The notes under the pieces are model-generated. The model was given only the letters and a program-made list of their open reading frames with translations. It was not told the DNA's origin and made no database searches. This document shows positions 1-64,000 of a stretch of DNA of 64,000 nt, in pieces. Source of the DNA: Dehalococcoidia bacterium. Its GTDB lineage: Bacteria; Chloroflexota; Dehalococcoidia; Lucifugimonadales; Lucifugimonadaceae. Location of the stretch: positions 1 to 64,000 of the forward strand of contig PBVQ01000008.1 of NCBI GenBank assembly GCA_002728715.1, read 5' to 3'. Position 1 is the first letter of the stretch. Each line of letters opens with the position of its first letter. Both the position numbers and the translations under genes were made by a program.

Positions 1-518
1 GGAGAGTTTGAAACAACATATTGATCCTTAGGAACGATTAATGAAATATCAAAAGTTGCTTTGAACAAAGGCTCATCAAAGCATGGAAAAGCTCTTCTTG
101 CGTGGGTGCTTTCAAATTGAGTGGTAGCAATTATATGTTTTTTGCCATCTTCATCTACGAACTCTGAACGATAGAATCCTCTCAATTTATCATTTAGAAT
201 ACCCGAAAAAACTATATTTAATTGATATCTACCATTTTGTATTTCTTCTTTTAAAAATATCGTTAATCTTTCAAGTGTTTCATCGTTACTAAAATTTTTT
301 ATACCTACTTTATTATTATTCTCTGAAAATAGTTCAACTGACTTAATTAATAATTCGGCAGAATTTATGATTATTTGATCTATATTATTAATAACGTCAA
401 TAATAATATTTACTTCGCCATTAAATGTATGTTCATTTAGATTTGGCTCCAAAATTATTTTATAATTTTCAGGAACAACTAACTCTGAAAGCCTATGTGG
501 ATTACTATTATCTATCAT
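1..518 (-). CDS. M1 family aminopeptidase, N-terminal part (truncated by window edge)
   Basis: The first 172 codons of a zinc aminopeptidase of the M1 (aminopeptidase N / puromycin-sensitive) family, which removes N-terminal residues from peptides. Translation from the ATG at 518 starts MIDNSNPHRLSELVVPENYK, the usual opening beta-sandwich domain of the family. Further in come LRGFYRSEF, then TQFESTHARRAFPCFDEP, a signature block just upstream of the catalytic domain in M1 enzymes. The HExxH zinc motif would lie beyond the window edge, so activity cannot be judged. A good ribosome-binding site (GGAG, 6 bases before the ATG) supports the start. It lies 18 bases downstream of the hydroxyacyl-CoA-dehydrogenase-like gene on the same strand and is probably cotranscribed with it. 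Confidence 0.9.
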   Translation of the reverse strand, partial: MIDNSNPHRLSELVVPENYKIILEPNLNEHTFNGEVNIIIDVINNIDQIIINSAELLIKSVELFSENNNKVGIKNFSNDETLERLTIFLKEEIQNGRYQLNIVFSGILNDKLRGFYRSEFVDEDGKKHIIATTQFESTHARRAFPCFDEPLFKATFDISLIVPKDQYVVSNS

Positions 519-536
519 TTATTTCTCCATATTTAA

Positions 537-1481
537 TTATTGCGAATTTTTATCTTCTTGTTCTAATAAAATTAGCCAATCTAACATATGTTTTTTCCAA
601 TTTCTCTTATTTTTGTCATTCCACTCATAAAAACCTTTACCTGATTTTACTCCTAGGTCTCCATCTAATATTTTACTTGAAATTAATTTAGAAATTTCTT
701 GAGAATTTCCTAAAGTTGGTATTATTTCTTTTGTAATACTCAATCCCAAATCTAAACCAATTATTTCTCTTAGCTCAAATGGCCCAGCCGCTGACAATCT
801 TCGCCCAAAACTTCCCTTAACTATTTGGTCTAAATCTTGATGACTTACGTAGCCTTCTTCAACTAGCTTTAATGACTCTCTTAACAATGCAGCCTGTAGC
901 CTATTGCCCACAAAACCCTTAATCTCTTTTTTCACTAGTGAAGGTTTTTTATTTATAGACTTATAAAATTTTATCAGAAAATCAATTATAGATTTAGAAG
1001 TTTTTTCTCCAGATACAATTTCTATCCCAGGTAATAAGTAAGGAGGATTATAATAATGCGAAATAGCAAATCGTTCAGGATGTAAGAAATTTTCTGTTAT
1101 TTCTGAGGGCATAAAAGTTGATGTATTAGATAGTAATATACAATCGCTAGAAACATTTTTTTCAACATATTTAAATATATCCTTTTTTAAATCTAAATCC
1201 TCATATACAGCCTCTATCACAATGTTTGAATCGTGCAATGCTAATTGTAAGTTTTCCTTTGGCAGAATCTTTCTTAAGATATTTTTTTTATCTAAGTTAC
1301 GAGATCTTGATAAATAATCTATAGTTTCAGATATTTGGATAATTCCTAAATCAATTTTTTCTTTTGATACATCATTTAGATAGACCTTAAATCCGCTTAA
1401 TGCAAAATCTAAAGCTATACCATGACCCATTAGTCCAGAGCCTATGATAGATATAACAACTTTATTTTTTATATGATTCAT
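537..1481 (-). CDS. 3-hydroxyacyl-CoA dehydrogenase family protein (L-gulonate 3-dehydrogenase / lambda-crystallin-like)
   Basis: NAD-dependent dehydrogenase of 314 residues, usual length for a single-unit 3HCDH protein. The N-terminal Rossmann fold shows GSGLMGHG near residue 14. HYYNPPY in the middle carries the catalytic His, and the C-terminal helical domain has GFVGNRLQAALLRE and GRRLSAAGPFE. The NPPY...P and GRRLSxxGPFE blocks resemble L-gulonate 3-dehydrogenase/CRYL1 and carnitine dehydrogenase more than classical 3-hydroxybutyryl-CoA dehydrogenase, so the substrate could be a sugar acid or an acyl-CoA. It follows a paralogue (20-base overlap) and, further upstream, a sugar-acid dehydratase, which leans toward sugar-acid oxidation. 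Substrate is inference; the family is clear. Confidence 0.85.
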   Translation of the reverse strand: MNHIKNKVVISIIGSGLMGHGIALDFALSGFKVYLNDVSKEKIDLGIIQISETIDYLSRSRNLDKKNILRKILPKENLQLALHDSNIVIEAVYEDLDLKKDIFKYVEKNVSSDCILLSNTSTFMPSEITENFLHPERFAISHYYNPPYLLPGIEIVSGEKTSKSIIDFLIKFYKSINKKPSLVKKEIKGFVGNRLQAALLRESLKLVEEGYVSHQDLDQIVKGSFGRRLSAAGPFELREIIGLDLGLSITKEIIPTLGNSQEISKLISSKILDGDLGVKSGKGFYEWNDKNKRNWKKHMLDWLILLEQEDKNSQ

Positions 1482-2388
1482 TAGTATCCAAATCTCTTAA
1501 TAAAATTAAATTTTTTGAAATAGAATTAATTAATTTTTCTTTTTTCTTTACATTCCATTTATAAAAACCTTCATTTGTTGGAAAGCCTAATTTTTTTTGA
1601 ATAACTTTCTCCTCTATTAAAGTTGATGGAGAATTTTGATTTGATAAATCTGGAAATATTTCTAATAATATTTTTTCTACTAAATCCCATCCAATCTGCT
1701 CCCAAATTTCGAAAGGCCCTGCCACAGAAAGCCTTCTACCAAATGTATTTTTTACTATATTATCTATATCCTCAGGTGTTGCAATTTCCTGTTCTACTAA
1801 ATTAATTGATTCTCTCTGAATAGCAGCCTGTAATCTGTTTGCGATAAATCCATTAATTTCTTTTTTTATCAATATAGGTTGTTTATTCATCTTGTAAAAT
1901 AGATTTTTAACTTTGTCTATATTAATTGAATTTGTTTGCAAAGCTGGCACTATTTCTACCAGAGGAATATTATAGGGTGGATTAAAATAATGCGTTACAA
2001 AAAACCGATCAGGATTATCAAGATTTTTTGACAATTTAGAAGGAAGTAATGATGAGGTGTTACTAAAAATTAGTGAGTTCTTATCTAAAAAAATTTCTAA
2101 CCTAGAATATAAATCTACTTTTGCCTGATAATTTTCATTGATTGCTTCAACAACAATTTCTGCATTTACAACACTATCTTTTAAATTTTTTATAAATGTT
2201 ATTTTTCTATAAGAATCACAATTATCTGAACTGGAAATCAGTTTATCAATCTTATTTTTTGCAATCTTAAGATTTTTTAAAGATATATCATACAGAGTAA
2301 CATCATGACCAAATTTCGCAAATTCAAAAGCTATTCCATGCCCCATTAATCCTGCACCAATAACTGTTATATTAAATTTTTTAGACAG
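1462..2388 (-). CDS. 3-hydroxyacyl-CoA dehydrogenase family protein, tandem paralogue with a non-ATG start
   Basis: Second NAD-dependent 3HCDH/L-gulonate-3-dehydrogenase-like protein, clearly paralogous to its downstream neighbour (shared HYFNPPY, GFIANRLQAAIQRE and GRRLSVAGPFE). The first ATG, at 2346, falls inside the dinucleotide-binding loop (GAGLMGHG) and would delete the first beta strand, so it cannot be the true start. The open frame continues upstream through SKKFNITVIGAGL to a TAG at 2395-2397. The only NTG codon there is CTG at 2388, preceded by a GGTAGG sequence, so I place the start at CTG 2388; ATT 2391 or another rare start is possible. The extended gene overlaps the end of the upstream dehydratase gene (stop at 2381) by 8 bases, suggesting translational coupling. 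Confidence 0.8.
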   Translation of the reverse strand: MSKKFNITVIGAGLMGHGIAFEFAKFGHDVTLYDISLKNLKIAKNKIDKLISSSDNCDSYRKITFIKNLKDSVVNAEIVVEAINENYQAKVDLYSRLEIFLDKNSLIFSNTSSLLPSKLSKNLDNPDRFFVTHYFNPPYNIPLVEIVPALQTNSINIDKVKNLFYKMNKQPILIKKEINGFIANRLQAAIQRESINLVEQEIATPEDIDNIVKNTFGRRLSVAGPFEIWEQIGWDLVEKILLEIFPDLSNQNSPSTLIEEKVIQKKLGFPTNEGFYKWNVKKKEKLINSISKNLILLRDLDTNESYKK

Positions 2389-3535
2389 AATAACCTACCG
2401 ATCCATCATCTCTTATAGGAATTTTTATATCTAGCCTAGTTTCAAAATTTTGTTTCTTTAATTTATCTAATTCTATATCTATCCCTAATCCTATTTTTTC
2501 CGAAACTTCAATATATCCTCCATTTCTTTTCCAGGAAGTTTTTATCATACTGTTTACTGGTGATTCATCTATTGTTGAAAATTCTTGAGTTATAAAATTA
2601 GGTATAGTTGAATCTATTGTACAAGCTGCAGCAGTAAGGACTGGACCTAGAAAATTATGTGTAACAAGAGCAGAGTGATATGATTCAGCAATTGATGCTA
2701 TTTTTTTTACATGTGTTATTCCTCCGGCAAGACCTAAATCAGGCCTTGCATACTGGCTTCCACCAGCTTCAAACATTTCTCTAAACTCCCATATATTATG
2801 CATTCTCTCACCGTTTGCCAGAGGTAAGGCAGTTTTATTTGCTATTTCTCCTTGTGACTTAATTGAATCTATCTGTATAGGATCTTCATAAAAAAGAGGA
2901 TTAAACTCTTTTAGTTCTTCAGCAAGTGCAATTGCATTCATTGGTGTAAGTTTTCTATGAATTTCTAGAATTATATCAACATCCAATCCTGCCCCTTCTC
3001 GAAGAGCCGCAACATTATCTTTTGTCTCTCTAATTAGCCTGGATATAGTCATTGACTGATATCCATCTGGAAGTGGATCAATTTTTACAGCTGTATAACC
3101 TTCGTTTCTAGCATCTATGGCATTAAGTCTTAAGTTTTCTGCAGTTGTACCTAAATCAGAAGCATCAGGCCTAGAACCACCCATCAACAAATGTAGCCTG
3201 ATTTTATCTCTAACTTTACCTCCAATTAGCATCCAAATTGGAGCACTAAGATATTTTCCTTTTATATCCCATAAAGCAATATCTACAGCACTTATTGCAG
3301 CATTTAATATAGAGCCCCGGAAAGGACCCATTCTATACAAATGCTGCCAATGATGTTCAATATTTAATGGATTTTTACCAATTAAATATCTCTCAAAAGT
3401 ATTTATTACTGTGTGTACTGCCTCCATATAACCCCAGCAGGCTGATTGACCTATACCCTCTATTCCATCATCGGTAATTATTCTTACAAAATGACTATTG
3501 CCTGAAAGAATTGATTCAATTTTATCTATTTTCAT
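2381..3535 (-). CDS. Enolase-superfamily sugar-acid dehydratase (D-galactonate dehydratase-like)
   Basis: Mandelate racemase/muconate lactonizing enzyme-type protein of 384 residues, expected to remove water from an aldonic acid to give a 2-keto-3-deoxy sugar acid. An N-terminal capping domain precedes the TIM barrel. Visible catalytic blocks are VKID, the first metal-ligand strand with a His (LEIHRK), the second ligand (YEDP), the third (NGER), then RPDLGLAGG and the general-base His in THNFLGP. The LEIHRK...THNFLGP arrangement resembles galactonate/gluconate-type dehydratases (DgoD group) rather than mandelate racemase. It starts at ATG 3535 and is followed by two dehydrogenase genes that could act on sugar acids. 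The exact substrate cannot be read from sequence. Confidence 0.85.
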   Translation of the reverse strand: MKIDKIESILSGNSHFVRIITDDGIEGIGQSACWGYMEAVHTVINTFERYLIGKNPLNIEHHWQHLYRMGPFRGSILNAAISAVDIALWDIKGKYLSAPIWMLIGGKVRDKIRLHLLMGGSRPDASDLGTTAENLRLNAIDARNEGYTAVKIDPLPDGYQSMTISRLIRETKDNVAALREGAGLDVDIILEIHRKLTPMNAIALAEELKEFNPLFYEDPIQIDSIKSQGEIANKTALPLANGERMHNIWEFREMFEAGGSQYARPDLGLAGGITHVKKIASIAESYHSALVTHNFLGPVLTAAACTIDSTIPNFITQEFSTIDESPVNSMIKTSWKRNGGYIEVSEKIGLGIDIELDKLKKQNFETRLDIKIPIRDDGSVGYSV

Positions 3536-3567
3536 TATTTACTCCCAACGAGATTTTTTATTATTTC

Positions 3568-4269
3568 TTAAAGTTGAAATAAATCATTAATTTTTATAAC
3601 CTCTGAATAATTTTCATAATTATTATACCTATCTAAAAGTATTGGTAATATGTTAGCATTTTTTGCACCCAAAATATCTGATTCTACTTGATCTCCAATA
3701 AACACTACCTCGCTAGGGGTTAATTTAGCAATATCTAAGGACTTTTCAAAAATCATTTTATTTGGTTTTTCGTAACCAAGATCCTCAGAGGTAAATACGT
3801 AATTGAAATAAGATGATACCCCTAGCTTTTCAGCAATTTTTTTGCCAGACATATTAATATTTGAAATTAAACCTAAAATTAAACCCATATCTCTTAAGTC
3901 ATTAATACATTGAATTAAATCTGGAAAAATCTTTAAATCATACTTTTGTTTTGTTATTTCAACCCAAATATTTTTAGCTAGACCAACATCTACATTTGAA
4001 CCAGAATTATCTATAATTATTTTCTCGTATTCTGAAAAAAAATTTAGCTTTTGTTCATCATTCATTTTTCTTATTGGAAATATTGAATTTTGCTTTACCA
4101 AAAAATTATTAGCTAATTTATAAGCATCTAAAATTTTATCTTTATCTAAAGTAATATTAAATTTTTCAGCAACATTTATCTGTATTTCCTCTTTTGGTGG
4201 AAAGAAATCTGCGATTGTTCCATAAATATCAAAAAATACAGCCTTTATTGCCAATTGTTTACTAATCAA
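3568..4269 (-). CDS. HAD-superfamily hydrolase (phosphatase-like)
   Basis: Haloacid-dehalogenase-type hydrolase of 233 residues. Motif I is FFDIYGT, carrying the nucleophilic Asp with Tyr where many phosphatases have a second-Asp-preceding small residue. Motif II is the SN of LISNIN, motif III the Lys in GYEKPN, and motif IV GDQVESD. The inserted helical cap in the N-terminal half is typical of subfamily I, which includes phosphoglycolate phosphatase and YjjG-type nucleotidases. The start is a TTG at 4269 that overlaps the TAG stop of the long membrane-protein gene by 8 bases, so the two are probably coupled. The physiological substrate is unknown. Confidence 0.85.
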   Translation of the reverse strand: MISKQLAIKAVFFDIYGTIADFFPPKEEIQINVAEKFNITLDKDKILDAYKLANNFLVKQNSIFPIRKMNDEQKLNFFSEYEKIIIDNSGSNVDVGLAKNIWVEITKQKYDLKIFPDLIQCINDLRDMGLILGLISNINMSGKKIAEKLGVSSYFNYVFTSEDLGYEKPNKMIFEKSLDIAKLTPSEVVFIGDQVESDILGAKNANILPILLDRYNNYENYSEVIKINDLFQL

Positions 4270-7200
4270 TATATTTATAAATCCTTACAGGTGTTTCATA
4301 ATTAATCATTTCATCAGGATAAATTTTTACTAATCCTATAGATTCCATTTCTTCAAATTTTTCAAGTCCAGCATTAGTATATTGAGATTCTTCTAATTGA
4401 CCTACAAAAACGTACTTAATGTCATATTTATTTATAATTTCTATAGCTGTTCTAGGTAAAGTTGAGTGATAGAATCTTTGAACATCAGATCTTCTTGATG
4501 TTACAGAGTATGCGTATTCTACTCTTTGCTGTCTCTGATGCCAGTCCCAACCCACAACAGAAGGCAGTCCTGTGTAGACAGAAATTCTATTACCCCACTG
4601 GTATTGATCTGTTATCCCTTCAATTATTGTAGGAGAGCCCTCTATATTATTTTTTATCCAATCTATTGCTAAATAATCATATATAAGGTCTATCTTTTTG
4701 TCCTGAAAATAATATTCCGTTGATTTCATATAATCCATACCATCTAAGGAAATAAAGTTTGTATTAAACCTAGTATCATTTCTGTCTTTAGTACCAAAAA
4801 AAGTATAAATCGATATAGAGAATACCATCATCAAGAATAAAATTGTCCAAAACTTAAACTGTAAATTATAATTTCTAAAATTAAGTCCTATACCTGAGAA
4901 TATTTTCCACAATAAGTATGATGATCCTAGGGAAAATAGTATCCATGCCTGTATATAAAACTTAAAAACAGTATTCATTCTACCTATATCATCTTTTACG
5001 GTAAAAATTTCTACTCCGGCATACAATGAATAAACTAATATTATCAAAATTACTATAGGAAAAAAGTATGTATCTTCATAAGGTTTATTCAAATACGACA
5101 AAAGGAAATAAATACCAATAATACTTACAAATAACACGGATAAACCTACAATTACAAAATCTGTAAATAACAAAGAAAATGTGACTGAAAGTAATAGAAT
5201 AAAAAATATAATTAAGAAAATTTTTATCTTATTTCTTTTAATTACAAATTTTTTATAGCTTTTATTAAATAATCTGAGGTAATTTTTATAATTAATTATT
5301 AAAAAAGAAAATAATACAAATAAGAAAAACATATTTATGTTTATAAAATCTGTTATTTGGGTATAAAATCTGTTTCTAGTAATACCATCATTAAATAATT
5401 CGTAATTTTGATGAAATGGAATAAAGGGGACATAAGAACAAACTATTACAAAAAAGACTAACAAAGTAGATAAAATCAATCTTTCTAATCGTGTGTTTTT
5501 AGAATATAACAAGTATCCAAAAAATATAATCAAAGTGGATAATAATAGTTGTGTTGGAAAATCCCACGTGTTTATTATTCTAATAGAACCAAGTATAAAG
5601 CCTAGCAATAATGCTAATAAAAATTGTCCAAAATAAGCATCATTTTTTAATATTTTTGTATAAAGAGCAAAGGTTAATGAAACTGATAATAATGCAAATG
5701 GGATGACTATTAAATGAGCATGTAAATCAGCAAATAAAAATGTAAAAAATGGAAATTCTGTTATTTCAAATCCTCCAGATTGATCATTCATTAATCGAGA
5801 ACTACTCCAAAAATCAAAACTATTTACATCATTACGTAATATAGAAATAAGCTGATATAAGCCATCTATATTGCCTGCAAAGGTAACTAGAAAACCCGCT
5901 AAAAGTCCAGCATATAATGAGTAATTTTTTACTGACTTTACACTTGATAAATAACTAATACCTCTAATTAATGAAAAAGATACAGTGAATGTTAATGCAG
6001 CTAACAGAGGAACAGCTAGGTTATAGGCTGTAGATGATGGTATCCCAGTAGATTTAATAAGATTAGAAACTATGAATTGACCATAGTAATAGTAGTTTAA
6101 GTATCCACCTGAATACCAAGGATCATATGGAGGAAAAATTGTTGATTTGATAACAGCATTAAGATAGGCAAAATCCATGGGTTTTTCTCCACCTTTATAT
6201 GGGTGCCATAGATCTGGATTTACCAATCTTAAAAGAAGAAAAATCCCAAAAATAAACAAAAACAAAAACTCAAGTTTTATAATACTTTTTAAATTTGTAC
6301 GTATAAATTTTTTAAAATTAGAAATGTCATTTTTTATAAATAGAAGTGAAACAAATCCTAGAAGTACATAGCCTAATATTATCGATGAAATATTATATTG
6401 TATTATTCCATAAGATACAGTCATCCATGTGAAAATTGAAGAAAGCGCAATCCCAAGTGGTTTAGAAAATAAATATCCTGCCTCTGGCCACCGCTTAAAT
6501 ATCGCCCAAGTTATTGGAAAAGCTATTAGTGAAATAAATAAAATTAGGGAATACCAAATAAAAGGATATAATATACTTGGAACAGAGCTCAGGAAAAATA
6601 CTGAAGACCAAGTACCGCCATTTTGTTGAATATCTGCTTTTTCATTTTCATAAATCAACCCAAGCCGATCACTACCAGAAGTGTAAAAATATCCATTTTG
6701 CAAGCCTATGACATCTAAAATCTCTTGTGAAGAAAATTGTTTTTTATTTTCAAATATAAATATTCTTGGATGATCATATACCGAAAAACTTTCATCAGAC
6801 CAACCAAAGTTAATACTTAATAAATCTTTATTACTTCTTAATACTTTTTCATCATAAGTAAAGTCTACTCTTGAAAAAAGATCTTCATGATACTCTATTC
6901 CTAAACCTCTTATTGGTCTATTAGTTGTAAAAACAACCTCGTAACCAAGTTCCTGTGAAAATAACTTTTCATAAAAGAGACTACTTATCGGATATCTATC
7001 TTTTAGTCTAGGTATTGTTGCGTATAAGCGATTAGAAACTAAAACAAAATAATCTGCATTTTCTAATTGCTCTGAAATCTTTTCAAATTTATTCAGATTA
7101 TCATAATTATAAAGTTCTAATCTTTCTCCAAAAATTATTTTTGAATTATGGGGAATTCCTTCATCCCAATGTTCATGGACAACTACAGACCTATTACTTG

Positions 7201-8497
7201 CGTTATTTTCTAGCCACTCAGAGGCATTTACCGAAGGGTGATTACCAGAATAAATATTTAAAAAAGATAATGAATAATGAAGAGTGAAAAATAACATAAT
7301 TAGTACTGGAATATAAATTAGCCATTTACTTTCTGGTTTCAAAGACTTTAATATCTGCACAAACCAAAAAGTCAGTCGAGATGAATAAATTATTAAAAAT
7401 GGAGTAACGGGAAGCATATATCGTAAAAACTTAACATCGAACCATCCTGTTAGAGCAAAGTATAAACACACCCATGAAATGATAATAACATCTGATTTTC
7501 TTCTAAAAATTATTAGAGAAATAATAGATAAAAAAAACCCAATCCAAGCCATTATCCCTAATACTGGACCTAAACCCCAAATACCAGTTTGAATAATCTG
7601 ATATATATATCTTGGTGTATCAATATATTGCCTTGTAAAGGGAAAATCTATATTTCGCCTAACCATTTCACCTTGTGTTGAGATTGTATTAATATATGTA
7701 TGTAAATCTATAAACATATATGGCTGAAAAATTATTAAAGTTAGTAAACAAGTAGATGCAAATAAAAAAAGACTTTTTGCCAAATTCCAAATTTTTACTC
7801 GGTTATAAATAATTATCAATCGATCGGAATTACTTTCAGAAAATTCAAAAATAATATGTGATATTATTACAGGAAAAATAATAGGCATTACTGAAAATTT
7901 TGTAGTCAATGCAAAACCGAACATTACCCCAGTTAGCAATGAATTCTTTCGGCCACCCTCATAAGTTATTTTTAGTGAATAATATATCGTAGCTAAAACA
8001 AATGTAGTTGAAAAAGTATCTACTGCAAAAAAATGACTTAATTGAATATGAATAACAGAACAAGATGTTAAAAACGCTGCCAAGAGGGCAATTTTGTTAT
8101 TAAAAATATACCTTGAAATTAAAAATACAAATAATACTGAAATTGAATCAAAAACCGAAGAAAGTATTCTGCCTGGATACCTTAGCTCGTAAATATCTAA
8201 CCAATCAATTGGTGCATAAGTATACTGTACTAACTTCAGTAGGTAATGAGGCATACTACCCCAATTAAAAGAGCCAGGGTTAAGTGTAGCTTTTTCCGGA
8301 GTAAAAAAATCCTTCCACTCTTCGCCTTCAGGGAAACTTATATCGTATACTTGAGATAACATAGCTCTTTCATCAGGATGAAAAAGTGTTCCATTATCCC
8401 AATTAATACCGTACAATCTAACTAATAAAGTGAAAAAAATTATTAGAAAAAGAATGCTAGCAGTTGTTTTTTTTTGCAAGTAACTTCTTATGTACAT
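4262..8497 (-). CDS. Giant integral membrane protein: GT39/ArnT-like N-terminal half fused to DUF2298 (YYY) domain
   Basis: A protein of about 1411 residues with many transmembrane segments. The first ~600 residues look like a GT-C glycosyltransferase of the GT39/ArnT type: an early HPDERA acidic motif in the first extracytoplasmic loop, a SHFFAVDTF segment and about ten hydrophobic helices, then a soluble loop region. The second half carries the DUF2298 signature YLNYYYYGQ followed by more helices and a soluble C-terminal tail. This fusion is common in Chloroflexota and is thought, not proven, to transfer sugars from polyprenyl carriers in the envelope. A TTG at 8545 would give 16 more residues but leaves only 8 bases to the divergent peptidase gene, so I prefer the ATG at 8497. 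Acceptor and donor are unknown. Confidence 0.85.
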   Translation of the reverse strand: MYIRSYLQKKTTASILFLIIFFTLLVRLYGINWDNGTLFHPDERAMLSQVYDISFPEGEEWKDFFTPEKATLNPGSFNWGSMPHYLLKLVQYTYAPIDWLDIYELRYPGRILSSVFDSISVLFVFLISRYIFNNKIALLAAFLTSCSVIHIQLSHFFAVDTFSTTFVLATIYYSLKITYEGGRKNSLLTGVMFGFALTTKFSVMPIIFPVIISHIIFEFSESNSDRLIIIYNRVKIWNLAKSLFLFASTCLLTLIIFQPYMFIDLHTYINTISTQGEMVRRNIDFPFTRQYIDTPRYIYQIIQTGIWGLGPVLGIMAWIGFFLSIISLIIFRRKSDVIIISWVCLYFALTGWFDVKFLRYMLPVTPFLIIYSSRLTFWFVQILKSLKPESKWLIYIPVLIMLFFTLHYSLSFLNIYSGNHPSVNASEWLENNASNRSVVVHEHWDEGIPHNSKIIFGERLELYNYDNLNKFEKISEQLENADYFVLVSNRLYATIPRLKDRYPISSLFYEKLFSQELGYEVVFTTNRPIRGLGIEYHEDLFSRVDFTYDEKVLRSNKDLLSINFGWSDESFSVYDHPRIFIFENKKQFSSQEILDVIGLQNGYFYTSGSDRLGLIYENEKADIQQNGGTWSSVFFLSSVPSILYPFIWYSLILFISLIAFPITWAIFKRWPEAGYLFSKPLGIALSSIFTWMTVSYGIIQYNISSIILGYVLLGFVSLLFIKNDISNFKKFIRTNLKSIIKLEFLFLFIFGIFLLLRLVNPDLWHPYKGGEKPMDFAYLNAVIKSTIFPPYDPWYSGGYLNYYYYGQFIVSNLIKSTGIPSSTAYNLAVPLLAALTFTVSFSLIRGISYLSSVKSVKNYSLYAGLLAGFLVTFAGNIDGLYQLISILRNDVNSFDFWSSSRLMNDQSGGFEITEFPFFTFLFADLHAHLIVIPFALLSVSLTFALYTKILKNDAYFGQFLLALLLGFILGSIRIINTWDFPTQLLLSTLIIFFGYLLYSKNTRLERLILSTLLVFFVIVCSYVPFIPFHQNYELFNDGITRNRFYTQITDFININMFFLFVLFSFLIINYKNYLRLFNKSYKKFVIKRNKIKIFLIIFFILLLSVTFSLLFTDFVIVGLSVLFVSIIGIYFLLSYLNKPYEDTYFFPIVILIILVYSLYAGVEIFTVKDDIGRMNTVFKFYIQAWILFSLGSSYLLWKIFSGIGLNFRNYNLQFKFWTILFLMMVFSISIYTFFGTKDRNDTRFNTNFISLDGMDYMKSTEYYFQDKKIDLIYDYLAIDWIKNNIEGSPTIIEGITDQYQWGNRISVYTGLPSVVGWDWHQRQQRVEYAYSVTSRRSDVQRFYHSTLPRTAIEIINKYDIKYVFVGQLEESQYTNAGLEKFEEMESIGLVKIYPDEMINYETPVRIYKYID

Positions 8498-8553
8498 ATT
8501 TGATATTTTATTTGTATTCTTACTCAAAAACAATTCTATAAACAAAAATTATT

Positions 8554-9834
8554 TTGAACAAAATTACTTTCAATAAATCAACTCTGGACAATGGTTTACG
8601 AATATTATCAAGTCGAATGCCTTATACAAATTCCGTCGGAATAGTTTTCCTAGTTGGATGTGGCTCAAGGAATGAAACTGATAAATTAGCTGGAGTATCT
8701 CACTTAATTGAGCATGTATTATTTAAAGGGACTAAAAATAAAAAAACACCAAAGCTAATATCTTCTGTAGTTGAGGATGTTGGAGGTTCAATTAATGCAT
8801 TCACGGATAAAGAAGTAACAGGTTATTGGTGTAAGATTCCTGTTGAAAATTTTTGTGAAGGCATATCTTTGTTTGCAGACATGTTCTTAAATTCATTATT
8901 TAGAATAGGTGATATTAATAAAGAAAAAAAAGTAATATACGAAGAAATTAGATCTTCTTATGATTCACCAGCCAACCATGCAAACTTACTGTTTGAAAAT
9001 ATATTATGGCCTAATCATCCTATGGGTAGAGATATAGCCGGAAGTATAAATTCTGTTGAAAATATTTCTAGAGATTCTTTATTATCTTTTTACAAAAAAA
9101 AATATACTTCATCCAATACGGTTATTTCTGTAGCTGGAAATATTAATCATAACAAAATCGTTGATTTGATTTCTAAAATTCTTCATAAATATAAAAAAGT
9201 AAACAAAGATAATATGAAAATTTCTGCTCCAAAAACAAACGCAAATTTTAAACTAAAGTTTATCAACAAAAAAACCGAACAAGTCCATATTAATATTGGA
9301 TTTGCCGGAATCAATTACCTTGATGATAAAAAATACTCTCTATCACTCCTATCGGTTATACTTGGTGAAACTATGGGAAGTAGATTATTTGAAGAAATTA
9401 GAGAATCAAGAGGTTTAGCCTATAATATTGGAAGCAATGTCCAATATTTCAAGGACACAGGTTCTTTTGTTATTGATTCTGCAGTCGAACCAAAAAATGT
9501 TCAAGAAACTATTAAAGTTGTTCAAAATGAACTTGAAAATGTGAAGGAAAGTATCACAGAAGAAGAATTACTTAAAGCAAAAAAATACACTACAGGAAAA
9601 ATGCATATGAGATTAGAAGATACAATGTCTATTACAAATTTTTTAGGTTTTCAAGAAATAACATCAGGAAAAATTCAAACTATTGAAGACATCACAAAAA
9701 AAATTAATGACGTTACAACCTCATGTGTAAAGGAAATGGCAAATAACATATTTGAAAAAACAAAAATGGTAATCTCAGGAGTTGGATCTATTGATAAAAA
9801 TCTAAAAAATTCAATGGATAATTATTTTTATTAA
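8554..9834 (+). CDS. M16 family zinc metallopeptidase (processing-peptidase-like)
   Basis: Insulinase/mitochondrial-processing-peptidase family protein of 426 residues, the size of bacterial single-unit M16B enzymes such as PqqL or YmxG. The inverted zinc motif HxxEH is present as HLIEH (His50, Glu53, His54), followed about 76 residues later by the third ligand in EEIRSSYD (Glu130/131). The second, non-catalytic half contains the expected GETMGSRLFEEIRESRGLAY block. Translation begins at a TTG; the next residues (TFNKSTLDNGLRI) match the family N-terminus, so the rare start is supported by homology. It is divergent from the giant membrane protein with a very short shared promoter region. Probably cytoplasmic, since no signal peptide is visible. 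Confidence 0.92.
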   Translation: MNKITFNKSTLDNGLRILSSRMPYTNSVGIVFLVGCGSRNETDKLAGVSHLIEHVLFKGTKNKKTPKLISSVVEDVGGSINAFTDKEVTGYWCKIPVENFCEGISLFADMFLNSLFRIGDINKEKKVIYEEIRSSYDSPANHANLLFENILWPNHPMGRDIAGSINSVENISRDSLLSFYKKKYTSSNTVISVAGNINHNKIVDLISKILHKYKKVNKDNMKISAPKTNANFKLKFINKKTEQVHINIGFAGINYLDDKKYSLSLLSVILGETMGSRLFEEIRESRGLAYNIGSNVQYFKDTGSFVIDSAVEPKNVQETIKVVQNELENVKESITEEELLKAKKYTTGKMHMRLEDTMSITNFLGFQEITSGKIQTIEDITKKINDVTTSCVKEMANNIFEKTKMVISGVGSIDKNLKNSMDNYFY

Positions 9835-9897
9835 AATTCCCTAATTCTGTTTTAAATTCTCTTTGTTCACTTTAAAATATATATGTAGTCTAGACAT

Positions 9898-10350
9898 ATG
9901 ATTACTAAACAAGCACCTCCAATAAATTTTAAGTGGCAAGCAACCAACATAAAAAATCTAAGAAAACATTTGAAACTTTCTCAGACAGCCTTATCTCAAG
10001 AACTTGGGATAAGACAACAAACTATTAGCGAATGGGAAAATGGGATGTACCAACCAAGAGGAGCATCTGTTACTATTCTTACTTTGTTAGCGGTTAGTTC
10101 TAATTTCCCTTTTGAAATGGAAAAAAATCAAGACAAAGAAAGACCTTTGTTGAACAAAAGATACAGGCCAATTCGATCGTCAGATAACTCACCTGTAAAA
10201 AGAAATTTTACTCCTCACACTACCAATAGACTGACAGAAGAGGCAAGCAGGGCTGCAAACAATTTAAACACAGCACCTGCAAATAGAGTTGAATATTCTG
10301 ATATTGACAACAATATTTTTCCAGAAAATAATACTGAAGTACCTATGTGA
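9898..10350 (+). CDS. XRE-family helix-turn-helix protein
   Basis: Small DNA-binding protein of 150 residues. Residues ~16-65 form a Cro/C1-type HTH: IKNLRKHLKLSQTALSQEL, then GIRQQTISEWENG and a closing helix. The remaining ~80 residues are Asn/Pro-rich, apparently disordered and without a recognised domain. No purine-rich ribosome-binding site precedes the ATG; a TAAAAT at 9873-9878 would put transcription only about ten bases upstream, so the mRNA may have a very short leader. The 8-base palindrome GTCTAGAC at 9888-9895 sits just before the start and could be an autoregulatory site (weak inference). The HIT gene follows after 15 bases and is probably cotranscribed. Confidence 0.8.
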   Translation: MITKQAPPINFKWQATNIKNLRKHLKLSQTALSQELGIRQQTISEWENGMYQPRGASVTILTLLAVSSNFPFEMEKNQDKERPLLNKRYRPIRSSDNSPVKRNFTPHTTNRLTEEASRAANNLNTAPANRVEYSDIDNNIFPENNTEVPM

Positions 10351-10365
10351 ACAGGGTAAAACATT

Positions 10366-10707
10366 GTGCTTTTTAAAGATTGTTTATTCTGTAAAATAAT
10401 TAAAGGTCAAATACCCTGCTGTAAAGTTTTCGAGAATGAAAAAATTTTAGCTTTTAAGGATATAAATCCCGTAGCTAAAGTGCATGTTTTAATAATCCCA
10501 AAAATACATATTGAAAACACAGGACAAAGAAAACATATAGATATATTAGGAGAACTACTGATATCTGCAGAAGATATCGCACACAAACTTAATATTTTTG
10601 AATCAGGATACAGAATTATAATTAATAGAGGAAAAGATGCTGGTCAAATAATAGATCATATCCACCTTCACCTTATAGGGGGAGAGCCTCTAAATCCTAT
10701 AAATTAA
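10366..10707 (+). CDS. HIT family protein (nucleotide hydrolase/transferase)
   Basis: Histidine-triad protein of 113 residues, typical of the HINT/PKCI branch. The N-terminal CLFCKIIKGQIPC segment shows the CxxC sometimes used to bind zinc. The catalytic triad appears near the C-terminus as HIHLHLIGG (His-x-His-x-His). These proteins hydrolyse nucleoside phosphoramidates or AMP-linked compounds; the natural substrate in bacteria is usually unknown. The start is a GTG at 10366 with an AGGG ribosome-binding element upstream. It sits 15 bases after the XRE gene. Confidence 0.93.
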   Translation: MLFKDCLFCKIIKGQIPCCKVFENEKILAFKDINPVAKVHVLIIPKIHIENTGQRKHIDILGELLISAEDIAHKLNIFESGYRIIINRGKDAGQIIDHIHLHLIGGEPLNPIN

Positions 10708-10856
10708 GATTAAATACGCCTTAAAGTCATTTGCAAGACTGAAATATGATTGGCATAATATCAGTATAAAGTTAAACAAAAACCTAGTATAATTAGATAT
10801 AAAAGATTAGATATTTAAATTAGACATTAGAAACTAATGAAGAAAGGAGTGGGCTA

Positions 10857-11726
10857 TTGCACCCTTTTGCATACCTTGCCCCAACTACTGTAAAAGAAGC
10901 TGTAGATGTTCTTACAGAATATGGAGATAAAGCCAGACCCTTAGCAGGAGGAACCGATCTGCTTGTAAAAGCCAGAGCAAATGTTTGGGATTTAGACGCT
11001 GTTGTTGATGTAAAAAACATCCCAGAGTTAAATACGATTAATTTCAATAGTGATGGCTTAACAATTGGAGCATCTGTTGCTTGTTGCCACATATATGAAA
11101 ATGAAAAAATATGTAACGAATACGAAGGAATTGTTGACGGTGCTTCAATAATAGGTGGAATTCAAATACAATCCAGAGCCGGTTTAGGTGGTAATCTATG
11201 TAATGCAGCTCCATCTGCAGACGGTATATGCCCTCTTATAGTAAACCATGCAGTAGCAACAATTGAGGGTCCAAATGGAACAAGAGAAGTGTCAGTTGAT
11301 GACTTTTGTACAGGCCCTAGTAGAACAATCCTAGAAAATGGAGAACTTCTTGTAAATATATTCTTACCAAAACCTAAAGAAAATTTTGGTTCAGCCTATA
11401 CAAGATTTATTCCTAGAAATGAAATGGATATAGCAGTTGCTGCTGTTGCAGCCTCTGTAAGACTGAGCTCAGATAAAAACACCATAGAAGAAGCAAAAAT
11501 TGCTTTAGCTTCTGTGGGACCTACCCCTATTGTTGCTAAAGAAGCCGCTGATAGCCTTATAGGTAAAACCGTAAGTGATGAAGCAATTGATAAAGCATCT
11601 TCATTGGCAAAAGATGCTGCTACACCAATTACTGATATGAGAGGAACTGTTGAGCAAAGAAAACATCTTGTAGAAGTATTAACTAGAAGAATGATAACTA
11701 AAGCGATTGAAAGAGCAAGGGGTTAA
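10857..11726 (+). CDS. Molybdenum hydroxylase FAD-binding (medium) subunit
   Basis: FAD subunit of a xanthine-dehydrogenase/CO-dehydrogenase-type enzyme (CoxM/XdhB class), 289 residues, normal length. It passes electrons from the iron-sulfur subunit to an acceptor. Two FAD-binding loops are visible: LAGGTDLLV near residue 32 and GLGGNLCNAAPSAD near residue 112. The TTG start at 10857 is preceded by a strong GAAAGGAG site, and the next residues HPFAYLAPTTVKEAVDVL match family N-termini. It opens a four-gene block in the order FAD, 2Fe-2S, large subunit, second large subunit, the classical M-S-L arrangement. About 150 A+T-rich bases upstream hold a TATAAT at about 10788-10793, a possible but unproven promoter element. 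Confidence 0.93.
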   Translation: MHPFAYLAPTTVKEAVDVLTEYGDKARPLAGGTDLLVKARANVWDLDAVVDVKNIPELNTINFNSDGLTIGASVACCHIYENEKICNEYEGIVDGASIIGGIQIQSRAGLGGNLCNAAPSADGICPLIVNHAVATIEGPNGTREVSVDDFCTGPSRTILENGELLVNIFLPKPKENFGSAYTRFIPRNEMDIAVAAVAASVRLSSDKNTIEEAKIALASVGPTPIVAKEAADSLIGKTVSDEAIDKASSLAKDAATPITDMRGTVEQRKHLVEVLTRRMITKAIERARG

Positions 11727-11729
11727 AAA

Positions 11730-12206
11730 ATGTCAAGTTCAAAAATAAATAAAGTACAAATTAGTACAAAAATTAATGGCCAAGAATATGATTTGCTAAT
11801 TCCACCTTATATGAGCCTTCTTGATACACTTAGAGAAATTGTAGGGTTGACTGGAACTAAAGAAGGGTGTCTTGATGGTAATTGTGGTGCCTGTACTGTA
11901 AATGTAGACGGCAGGATAGTAGATTCATGTCTTGTATTAGGACCAGAAGTAAATGGAAAAGATGTCAATACAGTCGAAGGGATGGCAACTCCAGAAGGAC
12001 TACATCCTTTACAAAAAGCATTTTTAGAAGAGGCTGCTCTTCAATGTGGAATATGCACTCCTGGGTTTCTAGTCTCAGCTAAAGGATTACTTGACAACGA
12101 ACCTTCACCTAGTGAAGATAGAATAAGACATTGGCTGGCTGGTAATCTATGTAGGTGTACCGGTTACGACAAAATCATTAAAGCTGTTCAAAAAGCCAGT
12201 AAATAA
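11730..12206 (+). CDS. Molybdenum hydroxylase [2Fe-2S] small subunit
   Basis: Iron-sulfur subunit (CoxS/XdhC class) of 158 residues. The N-terminal plant-ferredoxin-type cluster is CLDGNCGACTV plus a further Cys in DSC. The C-terminal four-helix domain carries CGICTPGF and CRCTGY, the second cluster next to the molybdopterin cofactor. It transfers electrons from the molybdenum site in the large subunit to FAD. It begins 3 bases after the FAD-subunit stop and ends 25 bases before the large subunit. All cysteines expected of the family are present. Confidence 0.95.
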   Translation: MSSSKINKVQISTKINGQEYDLLIPPYMSLLDTLREIVGLTGTKEGCLDGNCGACTVNVDGRIVDSCLVLGPEVNGKDVNTVEGMATPEGLHPLQKAFLEEAALQCGICTPGFLVSAKGLLDNEPSPSEDRIRHWLAGNLCRCTGYDKIIKAVQKASK

Positions 12207-12231
12207 ACCTATTTAAAACAGGAGGAACTTT

Positions 12232-14505
12232 ATGGTTGCAACTTTCGAACCAAAAAAAGACTACAAAGTTGTTGGTACAAGGCCAATAAGACATGATGGA
12301 TATGACAAAGTCACAGGTAAAGCAATTTATGGTGCAGACATTAAATTACCTGGGTTGATTTGGGGTTCTGTAGCTCGAAGTCCTCATGCTCATGCTAAAA
12401 TCATCTCTATTGACACAACTGAAGCAAAAAAAATGGATGGAGTTCTTGCTGTAATCACGCATGAAGATATGCCAAAAGCTGAAAATAAGATGGTTGACCT
12501 TGGTGAAGGAAGTGTAAATTTCAAATGGGCTTCAGAAAAGCTTATGGCAAACAATAAGGTTATATACAAGGGACAACCAGTAGCTGCAATTGCTGCTATA
12601 GACAGGCATGTAGCCGAAGAAGCAGCAAGAAAAATTTTTGTTGAATATGAAGTATTAGACTCTGTTACTAACGTTGTTGATGCTATGAAAGAAAATGCTC
12701 CCATCATACTTGAGGACTTAATAGGCGATGATCTTGGAGAAAAAATCCACAATACAAATATGTCTGAGCACATAAGACATGACTTTGGGGATGTTGAAAA
12801 ATCAATGGAAGATTCTGATCATATTTTTGAGGGTGAATTTAACATGGAAATGGTTCATCAAGGCTATATTGAACCCCATAATGCAACTGCAGCTTGGAAT
12901 GAAGACGATCAAATAAAAATTTGGACCAGTACTCAAGGGGCTTTTCCGGCAAGAACACAGATAGCTGGAATATTGCAGGTCAATGTTTCTCAGGTAAAAG
13001 TAACTCCATTAGAGATCGGCGGAGGATTTGGTGGTAAAATTCCAGTTTATTTTGAACCAATAGCTGCTATATTATCAAAAAAATCTGGACGTCCAGTAAA
13101 AATGGTTATGGAAAGAACAGCAATTTTTGAAACAACAGGACCAACACCTGGAGGAAAAATCAAGATTAAATTAGGTGTTAATAATGATATGAAAATCAAC
13201 TCAGCGATTAGCGAAATATGGTTTGAAGCTGGTGCGAATCCTGGAGGAATGATTGGGCCTGCAGCAATGTGTATTTATGCACCTTACAATATTCCTAATA
13301 TGAGAATTGACGCATGGGATATTTTAGTAAATAAGCCAAAAATAGCCGCATACAGAGCTCCAGGTTCCCCGCAAGTTGCTTTTGCCATGGAATCTTTAGT
13401 TGATGAATTATGTCAAGAACTTAGTTGGGATTCTCTTGAATTTCGAATAAAAAATGCATCTAAATCAGGAACAAGACGAGGCGACGGTGTAAGATTTTCA
13501 AAAATTGGTTTAGAGGAAGTATTATCTGCTGCTAAAGCTTCAGATCACTGGAATTCTCCACTTGGTACTCCATCTCCTGGAATAAAAAGAGGAAGGGGTA
13601 TAGCTAGTGGATATTGGTTCAACATTGGATTGAAATCAGCTGCAAACTTAGCTGTTAATAGTGATGGTAGCGTTATATTGACAGAAGGATCTACAGATAT
13701 TGGAGGTTCAAGAGCCTCAATGGCAATGCATGTTGCTGAGGTACTAGGAATTGATGCCCATGATGTAAAACCAAACATTGTTGATACAGATTCAATTGGA
13801 TTTACAGATGTTACAGGAGGATCAAGAACAACATATGCAACAGGATATGCATGTTGGGAAGCCGCAAATAATCTAGTTATTGAACTTAAAAAAAGAGTTT
13901 CAATTTTATGGGATGTAACCCCTGAAGAAATTTCATTTATTGACGGTGTTTTTAGTTATAATAATGAGGAAAAAATAATTTCTTTCAAAGATTTATCAAG
14001 TAAATTAGGTGACTTAGGTGGCCCTGCTACATCTACTGGTAGTGTTGATCTTTCCTCAGCCGGTGACGGTTTTGGAATGCATATAGTTGACTTAGATATT
14101 GATGTAGAAACAGGAAAAACAGATGTTGTAAGATATACAGCTATTCAGGATGTTGGTACCGCTATTCACCCTTCTTATGTTGAAGGTCAACTTCAAGGTG
14201 GAGCTGTACAAGGTATTGGGTGGGCATTAAATGAAGAATACTACATGCTGGATAATGGTTCTATGGCTAATTCAAGTTTTCTAGATTACAGAATGCCAAC
14301 TTCTTTAGATTTACCCAAAATTGATACTATACTTGTAGAGGTCCCAAATCCTTTACACCCATATGGAGTTAGAGGAGTAGGGGAGGTTCCAATTTGCCCT
14401 CCTATACCAGCTATAGCCAATGCTATAAAAAATGCAATAGGTGTAAGGCTTTATGATACACCTATGAATGCTGGTAGAATAATTAAAAACATAAGTATAA
14501 AATAG
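12232..14505 (+). CDS. Molybdenum hydroxylase molybdopterin-binding large subunit, copy 1
   Basis: Catalytic subunit of a xanthine-oxidase-family hydroxylase, 757 residues. An N-terminal ald_Xan_dh_C domain (GKAIYGADIKLPGLIWG) is followed by the molybdopterin-binding region with GGGFGGK, AYRAPGSPQ, and the C-terminal GVRGVGEVP that carries the family's catalytic Glu. AYRAPGSPQ is unlike the AYRCSFR active-site loop of form I CO dehydrogenase, so CO oxidation is unlikely; an aldehyde or N-heterocyclic/aromatic hydroxylase is more plausible. A strong AGGAGGAA site precedes the ATG. A paralogue of the same length follows after 74 bases and may be an alternative catalytic subunit sharing the same small subunits. 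Substrate unknown. Confidence 0.92.
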   Translation: MVATFEPKKDYKVVGTRPIRHDGYDKVTGKAIYGADIKLPGLIWGSVARSPHAHAKIISIDTTEAKKMDGVLAVITHEDMPKAENKMVDLGEGSVNFKWASEKLMANNKVIYKGQPVAAIAAIDRHVAEEAARKIFVEYEVLDSVTNVVDAMKENAPIILEDLIGDDLGEKIHNTNMSEHIRHDFGDVEKSMEDSDHIFEGEFNMEMVHQGYIEPHNATAAWNEDDQIKIWTSTQGAFPARTQIAGILQVNVSQVKVTPLEIGGGFGGKIPVYFEPIAAILSKKSGRPVKMVMERTAIFETTGPTPGGKIKIKLGVNNDMKINSAISEIWFEAGANPGGMIGPAAMCIYAPYNIPNMRIDAWDILVNKPKIAAYRAPGSPQVAFAMESLVDELCQELSWDSLEFRIKNASKSGTRRGDGVRFSKIGLEEVLSAAKASDHWNSPLGTPSPGIKRGRGIASGYWFNIGLKSAANLAVNSDGSVILTEGSTDIGGSRASMAMHVAEVLGIDAHDVKPNIVDTDSIGFTDVTGGSRTTYATGYACWEAANNLVIELKKRVSILWDVTPEEISFIDGVFSYNNEEKIISFKDLSSKLGDLGGPATSTGSVDLSSAGDGFGMHIVDLDIDVETGKTDVVRYTAIQDVGTAIHPSYVEGQLQGGAVQGIGWALNEEYYMLDNGSMANSSFLDYRMPTSLDLPKIDTILVEVPNPLHPYGVRGVGEVPICPPIPAIANAIKNAIGVRLYDTPMNAGRIIKNISIK

Positions 14506-14579
14506 GCTAAATATTTTAAACTTTTTAGACAACTTTATTGTAGAATAATTGTATGCATAATAGTATTTAAGGAAAATTT

Positions 14580-16847
14580 ATGGTTGCAACCCACGAAAAC
14601 AAAAATAAATATAAAGTAATTGGTAAATCTCCAATAAGACATGATGGTGTAGACAAGGTAACTGGTAGGGCAACTTATGGTGCAGATATTAAAGTTCCAG
14701 GTTTAATATGGGGTGATGTTCTTAGAAGCCCTCATCCTCATGCAAGAATACTCAGCATAGATACTTCAAAAGCTGAATCTATGGATGGGGTATTTGCGGT
14801 AGTCACTAATAAAGATTTTCCTAATGTTGAAGAAAAAGAAGTATCTACAGGCGAAGATGTAGTTAACCTAAAAAGAGACCAAGCAAACATAATGGCTTAT
14901 GATAAAGTTCATTATAAAGGTCATGTTATTGCAGGTGTAGCCGCAATAGATCGTAATACTGCTCAGGAAGCTATAAAAAAAATAGAAGTGAAATATGAGG
15001 TTCTCAAACATATTTCCGATGTAGATTCTGCTATGGCCAAAAATGCCCCAATTATCCTAGAAAGCCTAATTGGCGATCACCTTGGAGAAAATGTCCCTAA
15101 CACAAATGTTGCAAAAATATTTAGGCATGAATTTGGTGATGTAGAACAAGCTTTCAAAGATTCTGATTGCGTTATTGAAAGAACATTTACAATGTCTATG
15201 ATTCACCAAGGTTATATTGAGCCACACAACGCTACTGCAGTATGGGGACAAGATGGAAAAATTAACTTATGGGCTAGTACACAAGGCTCTTTCGGTGTTA
15301 GAGCTCAAACTTCAGGGATGCTAGGTATACCAGAGTCAAAAATAAAAGTAAATTATGTAGAAATAGGTGGTGGATTTGGTGGAAAAACGAAAGTTTATTT
15401 AGAACCAATAGCAGCATTATTATCTAAAAAATCTGGCGGTAGACCCGTAAAACTTGTTATGGATAGATCATCCGTATTTGAAGCAACTGGACCTGCTCCA
15501 GGCGGAAAAGTCAGAATGAAAATTGGAGCAAATAAAGATGGAAAAATAACTGCTGCTGAAACAGATATTATGTTTGAGTCTGGTGGTTATCCTGGTTCTG
15601 CTGTAGCAGCAGGTAGTATATGTGTTTTTGCTTGCTATAATCTGACTAACTCGAAGATTACAGGTTACGATATTCTAGTTAATAAACCTAAATCGGCTGC
15701 TTACAGAGCACCTGGTTCTCCTCAAGTTTCTTTTGCTATAGAGTCTGTAATTGACGAAATTTGTGAGGAATTATCCTTAGATAAATTACAATTCAGAATT
15801 GACAATGCAAGTAAGGAAGGGACAAGAAGAGGTGATGGTGTTAAGTTCATAAGAATTGGTCTAGAAGAATGTTTAGAAGCAGTTAAAAGTTCTGATCACT
15901 GGAATTCTCCTCTAGGTGAAGCTCCAAAAGGCAAAGCTAGAGGTAGAGGTTTAGCAACAGGATACTGGATGAACGGTGGCGGTAAATCTACTTGTGACTT
16001 GATGCTCAATGATGATGGAAAAGTAACGCTAAATGAAGGTTCTGCAGATATTGGTGGGACAAGAACTTCTATTTCAATGCAAGCAGCAGAGGTTCTAGGA
16101 ATTCCCGTTGAAGATTTTCACCCAAGTGTTCCAGATACAGATAGTATAGGTTTTACTGGAGTTACTGGAGGTTCTAGGACCACGTATGCAACTGGACTTG
16201 CCGCCTATAACGCAGCGCAAAAATTAGTTGAAGAACTAAAAAATAGATTATCAACAATTTGGGAAGCAGATTCTGATCAAATTAACTTCTCTAACGGAAC
16301 ATTTTCCTTTGAGAATGAATCTATACATATTCAAGATTTAGCCGGAAAACTAGACCCAACTGGTGGGCCGGCAACATCAACTGCTTCCGTTAACCTTGAT
16401 TCAGCAGGTAATGCATTCGGAGCTCATATTTGTGACCTTGAAGTTGATTTAGAAACTGGTAAAACCGATGTAATTAGATATACTGCAGTACAAGATGTAG
16501 GAACTGCAGTTTATCCCCAATACTGTGAAGGACAAATTCAAGGTGGAGTTGTTCAAGGACTAGGCTGGGCACTAAATGAAGAATATTTCATCACTGAAGA
16601 CGGTGTAATGGCAAATAAATCATATCTTGATTACAGAATGCCAACCTCGTTAGATATGCCAATGATTGATGCCATCATGGTTGAAGTACCAAACCCACTT
16701 CACCCATTCGGTGTCAGAGGTGTTGGAGAAGTTACGTTAGCTCCTCCTCTTGCAGCTGCCGCATTAGCAATTAAAGAAGCAACTGGAAAAAGACACTTCG
16801 ACTTGCCTGTAAAACCAGGAAGAATCATCGATTTATATAAATCATAA
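14580..16847 (+). CDS. Molybdenum hydroxylase molybdopterin-binding large subunit, copy 2
   Basis: Tandem paralogue of the preceding gene, 755 residues. Both begin MVAT, continue with PIRHDG and TYGADIK-type blocks, and share GGGFGGK, AYRAPGSPQ and GVRGVGEV. Differences are concentrated in stretches expected to line the substrate channel, for instance YFEPIAAILSKKSG versus YLEPIAALLSKKSGG and CIYAPYNIPN versus CVFACYNLTN. This suggests divergence of substrate range rather than redundancy. No second FAD or 2Fe-2S gene follows, so it probably uses the upstream small subunits. The 74-base gap before it contains A+T-rich sequence that might hold a separate promoter, but I see no convincing one. 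Confidence 0.92.
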   Translation: MVATHENKNKYKVIGKSPIRHDGVDKVTGRATYGADIKVPGLIWGDVLRSPHPHARILSIDTSKAESMDGVFAVVTNKDFPNVEEKEVSTGEDVVNLKRDQANIMAYDKVHYKGHVIAGVAAIDRNTAQEAIKKIEVKYEVLKHISDVDSAMAKNAPIILESLIGDHLGENVPNTNVAKIFRHEFGDVEQAFKDSDCVIERTFTMSMIHQGYIEPHNATAVWGQDGKINLWASTQGSFGVRAQTSGMLGIPESKIKVNYVEIGGGFGGKTKVYLEPIAALLSKKSGGRPVKLVMDRSSVFEATGPAPGGKVRMKIGANKDGKITAAETDIMFESGGYPGSAVAAGSICVFACYNLTNSKITGYDILVNKPKSAAYRAPGSPQVSFAIESVIDEICEELSLDKLQFRIDNASKEGTRRGDGVKFIRIGLEECLEAVKSSDHWNSPLGEAPKGKARGRGLATGYWMNGGGKSTCDLMLNDDGKVTLNEGSADIGGTRTSISMQAAEVLGIPVEDFHPSVPDTDSIGFTGVTGGSRTTYATGLAAYNAAQKLVEELKNRLSTIWEADSDQINFSNGTFSFENESIHIQDLAGKLDPTGGPATSTASVNLDSAGNAFGAHICDLEVDLETGKTDVIRYTAVQDVGTAVYPQYCEGQIQGGVVQGLGWALNEEYFITEDGVMANKSYLDYRMPTSLDMPMIDAIMVEVPNPLHPFGVRGVGEVTLAPPLAAAALAIKEATGKRHFDLPVKPGRIIDLYKS

Positions 16848-16856
16848 AAAGAATAA

Positions 16857-17126
16857 ATGGCTATTGTATTTGTACCATATGCACTAAGAAAATACTGTGA
16901 GGATAAAAATATAGTTGAAATCTCAGGAAAGACTCTTGGGGAACTAATAGATAATTTAGAATCACGCTACCCTGGAACAAAAGCACATCTTCTTGAAGAA
17001 GGATCTCTAAAACCTGGTGTGGCAGCGGTTGTTAATCATACTACAACTAGAAAAGGTTTATTAGAAAAAATAGATGATGACAGTGAAATACATTTCATAA
17101 ATGCAGTATCAGGAGGAAGTGTTTGA
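16857..17126 (+). CDS. MoaD/ThiS-family ubiquitin-like sulfur carrier with a C-terminal Gly-Gly-Ser-Val
   Basis: Beta-grasp protein of 89 residues. Family features are the predicted beta hairpin at the start, a helix (TLGELIDNLESRYPG), and the closing strands EIHFINAVSGG. MoaD and ThiS carry sulfur as a thiocarboxylate on a terminal Gly-Gly, and MoaD supplies the dithiolene sulfur of molybdopterin, which fits its position directly after two molybdenum hydroxylase genes. Here Gly86-Gly87 is followed by Ser-Val, so the diglycine is not terminal and would need trimming, as known for QbsE-type carriers processed by JAMM peptidases. The GGA-GGA codons form the AGGAGG ribosome-binding site of the overlapping folE gene. 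It could instead act in another sulfur-transfer pathway. Confidence 0.85.
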   Translation: MAIVFVPYALRKYCEDKNIVEISGKTLGELIDNLESRYPGTKAHLLEEGSLKPGVAAVVNHTTTRKGLLEKIDDDSEIHFINAVSGGSV

Positions 17127-17722
17127 GTAAAGAAGAAGAATTTGAGGATGGAGCAATTTTTGACTCAAATGCAAAAAAAAAGATCTCAAATGTAATAGGC
17201 TACTTTCTTGATGAACTAGATTCATATGTCGATAAAGCTGGCACAAAGGATACTCCTTTTAGAGTAGCGAAAATGTATGATGAATTACTATCAGGATATA
17301 CAACTAACATAAACAAATTGTTAAATAATGCATTGTTTGATGTCCAGTACGACGAAATGGTGGTAGTAAAAAATATTGATTTCTACTCTTTATGTGAACA
17401 TCATATGATACCTTTCTACGGTACTGTTAGCGTTGGATATCTTCCAAAAGATAAAGTTATAGGATTATCTAAAATACCGAGACTTGTTGATATGTTCTCG
17501 AAAAGATTACAAGTTCAAGAAAGAATGACTCAAGAAATAGCTCACGCTATTAATGATCTAATTTCTCCAAAAGGAGTTGGAGTTGTAGTTGAAGGAAAAC
17601 ATTTATGTGCATCTATGAGAGGTGTAAAAAAACCAAACGTTATGATGAGTACAAGTGCACTACTTGGAGTAATTAAAGAAGATCATAGTTCTAGAGAAGA
17701 GTTCTTAGACCATATAAAATGA
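17123..17722 (+). CDS. folE: GTP cyclohydrolase I
   Basis: Converts GTP to 7,8-dihydroneopterin triphosphate, the first step of folate/pterin synthesis. The 199-residue protein has the family core: TPFRVAKMYDELLSGY, the zinc Cys and active-site His in SLCEHHMIPFYG, the GLSKIPRLVDMFSKRLQVQERMT stretch, and the second zinc Cys in HLCASMRG. The start is a TTG that overlaps the stop codon of the MoaD-like gene (TTGA), with a perfect AGGAGG at 17111-17116 six bases upstream. It heads a run of pterin genes: folE, a pteridine-reductase-like SDR and folB. folK and folP are not in the window. Confidence 0.96.
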   Translation: MSKEEEFEDGAIFDSNAKKKISNVIGYFLDELDSYVDKAGTKDTPFRVAKMYDELLSGYTTNINKLLNNALFDVQYDEMVVVKNIDFYSLCEHHMIPFYGTVSVGYLPKDKVIGLSKIPRLVDMFSKRLQVQERMTQEIAHAINDLISPKGVGVVVEGKHLCASMRGVKKPNVMMSTSALLGVIKEDHSSREEFLDHIK

Positions 17723-18444
17723 AAATCTCTCATAAAACTATATTAGTCACAGGTTCAAGTAAAAGAATTGGACAAGAAATTGCTTATTATTTAGCAAAAA
17801 AAAATGCAAAAGTTGTAATTCATTATAATAACTCTAAATTAGATGCATATAAAACTTATAACAATATAAAAAAAAATATTAATCCTGAATGTATGATTAT
17901 TAAATCTAATCTTGAGTCTGTTGCTGAAAGTAGAAACTTAGTAAAAAAAATAGTGGAAAAATTTGGATCTTTAGACATTGTTATTAATAATGCTTCAATT
18001 TTTAATAAAATAAATTTTAATAAGACGACTCAAAAAATATGGGATAAACATTTTAATATTAACTTAAGAGCGCCATTTATTTTAGCCCAAGAATTAAAAA
18101 ATCACCTAGGTAATAATCCAGGGAAAATCATTAATTTAAATGATTGGAAAACAACAAGAAAATCTCGTTTTGCATATGGAATTTCAAAATTTTCACTATC
18201 TGGTCTCACAAAAAGCTTGGCGTTAGAGTTATCCCCTTCAATTCAAGTAAATGAAATAGCATTAGGAGCCATATTGCCTCCCTCTGATATCAAGCCAAGT
18301 GATTATAATAAAACTAAAAATAACTTTGGCCCTTCAGAAAGAATGGGCAATTTATCAGAGATAAATAATTTAATTGAAATGCTAATTACTAATGACTATG
18401 TAACTGGTGAAACCATTAATTTAGACGGAGGAAGGCATTTATAA
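17719..18444 (+). CDS. Short-chain dehydrogenase, pteridine reductase / dihydromonapterin reductase-like
   Basis: SDR of 241 residues. The cofactor loop reads TGSSKRIGQ; an Arg in this loop is typical of pteridine reductase/FolM-type, NADPH-using SDRs. NNAS is the structural motif, and YGISK holds the catalytic Tyr and Lys. The C-terminal TGETINLDGG is the standard SDR ending. Its position, overlapping folE by 4 bases and one base ahead of folB, suggests it reduces a dihydropterin, perhaps as FolM or as an alternative dihydrofolate reductase. That role is inferred from context and the TGxxxRIG signature; a generic SDR cannot be excluded. Confidence 0.82.
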   Translation: MKISHKTILVTGSSKRIGQEIAYYLAKKNAKVVIHYNNSKLDAYKTYNNIKKNINPECMIIKSNLESVAESRNLVKKIVEKFGSLDIVINNASIFNKINFNKTTQKIWDKHFNINLRAPFILAQELKNHLGNNPGKIINLNDWKTTRKSRFAYGISKFSLSGLTKSLALELSPSIQVNEIALGAILPPSDIKPSDYNKTKNNFGPSERMGNLSEINNLIEMLITNDYVTGETINLDGGRHL

Positions 18445-18445
18445 A

Positions 18446-18811
18446 ATGAAAGATAAAATAAACATTAAAAATCTAGTAGTTTATGGAGTTATAGGTATTA
18501 ACTCATGGGAAAGAGAAACTAAGCAAAAAATTGAGATTGATTTAGAGATAGAATCAGATCTAAGTAAAGCGATGATATCAGATGATATAAATGATACAGT
18601 AAACTATAGAACAATAAGTAAAAATATAATCCAACATGTAGAAAATTCAGAATATTATTTAGTTGAAAAACTTGCCAAGAATCTTTTAGAAATATGCTTT
18701 AAAGAAGATCCAAATTGTAATTCTGTTAAAATAACAATCCGAAAACCAGGAGCTGTTAGATTTGCTGAATCAGTTGGCGTAACTATTATGAGAAAAAAAA
18801 ATGAAAAATGA
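18446..18811 (+). CDS. folB: Dihydroneopterin aldolase
   Basis: Cleaves dihydroneopterin to 6-hydroxymethyl-dihydropterin and glycolaldehyde in folate synthesis. The 121-residue protein matches the family length. It shows the opening INIKNLVVYGVIGINSWERE block (the Glu being a conserved pterin-binding residue), the DTVNYRTISKNI segment and the late IRKPGAVRFAESVGVTI block containing the conserved KPGA. It is separated by a single base from the SDR stop codon and overlaps the downstream nucleotidyltransferase gene, so it is part of the folE operon. Confidence 0.95.
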   Translation: MKDKINIKNLVVYGVIGINSWERETKQKIEIDLEIESDLSKAMISDDINDTVNYRTISKNIIQHVENSEYYLVEKLAKNLLEICFKEDPNCNSVKITIRKPGAVRFAESVGVTIMRKKNEK

Positions 18812-19511
18812 ACAACGGTATGCTCTTACAATAGTTGGCGGAAAGGGAGAAAGACTCAAACCATTAACAGATCACATCCCAAAGCCTATGGTAAAAATAA
18901 ATGAAATACCCATCATAGAACACCAGGTTAATTGGATGAAATCTCAAGGAATAACAGATGTAGTTTTTTTATGTGGATATTTAGGAGAAAAAATTCAGGA
19001 ACATTTTGGAGATGGGGCTAAATTTGGAATAAAAGCAAAATATTATTTTGAGAAATATCCTTTAGGTCGAGGAGGAGCTATAAAAAAAGGCATGGAGTTT
19101 GTTCCTAATGAAACTAATATTTTAGTCACAAATGGAGATATAATTACCAATCAAGAAATTAATCCAATAATTGAATCTCATATAAAAAATAAAGTAATGT
19201 GCACATTAATGCTCGTACCTTATATTAGCCAGTATGGAGTAGTAACTAATGATGAGGATGATTATATAAAAAGTTTCGATGAAAAAGGAAAACTTCCATA
19301 TTGGATTAATGCTGGAGTGTACATAATGAATTCATCAATTAAAAATTTACTTCCTGATATTGGAGATCACGAAAATACAACATTTGTTTCATTAGTAAAA
19401 GAAAAAAAAATTTTTGGATTTAAATCAGAAAAAATATGGAGCAGTATAGAGAGTATAAAAGATATTCTAGAAATAGAGAAAAAAATTAAGAATGGTGAAT
19501 TAAAAATCTAA
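18801..19511 (+). CDS. Sugar-1-phosphate nucleotidyltransferase (mannose/heptose-1-P guanylyltransferase-like)
   Basis: NTP-transferase family protein of 236 residues that should make an NDP-sugar from NTP and a sugar 1-phosphate. The nucleotide-binding signature is GGKGERLKPLTD followed by PKPMV; LGRGGAIKKG replaces the more usual LGTAGAL; the metal-binding Asp lies in TNGDI; and WINAGVYIM is the sugar-binding strand. Length and lack of a left-handed beta-helix place it with HddC/RmlA-like short enzymes. It overlaps folB by 11 bases although it has no obvious place in pterin synthesis; the product may feed glycan synthesis. Substrate is unknown. Confidence 0.85.
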   Translation: MKNEQRYALTIVGGKGERLKPLTDHIPKPMVKINEIPIIEHQVNWMKSQGITDVVFLCGYLGEKIQEHFGDGAKFGIKAKYYFEKYPLGRGGAIKKGMEFVPNETNILVTNGDIITNQEINPIIESHIKNKVMCTLMLVPYISQYGVVTNDEDDYIKSFDEKGKLPYWINAGVYIMNSSIKNLLPDIGDHENTTFVSLVKEKKIFGFKSEKIWSSIESIKDILEIEKKIKNGELKI

Positions 19512-19548
19512 AGATTTGTGCGCTAAAGAATCAACTTCTTGGTTGTTT

Positions 19549-20595
19549 TTACTCAGAGGACATTAAGAACTTAAGAAGGTCGCTATTAGGATCTAAAATA
19601 ATTGTTGTTTCAGAATCTAGGAACTTCTCATATGCTTCAAGTGTTCTTCTAAATTCATAGAACTCAGGATCTCTCTCAAGTGCATCTGCTAAAATATTAA
19701 TAGCCTGTTCCTCAGCCTCACCGTACAACCTTGCAGATGTACCTTGAGCACTTTCTAGAATAATATTAACTTGTTTATCCACATCAGCTCTAATTTCAGC
19801 ATCTTTTTGAGATCCTTCTGCTCTTAAACCACTAGCAATTCTTTCTCTTTCAGCTTCCATTCTTTGGAATACACTTGTTTCAATATCTGGTGGAAAATCA
19901 GCTCTTTTTATTCTTACATCAACAATTTGTATTCCATACACATCTTTAATATCTGTTGTATAAGTTATTGTGTATCCTAACAAAGATTCTGGCTGAGAAT
20001 TGGATAAAAGTAAAGCTATTTCATTTTGAGTCGCTTTTCTTCCCCGTTCTCTATCAGTTAAACTTTCATCAACATAAATTTCAATTGAGCTGTTATCAAT
20101 ACTTCCATAATTTTCAATAACATCTTCTCTAGAAATTTCTATCCTGTTACTAGCATCAGTAACTCTATGCATGATATCCTCACGTTTTTCAGAAATAACT
20201 TCTTCTTGCAAGTCTAATGCAACTTCTTGTCTTAATTGTGCATTAACAATATCTCCTACCCTAGAAGATGCCCCTACTTCATTCCTTAAACTTTTATAAA
20301 ATTGAAGTGGATCTATTATTCTATATCTTGCATAAGAGTCAATAACTAAATTTCTCTTGTCAGCTGTTAGAATCGATGCAGGAGCAGCATCTACTCTAAG
20401 TAATCTGTTATCAAATTTAGTGACTTGCTCTGCAAATGGAGTTTTAAACTTTAATCCTGGCGTAGAAGATGTTTTCTGATATTCTCCAAAACGTGTTACT
20501 ATAGCAATTTGAGTTTGGTCTACCACATAAAAAGTTTGAGGAATGACAACCAGCAGAGCAATAGCGAGAACAATTAACAAATTTTGTGGCTTCAT
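19549..20595 (-). CDS. hflC: HflC, SPFH-domain protease regulator
   Basis: Stomatin/prohibitin-type membrane protein of 348 residues, partner of HflK; the HflKC complex surrounds the FtsH protease in the inner membrane. One N-terminal membrane anchor (LLIVLAIALLVVIPQTFYVV) is followed by the SPFH domain (QTQIAIVTRFGEY...PGLKFKTPF) and a coiled-coil tail (FQRMEAERERIASGLRAEG and GEAEEQAINILADAL). Its ATG overlaps the stop of hflK by one base, the usual hflK-hflC order. Some 37 bases separate it from the convergent nucleotidyltransferase gene; I see no strong terminator there. Confidence 0.93.
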   Translation of the reverse strand: MKPQNLLIVLAIALLVVIPQTFYVVDQTQIAIVTRFGEYQKTSSTPGLKFKTPFAEQVTKFDNRLLRVDAAPASILTADKRNLVIDSYARYRIIDPLQFYKSLRNEVGASSRVGDIVNAQLRQEVALDLQEEVISEKREDIMHRVTDASNRIEISREDVIENYGSIDNSSIEIYVDESLTDRERGRKATQNEIALLLSNSQPESLLGYTITYTTDIKDVYGIQIVDVRIKRADFPPDIETSVFQRMEAERERIASGLRAEGSQKDAEIRADVDKQVNIILESAQGTSARLYGEAEEQAINILADALERDPEFYEFRRTLEAYEKFLDSETTIILDPNSDLLKFLMSSE

Positions 20596-21701
20596 TATTG
20601 CAATCCTCCTCCTGTTGCACCATCAATAGGCAAAAATGGCAATACGGAACTATCATCGAGAATAAACTTCTTAATTCCAGGTAGTATTTCTTCCATAGAC
20701 TCTAAATATAATCTTTTTTTAGTTACATCTGGTGAATTGATATAACCTTCTAATATAGCATTAAATCCATCTGCTTCACCCTGAGCTTTTGCTATTCTTC
20801 CTTCCTTAAAACCTAGAGCTGCTTCAGTAATTTTCGCTGCTTCACCTAATGATCTAGGTATTTCTGCTGCCTGGTATGCTTCTGCTAAATTAATTAATCT
20901 ATCTCTATCTTCTCTGGCCTTTACAACATCTTCGAAAGCTGCTTGTACCTCTTTAGGCGGATTTACATTCTGTAAGAGAACCTGAATAACATCTATTTCT
21001 GTCTCATACTCTGATGTAAGTTGTTTCATTATAAGCAAGACTTCTGTTTGAACTTGCTCTTTTTCCGTAGTTAGTACATCGTCTATATTTCTTGCACCTA
21101 CAACCTGCCTGAGTGCAGTTTCGGCAATATCACGCAAGGTTCTACCATCTGGGCTGCCTGGATTTACTCCTCTTTCAATATCTCCAGGATCATCTACTAA
21201 AAATAAATAGTTTGGCAAGTTTGATATCTTATACTGAACAACTGCTTGGACATCAACAATATTCTCGTCACCCGTAATCATCAAGGATTCGTTTGTTACA
21301 GATTGAGCAACAGAAAAACCGTCATTACCAGAACGAAATCCTAACTCTAACCTTCTCGTTGTTGTAACAGCTACAATATCCCTGTTTCCTACTGGTGAAG
21401 GAAAATGCCAATGCAGTCCTGAATCTGCAGTACCAATAAACTTTCCAAAAGTTCTCAAAGCAGCTTGAGAATCAGGGCCAACAGTATAAAATCCAGATAA
21501 AAGCCAAAAAACAATCACAATGACAAACCCTATGATAATTATAGGAATTTTTCCATTATTACCTAAAAAAGGTATTTTTGGCATAGACGAAGATATTTTT
21601 TCGAATAATTCGTCAAAATTTATTTGCTCGTCTCTATTATTATTTTGAGGTGGACGATACATTTTGCTATCTTCAATTTTTTTGCTTTTTGAATTGATCA
21701 T
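20595..21701 (-). CDS. hflK: HflK, SPFH-domain protease regulator
   Basis: First gene of the hflK-hflC pair, about 368 residues. A hydrophilic Asn/Asp-rich N-terminus comes first, then one membrane segment (residues ~50-70, IPIIIIGFVIVIVFWLLSGF). Next are the SPFH domain (VGPDSQAALRTFGKF, GLHWHFPSPVG) and a long coiled coil ending in FNAILEGY. The LHWHFPSP block is typical of HflK rather than HflC. I use the ATG at 21701; a TTG at 21710 and an ATG at 21662 are alternatives, and no strong ribosome-binding site distinguishes them. HflKC modulates FtsH-dependent membrane-protein turnover. Confidence 0.93.
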   Translation of the reverse strand: MINSKSKKIEDSKMYRPPQNNNRDEQINFDELFEKISSSMPKIPFLGNNGKIPIIIIGFVIVIVFWLLSGFYTVGPDSQAALRTFGKFIGTADSGLHWHFPSPVGNRDIVAVTTTRRLELGFRSGNDGFSVAQSVTNESLMITGDENIVDVQAVVQYKISNLPNYLFLVDDPGDIERGVNPGSPDGRTLRDIAETALRQVVGARNIDDVLTTEKEQVQTEVLLIMKQLTSEYETEIDVIQVLLQNVNPPKEVQAAFEDVVKAREDRDRLINLAEAYQAAEIPRSLGEAAKITEAALGFKEGRIAKAQGEADGFNAILEGYINSPDVTKKRLYLESMEEILPGIKKFILDDSSVLPFLPIDGATGGGLQ

Positions 21702-21752
21702 ATAAACCAAAATTTATTAATATAACTCTATTATATATTATTTTTACAATAT

Positions 21753-23045
21753 CTACTCTAATAAACTATAAATTTTTTCTATATTATCTGAATACTTAAT
21801 ATCATGTATCATATCTCCTAAATTTTTATACCTTTTTCTTATTTGAATCAAGTTGTCATAATAATTATTACTAGATTCAGGATTTCCTCCGTATGTTCCA
21901 TAAAAGGCGAAATAGGCTTGATTGATTTTTCTTATATCATATCCATTAGATGACAAAATCATCCTTCGTTCATCCATAAAAGATTCTGATTCAAGTATTT
22001 TTCCTTCAGATAATAATTTTTCTACTACAAGCCTAGTCTCTTTCATAAATTTATCAAAATTAAATTCCTTATTAATTTTTTTGGTTTGATTAATTTCATT
22101 ATCAATTTTTCTATCCATAATTTTTTCATAGGCAATAATTCCAACTTCATTACCAAAAATATCACAAATTGTTTCATTTATAGACTGCATATCTGTACTA
22201 GTAAAATATGACCTTCCCAGAGGAAAGAGTGCTAGATAGTTATGTAACCATTCGTGAGCAGCCGTTTGTAAAATGTATAATAAGTCTCCCTCGGAAACGA
22301 TTGATGGATAAGTACTTACTCCACCAGTGGGCACCACGATTGCTGAAAGATTATTTTCTTCTAGCAAGGTCAACTCCATATTATTTATAGCTTCAAGTGA
22401 GATGTTGCTATTTAGTAACTTGTCTTCTTGTCTAAATATTTTATCTCTTGGAGAGATAACCAATAATTTTGGTGTTTTCTCAAGAGATAAATCTACTGGC
22501 ACATAAAAAATATTATCAAAAATATTCACTTGTTCAGATTGTATTGCGCTAGAAATATTTTCTTCTAAAAATTGTTCTACATGTATTTTTTTTTCATTCT
22601 TAATAACTTTATCTTTATTAATTTTTTCAACTAGTTGTTCAATCTCAGTATTAATTTCATTTGTTTTGATTTTTGCTATATTAATATCAATCTTCCCTTT
22701 TTTAATTTTGTAATCTAAATCTAATTTTTCAGTGAATAATTTTGAGTATAAATTTTCGTTTAAATTAATCTTTTCAACTAAAGATAAATATTGTATAAGT
22801 TGTTCTGATGATTTAATTTTCTTATGATTATCAAAAGGATTAATATAACTAATCCACTTGTCAAAAAAATTTTCTCTCTCCCAATTAAAAATATTAAACT
22901 CATAACCTTGGGTAACATTTTTTATAATTTCTGATTCTCTGCTATTAGCACTAATAGCAGAACTTAATAAATAACCTAATATTGAAATTACTATTATCAA
23001 AGTAACAACAATAAAACCGATTATATAAATTATAAATTTTTTCAC
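21753..23045 (-). CDS. Membrane-anchored putative zinc metallopeptidase (HEWLH)
   Basis: Protein of 430 residues of no family I can name. One N-terminal membrane helix (IIYIIGFIVVTLIIVISILGYLL) would anchor an extracytoplasmic domain. In the middle the sequence AAHEWLHNYLAL contains an HExxH zinc motif, and about 30 residues later INETICDIFGNEVG supplies a plausible third ligand Glu, a gluzincin arrangement. The preceding region is a Lys/Glu/Ile-rich predicted coiled coil, and PLSLEKTPKLLVISPRD-like text begins the compact domain. GTG start at 23045. It is divergent from rsmG with only a 26- to 44-base gap. Envelope protein turnover or processing is a guess. Confidence 0.7.
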   Translation of the reverse strand: MKKFIIYIIGFIVVTLIIVISILGYLLSSAISANSRESEIIKNVTQGYEFNIFNWERENFFDKWISYINPFDNHKKIKSSEQLIQYLSLVEKINLNENLYSKLFTEKLDLDYKIKKGKIDINIAKIKTNEINTEIEQLVEKINKDKVIKNEKKIHVEQFLEENISSAIQSEQVNIFDNIFYVPVDLSLEKTPKLLVISPRDKIFRQEDKLLNSNISLEAINNMELTLLEENNLSAIVVPTGGVSTYPSIVSEGDLLYILQTAAHEWLHNYLALFPLGRSYFTSTDMQSINETICDIFGNEVGIIAYEKIMDRKIDNEINQTKKINKEFNFDKFMKETRLVVEKLLSEGKILESESFMDERRMILSSNGYDIRKINQAYFAFYGTYGGNPESSNNYYDNLIQIRKRYKNLGDMIHDIKYSDNIEKIYSLLE

Positions 23046-23089
23046 TTTAACTTTTATGTATTTTTTAAAAAATGTATAAAATATATTAT

Positions 23090-23821
23090 ATGAAAAAAAT
23101 TATTGAATATTGTAGATACTTAGGTATCAGTATAACTAAGGAACAGATAGAAAAAATAAATTATTATGTTGATTTTCTAATTCAAGAAAATAAGAAATAT
23201 AATTTAACTGGAATTAAACAAAAGGAAGAAATTTTATCTAATTTAGTGCTCAAATCTTTAATAGTCTTTCATCCTCATGGTGGAAATCAATCAACAATAG
23301 AATGGTTTCAGGACAAAAAAATTTTAGATATTGGTACAGGTGCTGGAATTCCTGGATTAATAGTAAAAATAATTTCTCCCATCTCTGATGTTTTTTTGCT
23401 TGATTCAAATAAAAAAAAATGTGAATTTATTCGTCAAATTAGTAAAAAATTAAATCTTTCAGGATTAACAGTTATCAATGATCGTGCAGAAATTATAGCT
23501 CATGAGAATGAATTTCGAGAGAAGTTTGACCTAGTTGTATCTAGAGCTGTTGGAAACTTGTCAGAACTTTCTGAAATAAATATTCCTTTTACAAAAATTG
23601 GAGGAATTTCTATGGCCCTCAAAGGAAAAAATATACAAGATGAAATAAATTTGTCAAAAAATGCATCTAATATCATGGGCGCAGCTCCTCCGAGTGTTGT
23701 TAAAATTAGATTACCAGCATACTCAATAGATGACTCTATTGTTTATTGGATGAAGATAAATAAAACTCCCAAAAATTTTCCTAGAAAAATAGGAATACCT
23801 CATAAAAATCCAATAACCTAA
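23090..23821 (+). CDS. rsmG: 16S rRNA (guanine-527-N7)-methyltransferase RsmG
   Basis: SAM-dependent methyltransferase (GidB) that modifies G527 of 16S rRNA. The N-terminal helical region contains the conserved YVDFLIQENKKYNLTGI. Motif I is KILDIGTGAGIPGL, followed by LLDSNKKKCEFI and the catalytic-region SRAVGNLSEL, all diagnostic. The first in-frame ATG is at 23072, but a TATAAA overlaps it and the next ATG at 23090 (MKKIIEYCRYLG) gives a family-like N-terminus; I chose the latter without a decisive ribosome-binding site. Loss of this gene confers streptomycin resistance in other bacteria. A flippase-like gene follows after 7 bases. Confidence 0.92.
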   Translation: MKKIIEYCRYLGISITKEQIEKINYYVDFLIQENKKYNLTGIKQKEEILSNLVLKSLIVFHPHGGNQSTIEWFQDKKILDIGTGAGIPGLIVKIISPISDVFLLDSNKKKCEFIRQISKKLNLSGLTVINDRAEIIAHENEFREKFDLVVSRAVGNLSELSEINIPFTKIGGISMALKGKNIQDEINLSKNASNIMGAAPPSVVKIRLPAYSIDDSIVYWMKINKTPKNFPRKIGIPHKNPIT

Positions 23822-23828
23822 GATTAAT

Positions 23829-24842
23829 ATGATAAATTCAAAATCCAAAAAATTATTCCTTATTTTCCCATTAATAATTATTTTTCTGACTTTTATTACA
23901 TGGAGATTTGTAAATTTTGAATGGGATAGAGTTTTAGATAATATCCAGTCTATTCATATTGGAAAATATGTCTTAGCCGGAATATTATATTACCTAAGTT
24001 TTATTTTCCGAGGCTATAGATGGAAAATAATCGCTAAAGAAGCAAATATTGATAATGCTAGGGGGAAAAATATTCCTAGTACTCTTAAACTATCTGGAAT
24101 TATATTAATAGGTTGGTTTGCTAATTCCGTTGCATTTATGAGAGTAGGAGATTTATATAGAGGAATTTTATTATCTAAGGAATCTAAATCTAGTTTGTCT
24201 ATGAGCCTAGGAACGATTTTTGCTGAAAGAATACAAGATATGATTTCTGTTTCAATATTAATTGTTATATCAATAACTATTATTGCATTTACAGGAAGCA
24301 TAAACCCTCCAGATTGGATTTTAATTTTTGTAATAACCACGTTAGTAATAATAATTTTTACATTACTAATCATGAAAATATTAGGAAAACAGTTATCGAT
24401 TATTTTACCCGCAAAAATACGAGATTTTTATCTAAATTTTCAAAAAGCTGCGCTAGATAGTTTTTCCAAAAAGACTATATCTCCTCAGTTGTTATTAGGA
24501 ATCACAGGATGGATACTTGAAATTTTACGATTTGGTCTAGTAGCATCTGCCCTTGGGATAGATATTGCTATAGGGATTATTATATTATTTACCCTTGTTG
24601 GGGCAATACTTACAACTATACCTACACCTGGTGGATTTGGTTTTGTTGAGGGTGGACTTACAGGATTACTTATTGTTTTTGGTATAAATAACTATGATTC
24701 TATTACGCTGGTGGCAATAGACAGAACAATAAGTTGGGTGAGTATCATTATCTTTGGAGGATTGTTATTTTTAGTTTGGAATACTGTCAAATCAAACAAA
24801 GGTGATTTGTCAGATTTAACTGATAAAAAGTCTTCTATATAG
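23829..24842 (+). CDS. Lysylphosphatidylglycerol synthase TM-region / flippase-like membrane protein (UPF0104)
   Basis: Integral membrane protein of 337 residues with about eight hydrophobic helices. Family marks are the FRGYRWKIIAKEA region after the second helix, NSVAFMRVGDLYRG, LGTIFAERIQDM and the late TPGGFGFVEGG loop, all typical of the LPG_synthase_TM (AglD/GtrA-like flippase) superfamily. It lacks the C-terminal MprF aminoacyl-transferase domain, so it is unlikely to make lysyl-PG and may instead help move lipid-linked sugars. It is cotranscribed with rsmG judging from the 7-base gap. The substrate is unknown. Confidence 0.85.
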   Translation: MINSKSKKLFLIFPLIIIFLTFITWRFVNFEWDRVLDNIQSIHIGKYVLAGILYYLSFIFRGYRWKIIAKEANIDNARGKNIPSTLKLSGIILIGWFANSVAFMRVGDLYRGILLSKESKSSLSMSLGTIFAERIQDMISVSILIVISITIIAFTGSINPPDWILIFVITTLVIIIFTLLIMKILGKQLSIILPAKIRDFYLNFQKAALDSFSKKTISPQLLLGITGWILEILRFGLVASALGIDIAIGIIILFTLVGAILTTIPTPGGFGFVEGGLTGLLIVFGINNYDSITLVAIDRTISWVSIIIFGGLLFLVWNTVKSNKGDLSDLTDKKSSI

Positions 24843-24879
24843 TTGATTTAAGTTGATTCACTTTTAGTTATTCTAATCT

Positions 24880-25992
24880 TCAATAAGGGTATAATCTATC
24901 CAATAAACTTAAAATCTCAATATCGGATCTCCTTAAGAAGTCATCAAAGTCATCAATATATTCTTGATGACTTCTACCAAAATATTTTTCAAAAGCTAAG
25001 GCGAAATCACCTGCATCTTCTAAACCTCTCCAAAATTCGTAAATTGCCTCTTCTCCTACTTGATCAATTAAATAAGCTGTAAACCATGCACCTATTTCAT
25101 AGCCGATTTTCTGTTCTATACCATTCCAGGTAAATTCATTTATTTTTTTGCCTGAAGATAAATATTTATCAAGCAGATTTCCTTTCCAGTCTGCCCACAT
25201 TGAATTTTTCATTATATTAATAAAATACTCCCGATCTTGTATTTCTTTTGCATATTTATAATACCCAAAAAAAACCGCATTACCTTCTACCCACCAAGGT
25301 ACCTCATCCATAGAATTGCTTCCTGTTCCTAATTTACCAACTAATCGGTTCTCATCATCTCTAGATCTTGGTTTCTTCAGATTTGAAAATTGATAGATAT
25401 GAAACATTTCGTGAATGCTTACAAAACCATAAGAATCTGCATGCTCAGGCAAGTCATGGCTTTCACTTATAAATAAGTTAAAACCATCATATTTTCTGTT
25501 ACTTGATATAGAAGCCCCTGCAACTTTTCCATCTTTTTCCGTAAATAAACATAATCCGTAATCACAGCCTTCTTTTTCAGGATTATAATTTTTAGGATTA
25601 CATTTTCCTCTATCATAACCATCATTTCCTTTCCCGCTATTATGATGTTTTTTTATGTGTTCACACCATATTTGCTCCAGTTCAATTGCACTATCTAGGT
25701 TGTTTCTATCTAGTGCAGCAATATAGATAGGATTAACTATTTCAAAGTTTGTCTGTGGATGATTAAAAAATAATTCCTCCGATACACATACCCATTTCGT
25801 AATTAAATCTATATCTTTTTGTCCTAATGTTTTGGCTTTTAAAATGTAAGCTTCTAATTTATCTGCACATTCTATTTTAGGTAAGTCATGTTTAGCGGAA
25901 TTGCCCAGATTATTATTTATTTCTGAATCATTATTTGAACCAGAACATGAAAAAACAAATAATAAAATTATTGGCATGAGAAATTTATTCAT
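24880..25992 (-). CDS. Lipoprotein with HExxH metallopeptidase-like domain
   Basis: A 370-residue protein starting with a lipoprotein signal (hydrophobic core then FVFSC, lipobox Cys at residue 16), so it should be lipid-anchored outside the cytoplasmic membrane. Near the middle SIHEMFHIYQF gives an HExxH zinc motif, and about 50 residues later WWVEGNAVFFGYY offers a Glu in a gluzincin-like position. Cysteines in KEGCDYGLCLF may form a disulfide. The C-terminal part (AWFTAYLIDQVGEEAIYEFWRGL and FGRSHQEYIDDF) is like the tail of M1/DUF-type peptidases that follow such motifs. No specific family is recognised. It is unrelated in sequence to the other HExxH protein nearby. Confidence 0.75.
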   Translation of the reverse strand: MNKFLMPIILLFVFSCSGSNNDSEINNNLGNSAKHDLPKIECADKLEAYILKAKTLGQKDIDLITKWVCVSEELFFNHPQTNFEIVNPIYIAALDRNNLDSAIELEQIWCEHIKKHHNSGKGNDGYDRGKCNPKNYNPEKEGCDYGLCLFTEKDGKVAGASISSNRKYDGFNLFISESHDLPEHADSYGFVSIHEMFHIYQFSNLKKPRSRDDENRLVGKLGTGSNSMDEVPWWVEGNAVFFGYYKYAKEIQDREYFINIMKNSMWADWKGNLLDKYLSSGKKINEFTWNGIEQKIGYEIGAWFTAYLIDQVGEEAIYEFWRGLEDAGDFALAFEKYFGRSHQEYIDDFDDFLRRSDIEILSLLDRLYPY

Positions 25993-26062
25993 ATTATTAT
26001 TATAATTAGAAATAACTTTAAAGTTGTTTCAAAAAAGTTACCATTCATAGATAGTTAAATAT

Positions 26063-26138
26063 GGGGCTGTAGCTCAATTGGGAGAGCGCTTCAATGGCAT
26101 TGAAGAGGTAGGGAGTTCGAATCTCCCCAGCTCCACCA
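26063..26138 (+). tRNA. tRNA-Ala (anticodon GGC)
   Basis: A complete cloverleaf is readable. The acceptor stem is GGGGCTG with CAGCTCC, the D stem is GCTC/GAGC, and the anticodon stem CTTCA/TGAAG encloses the loop ATGGCAT (anticodon GGC, decoding GCC/GCU Ala). The T arm is GGGAG-TTCGAAT-CTCCC with discriminator A. CCA is encoded at 26136-26138. A G-T pair in the acceptor stem is the only irregularity. It stands alone between the lipoprotein and zinc-ribbon genes. Confidence 0.97.
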
Positions 26139-26148
26139 TAAGTTTACA

Positions 26149-26277
26149 ATGAAAAAATTTTTAAAAAATAACACTTACAATGAAATTTGTGAAATTTGTG
26201 GTTTTAAAACATTAAAATCACATTGTAAGATTATTTGCAAAAATTGTGGCTTTACTAGAGATTGCTCAGATCCATAG
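26149..26277 (+). CDS. Small zinc-ribbon protein (42 residues)
   Basis: A 42-residue reading frame right behind the tRNA. The sequence has C-x2-C-G near the start (EICEICGF), then a His-Cys (KSHCK) and a second C-x2-C-G (ICKNCGF), ending RDCSDP. The CK-x2-C-x2-CG-x4-CSD pattern recalls small zinc-ribbon proteins found near housekeeping genes in several bacterial phyla, whose function is not established. The regular Cys spacing and the stop directly after the motif argue that it is real despite its length. There is no clear ribosome-binding site, and the start lies 11 bases after the tRNA 3' end. It ends 3 bases before the convergent ABM-like gene. Confidence 0.7.
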   Translation: MKKFLKNNTYNEICEICGFKTLKSHCKIICKNCGFTRDCSDP

Positions 26278-26280
26278 ATA

Positions 26281-26568
26281 TTAGGCTGTTTCTCCGATAA
26301 TGTAATTTCCATCCGTCCATTCAGGCTCAGACTCCAAATAATTCATCATCTCTAAAAAAAACTCATGCTGCTCGGGTCTATTAGAATTAGCAACATGAGA
26401 TTCTCTTGAATTAAATATAGCAACTCCAATCAGTTCTTCTTTTTCATCTGGTTCCATCAAAAACCATCCTATCATACCATCTGGTGTTTCATTATCTCTT
26501 TTTAAAAGTTCAATTAATTTTTCTTTTTGACCTTGTTTTGGCTTTAAAGTAAATATTGTGCCGTACAT
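26281..26568 (-). CDS. Antibiotic-biosynthesis-monooxygenase-like (dimeric alpha/beta barrel) protein
   Basis: A 95-residue protein with the pattern of a ferredoxin-like dimeric barrel: strand (YGTIFTLKPKQG), helix (EKLIELLKR), strands (GMIGWFLMEP, LIGVAIFNS) and closing helix (HEFFLEMMNYL). Such proteins include ABM/EthD/NIPSNAP types, often of unknown activity. The ATG at 26568 is chosen over one at 26583 because a consensus AGGAG sits seven bases before it. It has no operon partners on its strand. A specific reaction cannot be assigned. Confidence 0.7.
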   Translation of the reverse strand: MYGTIFTLKPKQGQKEKLIELLKRDNETPDGMIGWFLMEPDEKEELIGVAIFNSRESHVANSNRPEQHEFFLEMMNYLESEPEWTDGNYIIGETA

Positions 26569-26641
26569 ATTTTCACTCCTCATAATTACTTATTATAATT
26601 GTTATAAATTTAAATTATTAGTAAGTATTAAGAATAAAAAA

Positions 26642-27037
26642 ATGAAAAAAATTATAATTACAAAAAAAAATAATCTCGAAGAAGAAATTAACTCCGGCTC
26701 TATGCAAAGATTTGCTGGAGTATCAAAAAAATTATCAAATGCTTCGAAAATTCATATGGCTATAGCAACTATTCCAAAAGATAGGTGTTCTACAACACAC
26801 TTTCACACTAATTGTGAATCGGCTATTTACGTCCTATCTGGAGAAGGCCTCTTTCTTCATGGAAAAAACTTAGAAATCGAAGCTAAAATTTCTGAAGGAG
26901 ATTTTATTTTTGTCCCCGACGGAGCCTTGCACCAGCCAGTTAATACGAGTGATAAGGATCTAATTTTAATATTTGCAAGAAATACACCAGTAGAAATTGT
27001 TGAAGAAAAACCTAATTTAGGAAGAAAAGATTGTTAA
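26642..27037 (+). CDS. Cupin-domain protein
   Basis: Single-domain cupin of 131 residues. Motif 1 is visible as THFHTNCESAIYVLSGEG (metal ligands His, His and Glu) and motif 2 as GDFIFVPDGALHQPVN (final ligand His). The ATG at 26642 follows an A-rich leader; a longer frame from 26558 would begin in the divergent promoter region and is unlikely. It overlaps the xylulokinase gene by 7 bases, so it probably belongs to the sugar operon, perhaps as a sugar isomerase or a sensing/binding protein. The reaction is unknown. Confidence 0.82.
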   Translation: MKKIIITKKNNLEEEINSGSMQRFAGVSKKLSNASKIHMAIATIPKDRCSTTHFHTNCESAIYVLSGEGLFLHGKNLEIEAKISEGDFIFVPDGALHQPVNTSDKDLILIFARNTPVEIVEEKPNLGRKDC

Positions 27038-28512
27038 TCGAAAAGAAAGCATATTTGGGTTTAGATATAGGAACAACTGCGATAAAAATTATTGCTACAG
27101 ATTCGAATAGTAATTTAATTTGTAATGCAACAGAAAAACTAAAAATATATCACCCGCACCCTGGTTGGTCCGAACAAGACCCAATAGATTGGTGGAATGC
27201 TACAAAAAAAGTTTTGCTTAAAGTAAAAAAAAATCTAGATGCTAAAAATTATCAAATTGTTTCTATGGGTTTTTCAGGACAAATGCACTCCTTAGTAATG
27301 TTAGATAAAAATAATAATCCAATACATAACTCAATATTGTGGAATGATGTTAGAACTAAAAACGAGTGCAAAGAAATTAGAAAAATATTTGGGAAAAAAA
27401 TTTATGACATTACAGGTAATCCAGCGTTAGAGGGCTTTACAGCCCCAAAAATAATATGGATGAAAAAAAACCTTCCGGAAAAATATAAACTTATAAAAAA
27501 AATCATGCTACCAAAAGACTATATTAGGTTTAGATTAACTGGAAAAATAATGACTGATCCTTCGGATGCTACTGGAACTCTCTTATACGATATCAAGCAA
27601 AATAATTGGTCTGAATTTATTTGCAACAAACTTGGCATAGACAAAAAAATACTACCAAGAGTTAACGCCTCACATAAATTTTCTGGAAAACTAACTAGTA
27701 AAATTGTTGCAGATTTGAATCTTGATAAAAATATATTCATTGTGACCGGTGGTGCAGATAATGCATGCTCCTTATTGTCTATCAATAATATTAATAATTC
27801 TGCAGTAATTAGTCTTGGTACATCTGGAACTATTATGATCCCTACAGAGAGATTAGTAATAGATAAAGTTACAGGAATTCACTTAATGAAGCATACTTTA
27901 CCTGAATTTAATTATCGTATGGGCGTAATTCTTTCAGCAGGCTCTTCATTAAATTGGTGGCAAAAAATTTTACCTAATAAAACAATAGATCAGATTATTA
28001 AAATTGCCAAAAGAGCAGATAAACATGAAGACCAAGTTATATTTTTACCTTACTTATCTGGTGAAAGAACTCCTCATCAAAATCCAGACGCAAGAGGAGT
28101 ATTTTTTGGAATCAATGCAAGTTCTTCAAGCTCTGAATTAACTCATGCTGTTTTGCAGGGAATAGGATTTGCCATAAAAAATTCTTTAGATATTTTGAGT
28201 AAAGATCATAAAATTTCTTCAGCGATCATAGTTGGAGGTGGAGGAAAATCAAATAAATGGTCTCAAATAATTTGCGATATATTAAATCTAAAACTTATAC
28301 GTTACGAGATAAATGATGGTGCAGCTTTAGGTGCATCATATCTTGGCAAGATAGGATTTAGCAAAGATTTTAATTTAGACAACCATCTTCAACGAAGGAA
28401 TGAAAATTTTAGGGTCTTTAAACCCAAACTAAATAATCATAAATTTTATAAAAATGTATATAAAAATTATAATAATTTATATAAAATTCTTACCAAACAG
28501 TTTAAGAAATAA
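27031..28512 (+). CDS. xylB: Xylulokinase (FGGY family)
   Basis: Sugar kinase of 493 residues, most like xylulokinase, which phosphorylates D-xylulose for entry to the pentose phosphate pathway. The N-terminal ATPase fold shows GLDIGTTAIK. The substrate side carries HPGWSEQDPIDWW and GFSGQMHSLV, typical of XylB. The FGGY signature regions are LPKDYIRFRLTG, GGADNA and LPYLSGERTPH, with GGGGKSNKW in the C-terminal half. It starts at TTG 27031, overlapping the cupin stop. Other FGGY substrates such as ribulose cannot be excluded, but the SGQMH and SGERTPH blocks favour xylulose. Confidence 0.9.
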   Translation: MLIEKKAYLGLDIGTTAIKIIATDSNSNLICNATEKLKIYHPHPGWSEQDPIDWWNATKKVLLKVKKNLDAKNYQIVSMGFSGQMHSLVMLDKNNNPIHNSILWNDVRTKNECKEIRKIFGKKIYDITGNPALEGFTAPKIIWMKKNLPEKYKLIKKIMLPKDYIRFRLTGKIMTDPSDATGTLLYDIKQNNWSEFICNKLGIDKKILPRVNASHKFSGKLTSKIVADLNLDKNIFIVTGGADNACSLLSINNINNSAVISLGTSGTIMIPTERLVIDKVTGIHLMKHTLPEFNYRMGVILSAGSSLNWWQKILPNKTIDQIIKIAKRADKHEDQVIFLPYLSGERTPHQNPDARGVFFGINASSSSSELTHAVLQGIGFAIKNSLDILSKDHKISSAIIVGGGGKSNKWSQIICDILNLKLIRYEINDGAALGASYLGKIGFSKDFNLDNHLQRRNENFRVFKPKLNNHKFYKNVYKNYNNLYKILTKQFKK

Positions 28513-28517
28513 ATTTT

Positions 28518-29522
28518 ATGAATTATAAACTTTTTGGGAGAACAGGTATATATATTAGTCCATTAATTTTGGGCTGTATGATGTTTGGGCAAAAAACAAA
28601 TTATAAAGATAGCGCTGAAATTATTGATAAGTCAATTGACTTAGGAATAAATTTTTTTGACACAGCAAATGTATATGGAAACGGTGCATCGGAAGAGTTT
28701 GTTGGAAAGGCGTTAAAAGAGAATAAAAAAAGAAGTGATATATTTCTTGCAACAAAAGTTAACTCAAGAATGTCAGATAAGCCAAATGATTTAGGAAACA
28801 GTAGAAATAATATTATAAATCAATGCGAAAATAGTTTAAAAAGACTACAAACTGATTATATTGATTTATACCAACTTCATAGACCAAGTAATTATATCGC
28901 TATAGACGAGACTTTAAAAGCCTTGGACGATTTGATTAGAGATGGAAAGGTAAGGTATATAGGGTCAAGCAATTTTGGATCTTGGCAAGTTGTTGAATCT
29001 TTGTGGGCTTCAGAAAAATATGGATTAAATAGGTTTGTTAGCGAACAATCTCCTTTCAATTTAGCAGATAGAAGGGCCGAGAGAGAGCATATACAAATGT
29101 GTAAAACATATGACTTGGCATTTATACCATGGTCTCCTCTTGGAGGGGGAGGACTTACAGGAAAATATGTAAGAACTTCTAAACAAGAAACAGGAACAAG
29201 ATTTGGCGATGAAACGGATACAAAAAAAATAAAAAGATTCAATTTGGAAGTATTAAATATTACTGATGGTTTATCAAAAATATCCAATAATAACAACTGC
29301 TCTATTGCACAAGTCGCACTTTCATGGGTAATGTCTCAAAATGGCGTGACTGCCCCAATAATAGGACCTAGAACAATAGAGCAATTAGATGATAATATAG
29401 GAGCTATAAATATTAAATTATCGGAAAAAGAAATGACTTTTATAGACGAAATTGCAAAACCTGGATCAAATACCGCAGATTTTTATGAAGCTAGTTTTGC
29501 ACCAAACTTATTTAGGCCTTAA
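28518..29522 (+). CDS. Aldo/keto reductase
   Basis: NADP-dependent oxidoreductase with a TIM-barrel AKR fold, 334 residues. The catalytic tetrad is visible: Asp in FFDTANVYG, Tyr in the same block, Lys in LATKV and His in QLHRPS. The cofactor region is the late GVTAPIIGPRTIEQLDDN. It belongs to the AKR11/12/13-like bacterial group that reduces aldehydes or oxidises sugars. Position between xylulokinase and a uronate-dehydrogenase-like gene suggests a sugar substrate, such as an aldose or uronate. It begins 5 bases after the xylB stop. Confidence 0.92.
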   Translation: MNYKLFGRTGIYISPLILGCMMFGQKTNYKDSAEIIDKSIDLGINFFDTANVYGNGASEEFVGKALKENKKRSDIFLATKVNSRMSDKPNDLGNSRNNIINQCENSLKRLQTDYIDLYQLHRPSNYIAIDETLKALDDLIRDGKVRYIGSSNFGSWQVVESLWASEKYGLNRFVSEQSPFNLADRRAEREHIQMCKTYDLAFIPWSPLGGGGLTGKYVRTSKQETGTRFGDETDTKKIKRFNLEVLNITDGLSKISNNNNCSIAQVALSWVMSQNGVTAPIIGPRTIEQLDDNIGAINIKLSEKEMTFIDEIAKPGSNTADFYEASFAPNLFRP

Positions 29523-29524
29523 GG

Positions 29525-30316
29525 ATGAAAAAGAAAAAAATACTAATAACTGGTGGAGCTGGATTAATAGGATCAATTTTAATAAAAAATCTTGGGCACA
29601 AGTATGAATTCTCCTCCATAGATTTAAGAAAAGTTGAAGGAATAGAATCCACAGAATCTAGCCTTGATAACCTTTCTCAAATAATTCCAGCTTTCAAAAA
29701 TATTGATACGGTAATTCATCTTGCAGCAGACCCTGCACCAGATGGCAGCTGGGATTCTGTGCTAAAAAATAACCTTATTTCGACATATAATGTTTTTGAA
29801 GCTTCAAGAATTAATAAAGTTAAAAGAGTTATTTTTGCTAGCTCTAACCATTCTGAAGGTGGAAATTATTTAGATGCTCCTTGGAAGCATATTTGTAATG
29901 GCAATTTCGATCTTCTAAAAGAAAATGATTATGATTTAATTACAGAAAATCATAATATAAGGCCAGACGGACTTTATGGTGTATCAAAAGCTTACGGAGA
30001 AGCATTAGGCAGTTATTACAATGATTATCACAACTTAAGTTCTTTTCATCTAAGGATTGGATGGGTAATAAAGGGTGATGATCCAACTTTTTCTCCTTTT
30101 GCTCTTTCTCTGTGGTTGAGTTATAGAGACGTAACTCAAATTATGGAACTTTGTATTGATGCTCCTAAATCATATCAATACGATATATTTAACGCCACTT
30201 CTGATAACCAATGGAAAATTTTCTCTATAGAAAAAATTAAAAACAAACTTGGATATAAACCAAAAGATAGGGCATTGTCAGAATATACACCAAGGGAATA
30301 TAACAAGAATATATAA
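29525..30316 (+). CDS. NAD-dependent epimerase/dehydratase, uronate dehydrogenase-like
   Basis: Extended SDR-type protein of 263 residues. ITGGAGLIGS is the NAD-binding loop, HLAADPAP an early active-site block, SSNHSEGG the Ser/Thr segment, and YGVSKAYGEALG holds the catalytic Tyr and Lys. HLAAxPxP, SSNH and DGLYGVSKxxGE are characteristic of bacterial uronate dehydrogenases, which oxidise glucuronate or galacturonate to the aldarolactone. The length fits (about 265). It overlaps the downstream EamA gene by one base. Assignment as Udh is likely but rests on motif likeness. Confidence 0.8.
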   Translation: MKKKKILITGGAGLIGSILIKNLGHKYEFSSIDLRKVEGIESTESSLDNLSQIIPAFKNIDTVIHLAADPAPDGSWDSVLKNNLISTYNVFEASRINKVKRVIFASSNHSEGGNYLDAPWKHICNGNFDLLKENDYDLITENHNIRPDGLYGVSKAYGEALGSYYNDYHNLSSFHLRIGWVIKGDDPTFSPFALSLWLSYRDVTQIMELCIDAPKSYQYDIFNATSDNQWKIFSIEKIKNKLGYKPKDRALSEYTPREYNKNI

Positions 30317-31221
30317 TGGAATTTTCTTGGTTCTATGCCGCTATACTATCATCATTAATTTATACAATCATCACACTTGGGGATAAATGGCTTATTTCTT
30401 GGCTTAAACTTCCTTTACCCAATTTTTTCTTGTTTGTTGGAATAGTTCAGTTTATTACTTCTATCCTAATTTTTATAATTTTTGGTATTCCTGAGCTTGT
30501 TTTTTATAATATTTTTTTCTCATATCTAGGAGGTTTTATGTGGGGTATAGCCCTAATGCTTATGTTTAAGGTCTTAAGACATGAAGAAGCTGGGAGAGTC
30601 ACTCCTATATGGCAGACTTCTCCAATCTTTGCAGCAATTGCAGGAATGATTTTCCTTAATGAAAATATTGATAAAAACTTATGGGTAGCAATTTTTCTTG
30701 TGGTTTGTGGAGCATTCTTAATTTCCTCAAATACATCATATATAAGAAAAATAAGTTTTAATAAAAAGTTACTAATTGTTTTATTAGGAGCAGTAATTAT
30801 CGGCTTTGCTCAAGTTTCATTAAAGGTAGGCTCGGAAAATCTTTCCGTTACTCATAATTTAGCAGTAAGGGCATTAGGATTAACAACGTCGATCGGATTA
30901 CCCTTTGCAAAATTCGATAAAATTAAAGAATTATCAACTTTTATTTTTTCAAACAAAAAAGCTATGCCTATATTCTTGATAGAAGGCATATTTCCACTTT
31001 TAGGCAACTTATGTGTTTTATATGCTTTAGCCAATGGTCCAGTATCCTTGGTAAGCCCTTTACTTGGTACAAGGCCTATATTTCTAATTGGAATTATATT
31101 AATATTTGGACCATTATCAAAGAAGTATTTAAATGAAAAACTAGAAAGATCTCAAGTATCAATTAAGGTTATTTCAACCATGCTTGTTGTTTCTGGGGTT
31201 GTCATTATCTCTTCTCAATGA
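30316..31221 (+). CDS. EamA/DMT-family transporter
   Basis: Membrane protein of 301 residues with about ten hydrophobic helices arranged as two EamA repeats. The helix order and charged loops (EAGRVTPIWQTSPIFAAIAGM; ANGPVSLVSPLLGTRPIFLIG in the second repeat) match the drug/metabolite transporter superfamily, which usually exports metabolites or amino acids. Its place inside the sugar block suggests efflux or uptake of a sugar derivative, but that is inference. It starts at ATG 30316, overlapping the previous stop by one base. Confidence 0.87.
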   Translation: MEFSWFYAAILSSLIYTIITLGDKWLISWLKLPLPNFFLFVGIVQFITSILIFIIFGIPELVFYNIFFSYLGGFMWGIALMLMFKVLRHEEAGRVTPIWQTSPIFAAIAGMIFLNENIDKNLWVAIFLVVCGAFLISSNTSYIRKISFNKKLLIVLLGAVIIGFAQVSLKVGSENLSVTHNLAVRALGLTTSIGLPFAKFDKIKELSTFIFSNKKAMPIFLIEGIFPLLGNLCVLYALANGPVSLVSPLLGTRPIFLIGIILIFGPLSKKYLNEKLERSQVSIKVISTMLVVSGVVIISSQ

Positions 31222-31257
31222 AATAATAAAAAAAATATTACCACGGGATAAATTAAA

Positions 31258-32124
31258 ATGATCTTAGGAGTTTCAGGGTTTGTAAAAGGAGACTGGAAAA
31301 ACATAGATGAGATAGTGATGGATAAAGTTGCAAGCCTTGGTTTCAAGACTTTACAAATCAGAATTTCTGATCCTTTTTCAACAACTCTGAAAGATATAGA
31401 AAAAATTAAAACTCTATATAAAAAATTTGATTTTTATATGCCTCAAACAGTTGGGAATTATGGTGGAAATTTAATTTCTGAAAATAAAGACCTCAGAGAA
31501 AAAGACATCATTTTCTTAAAGAGAATGATTGATATAACAAATGAATTAGAGTCGCCTAATACATATCTCAGACCTGGCAGTCACAACATTAATGGCGCAT
31601 GGAAACCACATAAAAATAATTATAACGAAAAAACTTGGGACACATTAATTGAGAGCACAAAAATTGTTTGCGATTATGCAGAGAAAAAAGATGTTATGAT
31701 AGCTGTTGAGGGTGGGGTAGCCTGCCCTGTTAATTCACCCAAAAAAGTCAAAGATTTATTTGAGAAAGTAGACTCTAAAAATTTAGGATTAAACATGGAT
31801 CCAGTAAATTTTATAAAAGACCTTGATACTGCATATAAAAACACAGATTTAATAAATGAATTTTATCATCTTATTCCGCATAACATAATTGGATGCCACG
31901 CAAAAGATTTCAAAATTATTGAAGGCTTATTACCACATTTTGAAGAAACAATTATTGGCAGTGAAGATAGCATGCTTGATAATGACTCTCTGCTAAAAGG
32001 ATTAAGTAAAATAAATCCCGATGCACATGTTTTAATTGAACATTTGGCAGATGACGATATCCCGAAAGCATTAGCTGGACTAAATAATGTAGCAAAAAGA
32101 AACAAAATAATTTGGGATGATTAA
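31258..32124 (+). CDS. Sugar phosphate isomerase/epimerase-like TIM-barrel protein
   Basis: Xylose-isomerase-like (AP_endonuc_2) protein of 288 residues. Visible metal-binding features are EGGVACP after the fourth strand (Glu ligand), LNMDPVNFI (Asp) and GCHAKDF (His, Asp), with LIEHLADDD (Glu) at the end, the standard sugar isomerase/epimerase metal site. It lies 3 bases ahead of an SDR gene. Members convert keto- or aldo-sugars or inositol derivatives; substrate cannot be inferred beyond the sugar context. Confidence 0.87.
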   Translation: MILGVSGFVKGDWKNIDEIVMDKVASLGFKTLQIRISDPFSTTLKDIEKIKTLYKKFDFYMPQTVGNYGGNLISENKDLREKDIIFLKRMIDITNELESPNTYLRPGSHNINGAWKPHKNNYNEKTWDTLIESTKIVCDYAEKKDVMIAVEGGVACPVNSPKKVKDLFEKVDSKNLGLNMDPVNFIKDLDTAYKNTDLINEFYHLIPHNIIGCHAKDFKIIEGLLPHFEETIIGSEDSMLDNDSLLKGLSKINPDAHVLIEHLADDDIPKALAGLNNVAKRNKIIWDD

Positions 32125-32127
32125 AAA

Positions 32128-32871
32128 ATGTATAAGGATATTAAAGATAAAAAAATTATTATAACTGGGTCTGCAACTGGTATTGGTAAATCCGTAACCG
32201 CAAGACTTTGCGCATTTGGTGCTAAAGTTGCAGCCTTGGATATTAATAAAGAAAAAGGCTCTGAAACAGTATTTAATGCAGTTGAGTATGGCGGTGATAT
32301 TAAGTTTTTTGAAATAGATGTAAAAGATGAGATTAGTGTAAAAAAAAATATAGAAGAAGCAACTAATTGGTTGGGTGGTATCGAAGTTCTTATTCATATT
32401 GCTGGAATTTTAGAAGGTGCAGATACGGAAATAAATAACTTTCCTGAAGATATTTGGGATAAAGTTATAGATGTAAATTTAAGAGGTTCTTTTCTTGTCA
32501 CAAAATACGTTTCAAAAGTTATGATAAAACAAAATTCTGGAGTGATTATTCTAACTGCTTCAGGTGCAGGGGTACATGGAGGAAGCTCTTCTTACGCATA
32601 CGGTTCATCAAAAGGAGGAGTTCATGGTTTAAGTCTAGTTCTTGAACAAAATTTATCAAAGTATAACATAAGAGTTAATGATGTTTTACCGGGAAGTGTA
32701 AAAACCCCACTTAAAGTAAAAAATGTTAAAGATACGCATAAAAATAATGATAAATTATCAGTAGACCAAAGAATAGAAGAGTTAGTTTCACCAGATGAAA
32801 TATCTAAAGTTTATGCTTTTTTAGCAAGTGATGAAGCAAGCATGATCAAAGGAAGCATAAGAACAAAATAA
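32128..32871 (+). CDS. Short-chain dehydrogenase/reductase with shortened C-terminus
   Basis: Classical SDR of 247 residues. ITGSATGIGKSV is the NAD(P) loop, LIHIAGIL replaces the usual NNAG block, and YAYGSSKGG carries the active-site Tyr-x3-Lys. The protein ends ASDEASMIKGSIRTK, stopping where most SDRs continue with a DGG-containing strand, so the last strand is missing or altered; the next codons in other frames do not restore it. Probably an alcohol or sugar dehydrogenase in the preceding sugar block, possibly weakened by the truncation. Confidence 0.85.
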   Translation: MYKDIKDKKIIITGSATGIGKSVTARLCAFGAKVAALDINKEKGSETVFNAVEYGGDIKFFEIDVKDEISVKKNIEEATNWLGGIEVLIHIAGILEGADTEINNFPEDIWDKVIDVNLRGSFLVTKYVSKVMIKQNSGVIILTASGAGVHGGSSSYAYGSSKGGVHGLSLVLEQNLSKYNIRVNDVLPGSVKTPLKVKNVKDTHKNNDKLSVDQRIEELVSPDEISKVYAFLASDEASMIKGSIRTK

Positions 32872-32910
32872 ATGATAAAATTCAATGAGGATATAAATCT
32901 TATAGATTTC

Positions 32911-32940
32911 TTGACATTATCTTAATAAGTTCTAGATATT
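32911..32940 (+). promoter_or_regulatory. Probable sigma-70-type promoter
   Basis: TTGACA (32911-32916) is a perfect -35 element, followed after 18 bases by GATATT (32935-32940). It lies 62 bases upstream of the secreted repeat-protein gene and is the best candidate for its promoter; the -10 match is only moderate. Confidence 0.5.
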
Positions 32941-33001
32941 ATCTAAATAAGGTTAATACATAAACTGTTTTAGTTTTGATAATAACTCTAAGGAAAATAA
33001 A

Positions 33002-33823
33002 ATGAAAAGAAAATTAATATTAGGCTTTACTGCAGGATTATTAGGAGCCCTGTCTATAATAGGAGCTACCTTTGCTAATGAAGGTGAAAATAAAAAAGAT
33101 AACTTTCAAGCCAGGGTTGCTGAATTATTAGGTATAGAGCAGGAAACTTACTCTAAAGCCCTTATAACTGCTAAGCAAGAATTTAAGTTGCTTGAACAAG
33201 AAAAAAGACTTGAAGATATGAAAGAAAAGCTTAGTTCAGCTGTTTCAGAAGGTAAAATTACTGAAGAAGAAGCTAATGAAAAAATCGAATCTATTACTAC
33301 AATGCATAATTGGATAAATTCTGAACCTGAAGCTACTGACATTCTCAAGGATGCAAAAAAAAGTTCTGAAATGAAGGGCCTCAGTATTGAAGAAATACTT
33401 GCAATTCTAGTCTCAGAAGATTCAATTACTGAAGAAGATTCAGATGAAATTATTAGCTGGATAAATTCAAAACCAGAAGGTATTGAGCATATAAAAAGTA
33501 AAAAAGGCAAAATTAAAATGATGGGTAAAGGGAACAAAAGCCATATGAAGGGTAAATCTCAACGCCCAGCGCCAGAAATTTCTTATGAAAATATTGAAAT
33601 CCAACTTTCTGAAGCTGTTACATCAGGAGAAATGTCAGATGAAGAGGCTGAAATAAAACTTACTCAAATAAAAGAAAAAAAAGATTGTGATGCAAATAAG
33701 TCTAATGATAATGTGAGTATTTCTGCCGAACAAATTCGAATGATGATTTATGAATCAATAAAAAATGGAAAAATAACTGAAGATCAAGCAAAAGTAAAAT
33801 ATTCACAGTTAGTTTCCAAGTAA
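33002..33823 (+). CDS. Secreted protein with four short helix-turn repeats
   Basis: A 273-residue protein with a Sec signal peptide (hydrophobic residues ~5-21, likely cut after ATFA at residue 25). The mature part is highly charged and contains four related segments at residues ~72-107, 127-160, 194-226 and 240-271. Each has a helix, then a G-x-I/M-T/S-E/D-E-x-A turn and a second helix; residues GKITEEEA, DSITEEDS, GEMSDEEA and GKITEDQA mark the turns. A Lys/Met/Gly-rich linker (~165-188) separates the halves. This resembles DUF2680/YckD-like repeats. Function unknown; a surface, metal-related or scaffold role is possible. It has its own probable promoter and a strong terminator. Confidence 0.75.
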   Translation: MKRKLILGFTAGLLGALSIIGATFANEGENKKDNFQARVAELLGIEQETYSKALITAKQEFKLLEQEKRLEDMKEKLSSAVSEGKITEEEANEKIESITTMHNWINSEPEATDILKDAKKSSEMKGLSIEEILAILVSEDSITEEDSDEIISWINSKPEGIEHIKSKKGKIKMMGKGNKSHMKGKSQRPAPEISYENIEIQLSEAVTSGEMSDEEAEIKLTQIKEKKDCDANKSNDNVSISAEQIRMMIYESIKNGKITEDQAKVKYSQLVSK

Positions 33824-33843
33824 ACCTCATAATAAATATGATG

Positions 33844-33877
33844 AAAAAGCACCTGATAAATTCAGGTGCTTTTTTTC
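33844..33877 (+). terminator. Rho-independent terminator
   Basis: AGCACCTGA and TCAGGTGCT form a perfect 9-base-pair stem around a TAAAT loop, preceded by A residues and followed by a T-run. It ends transcription of the secreted repeat-protein gene and shows that the following aldolase gene must start at 33902, downstream of the hairpin. Confidence 0.9.
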
Positions 33878-33901
33878 TTTACATATGATATAAATATCAT
33901 A

Positions 33902-34810
33902 ATGCTAAAAGATTCAAAATATAGAGGTATTTTTGGAATACCTGCAACTCCATTCAACGAAGATGAAAGTTTAGATTTATACTCTTTGGAAAAAGTTTTA
34001 GATTTTACGTTAAATAATGGTTGTCACGGCATAGTTATGCCTGTAATGGCAAGCGAATATCAATCATTGACAGACGAGGAAAAAAAAGTCATTTTCAAAA
34101 CCACTGCCAAAATTGTTGATAATAAATTACCAACTGTTGCCGGAGTTACAGGTGTATCAGATATACACTCAATTGAGCTGGCTAAGTATGCCGAAGATGT
34201 TGGCTTTGACTCAGTGATTACTATGCCACCACATAGTATGCCACCATCTGCATCACAAGTAAAAGAATTTTTTTCAAAAATTAATGATTCAATAAATATT
34301 CCTGTCTGGATTCAAAATCATCCAAAAGGATACCCATTATCAGCTGAGCAACTTATTGAACTCTGTAACTCATTTGAAAATATCTCATTAATAAAAGAAG
34401 AAACTGCATATTCCGGCCAAATGATCACAAATTTAATTCGAGGAGATTTAGAGAAAAATATCAAAAGTATCATGGGTGGTATGGGGTGTATGCATTTGAT
34501 ATCTGAATATAACAGAGGAGCTACCGGTAATATGCCTGCATCGCATTATGGTGACATACTTTCTAAAATATGGAATTTACTTGACTCAGGTTATGAAAAA
34601 CAAGCTATAGAAATGCATAACCGAATGATCCCTCTAATAAATTTTGAGATGATTTATGGAGCCCCAGCGTTTAAGGAAATTCTTGTTAAGAGAAAAATCA
34701 TTAGATACGCTACTACTAGATCACCAGGATTTAGATCTTTTGATGAATACGACTCCAGAGAATTAGAAAAACTAATTAAAAGTGTCGATGATTTATTTGA
34801 TTGGAGATAA
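33902..34810 (+). CDS. DapA/NAL-family aldolase or lyase lacking the usual catalytic Tyr
   Basis: TIM-barrel protein of 302 residues in the dihydrodipicolinate synthase/N-acetylneuraminate lyase family. The Schiff-base Lys is in LIKEETAY. The usual YNxP proton-relay Tyr is replaced: the segment reads WIQNHP. The usual GTTGE block is also altered (VMASEYQSLT). So it is not a true DapA; 2-keto-3-deoxy-sugar-acid aldolases and dehydratases of this family are better candidates. The start at ATG 33902 (MLKDSKYRGIFGIPATPF) is chosen because a longer frame would begin inside the terminator stem. It could act after the sugar-acid dehydratases in this window. Confidence 0.87.
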   Translation: MLKDSKYRGIFGIPATPFNEDESLDLYSLEKVLDFTLNNGCHGIVMPVMASEYQSLTDEEKKVIFKTTAKIVDNKLPTVAGVTGVSDIHSIELAKYAEDVGFDSVITMPPHSMPPSASQVKEFFSKINDSINIPVWIQNHPKGYPLSAEQLIELCNSFENISLIKEETAYSGQMITNLIRGDLEKNIKSIMGGMGCMHLISEYNRGATGNMPASHYGDILSKIWNLLDSGYEKQAIEMHNRMIPLINFEMIYGAPAFKEILVKRKIIRYATTRSPGFRSFDEYDSRELEKLIKSVDDLFDWR

Positions 34811-34867
34811 ATTTTACCTGTAAACGTATGAATCATGATCTAATTGCCCATAAACCAGAATTTATAG

Positions 34868-34896
34868 TTGACGATTTATAAAACTATTAATAAAAT
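34868..34896 (+). promoter_or_regulatory. groESL promoter (sigma-70 type)
   Basis: TTGACG (34868-34873) and TAAAAT (34891-34896) are separated by exactly 17 bases, a near-consensus housekeeping promoter 57 bases before the groES start. No CIRCE inverted repeat (TTAGCACTC-N9-GAGTGCTAA) is present in the 142-base gap, so HrcA control of the usual type is not evident. Confidence 0.75.
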
Positions 34897-34952
34897 TAAA
34901 TACTGGCGTAAGCAAATAAATTATATAAACAATTAATAGGAGATTAGATTTA

Positions 34953-35249
34953 GTGACAATTAAACTTAATCCACTTGGAGATAGAGTAGTGATACTTCCA
35001 TCTGAGGCTGAAGCTTCTACCTCTCCAGGAGGAATAATTATTCCTGACACAGCAAAAGAAAAGCCTCAGCAAGGCGAAATTGTAGCAGCTGGACCAGGAA
35101 GAACAACAGACGACGGAAAACTTGTAGATTTACCAGTAAAAGTTGGTCAATCTGTAATTTATTCAAAATATGCTGGTACTGAATACTCTGAAGGTGGAGT
35201 TGATTACCTAATTGTTAGAGAGAGCGATATACTCGCAATCGTTGATTAA
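34953..35249 (+). CDS. groES: Co-chaperonin GroES
   Basis: The 98-residue heptameric lid of the GroEL chaperonin. It begins [19 protein letters not shown], contains the mobile-loop segment ([13 protein letters not shown]) and ends in the typical [10 protein letters not shown]. The start is a GTG at 34953, with TAGGAG upstream. GroEL follows 21 bases later, the standard groESL operon. Confidence 0.97.
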
Positions 35250-35270
35250 GAAAAGGGAGAATATAAAAAT

Positions 35271-36908
35271 ATGGCAGCTAAAGATTTAAAATTCAGTGAT
35301 GATGCTCGAGCTAGGCTAAAAGAAGGTATTGATGTTTTGGCTAATACCCTAAAGTCAACACTAGGCCCTAGAGGGAGAAATGTCATTGTAGATAAAAAGT
35401 TTGGTCCTCCTCAAGTTAATTCTGATGGTGTTACCATAGCAAAGGAAATTGATTTAGACGATCCATTTGCAAACATGGGTGCACAACTACTTAAAGAGGT
35501 ATCAAAAAAAACTAATGATGACGCAGGAGATGGTACAACAACTTCTACTGTTTTGGCACAGGCAATTATTTCTGAAGGATTCAAAAATGTTGCAGCTGGG
35601 GCAGACCCAATGGCGCTTAAGCGTGGAATGGACATAGCAATGGATACAGTAAGAAAATCAATTGCAGGTCAATCTACAACAGTAAGCACTAAAGAACAAA
35701 TTGAAAATGTTGCAGTACTTTCATCTCATGACGATGAAATGGGAAGTCTTATTTCTGATGTAATGGATAAAGTTGGTAAAGACGGAGTAATAACCGTTGA
35801 TGAATCCAAATCATTATCTTATGAAACTGAGTTTGTTGAAGGTATGAATATTGATAGAGGTTATTTATCACCTTATTTTGTTACTAATTCAGAAAGACAA
35901 GAGTCTGTACTAGATGATACTTACGTTTTAATTACCAGTGAAAAAATTTCAGCGGTCTCTGATCTTCTTCCTGTGCTTGAGAAAGTTCTTCAAACAAATA
36001 AAAATATACTAGTTATTGCAGAAGATGTAGAAGGTGAAGCTCTAGCAACCTTGGTTGTAAACAAATTAAGAGGGACATTGAATGTTGCTGCAGTTAAGGC
36101 TCCTGGATTTGGTGACCGAAGAAAAGCTATGCTTGAAGATATTGCTATCCTAACAGGAGGAACTGTTATATCTGAAGAAATTGGTAGAAAGCTTGACTCT
36201 GTCACACTAGATGATCTAGGTAAATGTAAACAAATTGTTGTGAAAAAAGATGACACTACTTTTGTTGACGGAGCAGGATCTGTAGATCAAATAAACGGAA
36301 GAAAAGCTGAGATAGAGAGTCAAATAGCAGATACAACTTCTGATTACGACAGAGAAAAACTTCAAGAAAGACTAGCTAAACTTTCTGGTGGTGTTGCAAT
36401 TCTTAGAGTTGGAGCAGCAACTGAAGTAGAAATGAAAGAGAAAAAGCAAAGAATGGAAGATGCTTTATCAGCTACCAGAGCAGCAGTTGAAGAAGGTATT
36501 GTTCCAGGAGGCGGAAGCGTTTTAATTAAAGCTTCTCAGGCGCTATCTAAAGTCAAATCAAAAATAGATGATGAACAGACTGGAGTTGAAGTACTAAAAA
36601 GAGCACTGCTTGCTCCTATAAGTGTTATTGCAGGTAACTGCGGTCACGAAGGTGCAGTAATTCTTAATAAGGTTTCTGAGAGTTCAGACAAGAACTTTGG
36701 TTTTGACGCTCATAAAGCTGAGTATGGAGATATGCTAGAAATGGGAATTGTAGACCCAGCTAAAGTAACAAGAGCTGCAGTGGAAAATGCTGTTTCAGTT
36801 GCTGGAATGATTCTTACAACAGAGGCACTAATCAGTGAAAAAGATGAACCTGCACCTCCTATGCCAGCAGGACCTCCTGGTGGTGATATGGGTGGCATGG
36901 GCTTCTAA
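35271..36908 (+). CDS. groEL: Chaperonin GroEL
   Basis: The 60-kDa chaperonin subunit that folds proteins in an ATP-dependent double ring; 545 residues, standard length. ATP-binding blocks include [21 protein letters not shown] and [13 protein letters not shown]; the apical domain and the [12 protein letters not shown] block are in place. The C-terminal tail ends GGDMGGMGF, the usual Gly-Gly-Met repeat in short form. A GGGAGAA site precedes the ATG. Confidence 0.98.
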
Positions 36909-36922
36909 AAAAAGTAAATATT

Positions 36923-36961
36923 AAAAAAAGAGAGTTAATAATTTTAACTCTCTTTTTTTTT
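36923..36961 (+). terminator. groESL terminator
   Basis: AGAGAGTTAA (36929-36938) and TTAACTCTCT (36944-36953) form a 10-base-pair stem with a 5-base loop, followed by a run of T. It is flanked by A-runs, so it may also end the convergent DUF5343 gene. Confidence 0.92.
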
Positions 36962-37657
36962 CTACTCCTCGTTTGATAAAATCTCATATAATTTATTCAT
37001 ACCATCAAGCCATTTAATTTGAACATCAGAGTTCCATGATGGATCATAATCTGGATACTTAGATAATATCTTACTTGCTAGTTCAAATTTATATGAAATT
37101 TCTTTATTTGTATCATTTCTAACTTTTGTATCGATCTGAATTTTATTATTTGAATCGCTTAAATCATTAGATAATTTTTTTAAAGTACTTTTATTTCTTG
37201 TTTTTCCATGCCTACCAGCTAAAATATGTTTTGAAAGTTTTATTCCTGCAAATTGTGCAGCTCTAATAAAAAATGCTTCGCATTTCACTATAACCCCTTC
37301 TTTTGTTCCAAAAGATTTGAAAGCGTCTCGAAACTGACCCTTACTTGCTCTTGTAAGATCCAATTGGAATACTGGCTCATAAAAGTCTCTTAAAACACTG
37401 TAAAGTATAGACTTTCTTTCTTCTCCTTCGGCAAACACTAACCCTTCAAGATATTTTTTTGGACGACCATCTTGATCTACTAAATTTAAAACCTTTAAGG
37501 TTGTCATTAATTGTGTACCTGAACTACCAGAAAATCTTGCCCCCCAAACGCTTCTGTCTATTCGATCTGGAATTCCTTCGTCAAATAAAAATTCCAAAAA
37601 AGTTTGGAATGTACGATAGGGAACATAAGGAGGAATTGTTTTTTGTTCTTGAAACAT
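36962..37657 (-). CDS. DUF5343 family protein
   Basis: A 231-residue protein. The N-terminal half (PPYVPYRTFQTFLEFL, SGTQLMTTLKVLNLVD, and LRDFYEPVF) looks like a winged-helix-type fold, and the block KSFGTKEGVIVKCEAFFIRAAQFAGI matches the DUF5343 pattern as I remember it. The C-terminal ~80 residues are Ser/Lys/Asn-rich, then a final helix. DUF5343 proteins are of unknown function and often sit in variable or defence-linked islands. I place the start at ATG 37657, with GAGAA upstream; a GTG at 37678 is an alternative. It is divergent from the ParB-like gene, sharing an intergenic inverted repeat. Confidence 0.72.
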   Translation of the reverse strand: MFQEQKTIPPYVPYRTFQTFLEFLFDEGIPDRIDRSVWGARFSGSSGTQLMTTLKVLNLVDQDGRPKKYLEGLVFAEGEERKSILYSVLRDFYEPVFQLDLTRASKGQFRDAFKSFGTKEGVIVKCEAFFIRAAQFAGIKLSKHILAGRHGKTRNKSTLKKLSNDLSDSNNKIQIDTKVRNDTNKEISYKFELASKILSKYPDYDPSWNSDVQIKWLDGMNKLYEILSNEE

Positions 37658-37716
37658 GTTTTTTATTCTCAAAATCACTAAAATTACATACTCTACATTT
37701 AAGGGTATATCCCATA

Positions 37717-37744
37717 AATTCTAAAGTCAAATCATTTTAGAATT
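37717..37744. promoter_or_regulatory. Operator-like inverted repeat between DUF5343 and ParB-like genes
   Basis: AATTCTAAA (37717-37725) and TTTAGAATT (37736-37744) are perfect 9-base inverted arms 10 bases apart. They sit in the 181-base gap between two divergent genes, where an autoregulatory DNA-binding protein would act. A role as operator is inference. Confidence 0.45.
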
Positions 37745-37838
37745 GATTGTTTCCCATGTTGGACAGTTTTTGAAATTACTTTTTGGAATGTAGAAAATTA
37801 AAGTATGAAAATTTATTTTATATTGAAAGGCGTAAAAA

Positions 37839-38732
37839 TTGAGAATACCTATAAACGAAATATTTCCTAATCCAGATATTCCTAAATCAGAAAAAAAAGA
37901 AAATTCTAAAGGGCATAACAAATTCAAAAAGAACCCTGTAGTTCTTGCAACAAAAAATGGTTACGTTTTACTAGCTGGTACTAGCAAAATATCCTATGCA
38001 AAAGAAATGGGAGAAATCTCCATAGAATGTACTGTTAAAGAAAATGTGAATGAGCAGGAAAAATTTGAGCTTTTATTATCTGAAAATTATCACTCTTCAC
38101 TTATGTCACCTATGGATCTTGGTGGATCATTTATTAAATATAGAGAAAAATATCATATTACACAACAAGAGTTAGCACGAAGAACAGGAATAACCCCTGG
38201 AACAATCCATCATTATGAAAGCCTAATTAGAACTTTAAATCCTAAGCTTGGCGAAGCTTTGTCTTCAGGTTTATTGACATTTAAAGAAGCAAGATCTATA
38301 GCAGATTTAGATGATCATGAAAGACAAATGGAAATAGCTAAGCCGTTCCTTGAGGGAAAATTATCAAGTGTTTATGTAGAAAAAATAGTTGGTCGAGCAA
38401 AAGTAGCCTCGATGCTAGACGTAGATGAAATAATTGACGAGGTAGTAAATGGAAAAAAATCTCATATTGTGAGTAAAAATGATAATTTGTCTAAATTAGA
38501 AAGAAAGCCTAGCACTACTAGTACTGAATTAATTGAAAACTCAATATTAAAAATTGCAGGAGAATTAGAAGCGTTACAGATAAAAAACATTCCTGAGTAT
38601 AGAAGGTTGAAGTTGATTAGCAGTCTGAGGATATTGGAAACTAGACTTAAGTATTCTTTAAACAATTTAAATGGGGGGTTTGCATCTAAGTATAACACTC
38701 CAAAATCATACACAAATAGAGTAAAGGTTTAA
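37839..38732 (+). CDS. ParB/KorB-like DNA-binding protein (orphan)
   Basis: A 297-residue protein with the layout of ParB/Spo0J/Noc proteins. The N-terminal region shows a degraded ParB-N block (VVLATKNGYVLLAGTSKISYAKEMG) where classical CTPases have GERR. A HTH follows: ITQQELARRTGITPGTIHHYES, then the KorB-type helical region. Without the GERRxRA motif, CTP hydrolysis is doubtful. No parA neighbour is present, so this is not a standard partition pair; it may be a transcription factor. TTG start at 37839, preceded by GAAAGG. Confidence 0.8.
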   Translation: MRIPINEIFPNPDIPKSEKKENSKGHNKFKKNPVVLATKNGYVLLAGTSKISYAKEMGEISIECTVKENVNEQEKFELLLSENYHSSLMSPMDLGGSFIKYREKYHITQQELARRTGITPGTIHHYESLIRTLNPKLGEALSSGLLTFKEARSIADLDDHERQMEIAKPFLEGKLSSVYVEKIVGRAKVASMLDVDEIIDEVVNGKKSHIVSKNDNLSKLERKPSTTSTELIENSILKIAGELEALQIKNIPEYRRLKLISSLRILETRLKYSLNNLNGGFASKYNTPKSYTNRVKV

Positions 38733-38760
38733 ATTTGATTTTTCGAGACGGATATAAATT

Positions 38761-38790
38761 CTATATATAATGCGGACACATTATGTATAG
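38761..38790. repeat. Near-perfect inverted repeat downstream of the ParB-like gene
   Basis: CTATATATAATG (38761-38772), spacer CGGACA, then CATTATGTATAG (38779-38790); 11 of 12 bases pair. The left arm includes TATAAT, so it could also be a -10 element overlapped by an operator. Confidence 0.6.
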
Positions 38791-38792
38791 AA

Positions 38793-38824
38793 CTCCTAAA
38801 TAAAAGGACTATTGTATTTAGGAG
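38793..38824. repeat. Perfect 10-base inverted repeat
   Basis: CTCCTAAATA (38793-38802) and TATTTAGGAG (38815-38824) pair perfectly around a 12-base loop containing AAAGGACT. No T-run follows, so this is not a terminator; it may be an RNA hairpin or a protein-binding site. Confidence 0.6.
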
Positions 38825-38850
38825 CGATTGTCTCTTCCGATTATGGTCAT

Positions 38851-38890
38851 AAAACGCCCCTCCTTATTACGCCTCTGGAGGGGCGCTTTT
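38851..38890. terminator. Bidirectional rho-independent terminator
   Basis: AAAA-CGCCCCTCC (stem at 38855-38863) and GGAGGGGCG-CTTTT (38877-38885) form a 9-base-pair G+C-rich stem with A and T runs on both sides. It can end the ParB-like transcript and, on the other strand, the MFS gene, whose last codons lie within it. Confidence 0.85.
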
Positions 38891-40090
38891 CATAGGTAAT
38901 ATTAAAGATAATACTGCGCCTACAAGAGCAATAATACCTGAAAAAATTACAACACCATGAAACCCCGAGGATTGGTTTATTATGCCGGCAAATATTGGAG
39001 TTATAGATCCTATCACAGATCCACCAGTAAACATTAATGCTGTACCAGAACCTTCAGATCCTTTATCTACCATATCCATAGCAGCAGCGTTTATTATGGG
39101 CATGACAGAGAAAAAGAATAACCCTAAGCACCCAACAAGAAAAGTCATCATTATTCCACGATCGAAAACTAAAAATAAAAATATTAAAATTGTCATTAAA
39201 ATCATGGCAAATGAAATAACTGGCCTTCTACCTAACTTGTCGGAAAAATTTCCCATTATTGGAGTGGAAATAATACCAGCCATAGTAATTAACGCAACAT
39301 GAACACCCACAAGGGTATTTGAGTATTCAAGAATTTCACGCATGTAAATTACCAAAAAAACCTGAAAGGATGTATGAACAGCCCCTCGCATTGCTCCTAA
39401 TAAAGCCATTCCGAGGACACTATAATTATTTAATAAACTTTTTGCAGATCGAAAATAGTCTGTAATAGTAATATTACCTTCAGATTCACTTCCAGCAGAC
39501 TTAAATCTTAAAATTACCATTAGCCCAGTTATTATCATTGGTATTGATAAACTTATTGCAATTATTCTCCATGAAATACCTGAGAAAAATGCATAACTTC
39601 CAACTGTTCCTGCCAAAAGAAAACCTATAATTATTGGTGATGTAGTATTTCCAATTTGAGCTCCGGTCAAATGAGCAGACATTGCATAGCCTCTTCTTTC
39701 AGGATATCTAGCCGCCAAAGTACCAAAAGCAGGAGCATGCCACAATGATGTACCAAAACCAACAACAGCAACTCCAAGCAACAAAATCCAATAAAGTGGA
39801 GAAATACCTATTATGAAATAACCTAACCCAACCATAACCATAGACAACAATAGAATCCATGCAATTTTTTTTCTATACATGTCTGTTAATATTCCTGCTG
39901 GAATATTAGCAATACCTGATGATATCGACTGAACTGTAGATATACCTCCTACCCCTACATCCGTAAGACCTAATGTAGACTTTATGCTAGGTATCATAAC
40001 CAGAAGAGCACCTTGACCAAAATGCTTCACTCCATGACCAGCTGATAGGCCATATAATAATGACATTGATTGCTTATTTTTTTTTCTCAA
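38867..40090 (-). CDS. MFS transporter
   Basis: Major-facilitator protein of 407 residues with about twelve hydrophobic helices. The loop-2/3 signature (GILTDMYRKKIAW) and its equivalent in the second half (GNFSDKLGRRPVI) are clear. It probably moves a small organic compound across the membrane. A TTG start at 40090 or an ATG at 40066 are both possible. It lies 4 bases after the class III aminotransferase gene, so the pair is likely one operon for uptake and transamination of an amino compound; no substrate is evident. Confidence 0.9.
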   Translation of the reverse strand: MRKKNKQSMSLLYGLSAGHGVKHFGQGALLVMIPSIKSTLGLTDVGVGGISTVQSISSGIANIPAGILTDMYRKKIAWILLLSMVMVGLGYFIIGISPLYWILLLGVAVVGFGTSLWHAPAFGTLAARYPERRGYAMSAHLTGAQIGNTTSPIIIGFLLAGTVGSYAFFSGISWRIIAISLSIPMIITGLMVILRFKSAGSESEGNITITDYFRSAKSLLNNYSVLGMALLGAMRGAVHTSFQVFLVIYMREILEYSNTLVGVHVALITMAGIISTPIMGNFSDKLGRRPVISFAMILMTILIFLFLVFDRGIMMTFLVGCLGLFFFSVMPIINAAAMDMVDKGSEGSGTALMFTGGSVIGSITPIFAGIINQSSGFHGVVIFSGIIALVGAVLSLILPMKSAPPEA

Positions 40091-40094
40091 ATTA

Positions 40095-41471
40095 CTAGCT
40101 CAATTTTTTATTCACTACCGCTATCGATTCATCAATAATACTACATAATTCTTCCGTTTGATCTGCATTTATAGTTAATGGTGGAGCAATTGGTAGTATA
40201 AAAGCAGGGACCCTAATCCAAACTCCTCTTTTTCTAAGTTCATCTGTGAGAAGTTTATTTAATCCAACGGAACTATGAAAATGTTTTTTTGAATCTCTGT
40301 CCTCCACAAATTCTATCCCTTGAATTAATCCAACCCCCCTTACATCTCCGATTATTTTATATTTTTCTTTCATTTCTATTAGTTTTTCACTAATCTGCAA
40401 GCCTCTAAGTTTTGCGTTCTCGACAAGATCGTTTTCTTCTACAATTTTTAGATTTGCTAAAGCTGCGGCGGCACCAGCAGGATGTGCAGAATATGTATAC
40501 ATGTGACTCCATACTTTTTCAGGCCCTCCAGCAAAAGCATTTGAAACTTTTTTGGTAGAAACAGTGCCACCAAGCGGAAAGTACCCAGATGTTACTCCCT
40601 TTGCAAAACTCATAATATCTGGCGTAGTTTTTACTAAATTCGCACCAAACCATTCTCCTAATCTTCCAAATCCTGTAATTACTTCATCAAAAATTAATAA
40701 CACCCCATACTTATCACATATTTCTCTTACTAATGGCCAGTAGGATTCGTGAGGAAGTATGCCTCCTAGTGGCTGTGAAACAGGTTCACCTATAACCGCT
40801 GAAACGGATTCTGCTCCTTCAAAAATAATAGAATCCTCAATGGCCTGTGCAGAGTTGATTGCATTTTCTTCAGGAGATTTTGACCCAAACTCATCACGAT
40901 AAAAATGGGGATGAGGAACAGTTATAACATTTAATGGCTTTGGTTGATAATCCGTTCTAGGAAATCCTGGATGCCCACCTAGCCACATAGTTCCATATGT
41001 TGAACCATGATATGAACCCTTTCTAGAAATAATTTTATATCGACCTTTTTCACCGTTCCTTACATGAAAAGCTTGGGCTAATTTTAATGAAGATTCATTT
41101 GCTTCTGAGCCACCTTGACAAAAGAACGTTCTTGATAAGTCTCCCGGTGTAATCTCTGATATTTTTTTTGCCAATTCAGCACTCTTGGGAGTTATACCTG
41201 AATAAACGTTCATGCTGACTGAGTTTAATTGTTCATAAATTGCTTTTGAAATTATATTTTGACCATGTCCTACATTTCTAAAATACATCCCTGAAATACC
41301 ATCTATATACCTATTTCCCTCAAGATCATTTATATAAATTCCGTCTGATGATTCCATGACTAATGGTCCACCCTCTTCAGCCATAAGTGTTTGATTAGTC
41401 ATTCCAACATACATATGATCTATAGCCATTTTTTGATAATAATTCATATCTTTTTGGTCTTTATTAGTCAT
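40095..41471 (-). CDS. Class III aminotransferase (omega-aminotransferase type)
   Basis: PLP-dependent enzyme of 458 residues, like beta-alanine-pyruvate or putrescine/taurine transaminases. Key blocks are GSEANESSLKLA, the PLP-binding Asp in LIFDEVITGFGRLG, and the Schiff-base Lys in MSFAKGVTSGYFPLGG. An N-terminal QTLMAEEGGP region and ISGMYFRNVGHG are normal for the class. It transfers an amino group to or from a non-alpha amine. It is paired with an MFS transporter. The amine donor is not identifiable. Confidence 0.92.
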   Translation of the reverse strand: MTNKDQKDMNYYQKMAIDHMYVGMTNQTLMAEEGGPLVMESSDGIYINDLEGNRYIDGISGMYFRNVGHGQNIISKAIYEQLNSVSMNVYSGITPKSAELAKKISEITPGDLSRTFFCQGGSEANESSLKLAQAFHVRNGEKGRYKIISRKGSYHGSTYGTMWLGGHPGFPRTDYQPKPLNVITVPHPHFYRDEFGSKSPEENAINSAQAIEDSIIFEGAESVSAVIGEPVSQPLGGILPHESYWPLVREICDKYGVLLIFDEVITGFGRLGEWFGANLVKTTPDIMSFAKGVTSGYFPLGGTVSTKKVSNAFAGGPEKVWSHMYTYSAHPAGAAAALANLKIVEENDLVENAKLRGLQISEKLIEMKEKYKIIGDVRGVGLIQGIEFVEDRDSKKHFHSSVGLNKLLTDELRKRGVWIRVPAFILPIAPPLTINADQTEELCSIIDESIAVVNKKLS

Positions 41472-41518
41472 TATTTTTTCCTATAAATTTTTATATAATA
41501 GGTATTTTACAACCTATA

Positions 41519-41767
41519 ATGAAATTAATTGATAACAAAAAGCCAAAAACCTCTTCTTTAATAATGGGTTTTATATTTGGCACATTAATTGCTTCCGGTT
41601 ATAGTATCATGTCCGTAATAATCTGCTCAGGATTATTAATTTGCCCTAAAGCTTGGGAACCTTTCGTTTTTATATTTTTGTTAGTGTTTTTATTTATTAC
41701 AGCCTTTTTTACAGTAATTTTTCTGATTTTATTTAAGTTGTATAAATTTTTTGATATTTCTAATTAG
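41519..41767 (+). CDS. Small two-helix membrane protein
   Basis: An 82-residue protein with two hydrophobic stretches: SSLIMGFIFGTLIASGYSIMSVIICSGL (broken by a turn) and VFIFLLVFLFITAFFTVIFLILF. I recognise no family. It lies between a divergent aminotransferase gene and lpd. Base composition and start spacing are like the neighbours, so it is probably real, but nothing tells its function. Confidence 0.5.
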   Translation: MKLIDNKKPKTSSLIMGFIFGTLIASGYSIMSVIICSGLLICPKAWEPFVFIFLLVFLFITAFFTVIFLILFKLYKFFDISN

Positions 41768-41816
41768 ATGTTATATGTATAATGATTTATATTTATAAAA
41801 ATTTTAAGGAAATATT

Positions 41817-43229
41817 ATGAGCAATTCTACCTTTGATCTAATAGTTATTGGTGCTGGGCCAGGTGGTTACCATGCAGCAATAAGAGCCTCTCAACTTGGT
41901 CTTAAAGTTGCAGTTGTAGAGAAAGATGATGGTTCTGGCAATGGAGGAATAGGTGGTGTATGCCTTAACTGGGGATGTATACCTTCTAAATCTTTGCTAA
42001 AAAATGCAGAAATAGTAAATCATCTTAAGCATGCTGAAGACTGGGGAATTACTGTAGAAAATTGGTCAGCAGATATTGGGAAAGCGATTGATAGGAGCAG
42101 AAAAGTATCAAAAACTCTCACTGGAGGGATTGAATTTTTATTTAGAAAAAACAAAATAGAACTTATAAAAGGTAAAGCAAAACTCCTATCTTCAACTGAA
42201 ATTTTAGTAGATGAAAAAACAAAATATATAGCAAAAAACATAATAATCGCGACAGGTGCACGACCTAGAAGCCTTCCAACCCCAGGTCTTGAAATTGACG
42301 GGAAAAATATTATTACTTCAAGAAACGCATTAGAAATGAAAGATAAGCCAAAATCTATTGCGATAATTGGAGCTTCTGCAATTGGATGTGAATTTGCATA
42401 TTATTTTAATGCATATGGCGTGAAAGTTAGATTATTCGAAATGGAAAACCATATCGTGCCAAAAGAAGATGAAGATATTTCAATTGAACTAGAAAAACAG
42501 TTTAAAAATCAAGGTATCGAGTTTGCAACTTCAGCAAAAATTTCCAAAGTTATTCATGGAAAAGAACTATCCATAGAATATATGGTTGAAGGAAAAAATG
42601 AAGTATTTAATTGTGAAAAAGTCTTACTTGGAGTAGGGGTACAACCTAATTCTGATGACATTGGTTTAGAGAACCTTGGAATCAAAACTTATGGTCCTGG
42701 TTTTATCGAGGTCGATGAGTATATGAAAACTAATATAAATGGAATATATGCTGTGGGGGATATCAATGGAAAACTTCCATTGGCACATGTAGCCTTTGAT
42801 CAAGGTGTTGTGGCAGCTGAAACCATTGCCGGAGAAAATGTAGAAGGAATTGATGATTATTCCAATATGCCTAAATGTACGTATTGTCAACCTCAAATAG
42901 CATCTATAGGACTTAGCGAGAAAGAAGCTAGAGAAAAAGGCTTAAGTATTAAAGTTGGAAAAGTTCCATTCCAAGTTGCTGGAAAATCTGTGGCCATTGG
43001 AGAACCAAATGGGTTTACTAAAGTTATTACCGATGAAGACTCAGGAGAAATAATTGGAGCACATATAATTGGACCTGAAGCAACCGAATTAATAGCTGAA
43101 ATTGGGATGTTAAAAATGTTAGAAGGTACTAATTTAGAGCTTCAAAAACTAACACATGCACATCCTACCTTATCTGAAGCAGTAAAAGAAGCTGGGGCTT
43201 CTGTTAATAATGAAGCGATTCATTTTTAA
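41817..43229 (+). CDS. lpdA: Dihydrolipoyl dehydrogenase
   Basis: FAD-dependent E3 component of 2-oxoacid dehydrogenase and glycine cleavage complexes, 470 residues. GAGPGGYHAA is the FAD loop, GGVCLNWGCIPSKSLL holds the redox disulfide, IIGASAIGCEFA is the NAD loop, and AVGDINGKLPLAHVA is the second FAD segment. The C-terminal HAHPTLSEAVKEA carries the His-Glu dyad. A strong AAGGAAA site precedes the ATG. No E1 or E2 genes are nearby, so its partner complex is unknown. Confidence 0.95.
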   Translation: MSNSTFDLIVIGAGPGGYHAAIRASQLGLKVAVVEKDDGSGNGGIGGVCLNWGCIPSKSLLKNAEIVNHLKHAEDWGITVENWSADIGKAIDRSRKVSKTLTGGIEFLFRKNKIELIKGKAKLLSSTEILVDEKTKYIAKNIIIATGARPRSLPTPGLEIDGKNIITSRNALEMKDKPKSIAIIGASAIGCEFAYYFNAYGVKVRLFEMENHIVPKEDEDISIELEKQFKNQGIEFATSAKISKVIHGKELSIEYMVEGKNEVFNCEKVLLGVGVQPNSDDIGLENLGIKTYGPGFIEVDEYMKTNINGIYAVGDINGKLPLAHVAFDQGVVAAETIAGENVEGIDDYSNMPKCTYCQPQIASIGLSEKEAREKGLSIKVGKVPFQVAGKSVAIGEPNGFTKVITDEDSGEIIGAHIIGPEATELIAEIGMLKMLEGTNLELQKLTHAHPTLSEAVKEAGASVNNEAIHF

Positions 43230-43236
43230 TTAGTTT

Positions 43237-44145
43237 TTATATTCTATAGATTCTTTCAGCGTTTTCCATAAACATTTGATTTCTTTCTGTTTTTGTAAAA
43301 TCTTTTGTTATTTCATCAAAAGACTGCCAAAGAGTTTTATAATCGCTAAAAAGACTGTCAACGGGAAAATTTGATGCAAACATACATCTTTTCGAGCCAA
43401 AAACCTCTATTGTTTCCATAACTAAAGGTTTAATAAAATCTTTAGTCCAATTTTTATTCATCATTCCTAAAGCAGATATTTTTACGGCAACATTGTCTGC
43501 TTTAGCTAAAACTTTTAGCCCTTTTTTCCATAAATTTATACCATCTGGTGATAGATCTATTGGCATACCTGTATGGTTTAGAATAATAAATATATTTGGG
43601 AATTTCTTAGCTAAATCTAAACACTCTTGTAGTTGCCATGGCCATACTTGAAGGTCAAAGGAAGCATTATATTTTTCTAACAACTTATAACCTTTTATCC
43701 ATCTTTTGTCCGTCATTAGATTTCCAGACTCTGCAAACCTGTAATTGGGTCTATGGTTATCCCAGTTAAGCATTTGCCTTATTCCACGCCAGTTAGGAAA
43801 ATTTGAGTGCCTGGCTAATATTTCATCGGCATTTTTTTTCTGTAGGCTTACAAAACCTATTATTGCATTTGGCATTCCTCTAGATTTTTCATCATCTGCA
43901 ACGCTTTGTAACCATTTGGTTTCACCTGAGGGATCTAAAGAAGAATCCCATTCTGCTTGAACATGAACAGACTTTTTAATGGGTAAACCTTCAGCTGAAT
44001 TAAAAAAATCCGAAATCAAATAATTCTTCCGGATTTTTTCATAATCTCCAACAAAGTGATCTATCCCATCATCGAGCCAAGGATATGAATTAATACTTAA
44101 ATCCCAGAGATGATGATGCGTGTCAATAAAATTAGGAATTGTCAT
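43237..44145 (-). CDS. Amidohydrolase 2 family protein, L-rhamnono/L-fucono-lactonase-like
   Basis: TIM-barrel metal hydrolase of 302 residues in the COG3618 group. The metal motif is DTHHHLWD at the start, an ILNHTGMP His block follows, and MFASNFPVDSL carries the late Asp. L-rhamnono-1,4-lactonases and L-fuconolactonases have this layout (opening IDTHHHLWD, later SNFPV). The ATG at 44145 has GAGAG upstream and leaves a normal N-terminus; a longer frame from 44181 would overlap the mutarotase stop. It is adjacent to an L-rhamnose mutarotase gene, in line with deoxy-sugar catabolism. Confidence 0.87.
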   Translation of the reverse strand: MTIPNFIDTHHHLWDLSINSYPWLDDGIDHFVGDYEKIRKNYLISDFFNSAEGLPIKKSVHVQAEWDSSLDPSGETKWLQSVADDEKSRGMPNAIIGFVSLQKKNADEILARHSNFPNWRGIRQMLNWDNHRPNYRFAESGNLMTDKRWIKGYKLLEKYNASFDLQVWPWQLQECLDLAKKFPNIFIILNHTGMPIDLSPDGINLWKKGLKVLAKADNVAVKISALGMMNKNWTKDFIKPLVMETIEVFGSKRCMFASNFPVDSLFSDYKTLWQSFDEITKDFTKTERNQMFMENAERIYRI

Positions 44146-44153
44146 TGTTTCTC

Positions 44154-44477
44154 TCAATCTAAATGGAATACTTCTTCCCATTCAATCATATTTTTATCAG
44201 GATGCGCACCTTTAGGAAGTTCAAAATATTGTGACATCAAGTTTTGCCAATCTGTATTGATTTTTTCTTTTGACATTCTTTCTAATGCATTTTTAAAAGA
44301 ATCTATAACCTCAAAATAACCAAAAAATGTGCCATCTGGCCTTAAGAAAATAGAATAATTTTTCCAACCATTTTTCCTTAGCGCGTCAAGCATCTCAGGC
44401 CAAACATTAGCATGCCATTCCTTATATTCCTTTATACTTTTTGCTTTAATTTTCATTTCAAAGCCAACACGTTTCAA
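44154..44477 (-). CDS. rhaM: L-rhamnose mutarotase
   Basis: Interconverts alpha and beta anomers of L-rhamnose. The 107-residue protein has the RhaM/YiiL pattern: VGFEMKIKA, then YKEWHANVWPEM with the active-site His, and the DWQNLMSQYFE tail. The start is a TTG at 44477 with a consensus GGAGGT five bases upstream. It lies 8 bases ahead of the lactonase-like gene, supporting a joint deoxy-sugar pathway. A fucose mutarotase role remains possible. Confidence 0.9.
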   Translation of the reverse strand: MKRVGFEMKIKAKSIKEYKEWHANVWPEMLDALRKNGWKNYSIFLRPDGTFFGYFEVIDSFKNALERMSKEKINTDWQNLMSQYFELPKGAHPDKNMIEWEEVFHLD

Positions 44478-44535
44478 TTGACACCTCCAAAAAACAAATT
44501 ATCATACAATTATTAGTTACTTAAAGGAGTATATT

Positions 44536-44889
44536 ATGTCAAAGTCAGTTGCACAAGTTTTAGACCTAAAAAATGACGAAGAACTTATAAAAGAATATGA
44601 AGAATATCACAAAAAAGTTTGGCCTGAAGTATTAGAAGGAATTAAGGAAGCTGGCATAGAAAGAATGGAAATTTTTAGATCAGCCAACCATCTTTTCATG
44701 TATTGTCTTGTAGGCGATAATTTTGATCCAAATAATGATTTTCCGCAGCAAGCAAAAAGTAATCCAAAATCTATCGAATGGAATAAATTAATGAAAAAGT
44801 ATCAACAAAAAGTACCCACTGCAAAAGAAAATGAGTGGTGGTCGCCTATGACTCTTGCATTTGATACAGAATGGTTCAATGAAAGGTAG
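44536..44889 (+). CDS. L-rhamnose mutarotase family protein, divergent paralogue
   Basis: A 117-residue member of the same family as the divergent gene (rhaM). It has YEEYHKKVWPEVLEGI with the conserved His and the FMYCLVGDNF strand, while a C-terminal EWWSPMTLAFDTEWFNE tail is longer than usual. The pair lies head to head with a 58-base gap, so they may share regulation. The differing tail suggests another sugar. AAAGGAG precedes its ATG. Confidence 0.85.
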   Translation: MSKSVAQVLDLKNDEELIKEYEEYHKKVWPEVLEGIKEAGIERMEIFRSANHLFMYCLVGDNFDPNNDFPQQAKSNPKSIEWNKLMKKYQQKVPTAKENEWWSPMTLAFDTEWFNER

Positions 44890-45274
44890 ATATTATATAT
44901 TTTTTTCTATTATATGGATGATATTTATTTTTTTCCTGTCTAGCCAAAGTAGTGAAAAATTTCAGGAATTTAGCGATTCTGTCAAATGGTTAAAATTTCA
45001 AAATTTTATTGCTCACTTCATACTTTATTTCATTCTAGGATTTTTTTATATAAACTTTTTACACATCTATATAAAAAATACAATAAAGAAAATTTTATAT
45101 TATTTTTTTTTGATAATATTTTATTCGATATTTGATGAAATTCATCAATATTTTGTTCCAGGGAGATTTTTTGAAACAATTGATATATTTATAAATTTAA
45201 TTGGTGCTACAACTCTTATTATAATCTTTTTATCAAAAAAAAAATCAAATAGTATACTTAATAAAAATAATTAA
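44879..45274 (+). CDS. VanZ-like membrane protein
   Basis: A 131-residue protein with about four hydrophobic helices. FLSSQSSE after the first helix and DEIHQYFVPGRFFETIDIFINLIG are typical of the VanZ-like family, of unknown function except for teicoplanin resistance in VanZ itself. I start at ATG 44879, inside the end of the mutarotase paralogue (an 11-base overlap); a longer TTG-started frame has a poor N-terminus. Its very high Phe/Ile content fits a membrane protein in this A+T-rich genome. Confidence 0.85.
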   Translation: MKGRYYIFFSIIWMIFIFFLSSQSSEKFQEFSDSVKWLKFQNFIAHFILYFILGFFYINFLHIYIKNTIKKILYYFFLIIFYSIFDEIHQYFVPGRFFETIDIFINLIGATTLIIIFLSKKKSNSILNKNN

Positions 45275-45276
45275 AG

Positions 45277-45567
45277 ATGATAAAAAATAATAAAATAAAA
45301 ATGATTGAAGAAGCAGTTAAATTTGCTGAAGACCTATTGTTGACATTAGAAAATAAAAACACAAACGAGACTATTAGCAATATAATTTTACCTTGTCTTC
45401 ATACAGCAAAAACCTATGTAGAGGTAAAAATGTTTGAATCTCCAGAAATAAAAATTAATCTTTCAAAAGCTGCTATTGAAACAAGTTACTTAACTGACAG
45501 AAACCCAAAATACGCTCCATTATATTCTAAAATTCGAGTTTTACTTGAAGAATTTAGTCAAATATGA
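45277..45567 (+). CDS. Hypothetical protein
   Basis: A 96-residue, mostly helical, soluble protein; no family recognised. It starts 2 bases after the VanZ-like stop and overlaps ybeY by 4 bases, so it sits within an operon. The overlap and its ordinary codon use suggest it is a real gene. The sequence has no Cys-based motif and no membrane segment. Confidence 0.55.
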   Translation: MIKNNKIKMIEEAVKFAEDLLLTLENKNTNETISNIILPCLHTAKTYVEVKMFESPEIKINLSKAAIETSYLTDRNPKYAPLYSKIRVLLEEFSQI

Positions 45568-46040
45568 GTCATAAAATAGAAATATTTGATAAAAAAAAGC
45601 TTATTTCTGAAAATTTAGATATTAAGCCTCTAATAATAAAGGCTTGCATTTTGACATTAAAATTAGAAGAAATTTCTAAACCTAAATTATTGAGTATAAA
45701 TTTTACTGACGATAAAGAAATGGCATTATTAAACAATAAATATATGGGCCATAACGAAACTACAGATGTATTATCTTTCAATGAAATCTCAATAGAAACA
45801 CAACAAAAATATAATTGGCCAAAAGAAGAAACAATATCCCAAGAAAAAATTGGAGAAATAATAATATCTGTCCCTCAGGTAAGAAAACAATGCATGAATG
45901 ACTTTAATCATGAGTGTGTAAAACTTGTAGTTCACGGATTATTACATATTTTAGGCTATGATCATGCTTTAAAAAAGGAAGAATTAATCATGTTTAATAA
46001 AACTGATGATATATTAAGTTATATATTTAAAAAAAATTAG
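45564..46040 (+). CDS. ybeY: Endoribonuclease YbeY (rRNA maturation)
   Basis: Single-strand endoribonuclease involved in 16S rRNA 3' maturation and ribosome quality control. The 158-residue protein carries the UPF0054 zinc motif as HGLLHILGYDH, and the LNNKYMGHNETTDVLSF block is diagnostic. It overlaps the preceding gene by 4 bases and lies 7 bases upstream of dnaX, starting a replication and repair run. Confidence 0.95.
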   Translation: MSHKIEIFDKKKLISENLDIKPLIIKACILTLKLEEISKPKLLSINFTDDKEMALLNNKYMGHNETTDVLSFNEISIETQQKYNWPKEETISQEKIGEIIISVPQVRKQCMNDFNHECVKLVVHGLLHILGYDHALKKEELIMFNKTDDILSYIFKKN

Positions 46041-46047
46041 GTTAATT

Positions 46048-47658
46048 TTGGACAATCAAGTTTTTTATAGAAAGTGGAGACCGTTTGATTTTGACAATAT
46101 TGTTGGTCAAAATCATATCACATCGACTTTAAAAAAAGCAATTTTATCTAAAAGAATTGCTCATGCATATCTTTTTACAGGGCCTAGAGGAGTTGGAAAA
46201 ACCTCAACTGCAAGAATTTTAGCCAAAGCTTTAAATTCACAAATTAATGATGATGGAAATCCTATTATTGAATCTGAAATATCCCAAGCTATAGACGAAG
46301 GAAGATACTTAGACCTAGTAGAGATAGACGCTGCTTCTAATAGAAGAATAGATGATGTTAGAGAGTTATTAGATAGTGTTCAAATTCAACCTACTCTAGG
46401 GAAGTATAAAATATATATAATTGATGAAGTTCATATGTTAACTCCTGAAGCCTTTAATGCACTATTAAAGACTTTAGAAGAACCCCCTCCAAACATAGTT
46501 TTTATACTAGCGACAACAGACTCACATAAAATTCCTGACACAATTAAGAGTAGATGTCAAAGATTTGACTTTCGAAGAATATCTGATGACGATGTTATTG
46601 ATAGACTAATTGAGATTTGTGATTCTGAAAATATTGAAACTGAGCAAGAAGTTTTAGAAATTATAGCTAGGATATCATGGGGTAGTCTAAGAGATGCCGA
46701 AAGCTTACTTGAACAATTACATATTTCTTACGGAGGTAATAACCAAGAGATAAAAGAAGAGCAAGCAAGAGAGTTTTTGGGCTTAGGTGATTTTGAAATA
46801 TGTCTAAACTTAGCATTTTGTATTATTAATAAAAAATCTAGTGAAGCATTAAAAATAATTAATTTAGAATACAACAAAGGTACAAACTTAAACTCTATTT
46901 ACCAAGGTCTACTTGAAACCCTAAGGAACTCTCTTCTTATTAAGGCAGGTATATTAGAGCAGGAAAACTTAGAAAAATATTCTGATGAATTTAGATCTTC
47001 AATCTCAAAAATTTCATTAGAAAAAATTCTTGAAATATTAACCATTTTTTCTAAAATAAAAATTGATGAATCAGAAAAATTACTAAATTTTGAAATTGCA
47101 ATAATTGAATCAATAATCGACAAAAAAACCGTTTATGAAAACAAAATTCCACCCTTGAAAATAGATATGAAACGAGAACAACCGGACGTTCAGAATAAAA
47201 TATTACCTAAAGATATCATTGAAGAAAAAGATAATAATTCATCCGAGATCAAAGTAAATAATTTTCGTAAAGAAAAATCTGGAGATGAAATTAAATGGGA
47301 TGATGTTATATATCAAACAAGAAGAACAAAAAATAAACAATTTAATGTCAGTGCATTATTAAGAAATGTTGAAACACCCATTGTTACTGATAATAAAATT
47401 AAATTAAAATTCAAAAGTAACGCTATAAAAAAACATTTCATGGATGAGATGGAAGACCCAAGGTCAAAAAATGCATTAAAATTAGCAATAAATAAATCAT
47501 ATGGCTCAGAACTTGATCTACAAATCTCGTCGCCTAAAGAAGAAAATAATCAAATAGACGATGCTCAACAAAAAGAAACTAGCACATCTATAAAAAAAGC
47601 ATTATCAATGGGTGCTAAAATTATTAACAATGAAAAATCGGAGGATATAAATGAATAG
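46048..47658 (+). CDS. dnaX: DNA polymerase III subunit gamma/tau, lacking zinc-binding cysteines
   Basis: Clamp-loader ATPase of 536 residues. The N-terminus YRKWRPFDFDNIVGQ is standard, followed by Walker A (GPRGVGKT, residues 45-52), Walker B (IIDEVHML), sensor blocks (LLKTLEEPP and SRCQRFDFRRI) and SRC (Arg finger). Bacterial DnaX normally has four cysteines between Walker A and EIDAASN that bind zinc. Here residues 63-82 contain none (NSQINDDGNPIIES and onward), although the surrounding sequence is intact. The C-terminal tau-like region is short and Lys/Asn-rich. TTG start at 46048; it overlaps ybaB by 8 bases. Confidence 0.94.
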   Translation: MDNQVFYRKWRPFDFDNIVGQNHITSTLKKAILSKRIAHAYLFTGPRGVGKTSTARILAKALNSQINDDGNPIIESEISQAIDEGRYLDLVEIDAASNRRIDDVRELLDSVQIQPTLGKYKIYIIDEVHMLTPEAFNALLKTLEEPPPNIVFILATTDSHKIPDTIKSRCQRFDFRRISDDDVIDRLIEICDSENIETEQEVLEIIARISWGSLRDAESLLEQLHISYGGNNQEIKEEQAREFLGLGDFEICLNLAFCIINKKSSEALKIINLEYNKGTNLNSIYQGLLETLRNSLLIKAGILEQENLEKYSDEFRSSISKISLEKILEILTIFSKIKIDESEKLLNFEIAIIESIIDKKTVYENKIPPLKIDMKREQPDVQNKILPKDIIEEKDNNSSEIKVNNFRKEKSGDEIKWDDVIYQTRRTKNKQFNVSALLRNVETPIVTDNKIKLKFKSNAIKKHFMDEMEDPRSKNALKLAINKSYGSELDLQISSPKEENNQIDDAQQKETSTSIKKALSMGAKIINNEKSEDINE

Positions 47659-47956
47659 AAATATGCTAAAGCAAGCACAACAAATGCAAGCTAAATTAGC
47701 TCAAATACAAGAGGAAATAGCCAATACAAAAACAGAATCAACATCTGGAGGAGGCGTAGTAAAGGCAGTTGTGATTGGAACTTCTAAAATAGAATCTATA
47801 CATATAGATCCAAAAGCAGTAGATCCAGACGATGTTGAAATGCTACAAGACTTAATTTTAGCAGCTGTGAATGAGGCTTTTGAAAATGCACAAAAACTGG
47901 CTAATGAAAAAATGGGTCAAATAACTGGAGGGTTAAACATCCCAGGATTGATGTAA
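47651..47956 (+). CDS. YbaB/EbfC family nucleoid-associated protein
   Basis: Small DNA-binding protein of 101 residues that associates with the nucleoid. It has the pattern RNMLKQAQQMQAKLAQIQEE, the central GGGVVKAVVIGT, and the DLILAAVNEAFENAQ helix. The dnaX-ybaB-recR order is widely conserved. The start overlaps dnaX and the stop is 7 bases before recR. Confidence 0.95.
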   Translation: MNRNMLKQAQQMQAKLAQIQEEIANTKTESTSGGGVVKAVVIGTSKIESIHIDPKAVDPDDVEMLQDLILAAVNEAFENAQKLANEKMGQITGGLNIPGLM

Positions 47957-47963
47957 TTATAAT

Positions 47964-48572
47964 ATGAATAATCATAATTCTACTGTTCCAGCTGTAACAA
48001 GATTAATAGAGGCTTTTCATAGGCTTCCTGGAGTTGGCCCAAAAACAGCTCAAAGATATACTTACCATTTAATCAAGATGCCTGAAGAAATAGCAAAAGA
48101 ATTTTCAGAAGCAGTTTTAGGTATAAAAGAAAAAATTACTTTTTGTAATCTATGCTCAAATATTTCACAAGAAGAAATTTGTTTATTGTGCAGTAATAGT
48201 AATAGAGATAATTCAAAAATTTGTGTTGTTGAAGAACCCCTAGATATAATACCGATTGAAAGAACTAGAGCATATAATGGGCTTTACCAAGTCCTACACG
48301 GTGTTATATCACCTATGAATGGAATAGGTCCAGAAAATTTAAAAATAGATAAATTATTAGAAAGAATTAAATCTCAAAACATTGAAGAAATTATCATTGC
48401 AACTAACCCAAAACTTGAAGGTGAAGCAACAGCAATGTATATCCAAAATCTAGTAGGACCATTAAAAATAAAAATCACCAGGCTTGCAAGAGGTCTTCCA
48501 AGTGGTTCAGATATAGAATATGCTGATGATTCAACCTTAGAACACGCATTAAATAGTAGATCTGAAATTTAG
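47964..48572 (+). CDS. recR: Recombination protein RecR
   Basis: Part of the RecFOR pathway that loads RecA on gapped DNA. The 202-residue protein has the HhH region (RLPGVGPKTAQRYTYHL), a four-Cys zinc finger (CNLCSN...CLLC) and the Toprim domain (CVVEEPLDI, followed by TNPKLEGEATAMYI and GLPSGSDIEYAD). All family marks are present. It follows ybaB and precedes recO. Confidence 0.96.
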   Translation: MNNHNSTVPAVTRLIEAFHRLPGVGPKTAQRYTYHLIKMPEEIAKEFSEAVLGIKEKITFCNLCSNISQEEICLLCSNSNRDNSKICVVEEPLDIIPIERTRAYNGLYQVLHGVISPMNGIGPENLKIDKLLERIKSQNIEEIIIATNPKLEGEATAMYIQNLVGPLKIKITRLARGLPSGSDIEYADDSTLEHALNSRSEI

Positions 48573-48580
48573 AACGATTC

Positions 48581-49345
48581 ATGAGTCCATCTAAACCTGA
48601 AATTAATACAAGCACAGGAATAGTAATAAAAATAAACGACCTAGGCGAGGCTGACAGAATAATAACTCTCATAACTCCAAATTTTGGTTTGATTAGAGGA
48701 GTTGCTAAATCTGCTAGAAAAACAGTTTCAAAACTTGGAGGTCATTTTGACATTCTAAAATATGTAAATTTTTCAATAAGGGAAGCAAAATCAATAAGTC
48801 AGCTTAGCCAAGCAACTACTATTTATGGTTATAAAAAAATCCGAACCGATTTAAATCTTTTTTTTCAAACATCTTATATTTCAGAAATTGCTGAAAAATT
48901 TTCTATTGAAAATAACGCTAATTTAACATTATTTAATTTACTAAAAAAAACATTGGATTACATTGAAGAATTTGGATTTACTGAAAACCTACTACACTTT
49001 TATGAATTAAAAATACTAGAAACAAATGGGTTTGCTCCTGAGTTATATAAATGTGTAGAGTCTGAAAATATACTAGAACCTGGCAACCATTACTACTGTC
49101 CTGAGAGAGGGGGACTAATAGATTTCAAATATTCAAATTTGAAAGGTAATTTAACACTATTGCCAGCAAACTTAAATACAATTAAATATATGAGGTATCT
49201 TTCTAAATCTTCTATGGAAAAAATAAATAATTTGTCGATAGATGAAATATATGAAAAACAAGCTTCTAGGATCTTAAAAATTCAAATTAAAAACATAGTT
49301 GACAGAAACCTTAAATCTGAAAAATTTATAACTAAAAAATTATGA
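48581..49345 (+). CDS. recO: DNA repair protein RecO
   Basis: RecFOR-pathway protein that anneals single-stranded DNA and removes SSB, 254 residues. The OB-fold start (GIVIKINDLGEADRIITLITP, followed by GVAKSARK) is typical, and the middle is helical. A recognisable zinc site is largely absent: only CVESEN and YYCPERGG remain of the usual CxxC-x8-CxxC. It overlaps uvrA by 4 bases, so recR, recO and uvrA are probably one transcript. Confidence 0.9.
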   Translation: MSPSKPEINTSTGIVIKINDLGEADRIITLITPNFGLIRGVAKSARKTVSKLGGHFDILKYVNFSIREAKSISQLSQATTIYGYKKIRTDLNLFFQTSYISEIAEKFSIENNANLTLFNLLKKTLDYIEEFGFTENLLHFYELKILETNGFAPELYKCVESENILEPGNHYYCPERGGLIDFKYSNLKGNLTLLPANLNTIKYMRYLSKSSMEKINNLSIDEIYEKQASRILKIQIKNIVDRNLKSEKFITKKL

Positions 49346-52344
49346 AAAAAGATGAAATAATAATTAGGGGGGCCAGGGAACATAATCTTAAAAATGTTAG
49401 TGTTCGAATCCCAAGAAATAAGTTATGTGTAATAACTGGTGTCTCTGGGTCAGGAAAAAGTAGTCTTGCATTTGATACGATTTTTGCGGAAGGCCAAAGA
49501 AGATATGTTGAGTCTCTTTCAGCTTATGCAAGGCAGTTTTTAGGACGAATGGAAAAACCTGATGTAGAGTATATAGAAGGTCTAAGTCCTTCTATTTCAA
49601 TAGATCAAAAAGGTGTCTCAAGAAATCCTAGATCGACCGTCGGAACAGTAACTGAGATTTATGATTACCTAAGATTATTATTTGCTCGAATAGGAGTAGT
49701 TCACTGTTTTAGATGTGGCAAGGTAGTTGAAAAACAAACAGTGCAACAAATTGTTGATTCTATAGCAAAACTAGAGGAAAATTCTAGAATACAAATATTA
49801 AGTCCAATTATTACTCATATGAAAGGTGAACATCTCCAAATACTTGACTCGGTAAAAAAACAAGGCTTTGTTCGAGCAAGAATTGATGGAGAGATTGTAG
49901 ATTTATCCTCTAATATTAAATTAGAGAAAAATAAATGGCACAATATAGAAATAGTAGTAGACAGGTTAATAATTAAGAAAAGCATAGACTCCATCAGATT
50001 AAGTGAATCTGTTGAGGCTGCTCTAAAAGCCGGCGAAGGAACAATAATTGTCGAATATAAATCTAACAGTGAATCAAAAGATATTATTTATTCTGAAAAA
50101 TTTGCATGCTTAGAATGCGATATATCAATTACCGAACTTGAGCCTAGAAATTTTTCTTTCAACACGCCTTTTGGAGCATGTTCTCTCTGTACGGGATTAG
50201 GTTATAAACTTGAAATTAACCCATACTTAATTATTCCTAATCCAGATGCAAATATCTTAGAAGGAGGCATTCTTCCATGGTCTAATCCAAATAGTTTTGA
50301 AATGTCAACCTTAAAATCATTGTCTGAATTCTACGACTTTTCTCTTCAATCACCAATAAACACTCTACCTGAAGAAATTTTAGAAATCATACTATTTGGC
50401 TCTAAAAATCAAACTATACCTTTCTCTCATCTAACAAGTTCTGGTAAAGAATACAACTGGTCATCAAGGTTTGAAGGAATAGTAACCAATCTAGAAAGAA
50501 GATATATTAATAGTGAGTCAGAGAAAACAAAAGAAAATATTTTACGATATATGACACAACAACCATGCAATGAATGTAATGGTGAAAGATTAAAACCTGA
50601 AGCTTTGGCTGTAAAAGTTACAAATTTAAACATAACAGATCTGACTAAATTATCAGTTGAAGATTCTCTAAAATGGGTAATCTCATGTAAATCGGGTTTA
50701 AGCAACCTAAGCGATAGAGATCTAAAAATTGGTGACCAAATTTTTAAGGAAATTGAATCTAGGCTAAATTTTTTATCAAAAGTTGGTCTAAACTATCTTT
50801 CTTTAGACAGAACTGCTTCTACTCTTTCTGGTGGCGAAGGTCAAAGAATAAGACTTGCGACACAAATTGGTTCAGGGTTAATGGGTGTACTTTATGTCTG
50901 CGACGAACCTTCAATTGGACTCCATCCAATTGATAACGAGAAATTAATATTAACTTTATTAAATCTTAGAGACGTAGGAAACAGTGTAATAGTTGTTGAA
51001 CATGATGAATCAATTATGAATGCTGCAGACCACATTATTGATCTTGGGCCTAGAGCAGGAGAGAACGGAGGTATGATTGTCGCTGAAGGAAATATTAGTA
51101 AAATAAAAAAAAGCAAACAATCGCTAACAGGATTATATTTAAGTAAGAAGAAAATTATTGATTTTCCAAAAAAACGACGTTACGGCAATGGTAAAGAGAT
51201 AAGTATAATAAATGCTACTGAAAATAACTTAAAAAACTTATCTTTAAATATTCCATTAGGCAAGCTTGTTTGTATAACCGGTGTTTCTGGTTCTGGTAAA
51301 AGTACATTAGTTAACGAAATACTTTATAAAAAATTAGCTCAAAAATTTTATAAATCTAAAGACGCTCCTGGAAAGCATGAAAAAATTTTGGGTACAGAGA
51401 ATATTGATAAAGTAATTAATATTGATCAATCACCAATAGGAAGAACCCCCAGATCTAATCCGGCTACTTATACTGGTTTATTTGGTTATATTAGAGATAT
51501 ATTTGCATCAATGCCTGAGTCAAAAACAAGAGGATACAAAGCAGGAAGATTTTCTTTTAATGTTAAAGGGGGAAGGTGTGAATCATGTAGTGGAGCAGGA
51601 TTTACCCAAATCGAAATGCAATTTTTACCTGACGTAACTGTTCCATGTGAAGTTTGTTTAGGAAAGAGATATAACAGAGAGGCTCTTGAGATTAAATTTA
51701 AGGATCTGTCAATTTCGAATGTTCTAGACAAAACAGTTAGCGAGGCTGCTAAAATTTTTGAAAATCAGCCATCTATTTTAAGAAAATTACAAACTCTGAT
51801 TGATGTTGGTTTAGACTACATAAAATTAGGTCAGCCGGCAACAACCCTATCCGGAGGTGAAGCACAAAGAATAAAACTAGCATCAGAATTATCTAAACGA
51901 TCAACAGGTAAAACTTTATATATTTTAGATGAACCAACAACAGGTTTATCTTTTGATGATGTGTCAAAGCTTTTATTAGTACTACATAAACTTGTTGATA
52001 AAGGTAATTCTATAATTTTAATAGAGCATCATTTAGATTTGATTAAAAATGCTGATTGGATAATCGACTTAGGTCCAGAGGCTGGTGAAAAAGGAGGCAG
52101 GTTAGTCGGTGAAGGAACTCCTGAGTTTATGTCAACCTTAAAATCTTCTGCAACTGGAATTTATCTAAACAAACTTAATGAAATTACCCCAAATAAAAAA
52201 TCTAAAGGAAACATTAAGCCTTTATCTAAATCTGTGAATAAAAATATGGGCTTAAATGAAACCTTTTTATTCCCTGAAAGACCTAGAAAACTGGAAATCA
52301 AGAAAAAAAATAAGAGTCGGTTTAGAAGAAGAAGAAGAAGATAA
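49342..52344 (+). CDS. uvrA: Excinuclease ABC subunit UvrA, with a poly-Arg tail
   Basis: Damage-recognition ATPase of nucleotide excision repair, 1000 residues versus a usual ~940. Two ABC modules are present: Walker A GVSGSGKSSLAFDTIFAEGQ and later GVSGSGKSTLVNEI; signature motifs LSGGEGQR (usually LSGGEAQR) and LSGGEAQR; Walker B with DEPSIGLH and DEPTTGLS (usually TGLH). Zinc fingers are CFRCG, CLEC...CSLC and the larger CESCSGAG...CEVC. Residues beyond ~955 form a Lys-rich extension ending in RFRRRRRR, encoded by an AGA-rich repeat. The tail is not part of the family core. Confidence 0.95.
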   Translation: MKKDEIIIRGAREHNLKNVSVRIPRNKLCVITGVSGSGKSSLAFDTIFAEGQRRYVESLSAYARQFLGRMEKPDVEYIEGLSPSISIDQKGVSRNPRSTVGTVTEIYDYLRLLFARIGVVHCFRCGKVVEKQTVQQIVDSIAKLEENSRIQILSPIITHMKGEHLQILDSVKKQGFVRARIDGEIVDLSSNIKLEKNKWHNIEIVVDRLIIKKSIDSIRLSESVEAALKAGEGTIIVEYKSNSESKDIIYSEKFACLECDISITELEPRNFSFNTPFGACSLCTGLGYKLEINPYLIIPNPDANILEGGILPWSNPNSFEMSTLKSLSEFYDFSLQSPINTLPEEILEIILFGSKNQTIPFSHLTSSGKEYNWSSRFEGIVTNLERRYINSESEKTKENILRYMTQQPCNECNGERLKPEALAVKVTNLNITDLTKLSVEDSLKWVISCKSGLSNLSDRDLKIGDQIFKEIESRLNFLSKVGLNYLSLDRTASTLSGGEGQRIRLATQIGSGLMGVLYVCDEPSIGLHPIDNEKLILTLLNLRDVGNSVIVVEHDESIMNAADHIIDLGPRAGENGGMIVAEGNISKIKKSKQSLTGLYLSKKKIIDFPKKRRYGNGKEISIINATENNLKNLSLNIPLGKLVCITGVSGSGKSTLVNEILYKKLAQKFYKSKDAPGKHEKILGTENIDKVINIDQSPIGRTPRSNPATYTGLFGYIRDIFASMPESKTRGYKAGRFSFNVKGGRCESCSGAGFTQIEMQFLPDVTVPCEVCLGKRYNREALEIKFKDLSISNVLDKTVSEAAKIFENQPSILRKLQTLIDVGLDYIKLGQPATTLSGGEAQRIKLASELSKRSTGKTLYILDEPTTGLSFDDVSKLLLVLHKLVDKGNSIILIEHHLDLIKNADWIIDLGPEAGEKGGRLVGEGTPEFMSTLKSSATGIYLNKLNEITPNKKSKGNIKPLSKSVNKNMGLNETFLFPERPRKLEIKKKNKSRFRRRRRR

Positions 52345-53541
52345 TTAAAATATTTTAACTTCTTCAACTTTATTTTCATCTATTATCATTCCTAAGCCAT
52401 TATGGTTTGGAATTTTAATAGTACCGTTAATTGGTATTACTGGTGTTTTCAAAAAATGTTGATGAACTAAGTTCCACTTAATTAAGTATTCTTGATACGG
52501 TGTGTGTATTGGAGACTGTGATAATGAAAAGTGTATTCCTGCATTAGTTGAATGACCATGAGGAATGGTAATTAAGTCTGCGGTTGTCGCTATATTTGCA
52601 ATTTTTATTACCTCTGACAACCCTCCAGCCCAATAAATATCGGGTTGAAGAATATCTAGTGCTTCTGCCTTAATAAACTCATTTAAACCCCAGCGAGTGT
52701 AGTGATGCTCTCCTCCAGAAATAGGAATTAATGTGGAATTTTTTATCTTTCTGTAAGAATCAATTCTATCTGGCATTGCAACTTCTTCTAGCCACCTTGG
52801 ATTAAATTCTTCAATATATTTTGTAAGTTTTAACAAATAATTAACGTCCATAGACTGCCAGCAATCTAGCATTATATCGTAATCATCACCAAGCTCTAAT
52901 CTAAGCGTTTGAACTAGCTGAATATTTTTCTTTAGTCCTTCGTGTCCAGACATCGGTCCATGTCTAAAAAACCACTTTTGAGCAGTATACCCTTGAGACT
53001 TAAATTCTTTTGCTCTTTCTTTAACTAAACCCATATCTTCTACATTAAATCCCAGCATAGATGCATATGCTGGAACAGTTTTTCGCGTAGGTCCTCCAAG
53101 AATTTTATAAACAGGTGTTTGATAATAATTACCTTTAAGGTCCCACAAAGCATTGTCTATTGCGCTTATAGCAATCATATTATTTCCATGGCGACCATGA
53201 ACAGACCTTCTGTGCATTACATCCCATAAATACTCTATGGCGAGAGGATCTTGATTTAATATATGTTGGGATAATTCATTTTTTATTATGTATGCTATTG
53301 ATTCATCAAATGGGCCAGAAATGCCTGTTACATCTTCGTCAGTTATTATAAATAAAAAAAATGCATTTATACTTAAATCATTTTTTGATCCACGAGAAAT
53401 TTTTTTTTGTGTGTGACGAAATTTTTGAGATCTATATTCTTCATAAATATCTATTGGCTGAACAAGTCTTTCTTCCCAAAAAATTTCTTTAGTTTTTAAC
53501 GTTCCAAAAAATTGCTTAATTTGTATTTTTTCTATCTTCAT
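52345..53541 (-). CDS. L-rhamnonate dehydratase-like enolase-superfamily protein
   Basis: Enolase-superfamily enzyme of 398 residues, closest in motifs to L-rhamnonate dehydratase, which makes 2-keto-3-deoxy-L-rhamnonate. Landmarks are VHGRHGNN, the metal ligands in LDCWQSMDVNYL, WLEEVAMPD and GGEHHYTRWGLNE, the LQPDIYWAGGLSE strand, and the His in IPHGHST. The DCW...DxNY and GEHxxTRWG pattern is the rhamnonate group's. I begin at ATG 53541 (GGAAAA upstream). It stands convergent to uvrA, far from the mutarotase and lactonase genes that could share its pathway. Confidence 0.87.
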   Translation of the reverse strand: MKIEKIQIKQFFGTLKTKEIFWEERLVQPIDIYEEYRSQKFRHTQKKISRGSKNDLSINAFFLFIITDEDVTGISGPFDESIAYIIKNELSQHILNQDPLAIEYLWDVMHRRSVHGRHGNNMIAISAIDNALWDLKGNYYQTPVYKILGGPTRKTVPAYASMLGFNVEDMGLVKERAKEFKSQGYTAQKWFFRHGPMSGHEGLKKNIQLVQTLRLELGDDYDIMLDCWQSMDVNYLLKLTKYIEEFNPRWLEEVAMPDRIDSYRKIKNSTLIPISGGEHHYTRWGLNEFIKAEALDILQPDIYWAGGLSEVIKIANIATTADLITIPHGHSTNAGIHFSLSQSPIHTPYQEYLIKWNLVHQHFLKTPVIPINGTIKIPNHNGLGMIIDENKVEEVKIF

Positions 53542-53615
53542 AATTTTTCCAATATTTCTTAAATGATTATTGTACAATATTAAAGTGTTTTTAAGATAAT
53601 AAGAAGAATAAAAGA

Positions 53616-54347
53616 ATGAATAATACGAAAATCTGTAAATCTTTCGATGAATCCATAAAGGATATAAAGTCTAACAGCTCCGTCATGATTGGTGGTTTTG
53701 GAGGATCGGGAGGTCAACCTACAAGATTAATGCTTGCATTATCCAAAAAAAAATTAAAAGGCTTAACTATAATTGGTAATGTAGCGGGTATATCAGAAAC
53801 TACAGGATATGGTTGGCCAAAAAATATTAAGCCTGTTGATCAAGGGATTTTTTTTAGAACAGGAATAGCCGATAAAATAATATGTTCATTTCCAGTTCCG
53901 GCCTCTCAAAACCCAAAAAGTCCCATTGAAAATTTTTGGCACAATAATAAAAATTCTGTTGAAATAATACCTCAAGGAACACTTATAGAAAAAATTCGAT
54001 GCGCAGGAGCAGGTATACCTGCCTTTTACACTTCGACTGGGGTTGGCACAATAATTGAAAATAATAAAGAAACAAAATTTATTAATAATAAAAAGTATAT
54101 TTTGGAATACGCACTAAGTGCAGATTATGCGCTAATAAGAGCAAGTGTGGCTGACGAAAACGGTAATTTACAATTTCGGGGTACTTCAAGAGCATTCAAC
54201 CCAGCAATGGCAACAGCTGCAAAAATTACAATAGTTGAAGTTGATGAAATAGTAAAAGCTGGATCCCTAGACCCTAACAATATACATACACTTGGAATCC
54301 ATGTAAATAGAATTATAAAAAGAAGAAAGAACGATATTTATCCATGA
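53616..54347 (+). CDS. 3-oxoacid CoA-transferase subunit A
   Basis: Alpha subunit of a two-gene family-I CoA transferase, 243 residues. The opening SSVMIGGFGGSGGQPTRLM is the family's glycine loop, and the central IPQGTLIEKIRCAGAGIPAFYT is diagnostic of ScoA/AtoD/PcaI/GctA-type proteins. It overlaps the beta-subunit gene by 4 bases. Acetoacetate, 3-oxoadipate or another oxoacid could be the substrate; position alone cannot tell. Confidence 0.9.
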   Translation: MNNTKICKSFDESIKDIKSNSSVMIGGFGGSGGQPTRLMLALSKKKLKGLTIIGNVAGISETTGYGWPKNIKPVDQGIFFRTGIADKIICSFPVPASQNPKSPIENFWHNNKNSVEIIPQGTLIEKIRCAGAGIPAFYTSTGVGTIIENNKETKFINNKKYILEYALSADYALIRASVADENGNLQFRGTSRAFNPAMATAAKITIVEVDEIVKAGSLDPNNIHTLGIHVNRIIKRRKNDIYP

Positions 54348-55030
54348 GATATCACTCAGACCCTGCTGAAAGATTAAATAAAAAACAAATTGCAAAGTAC
54401 GCAACAAAGTTTCTGAAGAATAATTCAATTATTAACTTAGGTATTGGCATACCTTCATTATGCGCACAATACATCACTGACCCAACAATACTTCTACACG
54501 CAGAAAATGGGGTCTATGGTTTTAATAAATTTGCAAATGAGAAAAACATTAACCCTGATTATATGGATGCAGGTGGTAATTTTTTAGAGACAAATAAAAA
54601 CATGGTTTTTTTTGACTCTGTTGAGTCGTTTAATTTAATAAGAGGAGGACACATTGATACAACAATTTTAGGCGCATTTCAAGTTTCAAAAAATGGAGAT
54701 ATTGCAAATTGGATGATTCCAAAAAGAGGTATAGGAAGCATTGGTGGAGCAATGGATCTTTGCGCTAATACAAAAAATGTAATAGTAACAATGGAACATA
54801 CAACAAAACTTAATGAACCAAAAATTGTAGAAAAATGTGAATTTCCTCTCACTGCTGTAAACTGTGTAAATAAAATTGTCACCGATGTTGGAGTTTTTGA
54901 AATAAATTACAATTCAATCATATTGAAGGAATGTGCTCCTGGTTGGGATGTATTAAGTATTCAAAATATTACCGGCGTTAAGGTAAAATGTGATAAAAAA
55001 ATAGTATTTATGGATATTGATAATGTTTGA
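54344..55030 (+). CDS. 3-oxoacid CoA-transferase subunit B
   Basis: Beta subunit, 228 residues. The catalytic Glu is in LHAENGVYGF, where most relatives have SENG(I/M)LG. NLGIGIPSL and RGGHIDTTILGAFQVS are family blocks, and the KRGIGSIGGAMDL loop is intact. The last bases overlap the start of ffh (ATG 55023), so CoA transferase and SRP genes may share a transcript even though their functions are unrelated. Confidence 0.9.
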   Translation: MRYHSDPAERLNKKQIAKYATKFLKNNSIINLGIGIPSLCAQYITDPTILLHAENGVYGFNKFANEKNINPDYMDAGGNFLETNKNMVFFDSVESFNLIRGGHIDTTILGAFQVSKNGDIANWMIPKRGIGSIGGAMDLCANTKNVIVTMEHTTKLNEPKIVEKCEFPLTAVNCVNKIVTDVGVFEINYNSIILKECAPGWDVLSIQNITGVKVKCDKKIVFMDIDNV

Positions 55031-56363
55031 TAACTTATCAGAAAAATTTACAAATATTGTACAAAATTTAACCAATAAAGGAAAAATTTCTGAACAAGAT
55101 ATCAAAAGCACACTTAGGGAAGTAAGATTAGCTTTATTGGAAGCAGATGTAGATTTTAATGTTGCAAAAAAATTTATTTCATCTATAGAAGATAAAGCCA
55201 AAAAAGAGAATGTTTTTTCTTCATTAACTCCAGGTCAAACAATTATCAAAATAGTAAAAGATGAGATGACATCTATACTTGGGGAAGCATCAACGGAAAT
55301 AAATAAAGGCGAGGATTTTCCTACTAAAATAATGTTAATTGGACTGCAAGGTGTAGGAAAAACAACAACCGCAGCCAAACTTGCATTACATTTGAGAAAA
55401 TTAAAAAATTCCGTATTGATGGTTGGATGTGATCTTCAAAGACCTGCTGCAGTAGAACAATTAATACAGCTAGGAAAAGAATTGAACATTGAAGTTTATA
55501 ATGAAAACAATCAAAATTTATCCCCTATTTTAGTTGCAAAAAAAGCACTAGAGTATGCAAAAGAAAAAAGAATCAATTATGTCATCTTTGACACAGCAGG
55601 TCGACTAGCGATTGATGAAGAGTTGATGGATGAATTAATGCAAATAAACAAAGAAATTGATTCAGATGAAGTATTATTAACTTTAGATGCTATGACTGGT
55701 CAAGATGCTGTTAATTCTGGAAATGAGTTTAATAAGCATATACCAATATCAGGAATAATACTAACTAAAATGGACGGTGATGCTCGTGGAGGTGCTGCAT
55801 TGTCTATGAAGTCTGTTACAGGAATACCCATAAAGCTTGTTGGCACAGGAGAAAAACCAGATGAGATTGAAATATTTCATCCTGATAGGGTTGCCTCCAG
55901 AATATTAGGAATGGGTGATGTAGAAACACTTATAGAAAAAGCTCAAAAAGAATTTGATGTTGATCAGGTAAAAAATCTTGAAAATAAAATAAAGAAAAAT
56001 CAATTTGACTTAAACGATATGCTTCAGCAATTTCAAAGTATTAAAAAAATGGGATCAATGACAGATTTGTTAGGTATGGTTCCTGGTTTAGGATCACTTA
56101 AAGGAAAAATTAATTCAAATGATATAAGTGATGATAAGATGAAAAAAGCTGAATCAATTATATATTCAATGACCCCTTATGAAAGAAGTAATCCCGAATC
56201 AATAAATGGGTCAAGAAGGAATAGAATCGCCAATGGTTCTGGTACAAATATTACTGAAGTTAACCAAGTACTAAATCAATTTAAACAAATGCAAAAAATG
56301 ATAAAGCAATTTTCTGGTCCCAATGGTAAGAGAAATATTATGCAAATGTTTAACAAAAAATAA
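55023..56363 (+). CDS. ffh: Signal recognition particle protein Ffh
   Basis: SRP54 GTPase that binds signal peptides of nascent membrane proteins with the SRP RNA. The 446-residue protein starts MFDNLSEKFTNIVQNL (N domain). The G domain shows GLQGVGKTTTAAKLA, DTAGRLAIDEEL and TKMDGDARGGAAL. The M domain is methionine-rich, with NDMLQQFQSIKKMGSM and a later SRRNRIANGSG that contacts the RNA. I use ATG 55023; a TTG 6 bases earlier is less likely. An SRP RNA gene was not found in the window. Confidence 0.95.
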   Translation: MFDNLSEKFTNIVQNLTNKGKISEQDIKSTLREVRLALLEADVDFNVAKKFISSIEDKAKKENVFSSLTPGQTIIKIVKDEMTSILGEASTEINKGEDFPTKIMLIGLQGVGKTTTAAKLALHLRKLKNSVLMVGCDLQRPAAVEQLIQLGKELNIEVYNENNQNLSPILVAKKALEYAKEKRINYVIFDTAGRLAIDEELMDELMQINKEIDSDEVLLTLDAMTGQDAVNSGNEFNKHIPISGIILTKMDGDARGGAALSMKSVTGIPIKLVGTGEKPDEIEIFHPDRVASRILGMGDVETLIEKAQKEFDVDQVKNLENKIKKNQFDLNDMLQQFQSIKKMGSMTDLLGMVPGLGSLKGKINSNDISDDKMKKAESIIYSMTPYERSNPESINGSRRNRIANGSGTNITEVNQVLNQFKQMQKMIKQFSGPNGKRNIMQMFNKK

Positions 56364-56374
56364 AGGAAAATTAG

Positions 56375-56677
56375 ATGAATAAAATAGCACACCTAAGAGT
56401 TTATTCAATAAAAAAAGGAATGGAAACAGATTGGATAAAACTGTTTAATAAAAAGCTTGTTCCAGAAATGGAAAAAGCTGGAATTGTTGTAGAAACAGCC
56501 TGGATGGATAAAGAAAACTCTAAGTTTATTTGGATAAGATCTTATGGTTCAACAGAAAAAGATATTGAAGAAAAAGAAAAATTATTTTATGGAAGCAAAT
56601 GGTGGAAAGAAAATGTAAATTATGTAAGAGGCCACCTAGAGGAAAATAGAGAGATTACTGTTATTTATTCAATCTAA
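56375..56677 (+). CDS. NIPSNAP-family protein
   Basis: A 100-residue protein with a ferredoxin-like fold pattern (HLRVYSIKKGMETDWIKLF, then FIWIRSYGS, and a closing strand). The LRVYxxxxG...W opening is typical of NIPSNAP proteins, of uncertain function; many are found near oxygenase or catabolic genes. It starts 11 bases after ffh with AAAGGAAA upstream. Its 3' end would overlap the restored reading frame of fmt on the other strand by 9 bases. Confidence 0.78.
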   Translation: MNKIAHLRVYSIKKGMETDWIKLFNKKLVPEMEKAGIVVETAWMDKENSKFIWIRSYGSTEKDIEEKEKLFYGSKWWKENVNYVRGHLEENREITVIYSI

Positions 56678-57602
56678 GTAGGATCCATTAAGGTTAGAAT
56701 AACCATTTATTGCTTGATCGGATCTCATAATTTTTTTATTCTCAAATTGAATTTTTTTTTATTTCAAGATATTTATTTTGTGTTGAAACAAAAATTTTCT
56801 TATCGATAAATTGAACTAAACCAGGTTTTTCTGTTGATTGAATTTGTGTTTCTGCAACATCGATAATTTTTATCCTTTTATTATTCCAAAATGTAAATGT
56901 TCCAGGCCATTTGTCATATGCTCTAACCTTTCTTATTATTTCAATATCTTTTTCATTCCATTTTATTTTTCCGTCTTTCTTGTTAATTTTTTTGGTTATA
57001 GATGCATTATTATTATTTTGAGATGTGAAACTTTGATTCCCTTCTTCAATGTTACGTAAAATATGAGGAAGCATGTCTGAACCTAACCTAAAGAGTTTTT
57101 TCTGTAGCACAGTTGTTGAATCATCTAATGCTATTGACACTTCATCCGACTTTTCTAAAATAGGCCCGGTATCCATGTTTTCATCTATCTTCATTATTGT
57201 TACACCAGTAAATTTTTCTCCTGCCAAAATAGCTGAGGCTACGGGACTTGGACCTCTAAATTTTGGTAGCAATGAAGGGTGAATGTTTATAGCACCATAT
57301 TTTGGTATTTATAATATCTCTTTGGGTATTATTATTCCATAAGAAGATACTATAAATATATCAGCTTTGGTTTTTCTGAAATATCTTATTAGCTCATTGT
57401 CGTTTTTCAAAGAAGGAGGTTTGTTTATACTTATTTTATTTTTAATTGCATAATTTTCAATTGATGTAAGATTTGTGTTTTGACCCCTTCTCAATGATTT
57501 AGATGTTTTTGTAAATATTGCAAAAATTTCAAAATTGTTTTTTTTCAATATATCTAACGTATATATTGAATCTTCAGTTGAGCCAAAATAAATAATTTTC
57601 AT
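56669..57602 (-). pseudogene. fmt: Methionyl-tRNA formyltransferase, interrupted by an in-frame stop and a frameshift
   Basis: Fmt formylates initiator Met-tRNA. Frame 57602-57309 encodes the N-terminal part, ending IIIPKEIL-TAA (57309-57311). Without a frame change, the reading continues IPKYGAINIHPSLLP, KFRGPSP, then NMDTGPIL, the standard Fmt core with Asn and His in INIHPSLLP and Asp in ENMDTG. The second lesion is a run of nine A at 56752-56760 (minus strand): nine A give KKNSI-stop at 56742, eight would continue KKIQFENKKIMRSDQAINGYS to a stop at 56669, making 310 codons plus stop, the canonical length. Thus two lesions split an otherwise complete gene. Possible causes are pseudogenisation, transcriptional slippage in the A run, or base-calling error. 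The N-terminal loop FGSTED is also slightly unusual. Confidence 0.85.
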
Positions 57603-57939
57603 AAAATTAATATTAGCAGATTTTTGTCATACTCTAAAAATCTTTTATTTTTTGTTGAGCGGTTGGGAAATATTTAATACCTTAAAAATAAAATTTTTAT
57701 AATTTCAAACTAAAAAAATAAAATTTTAGAAAATAATTCTGGGAAATTAATATAAAATTTCATATTTTAAACTTTTCATCCTGTTTTTTTTTTCTTAGAA
57801 ATATGGTAAATTTTTTTAAACGACTTATTTAATTTTTAAAATATTTAAATTATGACTCAACCATGATTTATAATTTGATTAATTAAGTATCTAAATCATA
57901 AAAATTTATGATTTTATTCTATTCTAAACAGGGGAAGTA
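57603..57939. other. A+T-rich region upstream of dnaA, possible origin-linked sequence
   Basis: A 337-base gap between fmt and dnaA without a plausible gene. It is extremely A+T-rich with long A and T runs. I find no good DnaA box (TTATCCACA-like), so an origin here is only suggested by position next to dnaA. Bases 57893-57914 form a near-palindrome with ten-base arms AAATCATAAA/TTTATGATTT around AA, and another ATGATTT lies at 57873-57879. Confidence 0.4.
57893..57914. promoter_or_regulatory. Palindrome just upstream of dnaA
   Basis: AAATCATAAA and TTTATGATTT (10-base arms, 2-base centre) lie 25 bases before the dnaA start and overlap a weak -10 candidate (CATAAA at 57897-57902). It may be an autoregulatory or initiator-binding site; unproven. 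Confidence 0.45.
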
Positions 57940-59298
57940 TTGACAAAAAAAAATCCACATATTTCATCAAAAAATCCCACTGTAATCTGGAATGCGGTAT
58001 TAGGAATTTTAGAATTAGAAATTCCAAGGCCTAACTTTGAAACGTGGTTAAAGTCTACAAGAGCTATAAATTTGTCAGATAATACACTTGTTGTTTCTAC
58101 TCCAAGTCCTTTTGCAGCCGAAATGATAAATAAAAGGCTCATGGGATCTATCAGAAGATCGATAAAAAAACTCACAGGAGAAAAATTCAATATTAATATA
58201 ACAATAGAAGGATCTGAAAATTTAAACAAACTAGAAACATCTCCAAAAACTATAAACAACCAAAAATTACAAACCAAGTCTAATAAACTAAACAACAAAC
58301 AAACTTTCGATTCTTTCATTGAGTGTGAATCAAATATTTTGGCAAGGTCTGCGGCTCTAAAAGTATCTGATTCACCAGGTGAAACGTATAACCCTTTATA
58401 CATATATTCAGATGTTGGACTAGGAAAAACACATTTACTTAACGCTATAGGCAACCAACTTAAAAGCAAACAGTACAAAGTCATTTATCTAAGTAGTGAA
58501 AAATTTACAAATGAATATATTGCTGCTATCAGGAATGGTAAAATTGATGAATTTCAAAATTATTTTAGAAATTGTGACGCTCTTTTAATCGACGACATTC
58601 AGTTCATAGGTACTAAACCTCAAACTCAAGAAGGGTTTTTTCATATATTTAATCACCTCCACATGAATAAAAAGCAAATTGTCGTAACTGGAGATGATCC
58701 AGCGAACAAAATTACTCTAAAATCCCGTATTCAATCAAGACTTTCAGGTGGCATTGAAGTTGATATCCAGGAACCGAAATATGAATCTAAGTTTGCAATA
58801 CTTAGTTATAAAGCGCCAGATATTAGTACTGAGGTCATAGAATATTTGGCTAAGTATCCTCATAAAAATGTAAGAGAACTCGAGGGGGCATTGAACCGAA
58901 TAAAAGCTTTCTCACAGTTAACTTCTAGCACAATAGATATAAAATTAGTTGATGAATCATTGAGCGGATTGAAACAAAATAAAGAAAATTTTTCAGTTAC
59001 AAAAAATCAAATACTTGAAGAGATTAGCAAATATAAAAATGTATCTATAGATAATATCATAGGAACAAAAAAAGATAGATTAACTGTAAATGCTAGACAA
59101 CTTGTTATGTTTTTCTTAAAAAAAGAGCTTAACATGACTTTTATAGAAATAGCATTATTTTTAGGGGGAAAAAATCATTCCACCGTAATATATGCACTTG
59201 AAAGAATTGAAAATATTTTAAAAAAAGATGAAAATTTTGTTAAAGAAACAATTCACATTAGGGAATTAATTTACAAAAAAAATAAAGTAAAAACCTAA
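57940..59298 (+). CDS. dnaA: Chromosomal replication initiator DnaA
   Basis: AAA+ initiator protein that opens the replication origin, 452 residues. Domain I is IWNAVLGILELEIPRPNFETWLKST. The AAA+ core has YSDVGLGKTHLLNAIGN (Walker A), LLIDDIQFI (Walker B) and KNVRELEGALNRI. Domain IV has the basic loop and the DnaA-box-binding signature region (GGKNHSTVIYALERI). Translation starts at TTG 57940 with AGGGGAAG upstream. No dnaN follows; obg, nadD and pyrE come next, so the common dnaA-dnaN order is absent here. Confidence 0.97.
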   Translation: MTKKNPHISSKNPTVIWNAVLGILELEIPRPNFETWLKSTRAINLSDNTLVVSTPSPFAAEMINKRLMGSIRRSIKKLTGEKFNINITIEGSENLNKLETSPKTINNQKLQTKSNKLNNKQTFDSFIECESNILARSAALKVSDSPGETYNPLYIYSDVGLGKTHLLNAIGNQLKSKQYKVIYLSSEKFTNEYIAAIRNGKIDEFQNYFRNCDALLIDDIQFIGTKPQTQEGFFHIFNHLHMNKKQIVVTGDDPANKITLKSRIQSRLSGGIEVDIQEPKYESKFAILSYKAPDISTEVIEYLAKYPHKNVRELEGALNRIKAFSQLTSSTIDIKLVDESLSGLKQNKENFSVTKNQILEEISKYKNVSIDNIIGTKKDRLTVNARQLVMFFLKKELNMTFIEIALFLGGKNHSTVIYALERIENILKKDENFVKETIHIRELIYKKNKVKT

Positions 59299-59438
59299 TT
59301 ATCCGTAATCATTTCAAATAATGTGTGTTATATTTCACATTTTATTCAATAGTAAATATTACATAATTTATACTTAAATTTTATTTTATTCACGTTATTA
59401 TTAATATTAATATTAAACTAAAATAAAAATATAAATAA
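59299..59438. other. A+T-rich gap between dnaA and obg with weak DnaA-box-like sequences
   Basis: The 140-base segment is very A+T-rich. It contains TTATTCACG at about 59388 (one base from TTATNCACA), TATTTCACA and TGTGTTATA, each an imperfect DnaA box, plus ATTAATATTAATATTAA repeats near 59400. This could be part of an origin, but the boxes are too degenerate for a firm call. Confidence 0.3.
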
Positions 59439-60713
59439 ATGTTAGATTTAAAAAAAATAGAAGTAAGAGCAGGAAATGGAGGTAATGGTGCAGTTTCATT
59501 TATAAGAGAAGCTTTGCTTCCAAAAGGTGGGCCGGGGGGCGGAAATGGTGGAAATGGTGGAAATATAATTTTTGTAACTGACAGTTCTATAATTTCATTG
59601 GATAAATTTTCCAAAAGGCATCACTTAGTCGCTGAAAATGGAAAAAATGGATTATCACATAAAAAAAATGGTTCAAAAGGAAAAGACTTAATTATCAAAA
59701 TTCCTGTAGGTACAGAAATATGGAATATATCAGATGAGAACAACAGAGATCTTATTGCCGATTTGAGAGAGAACAACCAAAGCGTTATAGTAGCAAAAGG
59801 TGGTAATGGTGGTTTTGGAAACTCACATTTTGTAAACTCTGTAAACCAAGAACCACTACTTGCAGAATCCGGACAAATAGGTGAAAAAAAAATTTTGTTG
59901 CTAAATTTGAAGTTTATCGCAGATGTAGGAATAATTGGATTGCCTAATGCGGGTAAATCTAGTTTACTTTCTGTAATAACACAGGCAAAACCTAAAATAG
60001 CAAATTACCCTTTTACCACAATTGATCCTAATCTTGGTGTAGTTAGTGATTATAAAAATCAAAAAATAATAGTTGATATACCAGGAATAATAGAAGGGGC
60101 TAGCAGTGGATATGGTCTAGGGCATAAATTTTTGAAGCATATTCAAAGAACAAAATTTTTATTACATTTAGTTGATGGTTCTGAAGACAATATAATAAAA
60201 AAAATAATTCAAATTAACAAAGAATTGGAAGCTTTTGATGGGGAGTTAGTAAAAAAGCCTCAAATACTATGTATAAACAAATATGATCTAGAAAATGTTA
60301 AAAAAATAAAACCAGAAATAGAAGAAGCGTTAGAAAAATATGATTTCCCCCATTATAAATTGTTTTTTATATCAACGAAAAACCTTATAGGTATAAATGA
60401 TTTGATAAAAGAAATATTTACCCTTAATTCAAATAAAAAAGAAGACATTAAAATTCAAACAGAAATAATCAAGCCAAGGTTTTATAAGAAATCTATTGAT
60501 ATGGTGGTAAAAAAAGAATCTGATAATTCATTCCGAATAATAGATGAAGAAATAATACGTCTGACAAAAGGTAGCAATATGGATAACTGGGATGCAAGGG
60601 TTCAGTTATTTAACATAATTACAAAAAGAAAAATTACGAATATGTTAATAGGTTTAGGGATAAAGACTGGCGATACATTGTTAATTGATGACTTGGAGTT
60701 TGAATGGGAGTAA
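59439..60713 (+). CDS. obgE: GTPase Obg/CgtA
   Basis: Ribosome-associated GTPase, 424 residues. The Gly-rich Obg domain is evident from the GGNGAVSFIREALLPKGGPGGGN block, although with GGNGGNGGN where the usual sequence has DGGDGG. The G domain shows GLPNAGKSSLL (G1), DIPGIIEGAS (G3) and NKYD (G4). A C-terminal OCT domain of about 80 residues ends the protein. It has a role in ribosome assembly and growth control. It overlaps nadD by 10 bases. Confidence 0.95.
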   Translation: MLDLKKIEVRAGNGGNGAVSFIREALLPKGGPGGGNGGNGGNIIFVTDSSIISLDKFSKRHHLVAENGKNGLSHKKNGSKGKDLIIKIPVGTEIWNISDENNRDLIADLRENNQSVIVAKGGNGGFGNSHFVNSVNQEPLLAESGQIGEKKILLLNLKFIADVGIIGLPNAGKSSLLSVITQAKPKIANYPFTTIDPNLGVVSDYKNQKIIVDIPGIIEGASSGYGLGHKFLKHIQRTKFLLHLVDGSEDNIIKKIIQINKELEAFDGELVKKPQILCINKYDLENVKKIKPEIEEALEKYDFPHYKLFFISTKNLIGINDLIKEIFTLNSNKKEDIKIQTEIIKPRFYKKSIDMVVKKESDNSFRIIDEEIIRLTKGSNMDNWDARVQLFNIITKRKITNMLIGLGIKTGDTLLIDDLEFEWE

Positions 60714-61358
60714 AAAATATTGCTATATTTGGTGGAACTTTCGATCCTGTTCATAAGGGTCACTTGTATGCTGTTGAAATAGCAATTAAAAAATTATTTT
60801 TAGACAAATTAATTATTGTTGTTGCTAAAGATCAATGGCGCAGAAAAAATATAATTCAAGCAAGCCCCAGCGAACGACTAGATATGGTAAATTTGGCTAT
60901 AAATGAAGAAAGGTTCGATTCAAAAACGAGATTATTAAATTATGAAAACAAATTTATAGTTGAAGCATCTGATATCGATATAAAACGTAAGGGCAAAACA
61001 TACACAATCGATACGATTAACGAAATAAGATCATTGTATGGAAAAAAACATTCTTATTTTTTCTTAATTGGTGCGGATGTAGCTTTAGATATTCATAATT
61101 GGAAAAATTTTAATGATATAAATAGTCTAGTAAATATAGTTGTAGTTAATAGAAAAATCCATGAAAAGATTATGCCAGAAATAAAAGAAAGATATAATTT
61201 TCTTTCTGAAAATCTCATAGAAGGAGTGTCTGATGAAACTTCTACAAATCAACGTCTTGGATGGTCAAATCAAGGTTTCCTAGAAGATCATGGTGGGGGT
61301 GTAGTTAAAATAATTAATTATGCCTCAGTTGTAGAATATATCTCAAAAAATAAATTAT

Positions 61359-61372
<14 letters not shown>
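60704..61372 (+). CDS. nadD: Nicotinate-nucleotide adenylyltransferase
   Basis: Makes deamido-NAD from nicotinate mononucleotide and ATP. The 222-residue protein has the nucleotidyltransferase start AIFGGTFDPVHKGHL, PSERLDMV and IGADVALDIHNWKN. The phosphate-binding ISSTxIR motif appears changed to TSTNQR, with an inserted Gly/Asn-rich stretch after it (SNQGFLEDHGGGVVK), before the family ending VVEYISKNKLYG. obg-nadD is a frequent pairing. It overlaps obg and pyrE at its two ends. Confidence 0.92.

Positions 61373-64000
<2,628 letters not shown>

Follow-up and report, generated by a model that had tools for sequence, protein, structure and literature searches.

Two point lesions in fmt of a draft marine Chloroflexi genome: probable consensus artefacts rather than loss of initiator formylation

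The gene encoding methionyl-tRNA formyltransferase, fmt, is broken twice in the window (the whole 64-kb stretch of DNA analysed here, part of a 183-kb contig, C3), and comparison with related sequences suggests that both lesions are probably errors or artefacts of the consensus and do not reflect a loss of initiator formylation. In other words, the sequence does contain them, but the organism itself most likely does not. The latter, judging by its congeners, is a marine Chloroflexi bacterium represented by a draft metagenome-assembled genome (MAG) of 1.35 Mb in 33 contigs, 83.8% complete.

The fmt locus and its counterparts in congeners

Read on the minus strand, the Fmt frame starts with the ATG at 57602 and is interrupted by an in-frame stop and by a run of nine A, exactly where a preliminary description of this DNA had placed them:

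56669 to 57602, minus strand: fmt (methionyl-tRNA formyltransferase), frame broken twice; identified from strand reading, NCBIfam and intact 310-aa orthologues in three congeners
57312 to 57602, minus strand: first 97 codons of the Fmt frame (5' portion); TIGR00460 positions 1-97, E 7e-13
57309 to 57311, minus strand: codon 98 reads as an in-frame TAA; congeners G001 and G003 have GAA here and G002 has AGT
56754 to 57308, minus strand: 3' portion of the frame as far as the A run, containing the catalytic residues; TIGR00460 positions 100-283, E 9e-46
56752 to 56760, minus strand: nine consecutive A, against eight in G001 and G003; G002 lacks the extra base

The two halves match the NCBIfam family TIGR00460 in order, reaching position 283 of the 315 of the profile, and both its N-terminal formyltransferase domain and its C-terminal domain are matched. 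The catalytic Asn, His and Asp, which had been described as retained, are indeed found within INIHPSLLPKFRGPSP and DENMDTGP and are common to the congeners. Past the nine-A run the Fmt frame terminates with ...EIKKNSI and a stop, and the alternative frame would stop at the TGA 56671-56669. A convergent plus-strand ORF of 100 aa (56375-56677), which the congeners also have, shares 9 bases with the 3' end of fmt.

Concerning the relatives, fmt is located at the same place in three congeners, two of which are the sister MAGs PAXI01 (G001, Chloroflexi bacterium isolate SAT13) and PASL01 (G003, isolate SAT182), and the flanking regions align at 79-90% identity over 14 kb. All three carry a continuous, syntenic fmt of 310 residues, the length previously proposed as canonical, with a sense codon at the site homologous to codon 98 and without either lesion. 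Matches to PF00551 were found in all 60 relatives searched and, among the matches listed, only the window copy has an internal stop.

A survey of point lesions across the assembly

The preliminary description had considered, among other options, a fresh inactivation of fmt in an otherwise healthy housekeeping region, and had remarked that a loss of formylation would be unusual. This picture is not supported, as similar lesions occur in purL, uvrC and hisC of the same genome and in purC and mazG of a sister MAG. We aligned 513 kb of the window genome to G001, covering 458 genes that encode 100 aa or more, and read the disagreements individually. About ten genes in the window genome and about five in G001 are broken, in all cases by isolated point lesions within otherwise full-length genes; in the window assembly, single-base breaks affect some 2% of genes, unrelated core genes among them. 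Names are taken from NCBIfam, except for the RDD protein, which was named by eye. Besides fmt, the genes concerned include the following, purC and mazG being two of those broken in G001:

purL, window genome: CAA to TAA
uvrC, window genome, L150:8973-10811 (contig C7): two in-frame stops, GAG to TAG and GAA to TAA
hisC, window genome: TAA, with two or more bases of the codon differing from G001
sulfatase, window genome: GAA to TAA
enolase-superfamily dehydratase, window genome: GAA to TAA
RDD protein, window genome: TGG to TAG
N-acyl-D-amino-acid deacylase-like amidohydrolase, L064:6225-7812 (contig C3 70225-71812): eight A to nine A, as in fmt
CoA transferase, window genome: one base gained in an A run
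250-aa protein with no family name, window genome: one base gained in an A run
purC, G001 (PAXI01), region homologous to L147:7648-8574: frameshift; intact in the window genome
mazG, G001 (PAXI01), region homologous to L069:5746-6507: GAA to TAA; intact in the window genome

Three further suspects were left out of the count: 47701-48042 is the shadow of an opposite-strand gene, 75293-76540 has a 3' extension open in G001 only, and 37747-38732 (parB-like) is intact from the start used here.

The same types of lesion recur, namely GAA to TAA in four genes, eight to nine A in a second gene besides fmt and several one-base gains in A runs. Two genes, fmt and uvrC, carry double lesions, which is above uniform scatter (simulated P about 0.009) and may reflect either patches of poor consensus or real pseudogenes; with its two stops, uvrC shows that fmt is not alone in having been hit twice. 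Six of the eight nonsense changes are or may be G:C to T:A, whereas the neutral spectrum would predict 38% (P 0.04); one of the six, in hisC, is ambiguous because more than one base differs. A signature of oxidative damage was considered suggestive but weak and was not retained. Ambiguous bases number 120 in 707 kb of the window genome, and none is present in the 64-kb window.

Several enolase-superfamily (mandelate racemase-like) genes were also observed (window 2381-3535 and 52345-53577, and L064:16819-18150), as well as two neighbouring genes, at window positions 12232-14505 and 14580-16847, for large oxidoreductase subunits that resemble each other and look by eye like the xanthine/CO dehydrogenase type. 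In SAR202, enzyme families are reported to have diversified (PMC6946804).

With comparable one-base lesions spread over this assembly and over a sister MAG, a loss specific to fmt is not supported; moreover, the joint loss of purL, hisC, uvrC and fmt is hard to square with a living free-living bacterium, so that consensus errors or minority variants fit better. The gene is an ordinary, otherwise constrained fmt, in which the draft consensus bears two unrelated point lesions; these would belong to a genome-wide background of isolated stops and one-base A-run changes. This background would most likely stem from errors of sequencing or assembly, or from minority variants that became fixed in the consensus, and a normal Fmt would most likely be made. 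We infer that reads would not bear out the TAA and the nine A. The accessions PAXI01 and PASL01 fall within the range of a Tara Oceans set, for which Minimus2 was used to merge contigs from many samples, with 95% as the lowest accepted identity (PMC5769542). Of the three options left by the preliminary description, assembly error is the best supported.

Alternative readings: inactivation, recoding and strain mixture

It is also conceivable, if unlikely, that fmt has been truly and very recently inactivated, that unformylated Met-tRNA initiates translation and that an intact def has not yet decayed. The two lesions in fmt are independent and both missing from the congeners, their clustering is slightly above chance, as reported above, and some bacteria can do without fmt (PMC7949028). 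However, selection on the gene does not show the expected trace. We counted amino-acid and silent changes private to one lineage using G002 as the outgroup, and found ratios of 8:7 for the window lineage, against 18:19 for G001 and 15:15 for G003; fmt is fast-evolving in all three lineages, and no raised ratio was found on the window branch. A three-taxon count with G003 as the outgroup (21 amino-acid to 20 silent changes, against a median ratio of 0.38) had pointed to relaxed selection, but the excess vanished with G002. No decay of fmt is visible, since the window branch resembles both sister branches.

The remaining components of formylation were also considered. The deformylase gene, def, is present and intact beside a priA-like gene. 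Initiator tRNA, which in E. coli has C1-A72, is marked by a GGG/CCC anticodon stem and by the lack of pairing between positions 1 and 72. A tRNA-Met with such a stem and an unpaired 1:72 was found in the window genome, which by these hallmarks appears to keep a formylation-type initiator tRNA. The probable initiator tRNA gene lies at L130:423-497 (contig C9) and has T at positions 1 and 72. What the 3GC pairs and position 1:72 do is discussed in PMC7949028. A PF00551 search of the 84%-complete genome found no second intact copy. The only other candidate, on contig C28, has an intact frame of 251 codons (247 aa by the ORF list), but it matches the domain only partly, adjoins a ClpX-like ORF and reads by eye as PurN-type, and it was rejected.

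The intact def and the initiator tRNA features argue against inactivation, as do the PF00551 matches in every relative searched. So do the lesions in purL, hisC and uvrC, which are just as damaging: that a free-living cell should have lost all of these genes is implausible. That a free-living marine Chloroflexi lineage has lost formylation very recently, through two hits in fmt, with def and a formylation-type initiator tRNA still intact, is accordingly a scenario to which we give rather low credence.

The idea that Fmt is made despite the lesions, transcriptional slippage at the nine-A run restoring the 3' frame and the TAA at codon 98 being read through, had also been put forward and appears very improbable. 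Slippage at A runs is known in bacteria (PMC1088944), and the change from eight to nine A is shared with the broken amidohydrolase. A gene rescued in this way would have nine or more A at the frameshift and transcripts of mixed length; the run itself is present in fmt. Nevertheless, in the part of the genome examined, which holds 592 genes, 78 in-frame runs of nine A lie within intact genes, and TAA, the commonest stop, ends 369 of the 592, so that neither recoding nor slippage needs to be invoked. No UAA-reading (ochre-suppressor) tRNA was found among the 38 typed of 39 tRNA matches in the 84%-complete genome, the remaining one being a weak match (30 bits, C24) without ARAGORN confirmation. 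Moreover, slippage is no remedy for a stop at codon 98, and the congeners need neither device. Finally, that the stop and the extra A truly exist in a minority strain, fmt being intact in most cells, would suit a metagenome consensus in a genus whose other MAGs probably come from a pipeline merging contigs at 95% identity (PMC5769542), and a genome whose identity to G001 and G003 varies gene by gene, but it is the least probable reading, as many independent broken variants would have to enter one consensus, and with present data it is inseparable from plain error.

Implications and comparison with known systems

Coming back to error or consensus artefact as the preferred explanation, the case calls for caution in inferring gene loss from MAGs: in the drafts compared here, isolated disabling point lesions are found in roughly 1-2% of genes, core genes included. 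Read support should be required before any biological conclusion is drawn from a broken housekeeping gene in a draft MAG. If the loss were true, on the other hand, it would offer a snapshot of formylation vanishing ahead of deformylase.

Compared with known Fmt proteins (TIGR00460, PF00551), the window gene is alike in the order of its halves, in cover up to profile position 283, in its catalytic residues and in its synteny with the congener genes, while its consensus differs by a single in-frame stop and a surplus A. In AT-rich endosymbionts, poly(A)-tract frameshifts are rescued by transcriptional slippage. The window fmt resembles these cases in its frameshift at a nine-A run and in its AT-rich genome; here, however, such runs are common in intact genes, the other lesion is a stop and the sequence gives no sign that slippage is used. 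Concerning the formylation-free bacteria (Pseudomonas, Bacillus and others; PMC7949028), the likeness is that a loss of fmt would be tolerated, whereas the window genome retains def, the initiator tRNA features and the constraint on fmt.
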